43,413 nt of DNA from assembly GCA_030606765.1 (NCBI GenBank), contig JAUWFX010000003.1:1-43413 (forward strand). Reading direction: 5' to 3'. Both the position numbers and the translations under genes were made by a program. Under the pieces are notes generated by a model. The model made no database searches. It had not been told where the DNA came from and saw only the letters and a list, made by a program, of their open reading frames with translations. Positions 1 to 43,413 of the stretch are shown here, piece by piece. Position 1 is the first letter of the stretch. Each line of letters opens with the position of its first letter. This stretch comes from Dehalococcoidia bacterium (GTDB lineage Bacteria > Chloroflexota > Dehalococcoidia > GIF9 > AB-539-J10).

Positions 1-141
1 GACCTCACGTGTAGCGGGAACGCCAGCACTTGGGGCATCAGCCGAGTATGGTTCAACATAGACACCTTTGAGTTGGTAGCCAATACCGAAAAGGTTGTAG
101 CCGTAACATTCGGCGGGCTTAACAGCACCTATGAGCCAGAC
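1..141. repeat. Terminal direct repeat, left copy (circular-contig overlap)
   Basis: Bases 1-141 match bases 43273-43413 exactly, and the reading frame of one gene continues through the overlap. A perfect 141-bp end repeat is what a de Bruijn assembler leaves when it closes a circle with a k-mer of that size. I read this as a circular molecule of about 43,272 bp, not as biological terminal redundancy. Confidence 0.93.
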
Positions 142-177
142 TTCGCCTATGTCGAGGTATTCCCGGTACTTAAGTGA
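1..177 (+). CDS. C-terminal part of the membrane-anchored protein that begins at 42679
   Basis: The frame opens at base 1 with no start codon and ends in TGA at 175-177. On the circle it continues the gene starting at 42679, giving a protein of about 256 residues. This part carries the end of a beta-rich, Thr/Asn-rich extracellular domain. The function is unknown. The split is only an artefact of where the circle was opened. Confidence 0.8.
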   Translation, partial: DLTCSGNASTWGISRVWFNIDTFELVANTEKVVAVTFGGLNSTYEPDFAYVEVFPVLK

Positions 178-226
178 GGAGTTAGTAGGATTGGAGGGGT
201 AACACTCTCCAGTCCTGTCAGAGAGA

Positions 227-379
227 ATGGATAAAAGGAATTGTATGAGTGGTTGTGCAGCCAGTAATGGCCGTAATAAAGGAAAGGGCTGCTCCCGACG
301 GGGAGAAGAATTTACGGCAACCTACTTAACAACACGGATAGACATTCCAGAGAGAATGGCTGCCAGAAAAGGAGAATGA
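227..379 (+). CDS. Possible small cysteine-containing protein (50 aa)
   Basis: An ATG at 227 opens a 50-codon frame ending TGA one base before the next gene. It has three Cys and many Arg/Lys/Gly. There is no good Shine-Dalgarno at the usual distance (a GGAGGGG lies about 28 bases upstream), so the start is weak. Position in a tightly packed operon is the main support. The 12-mer CAGAGAGAATGG occurs at its start (219-230) and again near its end (348-359). No family recognised. Confidence 0.4.
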   Translation: MDKRNCMSGCAASNGRNKGKGCSRRGEEFTATYLTTRIDIPERMAARKGE

Positions 380-380
380 A

Positions 381-674
381 ATGGAATATGAACGGGTAAG
401 AGAAAGTATAGATGGAATTCTAAGTGATTTATCATCACAAAGCCACTTATTATCAGGTAAGGCATTCTGGAGAAATCACCGAGATTTGGTATCAAAAGCA
501 CTTAACAGAATCCTCTCCCTTGTAGAGATAAAGAGTGATGACCAGAGCTTGCCTGAGATTCATTGGACATCTACTAAGCCAATGTATGCCCGATACCCAC
601 AGGAGCTTATGCTCAAGCCAGACGCAGAAGGAAAGCATTGGGTCAGAGTAATCCCAAAGCCTAAAAGGAAGTGA
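381..674 (+). CDS. Hypothetical protein (97 aa)
   Basis: Starts at ATG 381, preceded by AAAGGAG at good spacing, in the same-direction operon that leads to the RepA-like gene. It is a soluble, charged protein with no signal peptide or membrane segment and a basic C-terminus ending in Lys/Arg. No family recognised. Cargo or early-region accessory role is inferred only from position. Confidence 0.7.
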   Translation: MEYERVRESIDGILSDLSSQSHLLSGKAFWRNHRDLVSKALNRILSLVEIKSDDQSLPEIHWTSTKPMYARYPQELMLKPDAEGKHWVRVIPKPKRK

Positions 675-676
675 AT

Positions 677-832
677 ATGAAAGATTGCTTTAGTTACACG
701 AACAATGACCTATACGAGTTAATGCACGAACAGGGTAAGAAGCGGTTTGGCTCTGAGTGTAAACACGAAAAGGTTGTTAAGGGCAGATGCTCTAACTGTC
801 TTAGGAAGGTAATAAGCAGGAGCAGAAGATGA
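677..832 (+). CDS. Small zinc-ribbon-like protein (51 aa)
   Basis: ATG at 677 follows the previous stop by two bases, and the stop overlaps the next ATG (ATGA at 829-832), a typical coupled arrangement. The C-terminal half has the pattern C-x-H ... C-x2-C (ECKH, then CSNC) followed by basic residues. Short zinc-binding proteins of this form are common in phage early regions. Function unknown. Confidence 0.7.
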   Translation: MKDCFSYTNNDLYELMHEQGKKRFGSECKHEKVVKGRCSNCLRKVISRSRR

Positions 833-1566
833 AAGGAATCTTATTTAAGCCCGAAGTTTGGCAAGCAAAGTTAAGAGTGCTAGAGCAATATGGCGAGGCA
901 CAGACTAGAAGGGTGATTAAACTCAAAGGCTACTCCCAAGATATTTGGAATGAGTGTGTTCCTCATAATGGCAAAGTAGCAGAGTTGTTGGGTGAGCCTT
1001 ATTTGAAAGTGCCATACGACCCAATTACAGACCGCTCAGGTGCGAGAATAACAGCCCACTACGGCATAGGCGAGACTGTCTATGTCAAAGAGAAGGCACT
1101 TTATTGGGTATCGCCTATCCTTGAAGGCATAGAATATGACAAACCTAGTGATTGGTGGTCTGATTGTGTTTATCAGGATGACCCTGAAATACCAGCGTTG
1201 CTTGCCGATAATGGGCGATTAGTCTTAGAAAGAAGCATTAACCAAATAGTAGAAGGCTCTCCAATAATCGGCAAATGGGTATGGAAATCCTCACTTCATA
1301 TGCCAGAACATTACGCCCGCTACTTTATCACGATAACAGATGTGAGGGCAGAGAGATTGCAGGAGATAAATAGCTACGACATTGAGCGAGAAGGATTGCC
1401 CTACAAAATCACACGAAATGATGAAGCTAAAGAAAACTATGATAGTGAGATTGCCCTTGAGTGGTTTAGAAATATTTGGAACTTCATCAACAAAGATTAC
1501 TCTTGGGAATCAAACCCTTGGGATTTTGCTTATACCTTCAAGCAGGATAAGGAGAAGATGAGATGA
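829..1566 (+). CDS. ASCH-type phage protein (245 aa)
   Basis: The sequence follows the layout of a widespread phage family related to ASCH domains. An N-terminal stretch ends in QTRRVIK, a central GETVYVKE fits the usual 'GD-x-WV-x-E', then come WKSSLHMP, TDVRAERLQEI and a C-terminal SWESNPW block. ASCH folds are thought to bind RNA or modified nucleotides, but this family has no settled role. Starts in an ATGA overlap with the previous gene and overlaps the next by 4 bases. A second ASCH protein is encoded at 33149. Confidence 0.8.
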   Translation: MKGILFKPEVWQAKLRVLEQYGEAQTRRVIKLKGYSQDIWNECVPHNGKVAELLGEPYLKVPYDPITDRSGARITAHYGIGETVYVKEKALYWVSPILEGIEYDKPSDWWSDCVYQDDPEIPALLADNGRLVLERSINQIVEGSPIIGKWVWKSSLHMPEHYARYFITITDVRAERLQEINSYDIEREGLPYKITRNDEAKENYDSEIALEWFRNIWNFINKDYSWESNPWDFAYTFKQDKEKMR

Positions 1567-1772
1567 AGTGTCAAATGACGATGGAATCGTTCCCGATTGC
1601 AGCTTATAGATATGACCATGTAACTTGTGGCAAACCTGCAAAGTTCAAAGTCCCACACCCTAAAATGGGGGTTGAGTATGTATGCGGGATACACGCCCGT
1701 TCACTCAATAAGATGTTTGAGAGAACGAACCAAAATATAAGGTGTATTCCGTTAGCAGAAGATGATTTATAG
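1563..1772 (+). CDS. Hypothetical Cys/His-containing protein (69 aa)
   Basis: Begins in an ATGA overlap with the ASCH gene. It has a Cys near residue 3, a second in TCGKPA and a CGIHAR motif, a spacing that could hold one zinc ion. The pattern 'C-G-K-P-A ... Y-V-C-G-x-H' is seen in small phage proteins of unknown role. No enzyme motif is visible. Confidence 0.65.
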   Translation: MKCQMTMESFPIAAYRYDHVTCGKPAKFKVPHPKMGVEYVCGIHARSLNKMFERTNQNIRCIPLAEDDL

Positions 1773-1780
1773 GAGTTAGT

Positions 1781-2653
1781 ATGAACAAAACAAATATCGA
1801 GTGGGTTAAGAATCCTGACGGCAGCCAGGGCTATACTTGGAATCCCATCACCGGCTGTCTCAATCACGACAACGGCTTATGCAAAGGCGGAGGCTTCCCC
1901 TGCTACGCTTACAGGCTGGCGAATGGGAGATTGAAGTCAAGGTATTTGGCAAACATGAATTGCCCTACAACTGTGGACTTTAGGAATGGGCAATATAGAC
2001 CTGATGCCGATGCTTACCTTGCCCCCTTCTATCCCCGCTTTTGGGAAGAGAGGCTGGAGGAATTAAGGCCGATAGGAGGCTTGGTTTGTGAGTTGGTGTA
2101 TCCTCCCAAAACTAGCAAAGGTATCTTTGTCTGCGATATGGGCGACCTCTTCGGCATAGGTATTCCCGAAGATTGGACAAGGGCAGTTTTGCACATGATA
2201 AACAAGTGGCCTGCTCACCGCTTCTACCTTCTCACCAAGCAGCCACAGAACCTTATCACTTTCAGCCCCTTCCCTGAAAATTGCTGGGTGGGGGTGACAG
2301 TTACAAGCCACGAATACTTTGTTGAGGCTTGCCGTAGATTGGCTCAGATTAAATCACCTATAAAGTATATCTCTTTCGAACCATTGCTTACCAGGATAGC
2401 CCCTGAAAACTTGTTAGAGCTATATGGTATCAACTGGATAATTCTCGGTGCTCAGACAAAGCCATATAAGCCACCTAAAATCGAGTGGGTTCGGGAGATT
2501 GTCGAGGCTGCGGACAAGGCTGGAATCCCGGTGTTCTTGAAGGATAACCTTAGACCCCTGTTGATACCAGAGGATTGCAATAAACCAAACTATCTTACAG
2601 AGGACATATTTTGGGCTTCAGAAAAGGCTCAATTAAGACAGGAAATGCCGTAA
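1781..2653 (+). CDS. Gp37/Gp68-like protein (DUF5131, radical-SAM-like), 290 aa
   Basis: The N-terminus (NIEWVKNPDG, YTWNPITGC, a further Cys, then PCYAYRLANGR) is the hallmark of the phage Gp37/Gp68 family, distantly related to radical-SAM enzymes, with a Cys cluster near residues 26-42. Later blocks (FVCDMGDLFG, HRFYLLTKQPQ, ISFEPLL, WIILGAQT) also match the family. The substrate is unknown. SD-like GGAGTTAGT precedes the ATG. It sits in the operon that ends in the RepA-like gene. A second radical-SAM-like phage enzyme lies at 41870. Confidence 0.85.
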   Translation: MNKTNIEWVKNPDGSQGYTWNPITGCLNHDNGLCKGGGFPCYAYRLANGRLKSRYLANMNCPTTVDFRNGQYRPDADAYLAPFYPRFWEERLEELRPIGGLVCELVYPPKTSKGIFVCDMGDLFGIGIPEDWTRAVLHMINKWPAHRFYLLTKQPQNLITFSPFPENCWVGVTVTSHEYFVEACRRLAQIKSPIKYISFEPLLTRIAPENLLELYGINWIILGAQTKPYKPPKIEWVREIVEAADKAGIPVFLKDNLRPLLIPEDCNKPNYLTEDIFWASEKAQLRQEMP

Positions 2654-2684
2654 GTTATGAACCAATGGGATGATAGAGGAGTAA

Positions 2685-2777
2685 ATGGCTAAGGAAAGAA
2701 AAGTAGCAAAAGAAAGCCCTACCCCTCCAAGAAGTAGAAGTAGAGAAAGTACACAAGAAGTTACGAGGAGGCGTTAG
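2685..2777 (+). CDS. Possible micro-ORF, Arg/Ser-rich (30 aa)
   Basis: ATG at 2685 is preceded by AGAGGAG at 2675-2681. The 30 codons encode a very basic, Ser/Arg-rich peptide ending TAG. It fills most of the gap between the DUF5131 gene and the RepA-like gene. Nothing but the ribosome-binding site and position supports it, so it may be only leader sequence. Confidence 0.3.
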   Translation: MAKERKVAKESPTPPRSRSRESTQEVTRRR

Positions 2778-2826
2778 AGTGCACCAACGCACTATTCCCG
2801 AACAATAACCACCAAGGGGCGCAACA

Positions 2827-4179
2827 ATGACAGAAGATATTATAACACAGGACGAAAAGGCTACACAGGAAACCGAAAGGACTATACCTAAAATTGATAA
2901 AAACCTATCATTAGATACAACGTACAATGAGTTACCTATCATAAAGGACGAACCTGGCCACATTGCGTTTATCTGGCGCGGGTATCGCTTGCTAGTGGAT
3001 GCCACTCACTTTGACGATAAGGGCCGAGCCGAACTATCCTTTTGGTATGACGATGGGGAAACAGGACGCACACAATTATTGACACAAAGACAGGTTAATT
3101 TACTCTCGTCGTCAAATACAGGAAGCCTTCTTAGAGAACTACGGGACGGTAGCGTTGCCAGTTATCTATATCTTCCCTGGGATTGGGTACTGACGTGTAT
3201 CACATATCAAGTTATTAAAACTGCCCGGCATGATGAACCAATACTCGAAATTGCATCAAACCCTGATATCGTGCTGACACCTGACTATCTTTTAACGCCG
3301 ATTCTGTATCGAAATCACCCTAACATTATCTTTGGCGATTATGGTAGCGGAAAAAGCCTAACTGCCTTAGTCTGTGCATTTATCGTACAATTGCCATATC
3401 CCGATAATAAACTTGGTTTGGCCCCAAGTGAAAAACCGTGTTTCTGCCTATATCTTGACTATGAGGATGAGGAATCAAGTTTTACCAAACGCTGGACGGC
3501 AATCCAAAGAGGATTCCATGTGAGAGACGAACTAGACATGACCATATTCTATAAGCGAATGACTGCCAGTTTGATAGATTCAGTAGAACCGCTAAGGCAA
3601 GAGATAATCGATAGGCATATTGGGCTATTAGTAGTGGACAGTTTAGGGCCAGCAGCCCGAGGAAATCTCAACGACCCCGAACCAGCGATACAGTACCACC
3701 AAGCATTGCGAGCCCTAGGAGTAACGAGCCTCACCTTGGCTCATAACTCAAAGGATTTACTGACAAAGAAAAAGAGTATATTTGGCTCAGTATTCTTCTC
3801 AAACTTGGCACGCTCAATTTGGGAATGTAAAGCAGAACAAGAACCAATTGACAACGAACTAACTATTAGTCTTAAACAAGTCAAAGCGAGCCTCTCAGAA
3901 CGATACTCAGGGTTTGGTTATAGATACACGTTTAACAATGAAACCAATGCCATAGCCATAGAGAAGGTAGATTTGAGAGGCACGAGCCTATCAGGTGAAC
4001 TACCGCTATTAGTACAGATTAAAAACCTACTACGGAACGGGGCCATGCCGGTTAAAGAAATAGCCGAAGCCTTAGAAGCTAATGAGGGCTCGGTTAAAGT
4101 TACCGTAAATCGTTTGGCTAAAAAGGAAGTAGGGGGAACAGTCAAGATGGGAGACTTATGGGGGCTGAAGGAATTATGA
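2827..4179 (+). CDS. RepA-like RecA-fold ATPase with C-terminal winged helix (450 aa)
   Basis: A RecA/KaiC-type ATPase of the AAA_25 or RepA replicative-helicase class. Walker A is GDYGSGKS (about 170-177), a second acidic block YLDYEDE lies at 209-215, and Walker B is LLVVDS (267-272), followed by the sensor-like SLTLAHNSKD. The last 60 residues look like a helix-turn-helix (PVKEIAEALEANEGSVKVTVNRLAKK). The gene ends six bases before a dense iteron array, so it is the best candidate for the replication initiator or loader of this element. The primase-helicase on the other strand (6036-8423) would act with it. Confidence 0.8.
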   Translation: MTEDIITQDEKATQETERTIPKIDKNLSLDTTYNELPIIKDEPGHIAFIWRGYRLLVDATHFDDKGRAELSFWYDDGETGRTQLLTQRQVNLLSSSNTGSLLRELRDGSVASYLYLPWDWVLTCITYQVIKTARHDEPILEIASNPDIVLTPDYLLTPILYRNHPNIIFGDYGSGKSLTALVCAFIVQLPYPDNKLGLAPSEKPCFCLYLDYEDEESSFTKRWTAIQRGFHVRDELDMTIFYKRMTASLIDSVEPLRQEIIDRHIGLLVVDSLGPAARGNLNDPEPAIQYHQALRALGVTSLTLAHNSKDLLTKKKSIFGSVFFSNLARSIWECKAEQEPIDNELTISLKQVKASLSERYSGFGYRYTFNNETNAIAIEKVDLRGTSLSGELPLLVQIKNLLRNGAMPVKEIAEALEANEGSVKVTVNRLAKKEVGGTVKMGDLWGLKEL

Positions 4180-4184
4180 TGTAC

Positions 4185-4465
4185 CGTAACACTACCCGTA
4201 ACAGGGGGGGGGATATTATATATCCCCCCCCTGTTACGTTACGGTATGTTACGCTTGTTACGTAACTGTTACGCTACGAGTGAGCTACGTTTAGACATTA
4301 AGGCAGAGCGTAACAGTTTTGTGGCAGGTGTTACGGTTGAGGTGTTACGGCATGATTCTTACGAGTGAGTTGTATCTAGGCATTAAGACGGGGGAGCGTA
4401 ACAGTTTAGCGGGGTGTTACGATGCAGACCGTAACATTTATGCCAGGTGTTACGCTGGTGTTACG
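4185..4465. other. Probable replication origin: iteron array of TGTTACG/CGTAACA
   Basis: The 7-mer TGTTACG or its complement occurs 14 times in 281 bases, starting at 4185, 4197, 4232, 4247, 4256, 4267, 4309, 4329, 4343, 4397, 4415, 4430, 4448 and 4459. Chance would give well under one. Two longer imperfect direct repeats lie within it (about 4274-4318 and 4360-4406; shared parts TACGAGTGAG, CATTAAG and GAGCGTAACAGTTT). The array directly follows a RepA-like gene, as in iteron plasmids and many phages. Confidence 0.82.
4197..4238. repeat. 42-bp palindrome with G9/C8 arms and iteron ends
   Basis: Reads CGTAACA, nine G, an AT-rich centre (ATATTATATAT), eight C, then TGTTACG. The two halves are complementary apart from one extra G and the centre, so it can form a long hairpin whose ends are two iterons in inverted orientation. 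It lies 18 bases after the RepA-like stop codon. It may be a terminator, a DNA-unwinding or hairpin element of the origin, or both. Confidence 0.8.
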
Positions 4466-4526
4466 CTATGGTTAAAAAGACTAGGCATATTAGATAGAAC
4501 ATAGATAGAACATAAAGGAGGGTACC

Positions 4527-4595
4527 ATGGGGAATTATCAGCGGGATTACAAGAGGAAACAGAGAATGTCCTTTTGCGTCAACTGCCGACTTTGA
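4527..4595 (+). CDS. Micro-ORF with strong ribosome-binding site (22 aa)
   Basis: A very good Shine-Dalgarno (AAAGGAGGG, 4514-4522) sits 4 bases before ATG 4527. The 22-codon frame is basic and holds a C-x2-C (FCVNCRL) before TGA. It could be a true micropeptide, or the start of a zinc-finger gene whose remainder was lost when the oppositely oriented module was joined here. Its stop lies inside a hairpin. Confidence 0.4.
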   Translation: MGNYQRDYKRKQRMSFCVNCRL

Positions 4596-4616
4596 CTCTG
4601 TATCGTGACGGCAGTT
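4581..4616. terminator. Hairpin between convergent genes
   Basis: AACTGCCG (4581-4588) pairs with CGGCAGTT (4609-4616), eight perfect base pairs with a 20-base loop. It lies where a plus-strand and a minus-strand transcript meet. There is no long T run, so this is a putative bidirectional terminator. Confidence 0.5.
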
Positions 4617-5173
4617 TAAGGTGTGACCTTTCCCAAATACTGGTGTAAAATCACCCGCCTTTTCACGTGTATTTCTCCGCTTTTGTCTTCGCCTCCAACC
4701 TCCGCCCTGCTTCCTTTATCTTGCAACCTTCGCTGAATCGTTTTGTATGATACCTTGAATCCTCTTTGGTCCAGCTCACTAACCATTGCCCTGCTGCTGA
4801 AACCCTCGATGTCCAACTGTTTTATCAAGTCCACTGGCACTTTTTGAAGTGGACGGCCCCGGCATTGCCCCGGGGAAGTCTCATAAACCCCCTTATTTTG
4901 AGCCTCAGCACACACCACAGCGTTATCTTGTTGGGACAAAATTCCTTTGCGTCCCATTATACCCTCTGGTACTTTAACATCGCTGTTTTTACTGTCAACC
5001 CCGTCTTTTTTTACCCCGTCTATGTTTTGAGTAATGTCAGGGGTGACGAGCTGCCCCCACCAACCCCCTGCGTGGCATCCAGGGCAAGTTTTAGGGAAGG
5101 CTTTGTCAATGCCCACCTCAAAATTGCAGGATTTACACCGATATCGCCAGCCCGAGCCGTTTGATTTGCTCAT
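4616..5173 (-). CDS. Zinc-ribbon and resolvase-type HTH protein (185 aa)
   Basis: N-terminal zinc ribbon with C-x2-C (YRCKSC) and C-x2-C (KTCPGC) around residues 12-33. A low-complexity linker follows, then GRPLQKVP and a helix-turn-helix of the recombinase/resolvase type (about residues 112-152, ending SYKTIQRRL). It looks like a small DNA-binding regulator. It is the last gene of the minus-strand replication module and converges on the origin region. Confidence 0.7.
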   Translation of the reverse strand: MSKSNGSGWRYRCKSCNFEVGIDKAFPKTCPGCHAGGWWGQLVTPDITQNIDGVKKDGVDSKNSDVKVPEGIMGRKGILSQQDNAVVCAEAQNKGVYETSPGQCRGRPLQKVPVDLIKQLDIEGFSSRAMVSELDQRGFKVSYKTIQRRLQDKGSRAEVGGEDKSGEIHVKRRVILHQYLGKVTP

Positions 5174-5609
5174 TGTGCTTAACTTCCTTTGCGTTCAATA
5201 ATCCAAGCCATTTCGTAACCCCTGCATAGCTAAAAGAGTAACGGATTTTGGGGTAAACCTATAGCTAAACTGACCCCAGATTTTACACCACCTTTGTACG
5301 TGACAATGGTGTATATTTTGTGCAACCTTTAGCTTTGTGGGTAATGCCAAAGCTGGCAAAGTGAGGCAAAAGCCATAATGCCTCACAATTTGACGATAGC
5401 CCTGCCTCATAATTCCTTGCTTGCCCACAAAGATATCCTTTTGGTGCGAGATCGCTTGGCTACACACCCCGAATCGTGGCGTCGGCATAGTCTTTTGAGC
5501 ATACTTTTTAGCGAATTGCACATTACAGTAAAACTTTGTGGTCCAAAATCGCCAAAACCTATAGCTAAACCTTAAAAAAGGTTGCGCAAAACAACTATAT
5601 TGTGCTATT
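5174..5609. other. 436-bp stretch without a convincing gene; repeats present
   Basis: An exact 16-mer, AAACCTATAGCTAAAC, occurs at 5255-5270 and again at 5555-5570, exactly 300 bases apart. The first copy lies inside an inverted repeat (TGGGGT 5249-5254, ACCCCA 5273-5278). A weak minus-strand frame (5195-5521, GTG start, no ribosome-binding site) overlaps the first copy and has no recognisable features. I read this as a regulatory or non-coding gap between two minus-strand genes. Confidence 0.5.
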
Positions 5610-6032
5610 CTAATTCTCGTAAACGTTTATCACCGGCGTTACCTCTACCAGCGCGGCCAGCAGATCAACGCTACCGTTCTCTTTAGGCGCTACCACCACA
5701 TCATTAATCCCACGCCCATTTACACTTATACAATCCCTATCTTCGCAAAGATAAGAGGCAATAACCTGTTGGGTCACCCCTACCTTCCGAAAATTGGCGA
5801 CACCCATACCCGAATTAGCGACAATTGCCCCTGTGTTGTCGTTAATGCTATAGTTGATGTCGGGTATTTTTCTAATCCCCTTAACCCACTCTTTTATTGA
5901 TACCGCCTTGCCTTGCTCTCTCTCGCTGGCTATACAGCCAGCAGCACACTCTAGGCAAAACCACTCTTTAGTATCTACCCTCTCGACAATAGCTCTTTTG
6001 CCACACTTGCAGATATGCTTAGTCTTTTGCAT
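5610..6032 (-). CDS. Hypothetical protein with N-terminal zinc ribbon (140 aa)
   Basis: The first 35 residues carry C-x-C-G-K and a second C-x2-C (WFCLECAAGC), a small zinc ribbon. The rest is a beta-rich domain of unknown type. It starts three bases after the primase-helicase stop and is almost surely cotranscribed with it. No enzyme motif seen; a role in replication is inferred only from position. Confidence 0.65.
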   Translation of the reverse strand: MQKTKHICKCGKRAIVERVDTKEWFCLECAAGCIASEREQGKAVSIKEWVKGIRKIPDINYSINDNTGAIVANSGMGVANFRKVGVTQQVIASYLCEDRDCISVNGRGINDVVVAPKENGSVDLLAALVEVTPVINVYEN

Positions 6033-6035
6033 TGG

Positions 6036-8423
6036 TTAATCCCCCTCTGGCCGGGGTTTACACGTACAGCATAGCCAACCCCCGTCACCCGGCCAAAACA
6101 AGTCACTCCCGCATTTCTTACACGGCTTTTTAGGGTATGGGGGGTAGCCGTCCGGCAATTCTTCTAGGTTGCTTTTGACATTATTTACATTATTTTTAGT
6201 CTTTTTAGGTAGGTTCTTAGGAATTTTCCTTTTTACAGGATTAATACGACTTTTACCTGATATTTTGTCAATTTTGTCAGTGGTGTCAACGTCACTGGTA
6301 TCTTCTGGTAACTCGTCACCCTCGGTACGCATCCTGATACCCTTCCAGATTCTATGCTTGCCATCGCTACTTTCCTTAATACCCATGTCGCTCATTAGTC
6401 GCAAAACCTGGGTGTTGTTGAAGGGGTCAACGTTGTTAGCGATACACCATGTTTTAAGTTCGGTTCTAAAGCTAGCTTTGGTTATGCTTTGGCCTTGCTC
6501 TACCACACAGCACTCGTCTATAAAGATACCAAATACGTCTTGCTCCTTGCGGTATCTGCTGGTTGCGTTCAACACAACCGGGGGGTCTGTGATGCCGTCC
6601 TTCTGATAAGCGAGACAACCGCGCACGGCCCAAGCCAGTATCCCCGGTAGCTCTTTTCGTAGCTTAACTTTTAGCTTGGTGTCCTTTTCTTCGTCCGTTA
6701 TCTTCACTTCAAAGGGTATAAGTTTTAACCGTCTCCACGCTGCTACGGACGTGTCTCGCACCTCTGGCTTATAGTTGCCAAAGAGCCATAGCTTGTGAGT
6801 AGGTTGGTATTCGGTTTCGTGTTCCCACTTACGGTCTGCCGTGATAGTCTCGGCGCCGGTGGTAGCCTTGATTAGAGCCATAGCGAAGCGTCTACCTTCC
6901 TCCACTTCGTTCCCCAGGACGAAGCGCTTGCCTCTAAGGTTGGCTAGGCTCTCTTTCGGCCCACTTGAGCTTTTACCTCTAGTCATAAACATATCGGGGT
7001 TAACTCTGTGGCCGTAACTACCTAGCATAAACCGGACAATGCCTAAGAATGTACTCTTGCCATTTTGCCCTTCGCCAAAGATAAAGAATACGAGCTCGTT
7101 TTGGGTATCCCCGGTCAAACTTATACCCACGCACTTTTGTAGGTATAGGATTAGCTCTGTGTCATTGGCGCACACCCTGTCTAAAAACGCCATAAATAAG
7201 GGACACTCAGCGTCCTTGTGGTACTCTACATCAAGGCGGTGGGTGGTTAGGTGTTCTTTGGTAAAGGGTAGCAAGTCCCCGGTTCTTAGGTCTATAGTGC
7301 CATTCTTAACATTCAGTAGCCAGTCGTCTGTGTCTAAGTCGTTCATCTTGATAGCTAACCCTAGTTGGGATTCGGCACGGGTTATCATGGCTAGTATCCG
7401 TTGGTTGCTCTCACAAGCCATAGCGTGTCGTGCTAGTGCTTTGGCTATGTCTGTGTCCGGCTCGGTCGCTGCCTCGTGGTAGATATTCTTAACCGTTAGT
7501 GTGGCGTACTGGTTGATTCCAGCTCCGAAGTCCCACTCCCAATACCCACCATTCCACACGAGCCACTTATTAGCTTCATAGCAATAGCGCAATACGTCCC
7601 CGAAATGCTGGCGTAGCCTGATTGCGTTGCCGGTGTCGGTATTGGTGATAATTTCCTTAGATGGTTGGTATCGTGCTGCACTATGAGCTATCTTGGTAAC
7701 TTCGTCCGCGGCCAGTGGTGGTTTACAGCTTTCAAGGTTTATAGCTTGAAGTGCTCCCTCTATAGCATCTTCCGATAGTCCCTTTGCTCGTAAAGTCCCA
7801 CCTAGTTTGATAAGGGTGTCGTTTCGCTTGGTATCGGGTATGATACCCCCTTCTATGGGGGGTGTCTTTTGCTTTTGTTGGGCAAGAGCCTTAGCTATAG
7901 GTTTGGGTAGCATATCCCATGGGTAGAGCTTATCGGGCAAAGGTGGGATTAGCACCTTGTAGCTACCATCCTTCCTAGTGCCTAGTACATTTATAAAGCC
8001 ACCATCGCCACGTACATCAACGTCCTGTATTATGCCAGCGATAGTTTTGACGGGATACCCGGGGTGTGTAAACCAATAGTGGTATCCCCCTCGTGGTGTT
8101 TCAATATGCGGGGATAGCCCTACTTTGTCGAAGATCGCCCGGCGCTCTGGCTTGTCTACATCTATGACTACTACGCCGGATATTACCCCAGTGACTACCC
8201 CCCACAACTTAGGGTGGAATTCCTGGTCCCAAATTCCGATGTCCTCTAGCGTGGGTGTCTCATGCTGGTAGCGTGTCCACTCAACCAGTGGCGACTTACC
8301 AGTTGTCCCCCCACCAGAAGGTAGTACAGAATAGTTGCCACTTACCAGTAGTTGAGAAGGGGTTAGCTCATGGTTGGCCTTGCCTTGCGGTTTTCCCTCC
8401 CCCTGGTGTATAGTTTTACCCAT
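6036..8423 (-). CDS. Primase-polymerase / SF3 helicase fusion (795 aa)
   Basis: Multi-domain replication protein. Residues 20-150 form an archaeo-eukaryotic-type Prim-Pol domain with the metal-binding pair in VIDVD (88-90), the GGYHYWF motif with its His (112-118) and DVRGDGGF. A PriCT-like segment spans about 195-252. A D5_N and superfamily 3 helicase follows, with Walker A GEGQNGKST (450-458), Walker B FVLGNEVEEG (501-510), sensor LWLFGN (545-550) and an Arg-finger-like WRRL. The C-terminus ends in a zinc ribbon (CKKCG ... CCTC). This is the main replication enzyme of the element and is typical of phages and integrative plasmids. Confidence 0.93.
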   Translation of the reverse strand: MGKTIHQGEGKPQGKANHELTPSQLLVSGNYSVLPSGGGTTGKSPLVEWTRYQHETPTLEDIGIWDQEFHPKLWGVVTGVISGVVVIDVDKPERRAIFDKVGLSPHIETPRGGYHYWFTHPGYPVKTIAGIIQDVDVRGDGGFINVLGTRKDGSYKVLIPPLPDKLYPWDMLPKPIAKALAQQKQKTPPIEGGIIPDTKRNDTLIKLGGTLRAKGLSEDAIEGALQAINLESCKPPLAADEVTKIAHSAARYQPSKEIITNTDTGNAIRLRQHFGDVLRYCYEANKWLVWNGGYWEWDFGAGINQYATLTVKNIYHEAATEPDTDIAKALARHAMACESNQRILAMITRAESQLGLAIKMNDLDTDDWLLNVKNGTIDLRTGDLLPFTKEHLTTHRLDVEYHKDAECPLFMAFLDRVCANDTELILYLQKCVGISLTGDTQNELVFFIFGEGQNGKSTFLGIVRFMLGSYGHRVNPDMFMTRGKSSSGPKESLANLRGKRFVLGNEVEEGRRFAMALIKATTGAETITADRKWEHETEYQPTHKLWLFGNYKPEVRDTSVAAWRRLKLIPFEVKITDEEKDTKLKVKLRKELPGILAWAVRGCLAYQKDGITDPPVVLNATSRYRKEQDVFGIFIDECCVVEQGQSITKASFRTELKTWCIANNVDPFNNTQVLRLMSDMGIKESSDGKHRIWKGIRMRTEGDELPEDTSDVDTTDKIDKISGKSRINPVKRKIPKNLPKKTKNNVNNVKSNLEELPDGYPPYPKKPCKKCGSDLFWPGDGGWLCCTCKPRPEGD

Positions 8424-8512
8424 CGGTCACCCCTCGATGATTATTGACGAGGTTATACGAGCTGCCAGGCTCTTTCGCTTCGCTAGTTGTTGGGGGGTGT
8501 ATCACCCTATTT

Positions 8513-8758
8513 TTAAGTTTTGGTTTGTCCATATAATTCTATCTCCTCCCGGGCCTTGGCCAGCACATTGTCTAGGTCTGAATTTGGCCGAATCCTCTTG
8601 CGCCTTGACTCACGGCATTGTGGGCAGCGACGGGGTGGACTGAGCGAACGGTCTTGATAATAGAGCTGCTCTCCGTGGCTCCAAAGGAATGGTTTGTGAC
8701 AATCGCAGCAAATGATGGTTTTATCTTCGAAATCTAGTGGAGGTCTAGCTTCTATCAT
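8513..8758 (-). CDS. Zinc-ribbon protein, zf-trcl-like (81 aa)
   Basis: Contains CCDCHKPF, then GEQLYYQDRSLSPPRRCPQCR. This matches the 'probable zinc-ribbon' family in which C-x2-C and C-x2-C flank an aromatic loop and a basic tail follows. It lies upstream of the primase-helicase in the same direction. Probable nucleic-acid or protein binder; exact role unknown. Confidence 0.75.
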   Translation of the reverse strand: MIEARPPLDFEDKTIICCDCHKPFLWSHGEQLYYQDRSLSPPRRCPQCRESRRKRIRPNSDLDNVLAKAREEIELYGQTKT

Positions 8759-8793
8759 ATCAATCTATCCCCTATTCGTTTTAACCTATGGCA

Positions 8794-9003
8794 TCAATTC
8801 AGGCACCTCAGACTGGCCTGAAGTTCTCCCAATGTTTCCAAGCACTCTTCAAGCTCTCCCAAATCTTCTTCTGACAGCTCACTCAATAACTGACTGAGTT
8901 TCCATCCGTTGCTCCTCAATTTGGTATCACTGAGGCCCATAATCCCATATTTACGAGCCAGCCTAGCTACTCGTCTCTGCTGTGTTGTTAGTTGTCTTGG
9001 CAC
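8794..9003 (-). CDS. Hypothetical small protein (69 aa)
   Basis: Short, helical, Leu/Glu-rich at the C-terminus, basic at the N-terminus (RRVARLARKYG). It starts one base after the stop of the 1124-residue gene on the same strand. No known family. Could be a small regulator or a partner of a neighbour. Confidence 0.6.
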   Translation of the reverse strand: MPRQLTTQQRRVARLARKYGIMGLSDTKLRSNGWKLSQLLSELSEEDLGELEECLETLGELQASLRCLN

Positions 9004-9004
9004 T

Positions 9005-12000
9005 TCAATATCTCCTCTTCCCGCGTCGTGAGCGCCGTGAGAATGTGAGTTTACGTCCGTTCCTTACCCGTGCTGTCACTGCACCCATCGGTAGTTCTAT
9101 CAGTGGCGGGACTTTGCCAATACTCTTAAGTGTTCGCCTTGGTGAGTGTCTTCCCTTGGCTACCCTACCCCAGGGTGGTCTGTGCCGGGAGTATGCGACA
9201 TCGGGCTTTGTACCCTTGGTTCGGAAAGGTGCATGGACCGTCACATAGTATAAACCCTGCTTCCATGTGGTGAGTGCCTTGGGTTCCGATGGCTTTTTCT
9301 TACGTCCCAGTGATGTTGTTGGGAGTCTAACTCGATGTCTAGGTGGTGGTTTAGGTGATGGGCTAGGGCTCACGGTTGGACTCGGACTAGGCGATGGACT
9401 CGGACTTGGGCTAGGCGACGGGCTAGGCGATGGGCTTAGTGACGGGCTCTGGCTGATGTAGGGACTTCGAGAGACGGATGCACTGATAGATTTAGATATT
9501 GAGGCAGAGGCCGATGCCGATAGTGACTTACTTGAAACGTAAGGCGATAGGGACTTAGATATGGCTGCTGAGATTTTAGCGGATGATGCCCCTTTGCTTA
9601 CGAGTGGTGATACGGAGGCCAAAATAGCGTTGGCTATCTTTTTGGCCTTGCTTGGAGAAATACTGGGGGATTCTCTTTTGATGATATGGGTTATAGTGGC
9701 TACTGGTATCATTCGTGGGCTTGGTACAGTCCGTGCTACATAACTCGCGGGCGAAGCTACAGGGGTATACTTTCCCAGTTGATTCCGCAATGAGGCTGGG
9801 ATAGTGGTTGCGTAAGATGGTGGGATACTAATAGCAACTGTAGGGGTTCCCTTCAATAGGCTAAGAGATGGCGACAGCGACCAAGTAGCCATGGGTCGAG
9901 GATTCTTAGCTGCGGCTTTTAGTAATTGTTCGCTAGTGTAGCCAAAGGCTTTGGCTACCTTGTCTGCCATAGCTGATCCCTTATAGTTAAGTACAATCAC
10001 ATAAAAGTCTGCTATGTCATTTATCCGGTGTGTCGCTGGCCCAATACTGGTTGCCTGAAAACTTGTAATGGAGCCACCCTTACGTAGCCCAGTTTCACTC
10101 AAGGTCATTATCTTCAGCTTGCCGACACCTGGCAGTTTCACTTTAATAGGTGGCTCGGCATACATATAGCCATAAGCCCCTTCAGCGGTGAATGGGCTGT
10201 CAGGAGTGATGCCATGGGCATGAATGTCTGTTATCTTCTCCCATTGTCCTTTTACTAGCTTTTCTATCACTCCTGGGTTCTCGGCACTAATGCGTACCTT
10301 GGCTCCAGTTTTGCGGAGGGCACGCAGTACATCGTCAACGAAGTTGTTGAACTCCGTGGTTGACATAGAAGTTTGAATGTCGATGTCGTGCCACTTGCGC
10401 CAGCCCTTTAGTGCTTTCTTGAGGAATGCGCGAATTGTAGAGCTGCCATACACCATGTCTATCTTCTTGGCGTACTTGCTAGAGGTTGCTACTTTTAGCA
10501 CGGTAGCAACTTCATCTGGCGTAAGCCGTTCACTTCCTAAAACCAATTCAGTTGGATCCACGCCGGCTGGGGACGGCTTGCGTGCGAAGCTAGGGACAGC
10601 CTCTTTCCACACTTTCATAACTTTGGCTATGTTGGCTTCGGATACACCCATTTGCCGCAGGGCCTTCTCTGTACCTAGTAAGGTCGTTTGGGTTTTGGTA
10701 ACTGGGTGCCAATCTTTAGATATCTGGGTTAACATAGGACGCTTAATACCCCGAGTCCCTAGCACAGGTTTACCTTCAGATATACCGATGATCGGCTTGC
10801 CATTGACCTGAAACCCTCGCCAGATAGTTACTTCAGTGCCTTTATTGGTCGGGACTTTTACTGCTGCGGGTCCTGCGAACTTGCTGATGGCTAATAAAGC
10901 TGGCAAGGATACCAATATGGTTCCCGCCACAGCCAAGGCTTTCTGTGCCTTGGATAACTGGTCCCAGTTCTTTGCCGTGGAATATCCGAATATGCCCCCT
11001 GCCCCGGCTGACACGAATGGCATGACTCCCTTGGGTATCACGGGCAGTGCCCAGGTCGCTAGTTGGGCTGCTCCAATAGCCCATGTGATAGGTTTAATGT
11101 CGGATACCTTGACCTCGGGTAGCAGTGCCATTGCAGGTGCGAAGAATAAAGTGGACACTCCAGTGATGGCCAAGCGCTTAGCGGATTCAGGGGACAGTAC
11201 CGTCACGGTGCTGGGGTGTGGGCCGAGTGCATCCCACTCGTCGCTATACATTTTACCGGATTTAACTAGAGAATCGCGCTTGTTTTTAAAGTCCGTTAAC
11301 AGCTTTTGATACTTTGCATCTGAATATACCTCACCTGTCTGGGTGTTTAACCACGTCTTCTCCCCAGGTAATGCGACACCAGTTTTCAGACTGTCCTGGT
11401 AGGAATCATCGGCCCACTTAGCAGCCTCCTCACTAAATCCTGCTAGTACCATTGTCTCTGGCATAATGCCGTCTACCCTAGCCTTTAGGAGGTCGTATCC
11501 CTGTTCGGTCTTGTATGGCGGTTTATCTAAGAGAGCACTGGTAGCATCTCTAGTCTGCTTATCGGACTTAATAGCGGCATTACACGCAGCAAATCCCTTT
11601 TGTTTGTAAATATCAGCGTAGTTTGTCCCGTACTGCTTGTCGTATTCCTCAAGCTCATGCGTACTTTCTTCGGTTAGCCACCCGCCAGTAGTCTTGACTT
11701 TAGTCTCAAATGCCTCATATCCCTCTTTGAGGAGGGTATCTTGGTATGCCTTTGGGATAGTATCAAAATCCGATTGCTTCATAAGCAAACCACCGGGTAG
11801 GACTACGTTGCCGTGTGATAGTTTGCGTGCTTCATCAACAGTATCTCTCCCAAACAATTTCTCAAGGTCAACTGGGCGGAACTTGGCACCGCTTGCTAAG
11901 GAATCGCTATACATCAGCACAATGTTGTAGCCATCGCCTAGCAAATAATCTTCCTTCCAGGCATCCTGTTCTGTTAGATAAGCCTCAACGGGGCCGGTTA

Positions 12001-12379
12001 TTTTAGGTTTCTCTGTAGGTTCCTTTGCTCTAGTGCTTTTTGGTCTCTCTGTTTTAGGAGGCAGCTCTACCTTTAGTGCCTTAGCGTATTTCTCAACGGG
12101 GATTGTTTCCCCAGTCCACTTCGATAGGTCACGCGCTCCAACCTCTAGTGCTTCACGAGAGAAGGTAGGCCTTGTAACGGAGGAGACTCCCGGTACTGTC
12201 GGGATGGATGCGATTGATGGCAAGTCAATTTTTAGCGACTTGGCGTAGTCCTCAGTGGATATGTCTTTGCCAGTCCACCTGGACAATTCCTGTGCCCCGT
12301 ATTCCAGTGCCTCACGTGAGAATGTGGGGGCAGTTATGCCACGTATCGCGAGTTCCTTTTGCGTTAGTCTAATTGCCAT
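9005..12379 (-). CDS. Large modular protein: N-terminal repeats, membrane segments, nucleotidyltransferase-like domain, Ser-Pro tract (1124 aa)
   Basis: Layout seen in the sequence: two related about 40-residue repeats (residues 17-55 and 71-108, each TFSREALE ... WTG ... YAK.LK); hydrophobic segments at about 403-420, 431-449 and 482-500; a Pol-beta-type nucleotidyltransferase signature, GSST at 645-648 followed by WHDIDIQT at 663-670; a later RINDIADFY (785-793) also seen in such enzymes; a Ser-rich region, a Ser-Pro repeat tract and a strongly basic C-terminus (FSRRSRRGKRR). It opens the structural-type minus-strand block. It may be a virion core or injected protein. Catalytic activity is inferred only from the motif. 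Confidence 0.75.
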   Translation of the reverse strand: MAIRLTQKELAIRGITAPTFSREALEYGAQELSRWTGKDISTEDYAKSLKIDLPSIASIPTVPGVSSVTRPTFSREALEVGARDLSKWTGETIPVEKYAKALKVELPPKTERPKSTRAKEPTEKPKITGPVEAYLTEQDAWKEDYLLGDGYNIVLMYSDSLASGAKFRPVDLEKLFGRDTVDEARKLSHGNVVLPGGLLMKQSDFDTIPKAYQDTLLKEGYEAFETKVKTTGGWLTEESTHELEEYDKQYGTNYADIYKQKGFAACNAAIKSDKQTRDATSALLDKPPYKTEQGYDLLKARVDGIMPETMVLAGFSEEAAKWADDSYQDSLKTGVALPGEKTWLNTQTGEVYSDAKYQKLLTDFKNKRDSLVKSGKMYSDEWDALGPHPSTVTVLSPESAKRLAITGVSTLFFAPAMALLPEVKVSDIKPITWAIGAAQLATWALPVIPKGVMPFVSAGAGGIFGYSTAKNWDQLSKAQKALAVAGTILVSLPALLAISKFAGPAAVKVPTNKGTEVTIWRGFQVNGKPIIGISEGKPVLGTRGIKRPMLTQISKDWHPVTKTQTTLLGTEKALRQMGVSEANIAKVMKVWKEAVPSFARKPSPAGVDPTELVLGSERLTPDEVATVLKVATSSKYAKKIDMVYGSSTIRAFLKKALKGWRKWHDIDIQTSMSTTEFNNFVDDVLRALRKTGAKVRISAENPGVIEKLVKGQWEKITDIHAHGITPDSPFTAEGAYGYMYAEPPIKVKLPGVGKLKIMTLSETGLRKGGSITSFQATSIGPATHRINDIADFYVIVLNYKGSAMADKVAKAFGYTSEQLLKAAAKNPRPMATWSLSPSLSLLKGTPTVAISIPPSYATTIPASLRNQLGKYTPVASPASYVARTVPSPRMIPVATITHIIKRESPSISPSKAKKIANAILASVSPLVSKGASSAKISAAISKSLSPYVSSKSLSASASASISKSISASVSRSPYISQSPSLSPSPSPSPSPSPSPSPSPSPTVSPSPSPKPPPRHRVRLPTTSLGRKKKPSEPKALTTWKQGLYYVTVHAPFRTKGTKPDVAYSRHRPPWGRVAKGRHSPRRTLKSIGKVPPLIELPMGAVTARVRNGRKLTFSRRSRRGKRRY
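9356..9450. repeat. Hexanucleotide-type repeat coding for the Ser-Pro tract
   Basis: Degenerate tandem units of six bases (GGGCTA, GGACTC, GGCGAT and variants on the plus strand) encode a run of alternating Ser and Pro on the minus strand. Such tracts change length easily by slippage and often form extended, rigid linkers. Unit sequences vary by synonymous changes, so selection acts on the protein. Confidence 0.7.
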
Positions 12380-12431
12380 GTTATGTCACCTCTGTCTTTT
12401 GAATCCTCCCAGTATTCTTTTGGTATTTTGG

Positions 12432-12578
12432 TTACCCCTCTATTCGGTACACCTTAGTCCCGCAGACGGGACAGGTTCCCTTGGTGGCACGAGTGATGCG
12501 TTTGCGATTCCTCAACACCACTGGTGCCGGTACCAGCATCTTCCGCTTGGTTCTGCACTTCACACAATACGCTGACAT
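12432..12578 (-). CDS. DUF5679-like zinc protein (48 aa)
   Basis: A short gene with AAAGGAGGTG just before its ATG at 12578. The protein begins MSAYCVKCRTKRKM and ends GTCPVCGTKVYRIEG, two C-x2-C knuckles around a basic middle. This is the DUF5679 pattern, common in Chloroflexota and archaeal genomes. Function is unknown. It sits between the 1124-residue gene and the DUF5320-like gene in one transcription unit. Confidence 0.85.
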   Translation of the reverse strand: MSAYCVKCRTKRKMLVPAPVVLRNRKRITRATKGTCPVCGTKVYRIEG

Positions 12579-12590
12579 ATTACACCTCCT

Positions 12591-12740
12591 TTAACGGTTC
12601 TTGCCTTGCCCATACTTGCCCAGCCTTCCGCCTTGGCGGTCTCTGGGCACCCTTCCACTACTAGTTCCAGGGCAATTTCCCAAGCCCCTACCAGTTCTGG
12701 GGCCTTTTCCTCTTGGTCCTGTTTGATCTCTATTTGGCAT
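12591..12740 (-). CDS. DUF5320-like Gly/Arg-rich protein (49 aa)
   Basis: ATG at 12740 is preceded by GGGGGTGA. The protein starts MPNRDQTGPRGKGPRTGRG and continues GLGNCPG, the signature of DUF5320-type proteins (usual form: MP-x-GDGTGP-x-G-x-GP-x-TGRG). It ends 12 bases before the DUF5679-like gene. Unusual on a virus-like element; role unknown, possibly nucleic-acid binding through Gly/Arg repeats. Confidence 0.8.
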   Translation of the reverse strand: MPNRDQTGPRGKGPRTGRGLGNCPGTSSGRVPRDRQGGRLGKYGQGKNR

Positions 12741-12743
12741 AAT

Positions 12744-12986
12744 TCACCCCCTTGTTTTTGGCAGGTCTAGCGATAGAGGCAGAATGATGTTGTCTACCTC
12801 TATTTGAAACCACTGGGATCCATCTTTCCTTGTCTTCATAACTATCTCAGGGTGTCTCAAATCTAGCATGGCACAGTCACCCCTACCCCCAGCACCATAA
12901 AACTTAAGGTCGTTTTCAAGCCTTCTGTTAATCTTAGCCCACAATTTAGTAGGATAGCCCCAACTGATTCTTTTAGTTGGTTTCAT
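12744..12986 (-). CDS. Hypothetical protein (80 aa)
   Basis: Same-strand gene packed against its neighbours (starts at the base next to the stop of the two-helix membrane protein). No signal peptide or membrane segment; mixed alpha/beta with a basic N-terminus. No family recognised. Confidence 0.65.
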   Translation of the reverse strand: MKPTKRISWGYPTKLWAKINRRLENDLKFYGAGGRGDCAMLDLRHPEIVMKTRKDGSQWFQIEVDNIILPLSLDLPKTRG

Positions 12987-13223
12987 TTATGTCGCCTCTC
13001 TATATCTACTGATTATATTCGTTATGCCTATCACAAACAGCACGGTTCCCACGGCAAGCAGTGGTGCCGCTACCTTGATGTCGTAGGGCATAGCAAAGAC
13101 ACCCCAGATGATGATGCAGATGGACAGTATTATTCTAATCCAACCACGTTTCCATATTGCGAAGCCCATCAGGGCTAACGTAAACAGGATGTCCAGTATG
13201 CCTAAACCTGCTCCTATTAACAT
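12987..13223 (-). CDS. Small multi-helix membrane protein (78 aa), paralogue of the neighbour's membrane module
   Basis: Nearly the whole protein aligns with the last ~75 residues of the next protein upstream (13228-14139). Both have the order FA.WK..WIR, CIIIWG.FAMPYDIKVAAP, L.AVGTVLFV. Three hydrophobic segments with short polar turns are visible. One gene appears to be a duplication of the other's C-terminal anchor. Candidate small membrane protein of the particle. Confidence 0.75.
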   Translation of the reverse strand: MLIGAGLGILDILFTLALMGFAIWKRGWIRIILSICIIIWGVFAMPYDIKVAAPLLAVGTVLFVIGITNIISRYREAT

Positions 13224-13227
13224 TCTG

Positions 13228-14139
13228 TCATGCTCCTTGTTCTCTTCTGGCTTGGATTATGCGCAATGTCCCCATAACGAATAGCACTGTTCCAACTGCG
13301 AATAATGGCGCTGCCACCTTAATATCATAGGGCATAGCAAAGGCACCCCAAATAATTATACAAATTGCCAGTAGCACTCTTATCCAGTCTTTTTTCCATA
13401 GTGCGAATCCGCATAGGCCGACGGCAAAGATTATCGCCGGAAGTCCGATGGGATTGCCAACGCTACCTTGGGCATAGTCGGGTGAGTATCCGTATAAGTT
13501 ATGGCTCCATGCCCTAAAGTAAGAGGCAGTCATATCAAACGCAAACCCATTGATTGTCACACTGGTGCTGTTGCCAGAATAGGCCTGGTAGCCATCCGTG
13601 ACGCTTGTTGGGTATCCATCTGCACTGGCTCTGATTATTGTAGTGTTTGCCCCTGTTCCTTTTGTCCAGGTTATTGTGATGCTACTAGGTCCACTTTGTG
13701 TGATAGTGAGGTCGGTCGGTGCCAAAGGATAACACGGCGTTGTAAAGCTCTGTTCTGTGCTGTTGCCTCGGCCATAGTCATTTGTGGCGAAAGCTCGCCA
13801 GAATCCCTCGGCGCAGAACGATAGGCCACCTATTTGGTGGTCGAATGTTCCTGTCGCGAAACCTCCAGTCTCATTCCAACTGGAAGTGTAGTTTCCGGTT
13901 TCAATCCCCCATTCAAAACCTCTCATGGTAATGCTTCCACCACCCATGTCAGTCACGTTGCCGTGCAACATAGCGATGCTGGATCCGACATTTGTGGCAT
14001 TGCTGGCAATAACTGTTGGAGTACTCGTGGCGTAGGAGGGGTCTGCGGTGACTGTCACGTTGCTACTCGCTGCTATAGGCTCGACGTACAGCAGCCCTAG
14101 AATGACTAGCAGCATCGTCAGTAAGACTCTTTGTACCAT
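13228..14139 (-). CDS. Exported protein with two FN3-like domains and a C-terminal membrane module (303 aa)
   Basis: N-terminal signal peptide (residues 1-24, cleavage near IAASS). A first FN3-like beta domain spans about 42-133 (IAMLHGNVTDMGGG, RGFEWG) and a second about 139-225 (PTDLTITQSG ... ITITWTKG). Then come three hydrophobic segments homologous to the adjacent 78-residue protein. The likely topology is outer beta domains anchored by the C-terminus, as expected for a spike or adhesin. Confidence 0.8.
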   Translation of the reverse strand: MVQRVLLTMLLVILGLLYVEPIAASSNVTVTADPSYATSTPTVIASNATNVGSSIAMLHGNVTDMGGGSITMRGFEWGIETGNYTSSWNETGGFATGTFDHQIGGLSFCAEGFWRAFATNDYGRGNSTEQSFTTPCYPLAPTDLTITQSGPSSITITWTKGTGANTTIIRASADGYPTSVTDGYQAYSGNSTSVTINGFAFDMTASYFRAWSHNLYGYSPDYAQGSVGNPIGLPAIIFAVGLCGFALWKKDWIRVLLAICIIIWGAFAMPYDIKVAAPLFAVGTVLFVMGTLRIIQARREQGA

Positions 14140-14142
14140 GTG

Positions 14143-14727
14143 CTACTCCGTCGCCATTGTTACTAACCACCTGTTGGCGAGTTCTGTTATTAGCCATCCT
14201 TGTTGGCTCTGGTCGATAACTCCTATCCAGAATTCCCACTTATCTCCTGGCGGTGTAGCATAACTAGGCATACCTAACCTGATGGTGATGCTGAGGGTCT
14301 CATGAGCTGGTATTTCTGGTCTTTTGTTGCTTATCCAAACCCAGTCACGGACCTCTGGTGTTGGCCTACTGCAACCCTCTTCTACCCAGTCTGGGGTTCT
14401 GTAGTCAACCGTAAAGTTAGCAGCGAAGTCATTTTTGTTCTCTATCAGTAGCTGTCTCTCTACTGGTTCCCCGGCTGTATAGCTGTCTAAGAAGAATTTG
14501 CCTGGAGTAATCCCAAACGTAGTTTTCAGTGTTTCGTTCCCGGGATTAGTTGGTTCTCCGTGGTCGTTTGACTCTGAGGTATCGTTAGGCTTAGTGCCTC
14601 CATTGACAGTAGAGTTTTCATTGGGAACACTACCACTGCCTATGCCAAGAGGGTTTAGTACGGCAAGCACAGTCACCAGTGCTATTGCCACGAGGGCAGT
14701 TGCTATAATTGTGCCCCTTCTCTTCAA
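14143..14727 (-). CDS. Exported or membrane-anchored beta-sandwich protein (194 aa)
   Basis: Positively charged start (MKRR) then a hydrophobic segment at residues 5-27, then an Asn/Thr/Ser/Gly-rich linker (32-66) and a C-terminal Ig-like beta domain (LLIENKNDFAANFTVDYR, ETLSITIRLG). Three bases separate it from the FN3 protein. Likely surface or particle component. No enzymatic motif. Confidence 0.75.
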   Translation of the reverse strand: MKRRGTIIATALVAIALVTVLAVLNPLGIGSGSVPNENSTVNGGTKPNDTSESNDHGEPTNPGNETLKTTFGITPGKFFLDSYTAGEPVERQLLIENKNDFAANFTVDYRTPDWVEEGCSRPTPEVRDWVWISNKRPEIPAHETLSITIRLGMPSYATPPGDKWEFWIGVIDQSQQGWLITELANRWLVTMATE

Positions 14728-14800
14728 GTTTCTCCTTTCCCGAGTCTAGGTATCCTCTACTTTCACTCGGGCATCAGCTTTCCACTGTGTACATTTGCTC

Positions 14801-15367
14801 TTAAGCCTCTGCTGCAGTGATAGTCATTGTAGCAGTGCTGCTTGTACTGCCAGTCCACGAGTCAGTCCTCGTTTTAATTTCTGCTCCCCATTTCTTGTCC
14901 TCGCCAGGAGTAGTTGTTGTGTAGAGAGCATCACTGCCACTAGATTTCACAATGACCTTACTGCTATAGGTCATGCCACTGTACCAGGCGTATGCGCCGT
15001 AGTTCGTTGCGCCATTCGCTCCGGTGTTGCTGTTTGTCATGTCGGCAGACCCACCAGTAAACGAGCCACAGCTGACTGTAATGATTATGTTCACCGAGCT
15101 ATCATTAGTCCAAGAGAACTGGCACTCACTATCTACTACGGTAGCACCTGGAGAAGTAGTATCACCCAAGGGGTTGGAATAGTAAGTAGTGTTCTCGTCT
15201 ATCTTCCCGCTCCCGGTAATACCGTTTAGTGTCCAAGTTGTTGGTGTGCTACTGAAACTAATGTAGCTCGGGTTTGCCGTAATAGTGATGTCAGTCGCCT
15301 GTACCGTGGAGGATAGTAAAAAAGACAGGCTGGCTACCAGCAGAAGCATTATTAGTATTCTTTTCAC
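14801..15367 (-). CDS. Secreted Ser/Thr-rich protein (188 aa)
   Basis: Classic signal peptide (MKRILIMLLLVASL ... VQA, cleavage near residue 24). The mature part is rich in Ser, Thr, Gly and Asn and ends in a beta-strand pattern (STATMTITAAEA). That ending and the GAYAWYSGMTYSS stretch resemble the C-terminal domain of the 642-residue neighbour, so both may share a fold. A hairpin precedes the gene. Confidence 0.75.
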   Translation of the reverse strand: MKRILIMLLLVASLSFLLSSTVQATDITITANPSYISFSSTPTTWTLNGITGSGKIDENTTYYSNPLGDTTSPGATVVDSECQFSWTNDSSVNIIITVSCGSFTGGSADMTNSNTGANGATNYGAYAWYSGMTYSSKVIVKSSGSDALYTTTTPGEDKKWGAEIKTRTDSWTGSTSSTATMTITAAEA

Positions 15368-15402
15368 TTTTGCCCACCTCCTTTTTTGTATTTGCCATAA
15401 TA

Positions 15403-15418
15403 CCTGTCGACCTTCAGG
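15403..15418 (-). promoter_or_regulatory. Intergenic hairpin, copy 1 of a shared 16-mer
   Basis: CCTGTCGACCTTCAGG lies between the 642- and 188-residue exported-protein genes. The same 16-mer occurs at 20450-20465 between two other genes of this minus-strand block. CCTG pairs with CAGG. It could be an mRNA processing, attenuation or protein-binding site. Confidence 0.6.
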
Positions 15419-17347
15419 TTAGTCGCATGCTACAGTAAGGGTTATAGTGCCAGACTTACTGTTACCATCATCAAAGTTTGTGGGTGTGTATATCTTCAAC
15501 CCGAAATCTTGAGTACCCGAGTCGGCCAATCCTGCCTTTAGGGTATTGTATGGGGCACTCTCCTTGACTACTATTGTGTAGGCTCCCCCATCAAGCCCGG
15601 CGTACAACCCATATATCATGTCTCCAGGGCTACCATCGTCTGCTAAGTCCCAGGTGTAGCCCCCACCCGTCATGTCCGTTCCGCCTATAGTTATAGTAAC
15701 TGCTCCACCTGAGTTGTTTGTGATCGTGAAGTAGGTGAGTCCTGTAGCATAGTTGGAACTCTCGGCTACTGGGCTACCACCATTGACACTCCAAGAATAT
15801 GTATTGAGGGATATGCTAGGAGAGCAACCTCCTGTCCACTCAATATGTAGCTTGGCACCTGCACCTGCCTCATACTCACCAGTATAGATAGATTTAGCAG
15901 CATCTTGGGCAGGTCGAGCGACTACAACCAATGCTGTTGGAGAGTAATTATCAATCACTTCTTGTAATGGAGTTACTAGACTAGGTGATTGATGCCAAAT
16001 CCCCGAAGTTAAATTATCTTGTATCCAGCTCACTGAGGCGGTTGTTCGTGTCCTACCAGTTACATCATATGCAGTAGTTGTGAATTGTCCTGGCGAGGCT
16101 GCCTTCTCAAAATGAAAGTTAGCCTTCATATCATTATAGGAGCCAGAAATACATTTAAGCTCCACATAAGCTACATCTATAGTGTCGCCCAAGGATGGCA
16201 ATGAGCCACTAGTCCAACGCCAGCCTCCCCAACGGCGATTAATGGAAGAAGTACTTGCTGCTACTTGGATTAGGTTGTATCCATTAAGGATAAGCCCATT
16301 ACTTTCCTTCTCATACACATCATCCAGATTAGCTCCCACCTGAAGGTCTAATGTAGGGTCAAGATTGATAGTACCAGCGGGATAATCATTCAAATCCAAA
16401 ACCTTTGCACCAAAAAGCAGATAGTGTTTCTCATTCGTATGCTTGTAAAATCTATACCTTAACTCCGCCCACCCTTCTAGCTCTATCTCATCGTGCCTTG
16501 CGTAGTCTAGAGGAAGCGCAGAAACCAGATAGTCCTTTACGGGGTGCCGCCAATATACTCCACTATCAATGAACTCGTTTATGCTATCCCAGTTGATGGG
16601 ATTCCCGTTGACGTCCTCGGCAGGATAAGCATTCTGCCAGTCCGTTTCCAAGTACCCAACTAGGTATGAGCTGGCGTTATCAAGCCCATAACTACTAGGA
16701 GGATGGCTTACTAGCCAGTCGCGGGCTGTCTGCGTTATGTAGAGATTCTCTTTGAAACCATCAGCAGTGTATATGTACTCAAGGTTAACCCCATAAAATA
16801 TTCCCTCCCATGTAATACTATTGACATCTACTGTGGGGGTAACATTCCCCCTGGTGTCTAAAATTACGTATTCCTTGGTTGCCCAATCCAGATAACCAAA
16901 CCCTTCATACCTAAAGCCTATCCAATGCCCGTCTTTCCCGACAGCAACCGTTGTGTCACTCCTTATGAGTAAATGCCAATTCCCCTTGACTACCTCCCAA
17001 TCCCAATTCTCCTTTGGAGAAGCTGTAATTGTAGTCTCAATATCCTTCCATAACTCATCAGGGTCGCTGGGATTATCCTTGTAGTGCAAACTGCCTAGCG
17101 TAATGTCAAGGGCATACTGATTGTCTCCGAGGTAGTAGGTTTTACTGGTTCTATCCCTTGCCTCTATAATCTCGCCAATCTCTGGTTCTTGGGCATGGGC
17201 TGCTTCTAATGTAATGCCCAGCATACCCTCGCCAGTAATAGTCAGCTGTGCTGGCAGGAAAGTGAGGGCAAGGGCAAGCACGACCAGTGTCGCCGCAAGT
17301 CCTCTAACCCACTTGCTCTTAAATATCTTCGGCATGTTAATTCTCAC
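15419..17347 (-). CDS. Large exported beta-rich surface protein (642 aa)
   Basis: Signal segment at about residues 14-33 with a possible cleavage at AHA/Q near 52. A 300-residue N-terminal region is followed by a DNRLRE-like domain (about 340-505: AYVELKCISG, DVTGRTRTTASV, ALVVVARP) and a C-terminal Ig-like domain. Candidate receptor-binding or spike protein. GTG 17347 has GGAGGT three to four bases before it; ATG 17335 is the alternative start. Either overlaps the Zot-like gene. Confidence 0.8.
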   Translation of the reverse strand: MRINMPKIFKSKWVRGLAATLVVLALALTFLPAQLTITGEGMLGITLEAAHAQEPEIGEIIEARDRTSKTYYLGDNQYALDITLGSLHYKDNPSDPDELWKDIETTITASPKENWDWEVVKGNWHLLIRSDTTVAVGKDGHWIGFRYEGFGYLDWATKEYVILDTRGNVTPTVDVNSITWEGIFYGVNLEYIYTADGFKENLYITQTARDWLVSHPPSSYGLDNASSYLVGYLETDWQNAYPAEDVNGNPINWDSINEFIDSGVYWRHPVKDYLVSALPLDYARHDEIELEGWAELRYRFYKHTNEKHYLLFGAKVLDLNDYPAGTINLDPTLDLQVGANLDDVYEKESNGLILNGYNLIQVAASTSSINRRWGGWRWTSGSLPSLGDTIDVAYVELKCISGSYNDMKANFHFEKAASPGQFTTTAYDVTGRTRTTASVSWIQDNLTSGIWHQSPSLVTPLQEVIDNYSPTALVVVARPAQDAAKSIYTGEYEAGAGAKLHIEWTGGCSPSISLNTYSWSVNGGSPVAESSNYATGLTYFTITNNSGGAVTITIGGTDMTGGGYTWDLADDGSPGDMIYGLYAGLDGGAYTIVVKESAPYNTLKAGLADSGTQDFGLKIYTPTNFDDGNSKSGTITLTVACD

Positions 17348-18443
17348 TTACCTCCGTGATTGGCTTGGCCAGCTCGATGATGTTTTCTCCTCTATCAATC
17401 CGTGCCAGGTATCCGTTACTCTTGTTGGCTAAGCTTTGTAATTCACCGAGGGCAGTTTCAAGTGCCTTTTTCTTTTTGCCTGTTAGCTTGGCCATGGCTT
17501 TTTGTATCTTGTCGATTGAGAATTTCCAGCGATTCTCTCCTTTCTCCAGCACCGCATTGTTCCCTATCGCTAGTTCAACAAAATCATTGCCCCAGGCTCG
17601 GTACTCTGCCTTTAGAAGCGTGTTGAACTGCTTAATTTCCTTTTGCTCGATTTCCAAGTTGTGTTCACCGCTTGTATACATCTTGCCTTCGTCCATATCG
17701 AAAACCATCTTGTTACCAACCATTTCCACCTTGCGTGCCCACTGCCATGGGTCGAATATTTGGTAGGTGTTGTAAAGAGGCCACAGCCTGTTGGCATTGC
17801 CTATGGCGGTTCTCCATCTCTTCCCGGGGTAGCCGGTGAAGATGCCGCTGTAGTCCTGCTCATCGTAAAAGAAGTTCGTGCCTTTGTATAGCTCATGTTC
17901 GCGTCCATAGTCGGTATAGAATGAATCGTGGCACTGCACCATCAGGTCTACCTGATTTAAGATGACGGTAGGTAGGGACGGTGATTGGGTATCAAGGAAT
18001 ACTCGTAAGCCTCGCTTTCTTAGCTGGTGGAGGAACTTTTCTACTAGAATACTGCTCGTGCTCATGGCACGTTTCCGCTCTACCCAGGTGTCTATCTCTC
18101 CAATGCCTATGACAGAGTTATTGAGGGACGTGTCGAAGCTCAGTAAGAACTCCAGGTCTAGTGGCCGTGGCTTGTTGTCTATGCCAATCTTTTCAGGGTA
18201 GAGTTCATAGTTGGTGTATACGGCATAGCCATGTTTTAGGGCTAGAAGGAGTTTGCGTGCCACACGAACAGACTTACCACCACCGCGGTGCCCAAGGTCA
18301 AGCTCTACATATTCCTCTGGGAACCAGTATTTGAGGTCTTCTGATAGGCCAACATCATCCCCGGCATTTTCAAGAAAGTCCTCGGCATCGGCAAATTCCT
18401 CATGCCCGTTATCCTCGATAGTAACAAGTCCTTGCTCACTCAA
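17337..18443 (-). CDS. Zot-like P-loop ATPase (368 aa)
   Basis: Walker A GHRGGGKS at residues 51-58, then VYTNYELYP, Walker B-like VIGIGEID (111-118) followed by TWVERKRAMS, and FLDTQSPSLPTVI, a typical Zot-family run. Zot-type ATPases (protein I of filamentous phages) drive assembly and extrusion of virions through the inner membrane. This one lacks an obvious membrane segment. The C-terminal third is helical and charged. TTG start overlapping the upstream stop (ATTGAG). It is the hallmark gene of the structural block. Confidence 0.85.
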   Translation of the reverse strand: MSEQGLVTIEDNGHEEFADAEDFLENAGDDVGLSEDLKYWFPEEYVELDLGHRGGGKSVRVARKLLLALKHGYAVYTNYELYPEKIGIDNKPRPLDLEFLLSFDTSLNNSVIGIGEIDTWVERKRAMSTSSILVEKFLHQLRKRGLRVFLDTQSPSLPTVILNQVDLMVQCHDSFYTDYGREHELYKGTNFFYDEQDYSGIFTGYPGKRWRTAIGNANRLWPLYNTYQIFDPWQWARKVEMVGNKMVFDMDEGKMYTSGEHNLEIEQKEIKQFNTLLKAEYRAWGNDFVELAIGNNAVLEKGENRWKFSIDKIQKAMAKLTGKKKKALETALGELQSLANKSNGYLARIDRGENIIELAKPITEVSEN

Positions 18444-18853
18444 TCTTCTTCCTCTTTCCTTTCCTTCCTTGAGTGTCCTGCAATGTTGGCTCGTTTCCCT
18501 TGGCCGTCCCCTCCGAGTTGATAAGCTGGCATGGCACTAGGCACAGGCATACGGGAAAGCCCCATCAGAAACTCATTTCGTGCAAAGCCGCTTACTCCTA
18601 ATCCAGCCGCAGACATATAGATAATGAATGCCTGCGTTGGCTTGTGGTCGCCTGCGAGTGAAGCAGCGAGCCCATAGTACCCTCGCAGCTTTTCACTGAT
18701 GCGGCTCCTTAACAGTGTGCCAGCAACAGGGGCTAACTTCTCTGCATCTCCTGGTAGTCGTATAAGTTCCTTTTCGCCACCTGAACCACCGATGGGAGCC
18801 CAAGTACCGAGCTCATCGCCTCTGCCGAAACCTTGTCCTCTCATCATACTCAT
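18440..18853 (-). CDS. Hypothetical protein upstream of the Zot-like gene (137 aa)
   Basis: Gly/Arg-rich start, a weakly hydrophobic middle (TQAFIIYMSAAGLGVSGF) and a highly charged tail (RKERKEEED). Its stop overlaps the start of the Zot-like ATPase, so the two are translationally coupled and may interact. No family recognised. Confidence 0.65.
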   Translation of the reverse strand: MSMMRGQGFGRGDELGTWAPIGGSGGEKELIRLPGDAEKLAPVAGTLLRSRISEKLRGYYGLAASLAGDHKPTQAFIIYMSAAGLGVSGFARNEFLMGLSRMPVPSAMPAYQLGGDGQGKRANIAGHSRKERKEEED

Positions 18854-18858
18854 TGTTT

Positions 18859-19353
18859 TTATCCTTTCGTCATTACAGCCAGAAGGAAGATGGCCAATAT
18901 GGAAGCTACAATCACAAGTGTTGGTGTCATAATCTTCTTGGCCTGGTCTATAAGTGAGGGCTTTGGCTGAGTTTCCAGCTCTATAATCTTTTCAATGGTG
19001 CCGGCTAATGTGACCGCTAGGCCATAAAGTTCCATTGATGTCATCCCGGTCTGCTGCTTGGCAGTTTCGGGGCCGGGTTCTGGAAACACCAGCGGACCAT
19101 AATAGCCATTCTTAATTGCGATATAAACTGGTCTACCATCCTCATAGAAGGTATATGCCGTATCATCTTCTGCGTTTGCCTGCTGAATGGTCTTGATGTC
19201 GGCTTCGGCCTCAATCCCCTCCAGCATCTCGATGCCCGTTTTCCTCACCAAGTATATCCTGGCTATGAGGCTATCGGGTTCGGGGGTTTCAGGTTGAGGC
19301 TCAACCCTGGGTGCCTCTTTTACTTTCTTAACTGCACTTTGCTTCTTTGCCAT
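18859..19353 (-). CDS. Tail-anchored membrane protein (164 aa)
   Basis: Basic Lys/Pro-rich N-terminus, a cytosolic-looking domain and one C-terminal transmembrane helix (TLVIVASILAIFLLAVM). Same organisation as the next gene upstream (19357-19830). Probably part of the assembly or particle complex in the membrane. No enzymatic motif. Confidence 0.7.
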   Translation of the reverse strand: MAKKQSAVKKVKEAPRVEPQPETPEPDSLIARIYLVRKTGIEMLEGIEAEADIKTIQQANAEDDTAYTFYEDGRPVYIAIKNGYYGPLVFPEPGPETAKQQTGMTSMELYGLAVTLAGTIEKIIELETQPKPSLIDQAKKIMTPTLVIVASILAIFLLAVMTKG

Positions 19354-19356
19354 GTG

Positions 19357-19830
19357 TCACTTCCCGAATATCTTAGAAAACAGCCCACTTTGCAGGGCGA
19401 ATAAGAGTGCCAGGCCGATTACGCCACCCACAGCAAGCAGGGCAAGAGTCCACATTTTGTCGAACCTGTCTGCCAGGTCTATTCTCTGCACAGCCTTGGA
19501 ACACCCCTCGCTGAGAGCGCTATCCTTAATTTGGTCCTTCTTGTGTATCATTTCTACCCAGTCAAGAGTCTTGAAACTAAACGGTCTAGCCATCGTTTCA
19601 TATAGTAGAGTGGTTAGGCCGATGTATTTCCTTTTACCTTTGAGAACTGCTATGAAACTGCCAATAGATTCAGGGAACGAATCGTATGCCAGTAGATTTT
19701 TAGGGTCGAGTAAGAACGCACCAGTCGAATCTAAGGTGCGGTGCGTTACAATTTTGTCTTCACCAATCGTGAGGCAAGTTATGGCGCTTGTAGCCCTGTT
19801 TTTCTTTCCTAGAAGGTTTCCAAGTCCCAT
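19357..19830 (-). CDS. Tail-anchored membrane protein (157 aa)
   Basis: A soluble N-terminal domain (about 125 residues) and a C-terminal transmembrane helix (WTLALLAVGGVIGLALLFAL) with a short basic end. It starts 3 bases from its neighbour's region and follows a strong hairpin. Likely membrane partner in the Zot-like assembly block. No family recognised. Confidence 0.7.
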   Translation of the reverse strand: MGLGNLLGKKNRATSAITCLTIGEDKIVTHRTLDSTGAFLLDPKNLLAYDSFPESIGSFIAVLKGKRKYIGLTTLLYETMARPFSFKTLDWVEMIHKKDQIKDSALSEGCSKAVQRIDLADRFDKMWTLALLAVGGVIGLALLFALQSGLFSKIFGK

Positions 19831-19856
19831 GTTGCCTCCTTTTGTTTAAGTGGGTC

Positions 19857-19891
19857 ACCCGGCTCTAGGCATGTTTGACCCAGAGCCGGGT
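19857..19891 (-). terminator. Strong hairpin, partial terminator or attenuator
   Basis: ACCCGGCTCT (19857-19866) and AGAGCCGGGT (19882-19891) form ten perfect GC-rich base pairs with a 15-base loop, between the four-helix membrane protein and the next gene of the same operon. There is no T run. It could reduce read-through or stabilise the upstream mRNA, keeping the first two genes the most abundant. Confidence 0.7.
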
Positions 19892-19910
19892 TAAATTTCG
19901 CCGGAGCCGT

Positions 19911-20414
19911 TTATAATTTGCCACGAACAGACTTGAAACCCACGATGCCCGTTGTGAACATAATCCCGATTATATAGAGCAACGGGACAAGTCCAAGGAA
20001 ACTATTGAGACCGGTGTACGAGCTCAAATCGGCGCGGTTAATCAACGTGTCGACGCTGGTTATGACCAGTGGGAGCATTATCACGGCCACGATTACGACT
20101 ATTGTGGTCAAGATGGTTGATTTAACATCCATCTGCTCACCTTTATAGCCGACCCAGATGAGGACACCGCCGAAAAGCACGAGGCTAATCATCATCAAGA
20201 GCGGGAAGAGCTTTAGGATAGACTCGCCACCAGGGTAGTTCGTCCAGTTGACGGCACTAGCCCCACCCGTAAGCAATGGACTTACGGTGTCCATGGCAAT
20301 GCCTAGCATGATCAGCCCTATTACAATGGCGATAACACCCAATATGATGGTGCGTATGTTTGCAGCACCACCACCAGCGCTAGCACCCCCACTACCTTTT
20401 TTTCTAAACGCCAT
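19911..20414 (-). CDS. Polytopic membrane protein, candidate major particle protein (167 aa)
   Basis: Gly/Ser-rich start (GSGGASAGGGAAN) then four hydrophobic segments (about 24-48, 68-88, 100-122 and 138-158). The last contains YTGLNSFLGLVPLLYIIGI, which resembles the C-terminal end of the 147-residue neighbour (YTGFSAFLRMIPFICIIGL). The pair look like diverged paralogues and stand first in the operon, between a promoter region and a strong hairpin, as expected for abundant structural proteins. Confidence 0.75.
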   Translation of the reverse strand: MAFRKKGSGGASAGGGAANIRTIILGVIAIVIGLIMLGIAMDTVSPLLTGGASAVNWTNYPGGESILKLFPLLMMISLVLFGGVLIWVGYKGEQMDVKSTILTTIVVIVAVIMLPLVITSVDTLINRADLSSYTGLNSFLGLVPLLYIIGIMFTTGIVGFKSVRGKL

Positions 20415-20448
20415 CTCTAAACACCTCCTTAATTGGTGTAGACTTAAT

Positions 20449-20466
20449 CCCTGTCGACCTTCAGGG
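20449..20466 (-). promoter_or_regulatory. Intergenic hairpin, copy 2 of a shared 16-mer
   Basis: CCCTGTCGACCTTCAGGG contains the 16-mer also present at 15403-15418. Here the arms are CCCTG/CAGGG. It lies between the two paralogous membrane-protein genes. Confidence 0.6.
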
Positions 20467-20508
20467 AGGCTTCAACTCTCTCCCCATAAAGGGAAAGAGC
20501 TATACCCA

Positions 20509-20952
20509 TTAGCCTCGGCTTCGGATACTTGAGAATAAAGCCCATAAGGCTGTTACTACCAGCCCTATAATGCAGATAAACGGAATCATTCGGAGGAACG
20601 CAGAGAAGCCGGTATATTGCTGATTCGCCTCTCTGACATAACTAACTGTCAGCACTCTGGATGCCGACGCCTCCAACCCATCAACTACCACATCATAGGT
20701 ATTCTCATTGTAGGACATCACTACTGGAGTGTCGTTTTCGTTATCGGAACTTGCTGATAATTCGGTCAGGTCGCTGTAGTAGTGTTCGTAGCTGAGTTCT
20801 TCGGTTGTGTTTGTTACCCCTGCTCCGGTACTGACATTGTAATTTTCGGAATAAGGATCTGAGGCAGCCTCATCCACCACATCCGGTAATAAAGTTGCGA
20901 CCAACATGAGACCCACCACCAAGCCGACAATAGCCAAGATGACCTTTTGCAT
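20509..20952 (-). CDS. Exported membrane protein, candidate major particle protein (147 aa)
   Basis: N-terminal hydrophobic segment (VILAIVGLVVGLMLVATLL), an Asn/Ser/Glu-rich external domain (about 30-110) and a C-terminal hydrophobic helix with YTGFSAFLRMIPFICIIGL. First gene of the minus-strand structural operon. A 13-base palindrome lies just upstream. Shares its C-terminal motif with the next gene. No family recognised. Confidence 0.75.
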   Translation of the reverse strand: MQKVILAIVGLVVGLMLVATLLPDVVDEAASDPYSENYNVSTGAGVTNTTEELSYEHYYSDLTELSASSDNENDTPVVMSYNENTYDVVVDGLEASASRVLTVSYVREANQQYTGFSAFLRMIPFICIIGLVVTALWALFSSIRSRG

Positions 20953-20959
20953 TAAAATT

Positions 20960-20972
20960 AGTGTGGCACACT
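20960..20972. promoter_or_regulatory. Palindromic operator candidate in the divergent promoter region
   Basis: AGTGTG-G-CACACT is a perfect inverted repeat seven bases upstream of the 147-residue gene, within about 90 bases separating the minus-strand structural block from the plus-strand block. A TATACT element (21031-21036) lies just before the plus-strand HTH gene. That HTH protein is a natural candidate to bind here. Confidence 0.5.
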
Positions 20973-21042
20973 ACTATCCATATTATCATACATAATCTGG
21001 TGGCGTGTGGTAATGTTTTTCTTAATATACTATACTTATTGT

Positions 21043-21339
21043 ATGCCATTGGGTACTGCGAGGTGTGGACGACCTTATGCAGTAGCCGTAATACCTTTCC
21101 GAAACGATAGGAAGGTAGGACTACTTGACGAGTTCTACGACACATGCTCAACCTTTCATTATCGAGAAATAATGGCTGTCAGCCGTGCCTTTGGGGTTCA
21201 CCAAAGCACAGTAGAAAAGTGGAAATACAAACTAACCTTCCCTCGATGGGATATAGCCGTAGATGTAATCGAATGGGCTAAGCAGGGCAGACCGATACGA
21301 ATGGTATCGCAATCGCAAACCCTAGTAAATATGTTCTGA
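21043..21339 (+). CDS. HTH DNA-binding protein (98 aa)
   Basis: The middle (YREIMAVSRAFGVHQSTVEKWKYKL) is a helix-turn-helix of the transposase/terminase-small-subunit style, followed by W-rich helices. I chose ATG 21043 because a TATACT box ends seven bases before it, so an upstream GTG at 21007 would lie within the promoter. It sits at the divergence point of the two structural blocks and may control them. Confidence 0.65.
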   Translation: MPLGTARCGRPYAVAVIPFRNDRKVGLLDEFYDTCSTFHYREIMAVSRAFGVHQSTVEKWKYKLTFPRWDIAVDVIEWAKQGRPIRMVSQSQTLVNMF

Positions 21340-21388
21340 ATTTTATTAGCTGTCTTTTAAGATATTATGAGTGAAAGGAAGCAAAAGA

Positions 21389-21580
21389 ATGGTAGTAGCA
21401 GTAGAAGAAAAAGAGGTTAAAACGGAAGTAATCCTCGATCCAAAATTTCGCAATCCTGAAGATATGACTGAAGAGGAACTAACTGACCCCGATTATCGTA
21501 AGAAAAGGCTGGCCAGGGATTTTGGCAATGGTAATATAGACAGGATGACTTGTAGTAAATGTCATCATTGTAGGCGATAA
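21389..21580 (+). CDS. Small protein with C-terminal Cys cluster (63 aa)
   Basis: ATG 21389 follows AAAGG at workable spacing. Acidic/basic N-terminal part, then a C-terminal CSKCHHC cluster, possibly metal binding. The stop (TAA) is one base before the TTG start of the next gene. No family recognised. Confidence 0.55.
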   Translation: MVVAVEEKEVKTEVILDPKFRNPEDMTEEELTDPDYRKKRLARDFGNGNIDRMTCSKCHHCRR

Positions 21581-21581
21581 A

Positions 21582-22556
21582 TTGAATAAGAAACTTATAA
21601 GATGGTTTCTCCCTAGTTTGCTTGCCATTTTGGGCATCCTTGCCCTAGCATCCCCAGTTTTCGCCTCAATCCCACAGCCGACAGCCCTAGAGATTGATAA
21701 GATTACCGCTTTTGAGAATGTCAGGGAAGACGGGGACCAGTTATACCTTGTCAAATACTACATAGCGATAAACTCCACTTATGATGCCGATGATTTGTTT
21801 ATCTTCCGGCTACTTGATGAGGACGACGATGAACTTAGCTCACGGCTGCCGTATCCTTATAGTAATGATGGGTATGGCTATGGCGTTGTAGCCTTTTACC
21901 TTGATGAGGATGATGCCCCGACTTGGCAGAGCGGTGTTTCGGTGAAGATAGTGGGGAATCCCCTTGCTGATTGGGATGGCGATCCTCCCACTGCCAGCTC
22001 CAGTATCGTTACTTGGAATACCGGGACCACTCCCGAAATGCAAGAGGACTGTTCCGCGGAGATATTAGGGCTTGCCACCGATCTTGAGCAAAGCTGGGAT
22101 GTGGCCATGACGACTACCAGCCAGGGTGTGACATTCTTAAGCGATATCGGCGCCGCATACTTTCTCAGGGTAGTGCCTTATCTTAATGAAGTGGCACCCT
22201 ATGTCTTGGGACAATACACCTTCACCCCGGATTATCCCGAGGACAGCCCCGCCGACAATGACTACGCCACGGAGCTTGAGGAAGGCATATTCGATACCAT
22301 ATTTGATCTGAGACCCATGGCAAGGAGCCTTGGCATATCCCGGGGTGCTTTGACAGCAGCCATCTACTACGCTTTTGTGGTGGCATTATTTGTTTTGCTC
22401 ATATCTCAGGCAGGGCTCAAGAAAGGCATGATGCTACTGGCATGGCCGGTGGTGATTGCCGGCGCCTTTTTTGGCGTCCCCTTAATAGTAACAATTCTAG
22501 GCGGATTCTTCTGCCTGATAAGCACAAGTTGGCTGATTTATAAGGGAGTTACATAA
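21582..22556 (+). CDS. Exported protein with C-terminal membrane segments (324 aa)
   Basis: TTG start one base after the previous stop. Signal peptide MNKKLIRWFLPSLLAILGIL ... VFA (cleavage near 29). An acidic extracellular domain of about 230 residues follows, then three hydrophobic segments at the end (FVVALFVLLIS, MLLAWPVVIAGAFF, IVTILGGFFCLI). Same architecture as the next three genes, so probably part of one surface or virion complex. No family recognised. Confidence 0.75.
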   Translation: MNKKLIRWFLPSLLAILGILALASPVFASIPQPTALEIDKITAFENVREDGDQLYLVKYYIAINSTYDADDLFIFRLLDEDDDELSSRLPYPYSNDGYGYGVVAFYLDEDDAPTWQSGVSVKIVGNPLADWDGDPPTASSSIVTWNTGTTPEMQEDCSAEILGLATDLEQSWDVAMTTTSQGVTFLSDIGAAYFLRVVPYLNEVAPYVLGQYTFTPDYPEDSPADNDYATELEEGIFDTIFDLRPMARSLGISRGALTAAIYYAFVVALFVLLISQAGLKKGMMLLAWPVVIAGAFFGVPLIVTILGGFFCLISTSWLIYKGVT

Positions 22557-22557
22557 T

Positions 22558-23295
22558 ATGGGAAAACGACTGTGTTTAGCCATTGCACTAGCGGTGGTAG
22601 TGGTTCTACTGGCTGCACCAGTGCTGGCAAGCTACTATGTCTACCTTCTCACGGAAAACACTGGCACGGACTACGACCAGCTTGCTCTTAACATGACGTT
22701 GGATGTGGACTACCTTGTGGATGAAGGTTATATCAGTGCTAGTGGGTTGGACACCCGTGTCACCGACTCCGAATACTACACCCTGCCGCACATGCTGGCC
22801 AACGATAAGCTGACGTGGGTTTCCGATCTTGAAGGCAACACCGCTACGCAGTTCATATTGTTTACCGGGCAAAGTGCGCTGGACAGTTTTCCTACCATCA
22901 CGGGACACGGGGGATATGTCACCATACCGGACGACGCGGCTCTGGAGCCAGGTGATGTCTACGCCTTCGGGATTATGGGCTACGTGGACACCTCGGTCGG
23001 CTCGAACAAGAGCATCATACGGAAGGATAACGCAGTCACATTCAATGTGTCGGCAGCAGGAAATCTTACCTTTTCAGTCTACGGCGGCAATTCAGTGACC
23101 GCCTCCAATATCACATCAGGATTTATGACGATTATGGTGTATTGCGACAGCTATGAGCTGTGGATGGAAATAGGCGAGGTCGAGCAGGACATCACTTCGG
23201 CCAGTGCCATCCCAGACACATCAAGCAACTGGATACTCTTTGAGAATGATGTCATGCCCTACGTGAGCTATTACGGCGAATGGGTAGTGCCATGA
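22558..23295 (+). CDS. Secreted LamG/concanavalin-like protein (245 aa)
   Basis: Signal peptide (LCLAIALAVVVVLLAAPVLA, cleavage near 25). The mature part has the LamG-like pattern (GHGGYVTIPDDAALEPGDV, IIRKDNAVTFNVS, then a Trp-rich strand), a carbohydrate- or protein-binding jelly-roll. Starts one base after the previous stop and ends in an ATGA overlap with the GLUG protein. Candidate host-binding protein. Confidence 0.78.
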   Translation: MGKRLCLAIALAVVVVLLAAPVLASYYVYLLTENTGTDYDQLALNMTLDVDYLVDEGYISASGLDTRVTDSEYYTLPHMLANDKLTWVSDLEGNTATQFILFTGQSALDSFPTITGHGGYVTIPDDAALEPGDVYAFGIMGYVDTSVGSNKSIIRKDNAVTFNVSAAGNLTFSVYGGNSVTASNITSGFMTIMVYCDSYELWMEIGEVEQDITSASAIPDTSSNWILFENDVMPYVSYYGEWVVP

Positions 23296-25055
23296 AAAAG
23301 ATATTTAGTTGGTTTATGGTTTGTGCCTTTGTCGGCCTTCTGGCTTTGGTGGTTATCCCCGAGCCTGTTTCTGCTATGACGGGGAGCGGAACAGCAGGCG
23401 ATCCGTACATAATTTACGATGTTACTGACCTTCAGAATATGAACAATGATTTGGATGCCTATTACGAGCTGGCAAACGATATTGATGCCTCGGCGACTTC
23501 GGGTTGGAATGGGGGTGCTGGGTTTATTCCAGTGGGTACATGGGGTAGCCCATTCACGGGCTACTTCGAGGGAAACGGGTACACGATAAGCAGCCTCTTT
23601 ATCAATCGCCCTAGCACGGACGATGTTGGGCTGTTTGGGAGCATTCAGCCATATAGTAGCAATACTTTTGCCCAAAATGTAACCTTTACTAATGCGGACA
23701 TAACAGGGGATGAGAATACTGGCGTATTTGCTGGAAGTGCTAGGGGGAAGATACTAGCACCAGTCCGTACATTGACGGTTTCAAACATAATTGTTCTAAA
23801 TAGTGAAGTGTATGGGGCAGGCTCAACTGGGGGAGTTGTGGGAGAATTGTGGAATGTGGTGGAGATGTCCTATTGCTTGTATGTGGGTACAGTAGATGGG
23901 GATGGCTATAAGGTTGGTGGATTAGTTGGGTATGCTACTAGAGATACAATGATATATCGCTGTGTTGCAGATGCCGATGTTGACCAAGATGGTTGGGGGT
24001 CGAGAGTTGGAGGCTTAGTTGGTCAGGGTCAAGGGGATATAGAAGAATGTTGTTCTTTTGGGAGTGTGAACAATATTGGTGCCGACCCCGGCGCGGCTGA
24101 TGATGGGATAGGAGGTTTAGTGGGCTTGTACGACCCTGTTGTCCAAGAACCTGCTGATATATTGAATTGCTACTCTAGGTGTAGCGTGACAGGGAAGGTT
24201 GGCACATACGGTGAGAGTGTGGCAGGGTTGGTTGGCGTACACGTGGGAACATATAGCACCATTACAAATTCATTTTCCACTGGATTGGTTAGTGGTGGAC
24301 TAGCTAGGCGTGGATTGGCGTGTGGTAATCCATCTTGCTCTGCTTGTTTTTGGGACACACAGACATCGGGGCAGAGTTTAGGTGGCTGTGGTACAGGTAA
24401 GACTACATCCCAAATGAAAACTGAATCCACATTTACCGATGCCGGCTGGGATTTTGACACCGTTTGGGATATGGGAGGCGCCGTCAATGATGGCTACCCT
24501 TATTTTCAGTGGTGGTATAACCCACCAAGCATGATTGAGGATATTTACCAGGTGGTATGGTTCCAACCCAATGCTATCATACAAGGCACGGTCCTACCCA
24601 ACAGGGCTGAAGAGGAAGATGGCATAATCACCTGGGGCGCAAACCCCGCTGGCATAAGTATATCCCACTCTTTGTTGCAGCCCGAGGAGGATTACGAGTT
24701 TGAGCCCGTCATACCCGAGGCCACCGATATTATCGAGCCCGAGCCCGGAGGCATGACAGGCGACGTGGACCTAGAGAGGCTAGAAAACAATCCCTTTAAC
24801 CCCTTGGTGCAGGCAATTGTGTCCGTCGGGGGTTTTACTGCGAGGCTCGTGTGGCTGGGCATAGCTTGGTTCGTACTCATAGCAGTAATGATGGCCATAC
24901 AGCTCAAAACACACCACATGATGCTCACAGGCATAGCGGGGTTTGGATTAGCGACCCTGTTCTACGTGATGGGGATATTCCCGCTGTGGGTAGTGATTGT
25001 GTTTGGTATGGGAATGGTGGCGAGCATAATCTACGAAAGGATGACGGTATTGTAG
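23292..25055 (+). CDS. GLUG-repeat surface protein with C-terminal membrane anchor (587 aa)
   Basis: ATG 23292 overlaps the previous stop. Signal peptide ends at VSA near residue 28. A beta-helix-like start (GTAGDPYIIYDVTDLQNMN, FEGNGYTISSLFI) leads into GLUG repeats with VGGLVG or IGGLVG at about residues 180-320. The last 75 residues hold three membrane helices. GLUG proteins are adhesin-like. Here the anchor suggests a spike fixed in a membrane. Confidence 0.8.
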   Translation: MKKIFSWFMVCAFVGLLALVVIPEPVSAMTGSGTAGDPYIIYDVTDLQNMNNDLDAYYELANDIDASATSGWNGGAGFIPVGTWGSPFTGYFEGNGYTISSLFINRPSTDDVGLFGSIQPYSSNTFAQNVTFTNADITGDENTGVFAGSARGKILAPVRTLTVSNIIVLNSEVYGAGSTGGVVGELWNVVEMSYCLYVGTVDGDGYKVGGLVGYATRDTMIYRCVADADVDQDGWGSRVGGLVGQGQGDIEECCSFGSVNNIGADPGAADDGIGGLVGLYDPVVQEPADILNCYSRCSVTGKVGTYGESVAGLVGVHVGTYSTITNSFSTGLVSGGLARRGLACGNPSCSACFWDTQTSGQSLGGCGTGKTTSQMKTESTFTDAGWDFDTVWDMGGAVNDGYPYFQWWYNPPSMIEDIYQVVWFQPNAIIQGTVLPNRAEEEDGIITWGANPAGISISHSLLQPEEDYEFEPVIPEATDIIEPEPGGMTGDVDLERLENNPFNPLVQAIVSVGGFTARLVWLGIAWFVLIAVMMAIQLKTHHMMLTGIAGFGLATLFYVMGIFPLWVVIVFGMGMVASIIYERMTVL

Positions 25056-25063
25056 GAGTATAA

Positions 25064-25642
25064 ATGGGGCATAGATTACTATTCACCTTCTTGTTTCTGT
25101 TCATTGGTGCCTCCATCCTTGCGGCCATAATGCAGGGTGGCGGCGGCATCGTGTCCACCACACTCTCAGGTGGCATAGACAGTGACGACACCTTTCTACC
25201 AGCAACCAGCACATCGCTGTTCGCCAACAGGGACATTGTAAGAATCGGCAATGAGAAGATACTGTACTCCTCCAAGAACTCAACGGGGTTTATAGTCCAG
25301 ACCCGGGGCTACAAAGACACTCTGGCTGAGGCACACGACGCAGGGAGGCGCATCTACACATCAGAAGCCAGTGCCCTCAATGATGCCCTGGGGTTCAACA
25401 TAGCTGTCGAGGTCGAGACCGCTGGCACGTGGGGGTTGGTAACACTACCCATCAAGTTTTTCACCAACACGGTGCCGCATCTAGTCATGCTCAACGTGAA
25501 CTTCCTGCAGACCCCCGAGCTGAGTTTCATTGCCATATTCTGGTTTGGTGCGGGGATCGCATTGCTTATAACCCTGGCCATACAGATTGCACCAATAGCG
25601 ATAGCCGCCCTGACAGGGGTGTTCGGTTTGATAAGGAGATAA
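25064..25642 (+). CDS. Exported protein with C-terminal membrane helices (192 aa)
   Basis: N-terminal signal/anchor (LLFTFLFLFIGASILAAI), a Gly/Ser/Thr-rich extracellular part, and C-terminal hydrophobic segments (LSFIAIFWFGAGIALLITLA, IAIAALTGVFGLI). The stretch DIVRIGNEKILYSSK...FIVQTRGY resembles short beta domains seen in phage surface proteins. Fourth exported gene in a row here. Confidence 0.7.
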   Translation: MGHRLLFTFLFLFIGASILAAIMQGGGGIVSTTLSGGIDSDDTFLPATSTSLFANRDIVRIGNEKILYSSKNSTGFIVQTRGYKDTLAEAHDAGRRIYTSEASALNDALGFNIAVEVETAGTWGLVTLPIKFFTNTVPHLVMLNVNFLQTPELSFIAIFWFGAGIALLITLAIQIAPIAIAALTGVFGLIRR

Positions 25643-25645
25643 GGC

Positions 25646-25969
25646 GTGAAGAAGATACTGCAAATTCTGAACTCCCTCGAGGCATTAGCCACGGACATAA
25701 TCTTCAAGGTAGGGCTTTGTATAATACTTATTTTTGCTGTCATCGGGCTTAGTTATATCAGAGGGAACCTAGTGATGGTAGATGGTCGAGTTTCCCCCAA
25801 TATAACAGCCTTAGTTACAGGAGCAATAGCTTACGTGTGGCTTGGACTATTGGCAATTTGGGTACTTACTAAGGGACTTCGGTGGTTACTTAAGATTCGC
25901 AACTGGTGGGTACACACAGAGCAACACAAGGTAGAACTTAGGGAAGTTTTTGCAGCATTAAGGAGGTAA
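25646..25969 (+). CDS. Two-helix membrane protein (107 aa)
   Basis: GTG start four bases after the previous stop, with AAGGAG just upstream. Two transmembrane segments (about 22-38 and 50-72) and a basic, Trp-rich C-terminal tail. No known family. Likely a minor component of the same membrane complex. Confidence 0.65.
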   Translation: MKKILQILNSLEALATDIIFKVGLCIILIFAVIGLSYIRGNLVMVDGRVSPNITALVTGAIAYVWLGLLAIWVLTKGLRWLLKIRNWWVHTEQHKVELREVFAALRR

Positions 25970-25972
25970 GAC

Positions 25973-26161
25973 ATGATTTTTAATATGGAAGCATTCTACG
26001 TTATAGGCACTCTAATTGCCCTAAATGTGGCTATCTATGCCTTCGTGCGGGGGACGCGACTCATAGAAAGACTTGAGGTTGAAAAATGGATGGAGCAATA
26101 CAAAGAATCAGTAAAGGCAATCGACAAGAAACTGCAACCAACCGAGCCGATAAGCCGGTAG
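25973..26161 (+). CDS. Single-helix membrane protein with charged tail (62 aa)
   Basis: AAGGAGGTAAGAC precedes the ATG. One transmembrane helix (YVIGTLIALNVAIYAFV), then a charged helical tail. Size and form resemble small phage membrane proteins such as spanin- or holin-like factors, but nothing specific identifies it. Confidence 0.6.
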   Translation: MIFNMEAFYVIGTLIALNVAIYAFVRGTRLIERLEVEKWMEQYKESVKAIDKKLQPTEPISR

Positions 26162-26442
26162 ACCCAGAGCGCAAGTGGATTCGGCTCATGGAGATAGGGC
26201 TAACGCAGTTGCTTGCTATCCCTGTGGTGATTGTGGTTGTTATTTGCTTTGCAGGTTATACGGTTAAGGGTATATCTGCCGCTGCCATCGGGAATTTTAT
26301 TATTATGGCAGCTTTCCTTTTATCCACCAGTGGGGTTATCTGCTTGAAAATAGGATATGAGGAGCGGGTGAAGTTGCGAGACCAAGAGGATAATATAGAA
26401 AATAGTCCCGATTGCCCAAAGAAGAAGATAAAAATTACTTAA
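26086..26442 (+). CDS. Two-helix membrane protein (118 aa)
   Basis: Two hydrophobic segments (LLAIPVVIVVVICFAGY and IGNFIIMAAFLLSTSGVICL) followed by a charged tail. ATG 26086 gives a 76-base overlap with the previous gene; GAGG lies eight bases upstream. ATG 26188 is a plausible alternative that removes the overlap. Last gene of the plus-strand exported-protein block. Confidence 0.55.
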   Translation: MDGAIQRISKGNRQETATNRADKPVDPERKWIRLMEIGLTQLLAIPVVIVVVICFAGYTVKGISAAAIGNFIIMAAFLLSTSGVICLKIGYEERVKLRDQEDNIENSPDCPKKKIKIT

Positions 26443-26469
26443 TCGCCCAAAATGGTTGTTTTGGGCGAT
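26442..26469. terminator. 11-bp perfect inverted repeat after the exported-protein block
   Basis: ATCGCCCAAAA (26442-26452), six-base loop, TTTTGGGCGAT (26459-26469). It begins at the stop of the preceding gene. It is the most perfect member of a family of GCCCAA/TTGGGC inverted repeats found between cargo genes up to 35 kb. No T run follows, so it may be a binding site as much as a terminator. Confidence 0.65.
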
Positions 26470-26569
26470 AAGTTAGACAACGGTAGCTATAAATCGGGGT
26501 AAAATTTCGCCTCGGTTTTTTATTATTTTGGGCAATTCGTTAAAAATGTAACCTCTTTTGTGCCATCTG

Positions 26570-26578
26570 TGTTATAAT
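26570..26578 (+). promoter_or_regulatory. Extended -10 promoter for the interrupted methyltransferase
   Basis: TGT-TATAAT at 26570-26578 is a good extended -10, 45 bases before the methyltransferase ATG. No clear -35 is present at 17 bases, as is common for extended -10 promoters. Confidence 0.45.
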
Positions 26579-26623
26579 ATCTGTAGGGTAAGTTACTCAG
26601 GGCTACACAACTAAGAATAGAGT

Positions 26624-27490
26624 ATGGCCACAGCAAACGAAATCAAATTCCGCAGAGATACCAGTTTCCGTAAGGCAGTATTCAGCCCAGACAGTTTCGC
26701 TCATCCGGCCAAGATGGATGCCCAGCTCCTACTCTGGATTGTAGATCAGTACACAAAGCCAGGGGATACCATTCTGGACCCAATGGCCGGCTCAGGGACA
26801 GCAACGCTAGGGTGTCCCATCGGGCGAAATGTAGTCCAAGTTGAGCTAGAAAAGAAGTTTGTGGATATGCAAGAGGCCAACTGGGAGAAGGTAAGGATGA
26901 TGCCCCAGCTCGGCCATGAGATGGGAGACTGTAGGATTATCCAAGGAGATGCTAGACAGCTTGAAGGGATACTGGCAGACTCCATAATCACCAGCCCGCC
27001 TTACGCAGAGGCGCAAGAAGGTGCGGGTATAGCAAGACGGGGATATCAGGGTCCAAAACATGGCCCGACTGACTTGATTGGCAAGCGTTCTTATATGCCC
27101 AATGTCCATGGTGAAAGCGATGGGCAAATTGGCAATCTCCCTTATGGTTCAATCGACTCGGTGATAACAAGTCCGCCGTATGAGGCTTCTGTGTCCGATG
27201 ATAAAGAAAGCCCACTCGCCGACGGTAATAAAGAGAAATACGGACGCTGGAAAGATGGAACAGCCAAGAAAACAAGTTACACTCAACACGGTGAGCCAGT
27301 TGACTCCATCATAACCTCACCACCGTATGAAGGCAGCATCCAAGGGGTGCCAGGGATTGACTGGACAAAGATGGCTGGAGGATCCCGAGACATGTCAAAG
27401 GAGGCAGCCAATAGCACACGAATTGCTAGTCTGTCGGGCTATTCTGCGGGTGCAGACAACATAGGAAATTTAGGTAGTGGGTCAATTTGA
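26624..27490 (+). pseudogene. DNA methyltransferase, 5' part, interrupted by transposon
   Basis: Motif I DPMAGSGTATLG is at about residues 46-57. Then the catalytic-type motif ITSPPY occurs three times (ADSIITSPPYAEAQ, IDSVITSPPYEAS, VDSIITSPPYEGS), so this is an amino (N6A or N4C) methyltransferase. The native frame runs to codon 283 (27470-27472). It then enters the transposon end and stops at TGA 27488-27490. The missing C-terminus lies at 30109-30408. Removing the transposon and one target copy joins both in frame (382 aa). Confidence 0.9.
27465..27472. repeat. Target-site duplication, left copy (GAAATTTA)
   Basis: GAAATTTA directly precedes the transposon's left inverted repeat and recurs at 30101-30108 directly after the right one. 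An 8-bp duplication is in the range known for IS1-type transposases. Confidence 0.93.
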
Positions 27491-27492
27491 AA
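27473..27492 (+). repeat. Left terminal inverted repeat of the transposon
   Basis: GGTAGTGGGTCAATTTGAAA, identical to the reverse complement of 30081-30100. It contains the stop codon of the interrupted methyltransferase and, right at its inner edge, the start of the HExxH gene. Confidence 0.93.
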
Positions 27493-27783
27493 ATGAACAA
27501 CATGGGTGCTATTACCAAAGAACAAGCTGAGGCATTCGCTACTCATGTGCTCGAAGAGCTCTGCCTAAATTGGAAGATGAAGTGGACTAGAGCTCAACCC
27601 GGAATTTGTCTCAAGAAGAGCCAGGAGATACTCATTCCGAAGAGTATGATTGGACAATACCCGTGGGTGGCAAAGGAATATGTTCTGCATGAAGCCGCTC
27701 ATATCTTCACAGATGACAATGTCCATGGTGAGGAGTTCTACAAGTCGTATATTGCTCTCTTGGGGAGATTTATGCTAGAGTAG
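27493..27783 (+). CDS. SprT-like / HExxH putative metallopeptidase, transposon passenger (96 aa)
   Basis: The motif VLHEAAHIF (HExxH) is preceded by a Trp/Cys strand region and followed by HGEEFYKSYIALL, the order seen in small SprT/WLM-type zinc peptidase domains. ATG 27493 is the first base inside the terminal repeat edge; an in-frame TTG at 27487 lies within the repeat. The host gene's stop (27488-27490) overlaps this start, so translation could be coupled to whatever gene the element lands in. Proteolytic activity is unproven. Confidence 0.7.
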   Translation: MNNMGAITKEQAEAFATHVLEELCLNWKMKWTRAQPGICLKKSQEILIPKSMIGQYPWVAKEYVLHEAAHIFTDDNVHGEEFYKSYIALLGRFMLE

Positions 27784-27899
27784 ATATCTGAGCGGATAGT
27801 CATCGGCGAGGACATAGCAGGTAAACAAGCCATCAAGTTTGTCCTCGCCGACAATTGCGGAGTGGGGGTAGAGAAATTGCACTTCTCTACCCCTGCACA

Positions 27900-28148
27900 C
27901 TAGAGGAAGATGTAGACGTAGTCCGCATCACCGCCACCACCAATATCACCCTGCATACCTTTAGCTATGAAATGAGCTTCGATTCTTCTAGCAACCAGCT
28001 CAGTGGTAGCATTCCACTGATACCATGTACTAGGATTGCCGTGTTCCCTCTTGCGACGAGTAGGACTATCGGTTACTCCGATAGTCCAAGCAGAGTAACG
28101 ACCAACAATCTTTGTAATGGCTGCCTTTATGTCTGCTTCTGATGCCAT
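27900..28148 (-). CDS. Conserved hypothetical protein, possibly GIY-YIG-related (82 aa)
   Basis: Very good Shine-Dalgarno (AAAGGAGGTGAT) before ATG 28148. The text WTIGVTDSPTRRKREHGNP recalls the IG-x-T-x-RR core of GIY-YIG folds. It ends with a Gly-rich turn (GDIGGGGDADYVYIF). The catalytic Tyr and Glu of true GIY-YIG nucleases are not evident, so this is a tentative link. Passenger gene just downstream of the transposase. Confidence 0.6.
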   Translation of the reverse strand: MASEADIKAAITKIVGRYSAWTIGVTDSPTRRKREHGNPSTWYQWNATTELVARRIEAHFIAKGMQGDIGGGGDADYVYIFL

Positions 28149-28167
28149 CTATAATCACCTCCTTTCT

Positions 28168-29004
28168 CTAAATTACTAATCGGACTATTTCATCGACCGT
28201 CCAGACATGATTGCTTATTCCTGCTGCCATTGCTGGCGTTCTATGACATGGATTAGCTAACGATATATGTGGTCTGGCAAAGTTATAATGCATGAAGTGA
28301 AGAGCTACGGCATATTCTAGGTTCTCTACCTTCTTTGAGAAGCCATTAGTTAGCCTAGTAAATCGCCTCATACTCATTCGCATTGTAAGATTCTGCCGTT
28401 CAATATAGCTTGTAGATGCTCTTGTCATGTCGGGAGAACCTTTTATCAGCTTCGCTTTTGCTTGAATACATTTTGGTGGGCTATAGCGTCCATATTCCTC
28501 TCGTGTGTTACCGTAGTATTTAACTAGCATGGCGTAATCTATATCATTGCCAAAAGCATGGTTCACTGCCTCATAATACATTCTATGTCCGTCAGTAGTG
28601 AGTTGAACACGATTTGAAAGACGTTCCTTAATATCCTTGGCGAACTCATAGGCATGTTCTAGTTCACGTAAACCAACTAGCCAGCTTAAAACTAACTTCG
28701 TGTCGGCATCAAGTGCTACGAATGTCCAAACATCGCCATACCCGAATTGCCCGTATTTATCTCTAGGAACATTCTTCTCTTTGGCATAACAAAATGACCA
28801 GATTTCATCACATTCGATACGCTTGCATGGTAAATTCCTTAGATTATTATCCTGATACTCAGCACAGGCTCTACCAACATCACGTAAAAGCCTAATAACT
28901 GTACCCTTTGCTGTATTTGTTATTCTGCAAGTGGCGAGTATTGAGTTCCCTTCAACAAGGGCTTTTATCACTTGCGTTCTTTTCTCAATACTTAACTTGT
29001 TCAT
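28168..29004 (-). CDS. IS1-type DDE transposase (278 aa)
   Basis: Single-frame IS1-like transposase. N-terminal HTH (GNSILATCRITNTAKGTVIRLL), then the DDE core with IECDEIWSF (first Asp), LDADTKLVLSW, TTDGHRMYYEAV (second Asp) and SYIERQNLTMRM (Glu), ending NFARPHISL ... TPAMAAGI. I chose ATG 29004 because a consensus promoter's -10 lies at 29011-29016, so the upstream ATG (29019) would be outside the transcript. No -1 frameshift is needed, unlike E. coli IS1. Confidence 0.9.
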   Translation of the reverse strand: MNKLSIEKRTQVIKALVEGNSILATCRITNTAKGTVIRLLRDVGRACAEYQDNNLRNLPCKRIECDEIWSFCYAKEKNVPRDKYGQFGYGDVWTFVALDADTKLVLSWLVGLRELEHAYEFAKDIKERLSNRVQLTTDGHRMYYEAVNHAFGNDIDYAMLVKYYGNTREEYGRYSPPKCIQAKAKLIKGSPDMTRASTSYIERQNLTMRMSMRRFTRLTNGFSKKVENLEYAVALHFMHYNFARPHISLANPCHRTPAMAAGISNHVWTVDEIVRLVI

Positions 29005-29010
29005 GCTTAT

Positions 29011-29039
29011 ATTATACATGACCGCTCAAGCATTGTCAA
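29011..29039 (-). promoter_or_regulatory. Consensus sigma70 promoter of the transposase
   Basis: On the minus strand TTGACA (29039-29034), 17 bases, TATAAT (29016-29011). The predicted start of transcription is within a few bases of ATG 29004, so the message would be leaderless or nearly so. Confidence 0.85.
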
Positions 29040-29055
29040 TAGGTAAACGGGTTAT

Positions 29056-29523
29056 TTACACAATATTTTTAGGAAATGTGGGTTGAGTACCTAGAAGTCG
29101 AAATTCACCAGGGGCACTTTTCTTGAATATCCCTGCCTCAACCATAGCTACAGTAAGAGCGTAGACAATGCGATATGCTTGCATCCTAGATTTGGTCTTC
29201 ATAATTCGATAGGTATAGAGAGTATTAGCTGCCTCTCCAATTTTTAGCACTCCGTTATTTTGTTCGGCTATTCGCTTTATTCGTTCCTTATGATTTTGCT
29301 GATTGATAAGAAGTTCCCTCATATCCGGCCGTACAGTTTCCCGTCGCCCGGTTCTGCGGAAGTGAACTGCCAAAGCTGTACTAAAAGCTTCAGCCTCATG
29401 CGCCAAGGCATCTCTTTTTGCTTGTATTTCTTCCAAACGCTTGTCAACATCCGCAAGTTCCGTTTGGATTTCTGCCAGATATTTTCGTGTTTCTTCTTCC
29501 CAAGCATGATTTCCTATGACCAT
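29056..29523 (-). CDS. Coiled-coil passenger protein (155 aa)
   Basis: AAAGGAGGTATAAAA precedes ATG 29523. Residues 8-50 form a heptad-like coiled coil rich in Glu, Leu and Lys (YLAEIQTELADVDKRLEEI). The C-terminal half looks like a winged-helix or small helical domain (IGEAANTLYTYRIMKTKSRM ... GIFKKSAPGEFRLL). It lies upstream of the transposase in the same direction and may be an accessory transposition protein. No family recognised. Confidence 0.65.
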   Translation of the reverse strand: MVIGNHAWEEETRKYLAEIQTELADVDKRLEEIQAKRDALAHEAEAFSTALAVHFRRTGRRETVRPDMRELLINQQNHKERIKRIAEQNNGVLKIGEAANTLYTYRIMKTKSRMQAYRIVYALTVAMVEAGIFKKSAPGEFRLLGTQPTFPKNIV

Positions 29524-29614
29524 TTTTATACCTCCTTTATATTTAGTATTACCTAAACTATTCTTGGACTTGACTTCATCTACGCATATAATGCTTGACT
29601 ATAAGTAGTTGGGC

Positions 29615-29697
29615 GGAAGGTAGCGGAATTGAACCACAGCGGGTGAACGCTCGAAGGTTAGTAAGACCTTGTCCTCTACCAAGAGGCAATACCTTCC
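29615..29697 (-). tRNA. tRNA-like gene, allo-tRNA type (8/4 fold), anticodon UAC
   Basis: 83 nt, read 5' to 3' on the minus strand. Acceptor GGAAGGTA/TACCTTCC pairs over 8 bp. D stem CCTC/GAGG with loop TTGGTA. Anticodon stem AAGGT/ACCTT with loop CTTACTA (T33, anticodon TAC). Variable arm AGCG-TTCACC-CGCT. T stem GTGG/CCGC (4 bp, one G-T) with loop TTCAATT. Next base is G; CCA is not encoded. A 7/5 reading leaves a T-T mismatch, so 8/4 is better. Long variable arm and G73 suggest serine identity, which conflicts with the valine anticodon. Confidence 0.75.
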
Positions 29698-29707
29698 ACG
29701 CAAATAT

Positions 29708-29742
29708 AAAAGGGTAAGGAGTGACCAGCTCATTACCCTTTT
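29708..29742. terminator. Hairpin between the 79-aa gene and the tRNA-like gene
   Basis: AAAAGGGTAA (29708-29717) and TTACCCTTTT (29733-29742) make ten perfect base pairs with a 15-base loop. A run of A or T at either end fits a bidirectional intrinsic terminator. It ends 10 bases upstream of the tRNA-like gene on the minus strand. Confidence 0.65.
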
Positions 29743-29793
29743 ATGTTATACCCTTTGGTGGTAGAAGTCAATCCCCCAATTACATAAACTGGG

Positions 29794-30033
29794 TTATCTT
29801 TTCCACCGAGCTTCGGCAGCTTTCTTGGCTATCTCTTTTCTTCGTTCGGGTGTTAACTTACTAGCCCTAGCCTTTCCGCCTTTTAGACCACCAAGACGAC
29901 CTAGAGCCACAGCAGCGGGGTTTTTAGTGCTATCTTCAGGCGTTGGTGTAGCTTCTCCCGTAGCTTCTTCTACAATCTGAGAAGCCAAGACGTTTATATC
30001 TCTGGGTTTCTTTTTGCTTGAACGCTTAGGCAT
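29794..30033 (-). CDS. Small basic KGG-type passenger protein (79 aa)
   Basis: N-terminal Lys/Arg/Ser block, then the well-spread block NPAAVALGRLGGLKGGKARA, then LTPERRKEIAKKAAEARW at the C-terminus. Small proteins with this ending are found in many bacteria with unknown function and look like DNA-binding or stress-type KGG proteins. First gene inside the right end of the transposon, facing inward. Confidence 0.7.
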   Translation of the reverse strand: MPKRSSKKKPRDINVLASQIVEEATGEATPTPEDSTKNPAAVALGRLGGLKGGKARASKLTPERRKEIAKKAAEARWKR

Positions 30034-30080
30034 ACCTTAAGTATACCATATAGCTCCCAATAAGCTGTCAAGTTTTTAAA

Positions 30081-30100
30081 TTTCAAATTGACCCACTACC
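30081..30100 (-). repeat. Right terminal inverted repeat of the transposon
   Basis: TTTCAAATTGACCCACTACC, the perfect reverse complement of the left end at 27473-27492. Confidence 0.93.
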
Positions 30101-30108
30101 GAAATTTA
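30101..30108. repeat. Target-site duplication, right copy (GAAATTTA)
   Basis: Identical to 27465-27472 and directly next to the right inverted repeat. Confidence 0.93.
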
Positions 30109-30408
30109 CGTGGTGAGACCTATTTATCCGCTATGCTTCGAGTTTACCAGCAATGCCATAAGGTACTCAAGCCTGATGGCCTTATGGTACTTGTTACTAA
30201 GAACTTTATCCGTGACAGAAAAGAGGTAAGGCTAGACGAGGACACGATAAGTCTATGCCAGAGGGCCGGCTTTCGACTTATTGAACGCCATTGCAGAAAA
30301 CTGCCAGCGCAATCATTTTGGCGAACCATCTACCAGCAAAAATACCCCGAGGCACCGGTTTTGGATAAGGAAGACATTTTGGTATTCCAAAAGATTCCAC
30401 AATTTTAG
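30109..30408 (+). pseudogene. DNA methyltransferase, 3' part, separated by transposon
   Basis: Continues the frame of 26624-27472. The joined text reads NIGNL then RGETYLSAMLRVY, then QCHKVLKPDGLMVLVTKNFIRD, the typical C-terminal Rossmann strands of amino methyltransferases. There is no start codon or ribosome-binding site at its beginning, so it is probably untranslated while the transposon is present. Ends TAG at 30406-30408. Confidence 0.88.
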
Positions 30409-30443
30409 CTATAAATTTATAGCCCAAAATGGATATTCTGGGC
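30408..30443. repeat. Two adjacent palindromes after the methyltransferase
   Basis: GCTATAAATTTATAGC (30408-30423) is a perfect 16-base palindrome. It runs into GCCCA ... TGGGC (30422-30426 and 30439-30443), a member of the cargo-region inverted-repeat family. Probably terminator or operator. Confidence 0.6.
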
Positions 30444-30502
30444 AGCTCCCAATCATCCCACATCAACCATACAAATAATTTGGTAATTTTTACCATACCC
30501 TC

Positions 30503-30531
30503 TTGACAAATCCCAAAACATACTATACAAT
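30503..30531 (+). promoter_or_regulatory. Sigma70 promoter of the small Cro/CI-type gene
   Basis: TTGACA (30503-30508), 17 bases, TACAAT (30526-30531). The ATG at 30545 lies only 14 bases after the -10, so the transcript would be nearly leaderless. Confidence 0.8.
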
Positions 30532-30544
30532 ATTTATAATATAT

Positions 30545-30769
30545 ATGAATAACCACAGAATTAGAGAATGTCGAGAAAAGGCCGGGATAAGCCAAGTGGA
30601 ATTGGCCCGGCGAGCTCGTATAGCCTCCACAAATTTAAGTGCTATCGAGTGCGGAAGATTGGCACCCTGGCCAAAGGTCAAGCGCGCACTTTCCAAGGCC
30701 CTGAAGGTTCCTGAAGGTGAGCTATTCCCAAATGAGGATAAGCCGAAGAAGGAGGGGAAATGCCAATAG
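30545..30769 (+). CDS. Cro/CI-type HTH regulator (74 aa)
   Basis: HTH_3 fold: NNHRIRECREKAGISQVELA, then RRARIASTNLSAIECGRL, then KVKRALSKALKVPEGELF. This is a short DNA-binding regulator with no S24 domain. I chose ATG 30545 because it follows a strong promoter, while the longer frame starts inside that promoter. It heads the second half of the cargo region and may control it. Overlaps the next gene by 10 bases. Confidence 0.8.
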   Translation: MNNHRIRECREKAGISQVELARRARIASTNLSAIECGRLAPWPKVKRALSKALKVPEGELFPNEDKPKKEGKCQ

Positions 30770-31230
30770 CTAATTACACGACGACAGTGGCAGCCGAGAA
30801 ATCTATTGGTGAAATACATGGTATGTTGGTGTCTCATGGGGCCAGTCATATTTTGACAGACTACAAGGACGGAAAACCATCTGGCATAGCATTCATTATC
30901 GCTACGCCATATGGAGATAAGCCGTTTCGCCTACCGGCTAATGTAGATAAGGTAGTAGCAGTGCTCCTGAAAGAATTGCAGGCCTCCTCCTACAGGCGAT
31001 GGGATACACAATACCAAGAACAGCGTAGAACCAAGTTCAAAGAGCAGGCCAACCGAGTCGCATGGCGAATCTTGAAGGATTGGGTTCGAGCTCAGATGGC
31101 CATACTGGAGACAGAAATGGTAACAATAGATCAGGTTTTTTTGCCTTATATGGAAATCGGAGGACAGGGCAAAACGCTTTATGAGGTTATGGTGGATCGC
31201 CACCTTCAATTAACGCAGGGGGAAAATTGA
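30760..31230 (+). CDS. Phage-type hypothetical protein (156 aa)
   Basis: AAGGAGGGG precedes the ATG. Soluble alpha/beta protein with a helical, basic second half (RTKFKEQANRVAWRILKDW, RAQMAILETEMVTIDQVFLP) typical of a conserved phage family of unknown function often encoded near recombination or HTH genes. No catalytic motif. Confidence 0.7.
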   Translation: MPIANYTTTVAAEKSIGEIHGMLVSHGASHILTDYKDGKPSGIAFIIATPYGDKPFRLPANVDKVVAVLLKELQASSYRRWDTQYQEQRRTKFKEQANRVAWRILKDWVRAQMAILETEMVTIDQVFLPYMEIGGQGKTLYEVMVDRHLQLTQGEN

Positions 31231-31264
31231 TAGAAGCGGGGCTAAAATTAGCTTGAAAATTATG

Positions 31265-31289
31265 GCTCATTTCGCCTCTTTTGAGCAAT
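31265..31289. repeat. Cargo-region inverted repeat (GCTCA/TGAGC)
   Basis: GCTCA near 31265 pairs with TGAGC near 31282, inside ATGGCTCA ... TTGAGCAAT. It is a diverged member of the family seen at 26442, 30422, 31865, 33897 and 34962, again just before a gene start. Confidence 0.45.
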
Positions 31290-31297
31290 AAGGATAG

Positions 31298-31552
31298 ATG
31301 ATGGAACAAGACGACGAAATGAAATGCAGACGGGCAATGTTTCAAGCCATGAGAGATAGAACACCAAAATTTATTCTTCTGAGTATCTCCTTATCTTGTC
31401 TAGGATGGCTATTAGCATATCTCTCACATTCTCTAGCAGGTGGCATCTTTGTTCAAATTATTGCAATCGCCATCCCTATTGGGAGGCATATGTCTATGAG
31501 ACGATACGCTAAATACTTAGAACAAATGAGAGGGGACAAATGCAGAACATAA
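31298..31552 (+). CDS. Two-helix membrane protein (84 aa)
   Basis: Two transmembrane segments (about 27-45 and 47-65) with charged ends. Two tandem ATG codons (31298, 31301). Its end overlaps the start of the next membrane protein by 13 bases. No family recognised. Confidence 0.6.
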   Translation: MMEQDDEMKCRRAMFQAMRDRTPKFILLSISLSCLGWLLAYLSHSLAGGIFVQIIAIAIPIGRHMSMRRYAKYLEQMRGDKCRT

Positions 31553-31857
31553 AACGGAAGCTACAAGAGTTTAATCGCCGACCATACAAGAGATGGGAAT
31601 TATACCTGAAATTCGCCTATCCCTGGGTAGTTGTGGGTGTATTAGCTGTAGCAAGTGCATTAATATTGGCTGAGATGTATGCCTCTAAGTTAACACCATT
31701 GTGGCTTTTCGCAATAGTAGTGGCGTTGGATATATATCTAGTATTTGCTATGGTCTACACCGGCATTCAGTTTATCAAGCCATATATGGATGGCATATAC
31801 CAGCAACACCTCAAGGAGCATAATGCAAACCAGGAGGATTCTCAAAAACATAGCTAA
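31540..31857 (+). CDS. Two-helix membrane protein (105 aa)
   Basis: Basic N-terminus, transmembrane segments at about 30-48 and 56-78, polar Asn/Gln/Lys-rich tail. Overlaps the previous membrane-protein gene, suggesting a pair that works together. GAGAGGGG lies upstream of its ATG. Function unknown. Confidence 0.6.
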   Translation: MQNIKRKLQEFNRRPYKRWELYLKFAYPWVVVGVLAVASALILAEMYASKLTPLWLFAIVVALDIYLVFAMVYTGIQFIKPYMDGIYQQHLKEHNANQEDSQKHS

Positions 31858-31864
31858 TTTTATA

Positions 31865-31886
31865 GCCCAATTCAGGCTTTTTGGGC
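31865..31886. repeat. Cargo-region inverted repeat (GCCCAA/TTGGGC)
   Basis: GCCCAA (31865-31870) and TTGGGC (31881-31886), with TAATT and AATTA just outside. It precedes the leader motif and start of the C5 methyltransferase gene. Confidence 0.55.
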
Positions 31887-31891
31887 AATTA

Positions 31892-31914
31892 GATATTCCT
31901 GAAAGAATGTAGCG
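31892..31914 (+). promoter_or_regulatory. Conserved 23-base leader, copy 1 (GAYATTCC-N4-AGAAT)
   Basis: GATATTCC-TGAA-AGAAT followed by six bases and the ATG of the C5 methyltransferase. The same element stands exactly 23 bases before two other genes (32614, 33149). ATTC and GAAT are inverted arms. No Shine-Dalgarno is present in it. Confidence 0.6.
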
Positions 31915-32580
31915 ATGAAAGAGTTAGTTTTGAGTATATTTCCAGGGATAGACCTGTTCGGCATGGCTTTTGAGGAAGCTGGATATTGTGTCGTCCGAGG
32001 ACCAGACCTATTGTGGGGCGGTGATATATACAACTTCCACCCTCCAGGTGGTTTATTCAAAGGCATAATAGGCGGGCCTCCGTGCGTTGGTGAAAGTCGT
32101 TGGGCTAACGTGAACTCAAACAAGGGCTATACGCTTTGGCCCGAAGCTCTAAGAGTCATTGAGGAGGTACATCCGGAGTGGTGGGTATTGGAAGCAGTCG
32201 TTAAGCATAAGGCTCCCTTTTGCATTTGCTTATCCCCGCGGTGGCTCGGTGAGAAACAGAGCCGGAGGCGATACTTCCACTCTAACCTAGACCTGCGACC
32301 ATTTGTTGATGTAGTTCTCTTTGAACATCCTATCTCAGAACCATGTGTAACGGCCTCTGAGTACTCTAAGGGGCTACGTATTCATTCAGTAAAAGATATG
32401 CGCTACATACCGACACGATCTTGGGAGACTTTGGTTGAACTGCAGGGTTTACCGGCTGGATTTGATATTCCATGCTTCACAAAGAAGTGGAAGGGAACCA
32501 TGCTCGGCAATGGCGTCCCCCTTTCAATGGGCCGAGCAATAGCAACAGCGGTCAGGAAGGCGACAGAGAGAGAAAAGTGA
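31915..32580 (+). CDS. Compact C5-cytosine DNA methyltransferase-like protein (221 aa)
   Basis: Dcm-like motifs are visible: SIFPGIDLFGMAFEEAGY (motif I), GGPPC (about residues 53-57, motif IV with the catalytic Cys), LEAVV in place of the usual ENV (motif VI), SRRRYF (motif VIII) and LGNGVP (motif X). At 221 residues it is far shorter than most C5 enzymes, with almost no target-recognition domain. The motif VI change makes activity uncertain. Cargo gene, perhaps for restriction evasion. Confidence 0.75.
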   Translation: MKELVLSIFPGIDLFGMAFEEAGYCVVRGPDLLWGGDIYNFHPPGGLFKGIIGGPPCVGESRWANVNSNKGYTLWPEALRVIEEVHPEWWVLEAVVKHKAPFCICLSPRWLGEKQSRRRYFHSNLDLRPFVDVVLFEHPISEPCVTASEYSKGLRIHSVKDMRYIPTRSWETLVELQGLPAGFDIPCFTKKWKGTMLGNGVPLSMGRAIATAVRKATEREK

Positions 32581-32590
32581 AAATAGCTAC

Positions 32591-32613
32591 GACATTCCAG
32601 AGAGAATAAACAA
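32591..32613 (+). promoter_or_regulatory. Conserved 23-base leader, copy 2
   Basis: GACATTCC-AGAG-AGAAT-AAACAA directly before ATG 32614. The first 17 bases also occur at 341-357 inside another reading frame. Confidence 0.6.
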
Positions 32614-32826
32614 ATGATCCAGGCAGGCAAAATTGTAGTACTGCGAAAGATAAGAGGGGATTTCCCCATCGGCCACCATTTGGTAGCTGAACCTGGAGTC
32701 TATGTTCCCTTCATTAACCCTTATGGTGCAGTGTCTGTGCAAGTAAACGGTGAATTCCTTGGTTTGAAGCCAGATGAATTTCAGTGGCTGGAGAAACCTC
32801 TTCGTGAAGTATATGAAAGACAATGA
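32614..32826 (+). CDS. Hypothetical small protein (70 aa)
   Basis: Small beta-rich protein (IVVLRKIRGDF, GVYVPFINPYGAVSVQVNG) without membrane segments or Cys. It follows the conserved leader. No family recognised. Confidence 0.6.
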   Translation: MIQAGKIVVLRKIRGDFPIGHHLVAEPGVYVPFINPYGAVSVQVNGEFLGLKPDEFQWLEKPLREVYERQ

Positions 32827-32862
32827 ATTCCTTACTTGACAAATGAGGGTGATTTGAGCGGT

Positions 32863-32928
32863 ATGCTTGACGAGTATAGCAAACTGAAGCTGAGTGGACG
32901 AAAATTTGAGAGAAAACCTTGGAAGTAG
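32863..32928 (+). CDS. Possible micro-ORF (21 aa)
   Basis: ATG 32863 opens a 21-codon basic frame ending TAG at 32926-32928. The frame can be extended upstream with in-frame TTG codons. It overlaps the next gene in another frame. Weak evidence; kept only because the gap has no other content. Confidence 0.2.
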   Translation: MLDEYSKLKLSGRKFERKPWK

Positions 32929-33127
32929 TCCAGTGTTAAGAGGAACGCTAGTTAAGGTAAATAACAAGAGCAATCTGGAATATCTAATTGGGCTGACAGG
33001 GTTCGCTATGGCTAGAAATAAAAAAAGTGGATATATAAAGGTGTATCACAAATACGAAGGTGCCATTATCTACCTTTGTTTCAAAGAAGAACACCTTGAT
33101 ATTATAGAACCGCCAGTAGAGCTATGA
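32894..33127 (+). CDS. Hypothetical small protein (77 aa)
   Basis: GTG start at 32894, so the start is uncertain. Small alpha/beta protein (VLRGTLVKVNNKSN, SGYIKVYHKYEGAIIYLCF). Its stop overlaps the leader motif of the ASCH gene. No family recognised. Confidence 0.5.
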   Translation: MDENLRENLGSSPVLRGTLVKVNNKSNLEYLIGLTGFAMARNKKSGYIKVYHKYEGAIIYLCFKEEHLDIIEPPVEL

Positions 33128-33148
33128 CATTCCTTTGAGAATAAACAC
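33126..33148 (+). promoter_or_regulatory. Conserved 23-base leader, copy 3
   Basis: GACATTCC-TTTG-AGAAT-AAACAC directly before ATG 33149; same element and spacing as at 31892 and 32591. Confidence 0.6.
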
Positions 33149-33646
33149 ATGAAGGCATTAAGCATTAGACAACCCTGGGCAAGCCTAATAATCTACGGCA
33201 TCCCCTTGCTTGAATCGGTCTCCTGCGAAGATGGCGTAAGCACAAGGCTTGAGGATATCGGTAAGGTGATATTCAAAAATATTGAGAACCGCAGATGGGC
33301 TATACCAAAATCATTCAAGTTACCACAGAGGATTTATGTTCATACTGCCAAACGGGATGATGATTTTGATAGCTCTTTTAAATGGCTCTGTAATTTACTG
33401 AAGGGTGCCTACGGTTTCATACTAATGCACTACTCAAAAGGAATCCCTCGTGGGGCGTTAATTGGTGAGGTGGATGTTATTGATTGTGTAACCAAAAGCG
33501 ATAATCCTTGGTTTGTTGGACCATACGGCTTCGTATTGGCAAATCTGACTGTTTACAAAGAACCAATACCCTGCCGGGGAAAACTAGGGTTTTTTGAACC
33601 TGATATTCCTGAGGTAATGGCTCAAAAAGACTGTTCTGAGAAATGA
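33149..33646 (+). CDS. ASCH-domain protein (165 aa)
   Basis: Starts MKALSIRQPWASLII, then IENRRWAIP, RIYVHTAKR and RGALIGEVDVIDCV, the standard ASCH order (binding-site strand, ENR-W, HxAK, G-E-V). ASCH domains bind RNA or process modified nucleosides. Here it is a stand-alone cargo gene. A different ASCH-type protein is encoded at 829-1566. Confidence 0.85.
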   Translation: MKALSIRQPWASLIIYGIPLLESVSCEDGVSTRLEDIGKVIFKNIENRRWAIPKSFKLPQRIYVHTAKRDDDFDSSFKWLCNLLKGAYGFILMHYSKGIPRGALIGEVDVIDCVTKSDNPWFVGPYGFVLANLTVYKEPIPCRGKLGFFEPDIPEVMAQKDCSEK

Positions 33647-33897
33647 AGGTACGTCGTATGACCTTGCAAGATAATAAGCCTGTGGTAGTGCCTATAAACA
33701 CAGAGCCATTTAGTATTCGGCTTATATGCTGTGATTGCGGGTTAGTACACGATGTGAGGATTCTTAGCCAGTCACCATTATTAAGTGCATATACTGAAAA
33801 TGATGTAGTCGTTGTATTAAAACGGAACAATAGAAGTACCGGCCAGAGAAGGCGTTATATGAAACGCAAAGCTGATGTGGATAACTTGATTTTCTAA
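33643..33897 (+). CDS. Hypothetical protein with Cys pair (84 aa)
   Basis: ATGA overlap with the ASCH gene. Contains LICCDCGLVHDV, a possible half zinc site, and a basic Arg/Lys tail (RRRYMKRKAD). ATG 33658 is an alternative start. Small phage-type regulator or accessory protein; role unknown. Confidence 0.55.
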   Translation: MKVRRMTLQDNKPVVVPINTEPFSIRLICCDCGLVHDVRILSQSPLLSAYTENDVVVVLKRNNRSTGQRRRYMKRKADVDNLIF

Positions 33898-33924
33898 TTG
33901 CCCAAAAGGGCTATATTGAGCAAT
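33897..33924. repeat. Cargo-region inverted repeat overlapping a start codon
   Basis: ATTGCCCAA (33897-33905) and TTGAGCAAT (33916-33924) pair over eight of nine positions. The right arm contains the first bases of the next gene's ATG (33923), and no Shine-Dalgarno is present. A regulator bound here, or the RNA hairpin, could block initiation. Confidence 0.55.
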
Positions 33925-34411
33925 GAATACATTGAGACATGACGAACTTATCACACTAGGCATACGTTGGCTACGTTGTAGCCATTCAGGGACTGAATTT
34001 GGGGATTCACATGATGGATACCGATATAGTCATCCCGTTGTACTAAAAGAATTAGTCTCGATGGGGTTTTCAATCCCCGACATCATCGGGTTTTGTGCCG
34101 TTTCCTCCACTGTGATTGAGTGTAAAGCATCGCGGAAGGATTACCAAGCTGACAAGCTGAAATCGCACCGGCATCGTCTCAAGCAACCTGGTAATTACCG
34201 ATATTACCTCGCTCCGCAAGGCATGATTAAGATGGGTGAGATTCACAATGGCTGGGGGCTATTGGAAACTGATGGCTGCAATATTTTTGTTAAGTTGGCG
34301 GCACCATATCACTGCGAGCCTGAGATTAAGGTTTCCGAGTACCACATTCTGTATTCATTTGCCAGAAGAAAACAAGGCAAGCTACTTGAGCGGATTGCTC
34401 AAAATGCTTGA
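33923..34411 (+). CDS. PD-(D/E)XK-like nuclease, MmcB-type (162 aa)
   Basis: IPDIIGF ... TVIECKASRKDYQADK gives the D ... E-x-K core, followed by NYRYYLAPQGMI and WGLLETDG. This order is typical of small restriction-endonuclease-fold proteins of the MmcB/DUF class. The likely role is DNA processing or defence. It follows the inverted repeat and stands next to a zinc-ribbon gene. Confidence 0.75.
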   Translation: MNTLRHDELITLGIRWLRCSHSGTEFGDSHDGYRYSHPVVLKELVSMGFSIPDIIGFCAVSSTVIECKASRKDYQADKLKSHRHRLKQPGNYRYYLAPQGMIKMGEIHNGWGLLETDGCNIFVKLAAPYHCEPEIKVSEYHILYSFARRKQGKLLERIAQNA

Positions 34412-34433
34412 AATGGGCTATATGGAGGCTAGA

Positions 34434-34670
34434 ATGGAAGTACCAAAATCAAAAGATGAAAATGAGGGAACCCAAGCAATGCTGGGTGACCTGGAGTTCT
34501 ATTTAAGAACCCACAAGAACTTGCCAGTCGAAAGGCTCCATAAGGACAAACTAGATGGCTGTAAGCACAGGAAGGTAATTGTTGATGAAGAGAACCACAC
34601 AGTGACCTGTAGGCGATGCAATAAGGTGCTAGACCCATTTTGGTACTTGTGCCTCTTGGCTAAGGAGTAG
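34434..34670 (+). CDS. Zinc-ribbon phage protein, ends at an in-frame TAG (78 aa)
   Basis: I chose ATG 34434 because GGAGG lies five bases before it; upstream ATGs overlap the nuclease gene. The middle holds GCKHRKVIVD and VTCRRCNKVLDPFWYLCLLA, a zinc ribbon found in a common phage family (C-x-H ... C-x2-C ... LDPF). In that family a helical tail usually follows. Here TAG (34668-34670) stops the frame, but the same frame stays open for 96 more codons. Confidence 0.7.
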   Translation: MEVPKSKDENEGTQAMLGDLEFYLRTHKNLPVERLHKDKLDGCKHRKVIVDEENHTVTCRRCNKVLDPFWYLCLLAKE

Positions 34671-34961
34671 AGCTTCAGGCGATATGAAGATGCAGAAGCT
34701 ATTAAGGCACATAAAGCCCTAAAGCAGCGAGACCTAAATGACCAAGCAAAAGGTAAGATAATATCGAGACCAGAAACTGGCGAACCCCAGGAGGTCTGGG
34801 ATAATGCCACCAAGTATTTGGGCTGTGAGCCAAACTACATCTGGAAGCAGGGCAGGAGAGAATGGATGGTGAATAGCCAGACAACGATAGATGGTGTTAT
34901 TCATAGCGTTGACGAGGGATACACCTGGATAATGATGAGGCTGGCGGGCAAAAGCCCCTGA
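34671..34961 (+). pseudogene. In-frame continuation after TAG, no start codon (96 codons)
   Basis: Directly after TAG 34668-34670 the frame continues to TGA 34959-34961. It encodes a charged helix (RYEDAEAIKAHKALKQRD) and a Trp/Gly-rich end. No ATG, GTG or TTG is available in the first third, and AAGGAG sits just before the TAG. So this is either a nonsense-mutated tail of the zinc-ribbon gene or a read-through product. Standard TAG stops are used elsewhere in the window. Confidence 0.55.
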
Positions 34962-34991
34962 ATTGCCCAAAAGGAATATTTTGTGCTATAA
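34962..34991 (+). promoter_or_regulatory. Cargo-region inverted repeat with TATAAT element
   Basis: ATTGCCCAAAA ... TTTTGTGCTAT is a partly degenerate copy of the inverted repeat. Its end contains TATAAT, 18 bases after TTGCCC (a -35-like hexamer), about 9 bases before ATG 35000. In this copy the repeat could be a promoter with its operator. Confidence 0.5.
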
Positions 34992-34999
34992 TTTTAGCT

Positions 35000-35224
35000 A
35001 TGGAAAAGGCTAATCTTGTTAAAAGGGCGACAGTTACTATAGCTAGTTCGCTGTGCAAGGGGTTAGTTGAAGCAGATGCAGATGGCGAGTTCTTTGCACT
35101 AACTGATAAAGGCTACCAAGGGGCCAAGGCGAGATGGGAAAAACTACCCGATGAAGACAAGCTACTATTCAGTTGTTTCATTTCAGATATGGAACTAGAA
35201 GGTTATCGAAGGGATGACAGTTAG
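35000..35224 (+). CDS. Hypothetical protein (74 aa), possibly winged-helix
   Basis: Short alpha-helical protein with LVEADADGEFFALTDKGYQGAKARW, a pattern often seen in winged-helix proteins of the 'ALT-DKG' type. No Shine-Dalgarno; the promoter element lies just upstream. Stop codon is next to the recombinase ATG. Confidence 0.6.
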   Translation: MEKANLVKRATVTIASSLCKGLVEADADGEFFALTDKGYQGAKARWEKLPDEDKLLFSCFISDMELEGYRRDDS

Positions 35225-35797
35225 ATGCCGAACATCAAAACCATTAAGTACCTCACCCAGGATGAACTCAAGAATCTCCTGAAGGTCATTGGCAACAAGC
35301 GCGACAAAGCTATCTTCCTGCTTGCCTACCGGCACGGCCTCCGGGCTTCCGAGATCGGCATACTCAAGCCAAGCGATGTGGACCTTTCCCGTGGCCGAAT
35401 CAGGATTGAACGGCTAAAGCACTCCCAGGGTGGCGAGTTTCCACTACAACTGGATGAAATCAAGGTACTCAAGGCATGGCTCAAGGAAAGGAGGGATAAC
35501 AACCCTTGGCTATTCCCGAGCCGGCGAGGGTCGCCAATCCATAGGCGAACTCTGGATTGCCTCATGAAACATTACGGCAAAAAGGTAGGACTACCAGCCG
35601 AAAAGTGCCACTTCCACGTTTTGAAGCACTCAATAGCCACACACCTTCTTGATGCCGGAGCCGACATCAGATTTGTGCAGGACTGGATTGGCCACAAGAA
35701 TATCCAGAACACGGTAGTCTATGCCCATCTGAGCCATCACACCCAAGATGAACAGGCCAAGAAGTTCTTTGCCAGCCCAATGATTGTGGGTGCTTAA
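35225..35797 (+). CDS. Short tyrosine recombinase, catalytic domain only (190 aa)
   Basis: Contains YRHGLRASEIGIL (first catalytic Arg), HFHVLKHSIATHLL (position of H-x-x-R-H, here H-V-L-K-H, so Lys replaces the second Arg), WIGHKNIQNT and VVYAHL (nucleophile Tyr). The N-terminal core-binding domain is absent. Such mini-integrases are known in phage genomes. With a full integrase next door, it may resolve dimers, invert DNA or be an accessory factor. Confidence 0.8.
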   Translation: MPNIKTIKYLTQDELKNLLKVIGNKRDKAIFLLAYRHGLRASEIGILKPSDVDLSRGRIRIERLKHSQGGEFPLQLDEIKVLKAWLKERRDNNPWLFPSRRGSPIHRRTLDCLMKHYGKKVGLPAEKCHFHVLKHSIATHLLDAGADIRFVQDWIGHKNIQNTVVYAHLSHHTQDEQAKKFFASPMIVGA

Positions 35798-36019
35798 ATG
35801 CCAAGAAAAAGTAGCAATCTAATATCGCTTGCAGATACCACAGAGATATTCGCTCGCCCAAACGGTCACCACTATCACTTAAACAAGGACTGCCCCATGC
35901 TAACAGGTGGCGACTTTGGGAGATACCAATACACCCGCATCACAGTAGCCGAGACAAAGAGACACAATTTATGGCCGTGCGTTTGTGCCTATACCAACAC
36001 CTTACCACTTCGGTTATAG
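35798..36019 (+). CDS. Small Cys/His protein (73 aa)
   Basis: ATG immediately follows the recombinase stop. The motif HYHLNKDCPML and a later WPCVCAY suggest a metal site. The start FARPNGHHYHL-x-DCP resembles short sequences in nuclease-like proteins (H-x6-C-x-x-L). Overlaps the end of the convergent integrase gene by 6 bases. Function unknown. Confidence 0.55.
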   Translation: MPRKSSNLISLADTTEIFARPNGHHYHLNKDCPMLTGGDFGRYQYTRITVAETKRHNLWPCVCAYTNTLPLRL

Positions 36020-36994
36020 CCTCATATTATCCACCGGACTCGCCTTCTCATGTGCTGCTATGGCATCACCAGTTCCCAAGGTCTGCACATATTTCCGCGT
36101 CATTTGCAAAGTCGTGTGACCCAAAAGGCATTGAAGGTTAAACTCGCCAATTCCGTTTCTAAGACAAGTTATTGCAAAGGTATGCCGGAAGGTATGAGGC
36201 GAGCACCGGGCATCCGTGATTCCTGCTCTCTTGCCAAGGCGCTTAATTAGTGACTGTATCCCCCTAGCCTTGATTGGCTCACCTTTATCGCTCACCCAGA
36301 GCCATGGTAACTTATCCTTTCGCATCAGCAAGTACCGCAACATAGCTTTTTGTGTCTCCTTGCCTACCCTGACAAACCTCTCTTTGCGTCCCTTGCCCAT
36401 GGCTTTGATGATGCCATTATCGAAGTCAATGTCGGTTACCTGGATAGCCGCCAACTCCGATAGTCTCAAGCCTGTATCCAAGAAGGTGAGGATGATTGCC
36501 CGATTGCGATAGCCACGAAAACCATCTTCGCTCATTACTACAAGCATACGCCTTATGTCCTCCTGGCTGAAAGGCTGTATTACCTCTTTCGGGACCCGGG
36601 GAGGTCGCATACGCTCAAAAGGGGTATGCTCCAATATGCCTTCTTGAACTAACCAGTTGAAAAACCGATTTACACAGCCGTAATAATCATGGACCGAGGA
36701 CGCTTTGATGCGCTCCCGTAAAATGAGCAGAAAAACTCGGACATGGTTTGGCGTGACATCGCCCGGTTCTTTTGCCCCCTGGGAATGACAAAAGGCGATA
36801 AATGCACCCACCTTTTGTGCATAGTCCTCAATAGTCCGCGGGGATAATTCATTGACTTTGCAGGAAAGCAGAAATATTTTTAGTTGCCCGTGTAAAGTTG
36901 TATCTGATTTTATTATGTCAAGATAATTCAGATGCCCACTTGCTGTATTTAGCCAATCGTGCGGTTTTGTGATATTCAGATGCTCTAAATCCAT
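36014..36994 (-). CDS. int: Tyrosine integrase (326 aa)
   Basis: Full two-domain XerC/D-like integrase. N-terminal SAM-like core-binding domain (about 30-125: FLLSCKVNELSPRTIEDYAQ, RVFLLILRERIKASSVHDYY), then a catalytic domain with DTGLRLSELA (Arg), SPHTFRHTFA (H-x-x-R-H), LLGHTTLQMT (His) and RKYVQTL (Tyr). Its start is 38 bases from a copy of the 3' part of a tRNA-Pro gene, the expected attP. It should integrate and, with accessory factors, excise the element. Confidence 0.92.
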   Translation of the reverse strand: MDLEHLNITKPHDWLNTASGHLNYLDIIKSDTTLHGQLKIFLLSCKVNELSPRTIEDYAQKVGAFIAFCHSQGAKEPGDVTPNHVRVFLLILRERIKASSVHDYYGCVNRFFNWLVQEGILEHTPFERMRPPRVPKEVIQPFSQEDIRRMLVVMSEDGFRGYRNRAIILTFLDTGLRLSELAAIQVTDIDFDNGIIKAMGKGRKERFVRVGKETQKAMLRYLLMRKDKLPWLWVSDKGEPIKARGIQSLIKRLGKRAGITDARCSPHTFRHTFAITCLRNGIGEFNLQCLLGHTTLQMTRKYVQTLGTGDAIAAHEKASPVDNMRL

Positions 36995-37031
36995 ACATTT
37001 TCGGGTCCCCCGGGTGATTTTAGCTTCAAAA

Positions 37032-37073
37032 TCGGGGTGAGAGGATTTGAACCTCCGACCACCTGAACCCCAT
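37032..37073 (-). other. Probable attP core: 3' part of tRNA-Pro(GGG)
   Basis: On the minus strand the 42 bases read from an anticodon loop (A-T-GGG-G-T) and 3' anticodon stem (TCAGG) through a T arm (GGAGG-TTCAAAT-CCTCT) to the acceptor end ACCCCGA. The T stem pairs fully. The 5' half of a tRNA is missing and the next bases do not pair. This is the classic attP that restores a host tRNA-Pro upon integration. It lies next to the integrase. Confidence 0.85.
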
Positions 37074-37125
37074 CAAGATGCACTGAAACCTAGTAAACAA
37101 CCCAAGAGAACCCTTACCTCCTCTC

Positions 37126-37725
37126 TTACCTTAACTTTCGCACGTATTCAGTAACAACACCATGAATATGTGCATCCTCTGGCCGATACTTCCCGTGATT
37201 ATCTTCAATCCACTTATTGCCATGGGCATCTTCCTTATACCGTTTTACCGCTGCCTTACCTTCTACGATCACCACCACAAGGTCACCACTGGTCGGTGCC
37301 AGGGCGGTATCCACAATAACAGTATCGCCAAGTCGTATCTCAGGGTCAAGACAAAGACCATTTACTCGGTAAGCACGTAATGTCTCTGGAGCTGCTTTGA
37401 CCCGTGTGCAGGCCACATAATCAATAGGCTCTACACCCTCACCAGCGCCGACTTCAGCATAGACGGGAATATAGGCCTTGAGACTTTGTTCCACTAAATG
37501 CCATGTGTCTACAGGAGTACGCTCACCCACCAACTCCGCCAATGTGATGCCCAAGCCCTTTGCTAACGCTTGGAGGGTATCACGTCGTGGATTTTTGATT
37601 TCACCCCGCTCCAACCTGTAGATGTATGTGTCACTTATGCCGGAGAGCTTGGCTAGACGATACTTCGTCAGCCTCTTGCCCTCTCGGATTAGTTTTAGGC
37701 GACTGGCTAAACTCTCTAATGCCAC
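37126..37725 (-). CDS. CI/LexA-like repressor with S24 peptidase domain (199 aa)
   Basis: N-terminal HTH_3 (SLASRLKLIREGKRLTKYRL, AKLSGISDTYIYRLERGEI), and a C-terminal S24 peptidase domain (IPVYAEVGAGEG, YRVNGLCLDPEIRLGDTVIV, SGDLVVVIVEGKAAVKRY). In this family a Ser-Lys pair cuts an Ala-Gly bond. The 'VGAGEG' segment is the cleavage region; AAVKRY has the Lys. Start chosen at GTG 37725, where GGGAG sits upstream; the frame is open to ATG 37764. Maintains the integrated state; SOS-linked release is inferred. Confidence 0.85.
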   Translation of the reverse strand: MALESLASRLKLIREGKRLTKYRLAKLSGISDTYIYRLERGEIKNPRRDTLQALAKGLGITLAELVGERTPVDTWHLVEQSLKAYIPVYAEVGAGEGVEPIDYVACTRVKAAPETLRAYRVNGLCLDPEIRLGDTVIVDTALAPTSGDLVVVIVEGKAAVKRYKEDAHGNKWIEDNHGKYRPEDAHIHGVVTEYVRKLR

Positions 37726-37778
37726 TATCCATACACTCCCTGCTACACAAAAATCTACTCCCATCCCACCCTTTTTTC

Positions 37779-37850
37779 AAGGCATCCAAAAATTTCCCCA
37801 TCAAAATGCCTTATACCCCCTTGACAAAATAACAAGAATAGTTTTATAAT
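37779..37850 (+). promoter_or_regulatory. Early promoter and operator region
   Basis: TTGACA (37821-37826), 18 bases, TATAAT (37845-37850), 18 bases before ATG 37868. An inverted repeat AAGGCAT (37779-37785) / ATGCCTT (37806-37812) lies just upstream, between this promoter and the repressor gene. This is the probable control switch: repressor on one side, early operon on the other. Confidence 0.75.
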
Positions 37851-37867
37851 TTGGTGGTGTCCAAAAA

Positions 37868-38212
37868 ATGAAAACCGAAGCGAGACAACTCATAAACGTA
37901 TTGGAGGGGGAACGCATACGGCGCCAACTTGACCACAGGGCCTTCAGTACCCTACTAGGAATTCATGAATCCTACTGGCACAGGATAAGAACTGGTGAAC
38001 GCCCACTAAACCTTAATATCCTCACTATTCTGATGCAAAAACTCCCCGATGTCACCCCGGAGGTGATTGTTTACATCATGCGCCAGGGAAATGACGGCGA
38101 GGCAGAAAAACCCTCAAGAAAAACAGGGGTTAAAAAGACCTCGCCATACTTAGGACACGGAAATCCCGAAACACCCCCCAAAAAACCTAGCAAGAATGCG
38201 TCTGGAGGCTAA
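37868..38212 (+). CDS. Cro-like HTH protein (114 aa)
   Basis: First gene of the early operon, reading away from the repressor. HTH: RRQLDHRAFSTLLGIHESYW, then HRIRTGERPLNLNILTIL. The C-terminus is a Lys/Pro-rich tail (PPKKPSKNASGG). Position and fold point to a Cro-like antirepressor or excisionase-type switch protein. The transcript would have a very short leader. Confidence 0.75.
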   Translation: MKTEARQLINVLEGERIRRQLDHRAFSTLLGIHESYWHRIRTGERPLNLNILTILMQKLPDVTPEVIVYIMRQGNDGEAEKPSRKTGVKKTSPYLGHGNPETPPKKPSKNASGG

Positions 38213-38214
38213 TT

Positions 38215-38499
38215 ATGGCACAAGAAACAAAAGGAACAGCGACAAAAACTGAAAGGCTCAGGGAGTTCATCATCATCTGCCTCAACGATGACATAACCGA
38301 CTTGAGGGGATTGCCGGTCAAGGAAACGACCATCAACCTCGGCCTGGGGCTTCTCATGGTGTTGGTGACGATACTGCACTTCGCCCTCAATATCTGGCAG
38401 TTTGTGGTGAGCTTATTATTGGTGGGCTACGACCTGATTACCAAGGGCTTGGTGAAAATCATGCCGACACCAAAAATGGGAATTAAGGAACAAAAATAA
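38215..38499 (+). CDS. Small membrane protein (94 aa)
   Basis: TGGAGG precedes ATG 38215. Two hydrophobic segments (about 40-60 and 62-80, INLGLGLLMVLVTILHFALNI) between charged ends. No family recognised. Second gene of the early operon. Confidence 0.6.
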   Translation: MAQETKGTATKTERLREFIIICLNDDITDLRGLPVKETTINLGLGLLMVLVTILHFALNIWQFVVSLLLVGYDLITKGLVKIMPTPKMGIKEQK

Positions 38500-38501
38500 T
38501 C

Positions 38502-38828
38502 ATGCAAACCAACCACGTAGAACCCCGACAGAACCATCGGCTAATTGCCTTGTCTGTTGCCTTTGTACTCCTCAATGTCCTAGATGCCTTCCTGACATTG
38601 TTAGCAATAGACAACGGGGCAACCGAGCTCAACCCAATAATGAGGGCGCTACTAGCACAACCAGAGTGGGTGTTCTGGTCCTCCAAGATAAGTTGGACAC
38701 TGGTCTTCACCCTAGCCTTGATTATTGCAGCGGGAAAGTGGCTGAACCCAGTAAAAAGGATACTTACCGTTCTGGTCATCATCACCGCAGGGATTTGCCT
38801 TCTCAACTTAATGGGAGCGGTGCTATGA
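38502..38828 (+). CDS. DUF5658 membrane protein (108 aa)
   Basis: NVLDAFLTLLAIDNGATELNPIMRALL is the DUF5658 signature (N-x-x-D-x-x-x-T ... G-x-x-E-x-NP-x-M). Three transmembrane helices span the protein. Common in archaea and bacteria, function unknown. Ends in an ATGA overlap with the next frame. Confidence 0.82.
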   Translation: MQTNHVEPRQNHRLIALSVAFVLLNVLDAFLTLLAIDNGATELNPIMRALLAQPEWVFWSSKISWTLVFTLALIIAAGKWLNPVKRILTVLVIITAGICLLNLMGAVL

Positions 38829-38950
38829 CAACGAAAAACAAAATGAATACTACCAACTTTATCATTTCTTCCTCCTTTTACTCCTTTCTTTTTGATAAGC
38901 GGTGGGGGCTGCCGACGCTCCCGCCGCTACATCAAGGGGAGCCTAAGTAA
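38825..38950 (+). CDS. Possible small protein (41 aa)
   Basis: ATG 38825 overlaps the DUF5658 stop (ATGA). A 41-codon Ser/Phe-rich frame ends TAA just before ATG 38951. Coupled arrangement is the only support; it may be an untranslated spacer. Confidence 0.35.
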   Translation: MTTKNKMNTTNFIISSSFYSFLFDKRWGLPTLPPLHQGEPK

Positions 38951-39280
38951 ATGAAACTGACAAGAGCTGACTCTGGACGAAAAGGTGGGATGACCACCCT
39001 GCGAAGGTATGGAAGAGAGCAGCTTGCCTATTGGGGCAAGTTGGGTGGCCGCCCACATTCTCCTACTTACCAAGACATCTCGAGCCGGCGACAGCTTCTT
39101 GAGCAAAATAATGATCATAAGCAAAAGGAGGTGATAACGGGTCCCCCGGGAAACCTCAAAGGGCTCAAGAAGCAATACGCCGCACGCTACGGGTCGAGTG
39201 GCGACAATGAAACACAAGAGGCAGGGATTGCCCAGGCTACCACACTCGGACACTCCCTGCCGGAAAGGAACGCGGTCTAG
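38951..39280 (+). CDS. KGG-type small protein (109 aa)
   Basis: Repeats of the form SGRKGGMTTLRRYGRE, then YWGKLGGRPHSPT, resemble KGG/GGRP repeats of small bacterial stress or DNA-binding proteins. The second half is polar and less ordered. No enzymatic motif. Ends in TAG, evidence that TAG is a normal stop in this element. Confidence 0.55.
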   Translation: MKLTRADSGRKGGMTTLRRYGREQLAYWGKLGGRPHSPTYQDISSRRQLLEQNNDHKQKEVITGPPGNLKGLKKQYAARYGSSGDNETQEAGIAQATTLGHSLPERNAV

Positions 39281-39290
39281 GTAAACCGCC

Positions 39291-39488
39291 ATGAATATTT
39301 TAGCACAAAGAATTGAAGATATAACGCTCGAAATGGTAATGCCCCAAGCTCAGAGCAGGACAAGGGATTTCCTATGCCGTGACTGCTTGGATAAAAGATG
39401 TCTGTCAGGTTTGCCTTGCAAGGCATTTAATCTAATAACAAAGAGCTACGCATGGGAGATAGTTGCTGAGAAAGCAGAACTAAATTAG
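39291..39488 (+). CDS. Small Cys-containing protein (65 aa)
   Basis: Four Cys in FLCRDCLDKRCLSGLPCKAF form a compact possible zinc site. Lies between the KGG-type gene and the recombination genes in the same operon. Unknown family. Confidence 0.6.
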   Translation: MNILAQRIEDITLEMVMPQAQSRTRDFLCRDCLDKRCLSGLPCKAFNLITKSYAWEIVAEKAELN

Positions 39489-39499
39489 GGAGGCGAGTA

Positions 39500-39700
39500 A
39501 TGAACAATAATAGTGGAATTTTAGGCGAGTGGGCTAACCAAGGCTATTTTGTAAAAGAATACTGGGAGTCAATCACAATCAATTATAAGGATGATGGCAG
39601 CAAGGAAATAGCTGCTATAGACCGAGGCATAATAACGCCGGATATAGCACAGCTCATTTGTAAGAAACACAATGCGACATTGCAGGAGGTAAAAGTATGA
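39500..39700 (+). CDS. Hypothetical protein (66 aa)
   Basis: GGGAGGCGAG precedes ATG 39500. Small mixed alpha/beta protein with KDDGSKEIAAIDRGIITPDIAQLIC; its stop overlaps the ATG of the RecT-like gene. Coupled to the recombination module, function unknown. Confidence 0.6.
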   Translation: MNNNSGILGEWANQGYFVKEYWESITINYKDDGSKEIAAIDRGIITPDIAQLICKKHNATLQEVKV

Positions 39701-40785
39701 CATACAACGGGAAAGGTGCAATCGCAACAGCGATAAAACCAGAGGAATCTAAGGCAGTCGTCCAGTGGAAGGGCGAGCCTATAACTATTACCTTCCAAGA
39801 TGTTAAAAGCCTAGTTTGCCCTTTGGCCGCGGACCAAGAGGTGGCGATATTCCTGAAGACATGCCAGAGCCTACAGCTCAACCCGTTCGCAAACGAGTGC
39901 TTTCTAATCAAGTACGACTCAAGGGACAAGGCGGCATTCGTTATCTCGATAGACTCATACCTGAAGGCGGCAGAGGTAAACCAAGATTATGATGGCTGTG
40001 AGGCCGGCATAATCCTCAAAGATAGCGGAGGCAAATTAGAACTAAGGGAAGGTGCCTTCTTACTTGATGAGGACAAGAGTAGGCTAGTCGGTGGCTGGGC
40101 TAAGGTGTACCGCAAGGACAGGAGCCGCCCAACCTATGTGGCAGTCAACAAAACGGAATGCGTCAAACTCACCCGGGAAGGTAGGCCGACGCAGTTCTGG
40201 AGCGAGCCGAAGCAGCCATGGATGCTGCGCAAGTCGGCACTCAAGCGTGCTTTGGTAGAGGCATTCCCATCGCTGTTTGCTGGCACGCTGGCCACGGCGG
40301 AAATCGCATCGGATATTGAAGGCGAGTTGCCACCGGCATTCCAGAACGGTGATGACCCCGACTGGGTTCGGTTCTGGGTAAGGGCTAAGGACGAGTTAGG
40401 GCTGACAAAAGACGATGCCCATAGGCTCTTGGGCGTAGATTCGGTAAAGGAATTGCTAGACCAAGGAAACACCATGGAGCAAATCTGGGTAATGCTTGTG
40501 GGCAATTTGAAGCTAGCTCAGGCACCCGAGCCTTTCCCGGAGCCGATAGACGAGGAGCCGGAGATGCTTTTTGACGACGCAATGGTTGAAAGCCCCGTCG
40601 ATATGGACTGGCTCAAGGAATCGCTTGAAACCTTGAACTGGGCTGACGTGGGTAAGTGGCTCAAGCAACACTACCCCGAAGCTATGGGTACAAGCGTGAA
40701 GCAAATGGTAGAAAGCCTGATGAGGGAACACCAAGAAGACTTCGTAAAGGAAGTGCAGAGGAGATTGGAGACAAAGAAATGCTAA
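39697..40785 (+). CDS. RecT/Bet-type single-strand annealing protein (362 aa)
   Basis: The N-terminal half follows the Bet/RecT family: VKSLVCPLAADQEVAIFLKTC, SLQLNPFANECFLIKYD, AAFVISIDSYLKAAE, VNKTECVK and PWMLRKSALKRALVEAFP. It anneals homologous single strands in phage recombination. The C-terminal third is acidic (PIDEEPEMLFDD) and less conserved. Starts in an ATGA overlap. No partner exonuclease was found beside it. Confidence 0.88.
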   Translation: MTYNGKGAIATAIKPEESKAVVQWKGEPITITFQDVKSLVCPLAADQEVAIFLKTCQSLQLNPFANECFLIKYDSRDKAAFVISIDSYLKAAEVNQDYDGCEAGIILKDSGGKLELREGAFLLDEDKSRLVGGWAKVYRKDRSRPTYVAVNKTECVKLTREGRPTQFWSEPKQPWMLRKSALKRALVEAFPSLFAGTLATAEIASDIEGELPPAFQNGDDPDWVRFWVRAKDELGLTKDDAHRLLGVDSVKELLDQGNTMEQIWVMLVGNLKLAQAPEPFPEPIDEEPEMLFDDAMVESPVDMDWLKESLETLNWADVGKWLKQHYPEAMGTSVKQMVESLMREHQEDFVKEVQRRLETKKC

Positions 40786-41528
40786 AGCGAGTAAAAACCA
40801 CTGACGTTAAGGTTGACCAGAAATACTATCCCCGGTTTGGGATAGACAACGACTACCTTGAACTCTTGAACGAAGCACCTTGGGAGACACTCCCACCAAT
40901 CAAGGTAACAACAGGTCTAATGTTGGTGGATGGGCTACATCGCTTAACAAAAGCCAAACTGGAAAACATATCCGAGATAGAAGTTGACACCGAGGACATC
41001 CCCGAAAACCAGATACTTATTCGTGCCATTCAACTTAACGCTACACATGGTCATCAGCTCAAGATAGACGAAAAGGTAAAGCATATTAAACCTCTATACA
41101 AGGACGGGTTCAAGGACAAACAGGCATTGGCCCACCTTCTTGGTGTATCACCGCGACTCGTTCAGAGAGAAACATCAGAAATTGACAAAGAAGAGGATAA
41201 GAAACGCAATGACAAAATCCTTGACGACTACCTAAATGGCCATACCCAAGAAGACATAGCAGAAAAATTCAAGTTGGATTTTACGACAATCTCAAAGATT
41301 CTAGCTGACTTGAAAAAACGCACAGGTGCAGAAATTCAAGTACCTGACAAGCCTCAAATTAGCGATGTCTGGCACTTTGCGGGATGCGACGATAATTATG
41401 GTATGCCCGGATTCCCAGGGCGTATCCCCGGCCAAATTGTGGAAAACTTACTTCACTTCTACACTTTGGCTACATCGTCACTTATTCCGGCAACCGCAGG
41501 GTTGCAAGGAGAAGGAACCACCACTTGA
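40779..41528 (+). CDS. ParB-like protein with truncated methyltransferase-like tail (249 aa)
   Basis: ATG 40779 overlaps the RecT-like stop. ParB/Srx fold with the signature VDGLHRLTKAK (about 50-60), then an HTH region (FKDKQALAHLLGVSPRLVQRE; HTQEDIAEKFKLDFTTISKIL). Residues 195-230 (DVWHFAGCDDNYG ... PGQIVENLLHFYT) look like the entry into an amino DNA methyltransferase domain, as in known ParB-methylase fusions. But the rest is missing and replaced by an unrelated Thr-rich end, probably after a deletion. Confidence 0.78.
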   Translation: MLKRVKTTDVKVDQKYYPRFGIDNDYLELLNEAPWETLPPIKVTTGLMLVDGLHRLTKAKLENISEIEVDTEDIPENQILIRAIQLNATHGHQLKIDEKVKHIKPLYKDGFKDKQALAHLLGVSPRLVQRETSEIDKEEDKKRNDKILDDYLNGHTQEDIAEKFKLDFTTISKILADLKKRTGAEIQVPDKPQISDVWHFAGCDDNYGMPGFPGRIPGQIVENLLHFYTLATSSLIPATAGLQGEGTTT

Positions 41529-41562
41529 AACCGAAACCGAGATCAAGAGCAAGCCCATCTGG

Positions 41563-41745
41563 ATGAGAGGTGCAAGCTATGGAATCAATAATGAGCGCAA
41601 AAAGGAAAACTACCGATTACTACGCAACTTGGGATTCAGTTGCATAGAGGCAAGAAACAACACGAGCGGCAAGCGTACAAGGGAAATAGTGGACAGGGTA
41701 GGGACCAGTGGTATGCAGCTAATACTACAGAGGGAGAAAGGATAA
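41563..41745 (+). CDS. Small phage-type hypothetical protein (60 aa)
   Basis: ENYRLLRNLGFSCIEARNN resembles a short phage protein family with the 'Y-x-L-L-R-x-LGFS-x-x-EA' motif. The frame is open far upstream, overlapping the end of the ParB-like gene, so the start is uncertain (ATG 41563 is used here). Confidence 0.5.
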   Translation: MRGASYGINNERKKENYRLLRNLGFSCIEARNNTSGKRTREIVDRVGTSGMQLILQREKG

Positions 41746-41868
41746 ATGGAGGATAACACTTCCAAGTTAAAAGTAGCTTTAAGGTTTTGGATACTTGTCC
41801 TCGTGATTCTTGCGCCGCTCGCTTTGATTTTATGGGTAAAGGATTGGATTCAAGAAAGAATGAGCTAA
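41746..41868 (+). CDS. Single-helix membrane micro-protein (40 aa)
   Basis: ATG 41746 follows AGAGGGAGAAAGG. The protein has a short polar start, one transmembrane helix (FWILVLVILAPLALILWV) and a charged end (KDWIQERMS). The stop is one base before the ATG of the radical-SAM-like gene. Likely real by its ribosome-binding site, packing and clean helix. Confidence 0.65.
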   Translation: MEDNTSKLKVALRFWILVLVILAPLALILWVKDWIQERMS

Positions 41869-41869
41869 T

Positions 41870-42682
41870 ATGAAAATTCTCAGAGTGTTTGTAAGACGAA
41901 CTAATATGACTCCCCGCGATGAATATGCCTTTGTTGGCAATCCCCCTCTATTTCGCCCAGAGGCAGACGAGGTTCATGTCTCATGCTCATTTACTTGGGA
42001 CCTACCGAAGGCGCATGAGCTGCTTGAGGCATGGCATCAATACTACCCAGTTGTCAAATTAGGTGGTATGTCATGCCATAACGGAACATTCAACCCAGGT
42101 ATGTATATCAAGTACGGCGTGACCTTCACATCACGGGGTTGTAATAACCAATGCCCCTGGTGCCTTGTACCTGAAAGAGAGGGAAAACTACGGGAGATTG
42201 TAATTCAGCCGGGCAACATGATTCAGGATAATAACCTACTCCAGTGCAGCCAGCAACACATCGCCAAAGTATTCACAATGTTGCGATCTCAACATGTAAT
42301 CCAGTTTAGTGGCGGGCTCGACAGTCGCCTACTTACAAGTGAGATCGCTGACGAAATACGAGGCCTGAGAGTTATGCAAGTATTTTTGGCCGCTGATACC
42401 AAGGAATCCCTAAAGCCATTGGAACAGGCAATCAAGAGACTCAGCTTACCAAGAGACAAAATACGTTGTTACGCACTGCTGGCATGGGGAGGAGAATCAA
42501 TAAGTGACTCTATTGAGCGGTTACACATGATCTGGGAATTGGGAGCCATGCCCTTCGCCCAGCTATATCAACCACCCGATAGATATATCAAATATCCAAG
42601 AGAGTGGCGTCAGTTGGCACGAACATGGTCACGCCCTGCCACCATCAAAGCAATAGAAAACAAAAAGGAGGTTACATTATGA
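41870..42682 (+). CDS. Radical-SAM-like phage protein (270 aa)
   Basis: Cluster motif TSRGCNNQCPWC (C-x3-C-x2-C, about residues 90-97), preceded by KYGVTF and followed by VPEREGKLREI. Later QFSGGLDSRLLT and RCYALLAWGGES are the barrel strands seen in this phage/metagenome radical-SAM family. The reaction is unknown. Overlaps the next gene (ATGA). Confidence 0.85.
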   Translation: MKILRVFVRRTNMTPRDEYAFVGNPPLFRPEADEVHVSCSFTWDLPKAHELLEAWHQYYPVVKLGGMSCHNGTFNPGMYIKYGVTFTSRGCNNQCPWCLVPEREGKLREIVIQPGNMIQDNNLLQCSQQHIAKVFTMLRSQHVIQFSGGLDSRLLTSEIADEIRGLRVMQVFLAADTKESLKPLEQAIKRLSLPRDKIRCYALLAWGGESISDSIERLHMIWELGAMPFAQLYQPPDRYIKYPREWRQLARTWSRPATIKAIENKKEVTL

Positions 42683-43413
42683 GATACACAAAATGGACAG
42701 ACAGCGTTAAGGAAGCACTAAGCACGCACAAGGCGACCGTGATAGCTGTTGCGGTAGCAATAGCTGTAGCGGCTGCCATCAGCGGGGGCATGATCCACGG
42801 ACTTGCTCCCAGCAAGAGTGCCTACAATGTCGACATGACCAGGATAGACGGGGAAATGGCTGCAATGACCAACCACGTAGTGGGACTCACCGACGATGTG
42901 GAAGCTATCCTATCGCTAGGACCACTGGCCACCGAAAACGAGCTGAAAATCGTGGGGAACCAGACAGCAGGTAATGCCTTCAACGTCAGTGCGCTACAGA
43001 CTAGGATGGGCACCGCCGAGGACAGGATTCAAGAGGCACGGGAGGATATTGCCAACTTACCGGGCAGCCCCCCGGAGGGATATCTTACCGACACCTTCGG
43101 CAACTACACGCTACACGCGAAGTCCAGCACAGCAGGCAACTTCACTGCCAATATACATCTGGTTTACTCAGCGCCCATAAGCACCGGTAACACCACAACC
43201 CAGGGCGAGGCGCTCAGTACATTCTACGCCGGGATAAACTGGGCAGCAGCATCAGTGCCGGACTATGTGTGCGACCTCACGTGTAGCGGGAACGCCAGCA
43301 CTTGGGGCATCAGCCGAGTATGGTTCAACATAGACACCTTTGAGTTGGTAGCCAATACCGAAAAGGTTGTAGCCGTAACATTCGGCGGGCTTAACAGCAC
43401 CTATGAGCCAGAC
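42679..43413 (+). CDS. Membrane-anchored coiled-coil/beta protein, continues at 1-177 (about 256 aa)
   Basis: AAGGAGG precedes ATG 42679, which overlaps the previous stop. N-terminal transmembrane anchor (VIAVAVAIAVAAAISGGMI), a helical coiled-coil stretch (DMTRIDGEMAAMTNHVVGL) and a beta-rich Thr/Asn domain after a Pro linker. On the circle the frame runs through the join and ends TGA at 177. Probably an outer-surface protein of the host or particle. No family recognised. Confidence 0.8.
   Translation, partial: MRYTKWTDSVKEALSTHKATVIAVAVAIAVAAAISGGMIHGLAPSKSAYNVDMTRIDGEMAAMTNHVVGLTDDVEAILSLGPLATENELKIVGNQTAGNAFNVSALQTRMGTAEDRIQEAREDIANLPGSPPEGYLTDTFGNYTLHAKSSTAGNFTANIHLVYSAPISTGNTTTQGEALSTFYAGINWAAASVPDYVCDLTCSGNASTWGISRVWFNIDTFELVANTEKVVAVTFGGLNSTYEPD
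43273..43413. repeat. Terminal direct repeat, right copy (circular-contig overlap)
   Basis: Identical to bases 1-141. See the left copy. Confidence 0.93.

Follow-up and report, generated by a model that had tools for sequence, protein, structure and literature searches.

The locus described here raises the question of why a transposon should carry a tRNA-shaped gene whose anticodon does not match the body that bears it. The window, meaning the whole 43,413-nucleotide stretch of DNA that was analyzed, holds such a gene on the minus strand at 29615..29697 (5' end at 29697, 3' end at 29615), and its carriage by a transposon is confirmed as an observation. A cloverleaf can be read directly from the sequence: the acceptor pairs GGAAGGUA with UACCUUCC over 8 bp, the T stem pairs GUGG with CCGC over 4 bp including one U-G, the anticodon stem has 5 bp, the D loop has 6 nt, and a long variable arm carries a 4-bp stem (AGCG/CGCU). 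The anticodon is UAC with U at position 37; the discriminator, G73, lies at 29614 just past the 3' end and is followed by CCC, so CCA is not encoded. The 8/4 acceptor/T branch, the long variable arm, UAC, U37, and G73 had been proposed in a preliminary description of the gene, as had the need for a mismatch (U49-U65) in a standard 7/5 drawing, and all are borne out. The unconstrained minimum-energy fold (-30.3 kcal/mol) recovers the 8-bp acceptor, the 4-bp T stem, and the 4-bp variable stem, but gives a different D arm and an anticodon stem of 4 bp.

Model-based searches agree that the gene is tRNA-like but not ordinary. ARAGORN makes a single tRNA call in the 43-kb window, tRNA-Val(TAC) at 29612-29697. 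Rfam at its gathering thresholds gives no match to the gene; the top model by E-value is tRNA-Sec (RF01852), whose 42.4 bits (E 4.5e-7) fall short of its gathering score, 47. The general tRNA model RF00005 is absent from the Rfam matches, in a scan that keeps one best match per clan, and the gene was thus scored neither as an ordinary 7/5 tRNA nor as something other than a tRNA, the two results that the preliminary description had named as refuting it. A covariance model (R1) built from nine tRNAs of related elements, the window's excluded, scores the gene at 22.4 bits (E 3e-4), and the sole other match listed in the 43 kb has an E-value of 0.74. Although tRNA-Sec supplies the best Rfam model, the window tRNA differs in its UAC rather than UCA anticodon and in a branch of 12 bp rather than the 13 bp of tRNA-Sec. 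A phage-borne tRNA-Ser(CGA) lying outside the element at another locus (L023, 1495-1583) starts GGAAGGTA and ends TACTTTCCGCCA, resembling the window acceptor, so an 8-bp acceptor may also occur in an otherwise ordinary phage tRNA-Ser.

The vehicle is an IS1-family transposon of 2,628 bp at 27473..30100, with the transposase and the tRNA both on the minus strand. Its terminal inverted repeats (GGTAGTGGGTCAATTTGAAA... at 27473..27497, and the opposite end at 30076..30100) are identical at 23 of 25 positions and wholly identical over the terminal 17 bp, and they are flanked by a perfect 8-bp target-site duplication (GAAATTTA) at 27465..27472 and 30101..30108. All three IS1-family features are present, namely a PF03400 transposase above its cut-off, inverted ends that begin with GGT (which we take to be IS1-like), and the 8-bp duplication; the departure from other IS1-family elements with passenger genes is that the cargo here is a tRNA gene. 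The element landed in an N6/N4 DNA methylase gene. Deleting it together with one duplication gives an empty site with a 382-aa open reading frame; with the element in place, 288 aa are open. The N-terminal part of the methylase (26624..27490 as listed, plus strand, methylase sequence to 27472) matches PF01555 at 47.7 bits, over the cut-off, and the C-terminal part (30109..30408, plus strand), whose frame is restored in the empty site, matches at 17.7 bits (E 0.0038, below cut-off). The transposon context, as had been suggested, is correct, and the ends give it bounds.

The transposase (28168..29019, minus strand; 283 aa as listed, likely ATG at 29004) scores 26.0 bits with PF03400 against a cut-off of 24.1 and has at least 8,000 homologues. 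A promoter-like site with 12 of 12 consensus matches (TTGACA-17-TATAAT, 29011..29039, minus strand) precedes it; an mRNA from this site would begin about at the ATG and might therefore lack a leader. Here and in some relatives the site is overlapped by a palindrome resembling TGCTTGANCGNTCAAGCA. Between the tRNA and the transposase lies a gene for a 155-aa protein (29056..29523, minus strand), read as a probable coiled coil with a winged-helix-like end. It belongs to a set of 66 proteins at 48-100% identity, itself included, with no relatives in viral contigs or plasmids, and in a sample of 400 genomes of a single phylum one, G154, had a relative, at locus L220. There, a copy 28-30% identical sits between a Ser-like tRNA and the transposase in a window-like order, overlapping the start of the transposase match, and the L220 transposase reading is incomplete and contains a stop.

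Three further open reading frames fill the element. A 79-aa basic, histone-H1-like protein (29794..30033, minus strand) has at least 7,963 matches, one of which is named histone H1 in one source. A similar 82-aa frame lies near the left end of L005 and a remnant in L030, and the protein is possibly an accessory transposition protein. The passengers are a SprT-like small metallopeptidase-like frame (27487..27783, plus strand; PF10263 E 5.5e-4, below the curated cut-off) and an 82-aa frame (27900..28148, minus strand) with no Pfam match above cut-off. Outside the transposon, the window encodes integrases, an S24-type repressor, a RecT-like protein, and a DNA primase, with one weak virion-protein match among the 20 window proteins scanned, and this gene content resembles that of a temperate phage or an integrative element.

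Related elements were gathered by transposase searches of viral contigs, of named genomes (best 80 of 575), and of genomes sampled by phylum, in which 15/251, 14/132, 26/247, 24/198, and 13/247 genomes had a transposase match at E 1e-50. The 356 loci obtained, the window included, reduced to 299 distinct transposases after 57 duplicates were dropped and to 281 of near-full length after a further 18. Recognizable ends were found in 161 of the 281, and ends with a target duplication in 133, again with the window included. A tRNA-like gene lies in or beside 42 of the 281; the 15% is the rate of this sample, since genome loci were drawn from the best matches (best 80 of 575; up to 30 per search), and the large number of relatives in viral contigs reflects the collection searched. 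Two loci stand outside the 42: L126, whose irregular gene is downstream on the other strand, and L298, whose tRNA-Val is ordinary and probably belongs to the host.

In 37 of the 42 positives the gene is upstream of the transposase and on its strand. ARAGORN and a cloverleaf scan together account for 35 tRNA-like genes in 33 elements at that place, for two upstream on the opposite strand, and for three and one downstream; in an earlier, smaller pass the cloverleaf scan found no tRNA-like genes in shuffled sequence. Five more elements (L065, L091, L257, L260, and L343) came from the covariance model, which was run on 293 of the 356 loci. The positives span many phyla, and among their named hosts are Zixibacteria, Aminicenantes, Acidobacteria, Chloroflexi, Proteobacteria, Deltaproteobacteria, and Nitrospira.

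What recurs is the place and not the particular tRNA. The 42 positives are scattered over the transposase tree, at a cost of 36 changes, and among close relatives the genes differ: UAU in L064, an 8/4 UAG gene (by eye) in L065, GCU in L139, and UAU in L299 within one group, and UUA in L030 beside UCG in L117 in another. L030 is a 1,323-bp element with an 8-bp duplication that retains the tRNA and the transposase; its sole further frame of at least 60 aa (on the tRNA and transposase strand, outside the transposase) is the histone-like remnant. The same tRNA, which the preliminary description proposed to look for beside IS1-like transposases in other genomes, was not found among related transposons with DNA examined, a set that lies outside the window element's close relatives (84-95% protein identity). 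The site upstream of the transposase is occupied instead by one mismatched tRNA or another from lineage to lineage, mostly 7/5 in the ARAGORN drawing. The exact D-arm pattern of the window tRNA gave no match in viral contigs, BLASTN gave none in Escherichia coli genomes, and phages returned four short chance-level matches with none at E 1e-5; conservation of the window tRNA as such in relatives, considered as a candidate, was set aside on these searches.

The mismatch between body and anticodon is a property of the family. Element tRNAs, their anticodon loops masked, were each set against 119 reference tRNAs taken from host genomes and from outside the elements; isotypes represented by one or two references were excluded, which left 114 of the 119 for the leave-one-out test. 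The count covered ARAGORN-called upstream tRNAs plus L099, and RNAs known only from our own scan or model were excluded. The nearest body isotype agreed with the anticodon isotype in one of 33 element tRNAs versus 91 of 114 references, where accuracy depended on isotype (Ser 14/14, Leu 15/15, Lys 0/4, Ile 0/4). Similarities for the element tRNAs are modest (0.38-0.59) and some assignments are not firm, the window's among them. Its nearest isotype is Ser at 0.40, followed closely by Cys at 0.36. The serine identity originally put forward keeps G73, the variable arm, and the nearest isotype on its side, with the closeness of Cys against it, and the Ser-like body is a predicted and not a firm assignment.

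Ser-like element bodies bear UAC, UAU, UAG, GUA, UCG, UGC, and UUC, and Leu-like bodies bear UUA, UGC, or CGC. Ten class I genes have GCU or ACU (L068, L078, L099, L139, L233, L239, L265, L286, L293, and L301), and all ten have A20. Nine of them were scored: Arg is nearest in five (L068, L078, L099, L265, and L286) and another isotype in the remaining four, two of which (L139 and L239) are in a near tie with Arg. A20 also occurs in L079 (CGU), L300 (UGC), and L343 (enlarged anticodon arm), so that 10 of 13 A20 bodies are GCU or ACU genes. Under what we take to be textbook identity elements, which underlie both the isotype and the charging readings, many of the element anticodons would be compatible with continued charging of the body type. 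Suppressor types are found as well, with UUA in L005, L030, and L310 and a four-base anticodon in L061.

In a set of nine Ser-like tRNAs from the elements, standard pairs make up 97.8% of pair cells, against 35-49% in slid controls; two-sided changes occur in 21 of 26 pairs, and all five helices covary. L128 and L284 keep a CGC anticodon while the variable stem has changed by compensation. Of 31 element tRNAs, 24 have U33 and 27 have a purine at position 37, versus 86 of 86 references for both, and the window tRNA itself has U37. These relaxed loops, as read from sequence, count against efficient decoding.

A second family-wide feature is an excess of signals for transcription across the tRNA in the opposite direction. 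In the window, a predicted antisense promoter (TGGACT-16-TATAAT, 29565..29592, plus strand; 10 of 12 matches, p 0.025 against its own shuffles) points into the tRNA 3' end. Just past the 5' end, a long hairpin (29703..29747, plus strand; 19-nt arms 89% complementary, p 0.016 against shuffles on both strands) is the predicted end of the antisense RNA. On the tRNA strand there is a promoter-like site at 29743..29771 (minus strand; TTGACT-17-TAACAT, 9 of 12 matches, p 0.005 against its own shuffles). A strict terminator scan of the window did not find the hairpin, and a looser score gives nearly equal values on the two strands, 44.1 and 43.6. The window's four promoter-like sites, compared with 2.2 +/- 1.4 in shuffles, are not remarkable, and taken by itself the window gives modest antisense signs.

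Across the family they are stronger. The pool comprised 38 elements, 37 of near-full length plus L293 with a partial transposase, and the antisense promoter was counted if a sigma70-like site no more than 75 nt from the tRNA 3' end exceeded its own shuffles at p<0.05. Such a promoter directed into the tRNA occurs in 20 of 38 elements (Fisher 1.4e-14), versus one of 38 when the stretch is read forwards and four of 72 ordinary tRNAs outside elements. Upstream sense promoters are weaker in the elements, with 8 of 38 element tRNAs at p<0.05 (Fisher 9e-4) versus 28 of 72 ordinary ones. Among six oddly placed element tRNAs, only the one in L065 has a significant antisense promoter. The hairpins upstream of element tRNAs look terminator-like on the opposite strand. 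With simple two-base block shuffles, 60 for each, the terminator score exceeds shuffles in 26 of 38 elements in the antisense direction and in 23 of 38 in the sense direction; it passes on both strands because one hairpin serves both readings. The antisense score is nevertheless the higher of the two in 32 of 38 (Wilcoxon 1.8e-6).

A complete leftward (antisense) promoter-to-terminator cassette is found in 25 of 41 tRNA-bearing versus 23 of 236 tRNA-less elements (p 3e-12), a count that omits 4 of 281 loci with fewer than 500 bases upstream and in which the tRNA stems could add to the terminator score. The mirror cassette is found in 5 of 41 and 11 of 236. The small share of tRNA-less elements with the antisense cassette led us to reject the idea that these signals are a general trait of the elements. 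Loops of leftward terminator-like hairpins left of the transposase contain GCCAAG in L005, L301, L310, L095, and L151, and such hairpins occur in elements with and without a tRNA.

The reading that we favor, tentatively and short of calling it probable, is that the Ser-like tRNA with its UAC anticodon and the RNA from the opposite strand form a predicted RNA-only, toxin-antitoxin-like module that aids persistence of the element. Charging of the tRNA would fall to an aminoacyl-tRNA synthetase indifferent to the anticodon (SerRS for the window; LeuRS, AlaRS, or, where C35 is kept, ArgRS elsewhere), and codons would then be misread. The antisense RNA would run from the promoter at the tRNA 3' end to the terminator past the 5' end, pair with the tRNA precursor, and block its maturation. 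If the element were lost, the cell would be harmed by miscoding, since the stable tRNA would outlive its labile antisense partner. A miscoding tRNA of any kind would fill the role, which is the proposed reason that close relatives carry different ones. This proposal would account for the mismatch, the exchange of tRNAs, the tying of the antisense cassette to the tRNA, and the indifference of the transposases to the codons read (below); by itself it does not explain the relaxed anticodon loops. Also weighing against it are the weaker sense promoters, hairpins that exceed their shuffles in the sense direction too, the cassette in 23 tRNA-less elements, the modest signs in the window, A20 bodies with anticodons other than GCU or ACU, and D-armless RNAs that are not mismatched.

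Several other explanations compete with such a module, and the most serious, though unlikely, leaves decoding out altogether. The processed tRNA, the hairpin, and the diverging promoter could together insulate the transposase from outside transcription. This would suit the position of the tRNA, upstream on the transposase strand in 33 elements, the strong promoter-like site that the transposase owns, and L009, where no tRNA was found and a promoter-to-terminator cassette nevertheless occupies the place. It leaves 32 of 33 disagreements between anticodon and nearest body unexplained, sits poorly with a cassette that tracks the tRNA, and does not fit the window and L117, where the promoter adjoins the tRNA though the transposase is about 600 bases away. 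Somewhat less likely again is a captured tRNA that is decaying without function. Relaxation at U33 and R37 and the scattered presence on the tree would be expected of such a gene, and an allo-tRNA(UAU) pseudogene overlapping a transposon frame in Edaphobacter C40 is mentioned in an excerpt of a review (PMC7609411). Decay is at odds with the covariation of all five helices, with the compensatory variable-stem change in L128 and L284 beside a constant CGC, and with promoter and terminator signals that are tied to the tRNA.

It is quite doubtful that the tRNA acts by recoding, so that a needed protein arises when certain codons of a gene in the element or the host receive the tRNA's amino acid. 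In E. coli, Leu codons were read as serine by allo-tRNAs (PMC7609411, in excerpt), and several element tRNAs are of suppressor type. In a codon-by-codon test that covered the transposases, with passenger genes outside its scope, the codons read were neither avoided nor enriched, 105 being observed and 93.8 expected over 26 elements. Individual elements showed enrichment (CTA in L077, p 0.008; ACT in L038, p 0.011; AGT in L286, p 0.038) or depletion (AGC in L233, p 0.027). Codons that the tRNAs would read occupy conserved residues of normal meaning in several transposases, and the ochre-type L005 and L030 have no in-frame TAA in theirs. L030, moreover, has hardly another gene, and the tRNAs differ between close relatives. 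Recoding of the transposase was rejected on the conserved residues and the missing TAA, and the overall count disposes of both a helper tRNA for rare transposase codons and their avoidance. Insertion of serine at valine codons by the window tRNA is possible from its sequence; adaptation of the transposase to it was not seen in the codon tests. Finally, phages often carry tRNAs, and the phage- or plasmid-like setting of the window would suit a decoy or replacement against anticodon nucleases or other translation-targeting defenses. We consider this improbable: a replacement is expected to keep its cognate anticodon, and one of 33 does.

The proposed tRNA and antisense RNA pair follows, by analogy, the logic of RNA-antitoxin systems. 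In type I and type VIII systems the antitoxin is an RNA, and in type VIII the toxin is as well. As far as partial sources on these systems go, the likeness lies in a gene that would do harm and faces a predicted antisense RNA, and the difference in the supposed toxin, here a predicted miscoding tRNA. Nonsense, missense, and frameshift suppressor tRNAs are familiar from laboratory genetics. The element tRNAs resemble them in joining a chargeable body to an altered anticodon or a loop of larger size (L005, L030, and L061), and differ in being natural, mobile, and recurrent in one transposon family.

The closest known kind is the allo-tRNAs (Mukai et al. 2017, through the review PMC7609411, seen in excerpt), for one group of which a link to transposons has been suggested and whose natural role that review still calls speculative. 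The window gene resembles them, as the excerpt describes them, in its 8/4 branch, long variable arm, and Ser-like body with a non-Ser anticodon; it differs in UAC with U37, in the 6-nt D loop, and in its seat within a bounded IS1-family element. The element family at large differs in being mostly 7/5 by ARAGORN and in including Leu, Arg, Gly, and Ala types. Among the open-licence papers listed, judged by titles and the beginnings of abstracts, no tRNA gene was found as IS1-family cargo, and neither, mostly by the same titles and beginnings, were an IS1 vehicle with defined ends, a range that takes in Leu, Arg, Gly, and Ala types, the measured mismatch, or the antisense cassette. The initial reading of the gene is partly supported overall; it did not include the mismatch across the family, the promoter and terminator signals for an antisense RNA, or the precise ends of the element.

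For the family as a whole, it is a real possibility, though less than probable, that this widespread IS1-like lineage uses miscoding tRNAs of any kind, whether missense, ochre, or frameshift in type, as the toxin of an RNA-only addiction module with a dedicated antisense RNA as antidote, and that at least some allo-tRNAs are its serine branch. Finding an allo-tRNA-type gene and dozens of mismatched tRNAs in one bounded transposon family shows what carries them and where they lie in the genome, and offers a role that can be tested. Were the antisense RNA an antidote, the tRNA would be a toxin and mobile DNA would have a new hold on its host through corruption of the genetic code. Should that role prove wrong, natural mobile suppressor-type tRNAs are still unexpected and could serve as scaffolds for genetic-code engineering.

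Some elements hold stranger RNAs. In L061, ARAGORN calls a gene at 3861-3935 with a four-base anticodon (tccc), a frameshift-suppressor type, to which L244 and a second RNA of L077 (3794-3862) are similar by eye. In L343 (3842-3939) the anticodon arm has been swapped for a far longer hairpin, in an element with ends and a duplication. D-armless, tRNA-like RNAs of about 70 nt lie upstream of the transposase in L061 (3781-3849), L079, L114, L212, L227, L228, L260, and L310. They have G3-U70, A73, and a long anticodon-like hairpin and resemble a minimal alanine tRNA, G3-U70 and A73 being presumably alanine signals. By loop reading, those of L061, L079, L212, L227, and L228 have Ala anticodons, and such D-armless RNAs are therefore not mismatched. 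In L061 and L228 the D-armless RNA stands in tandem with a second tRNA, while other elements hold D-armless RNAs alone.
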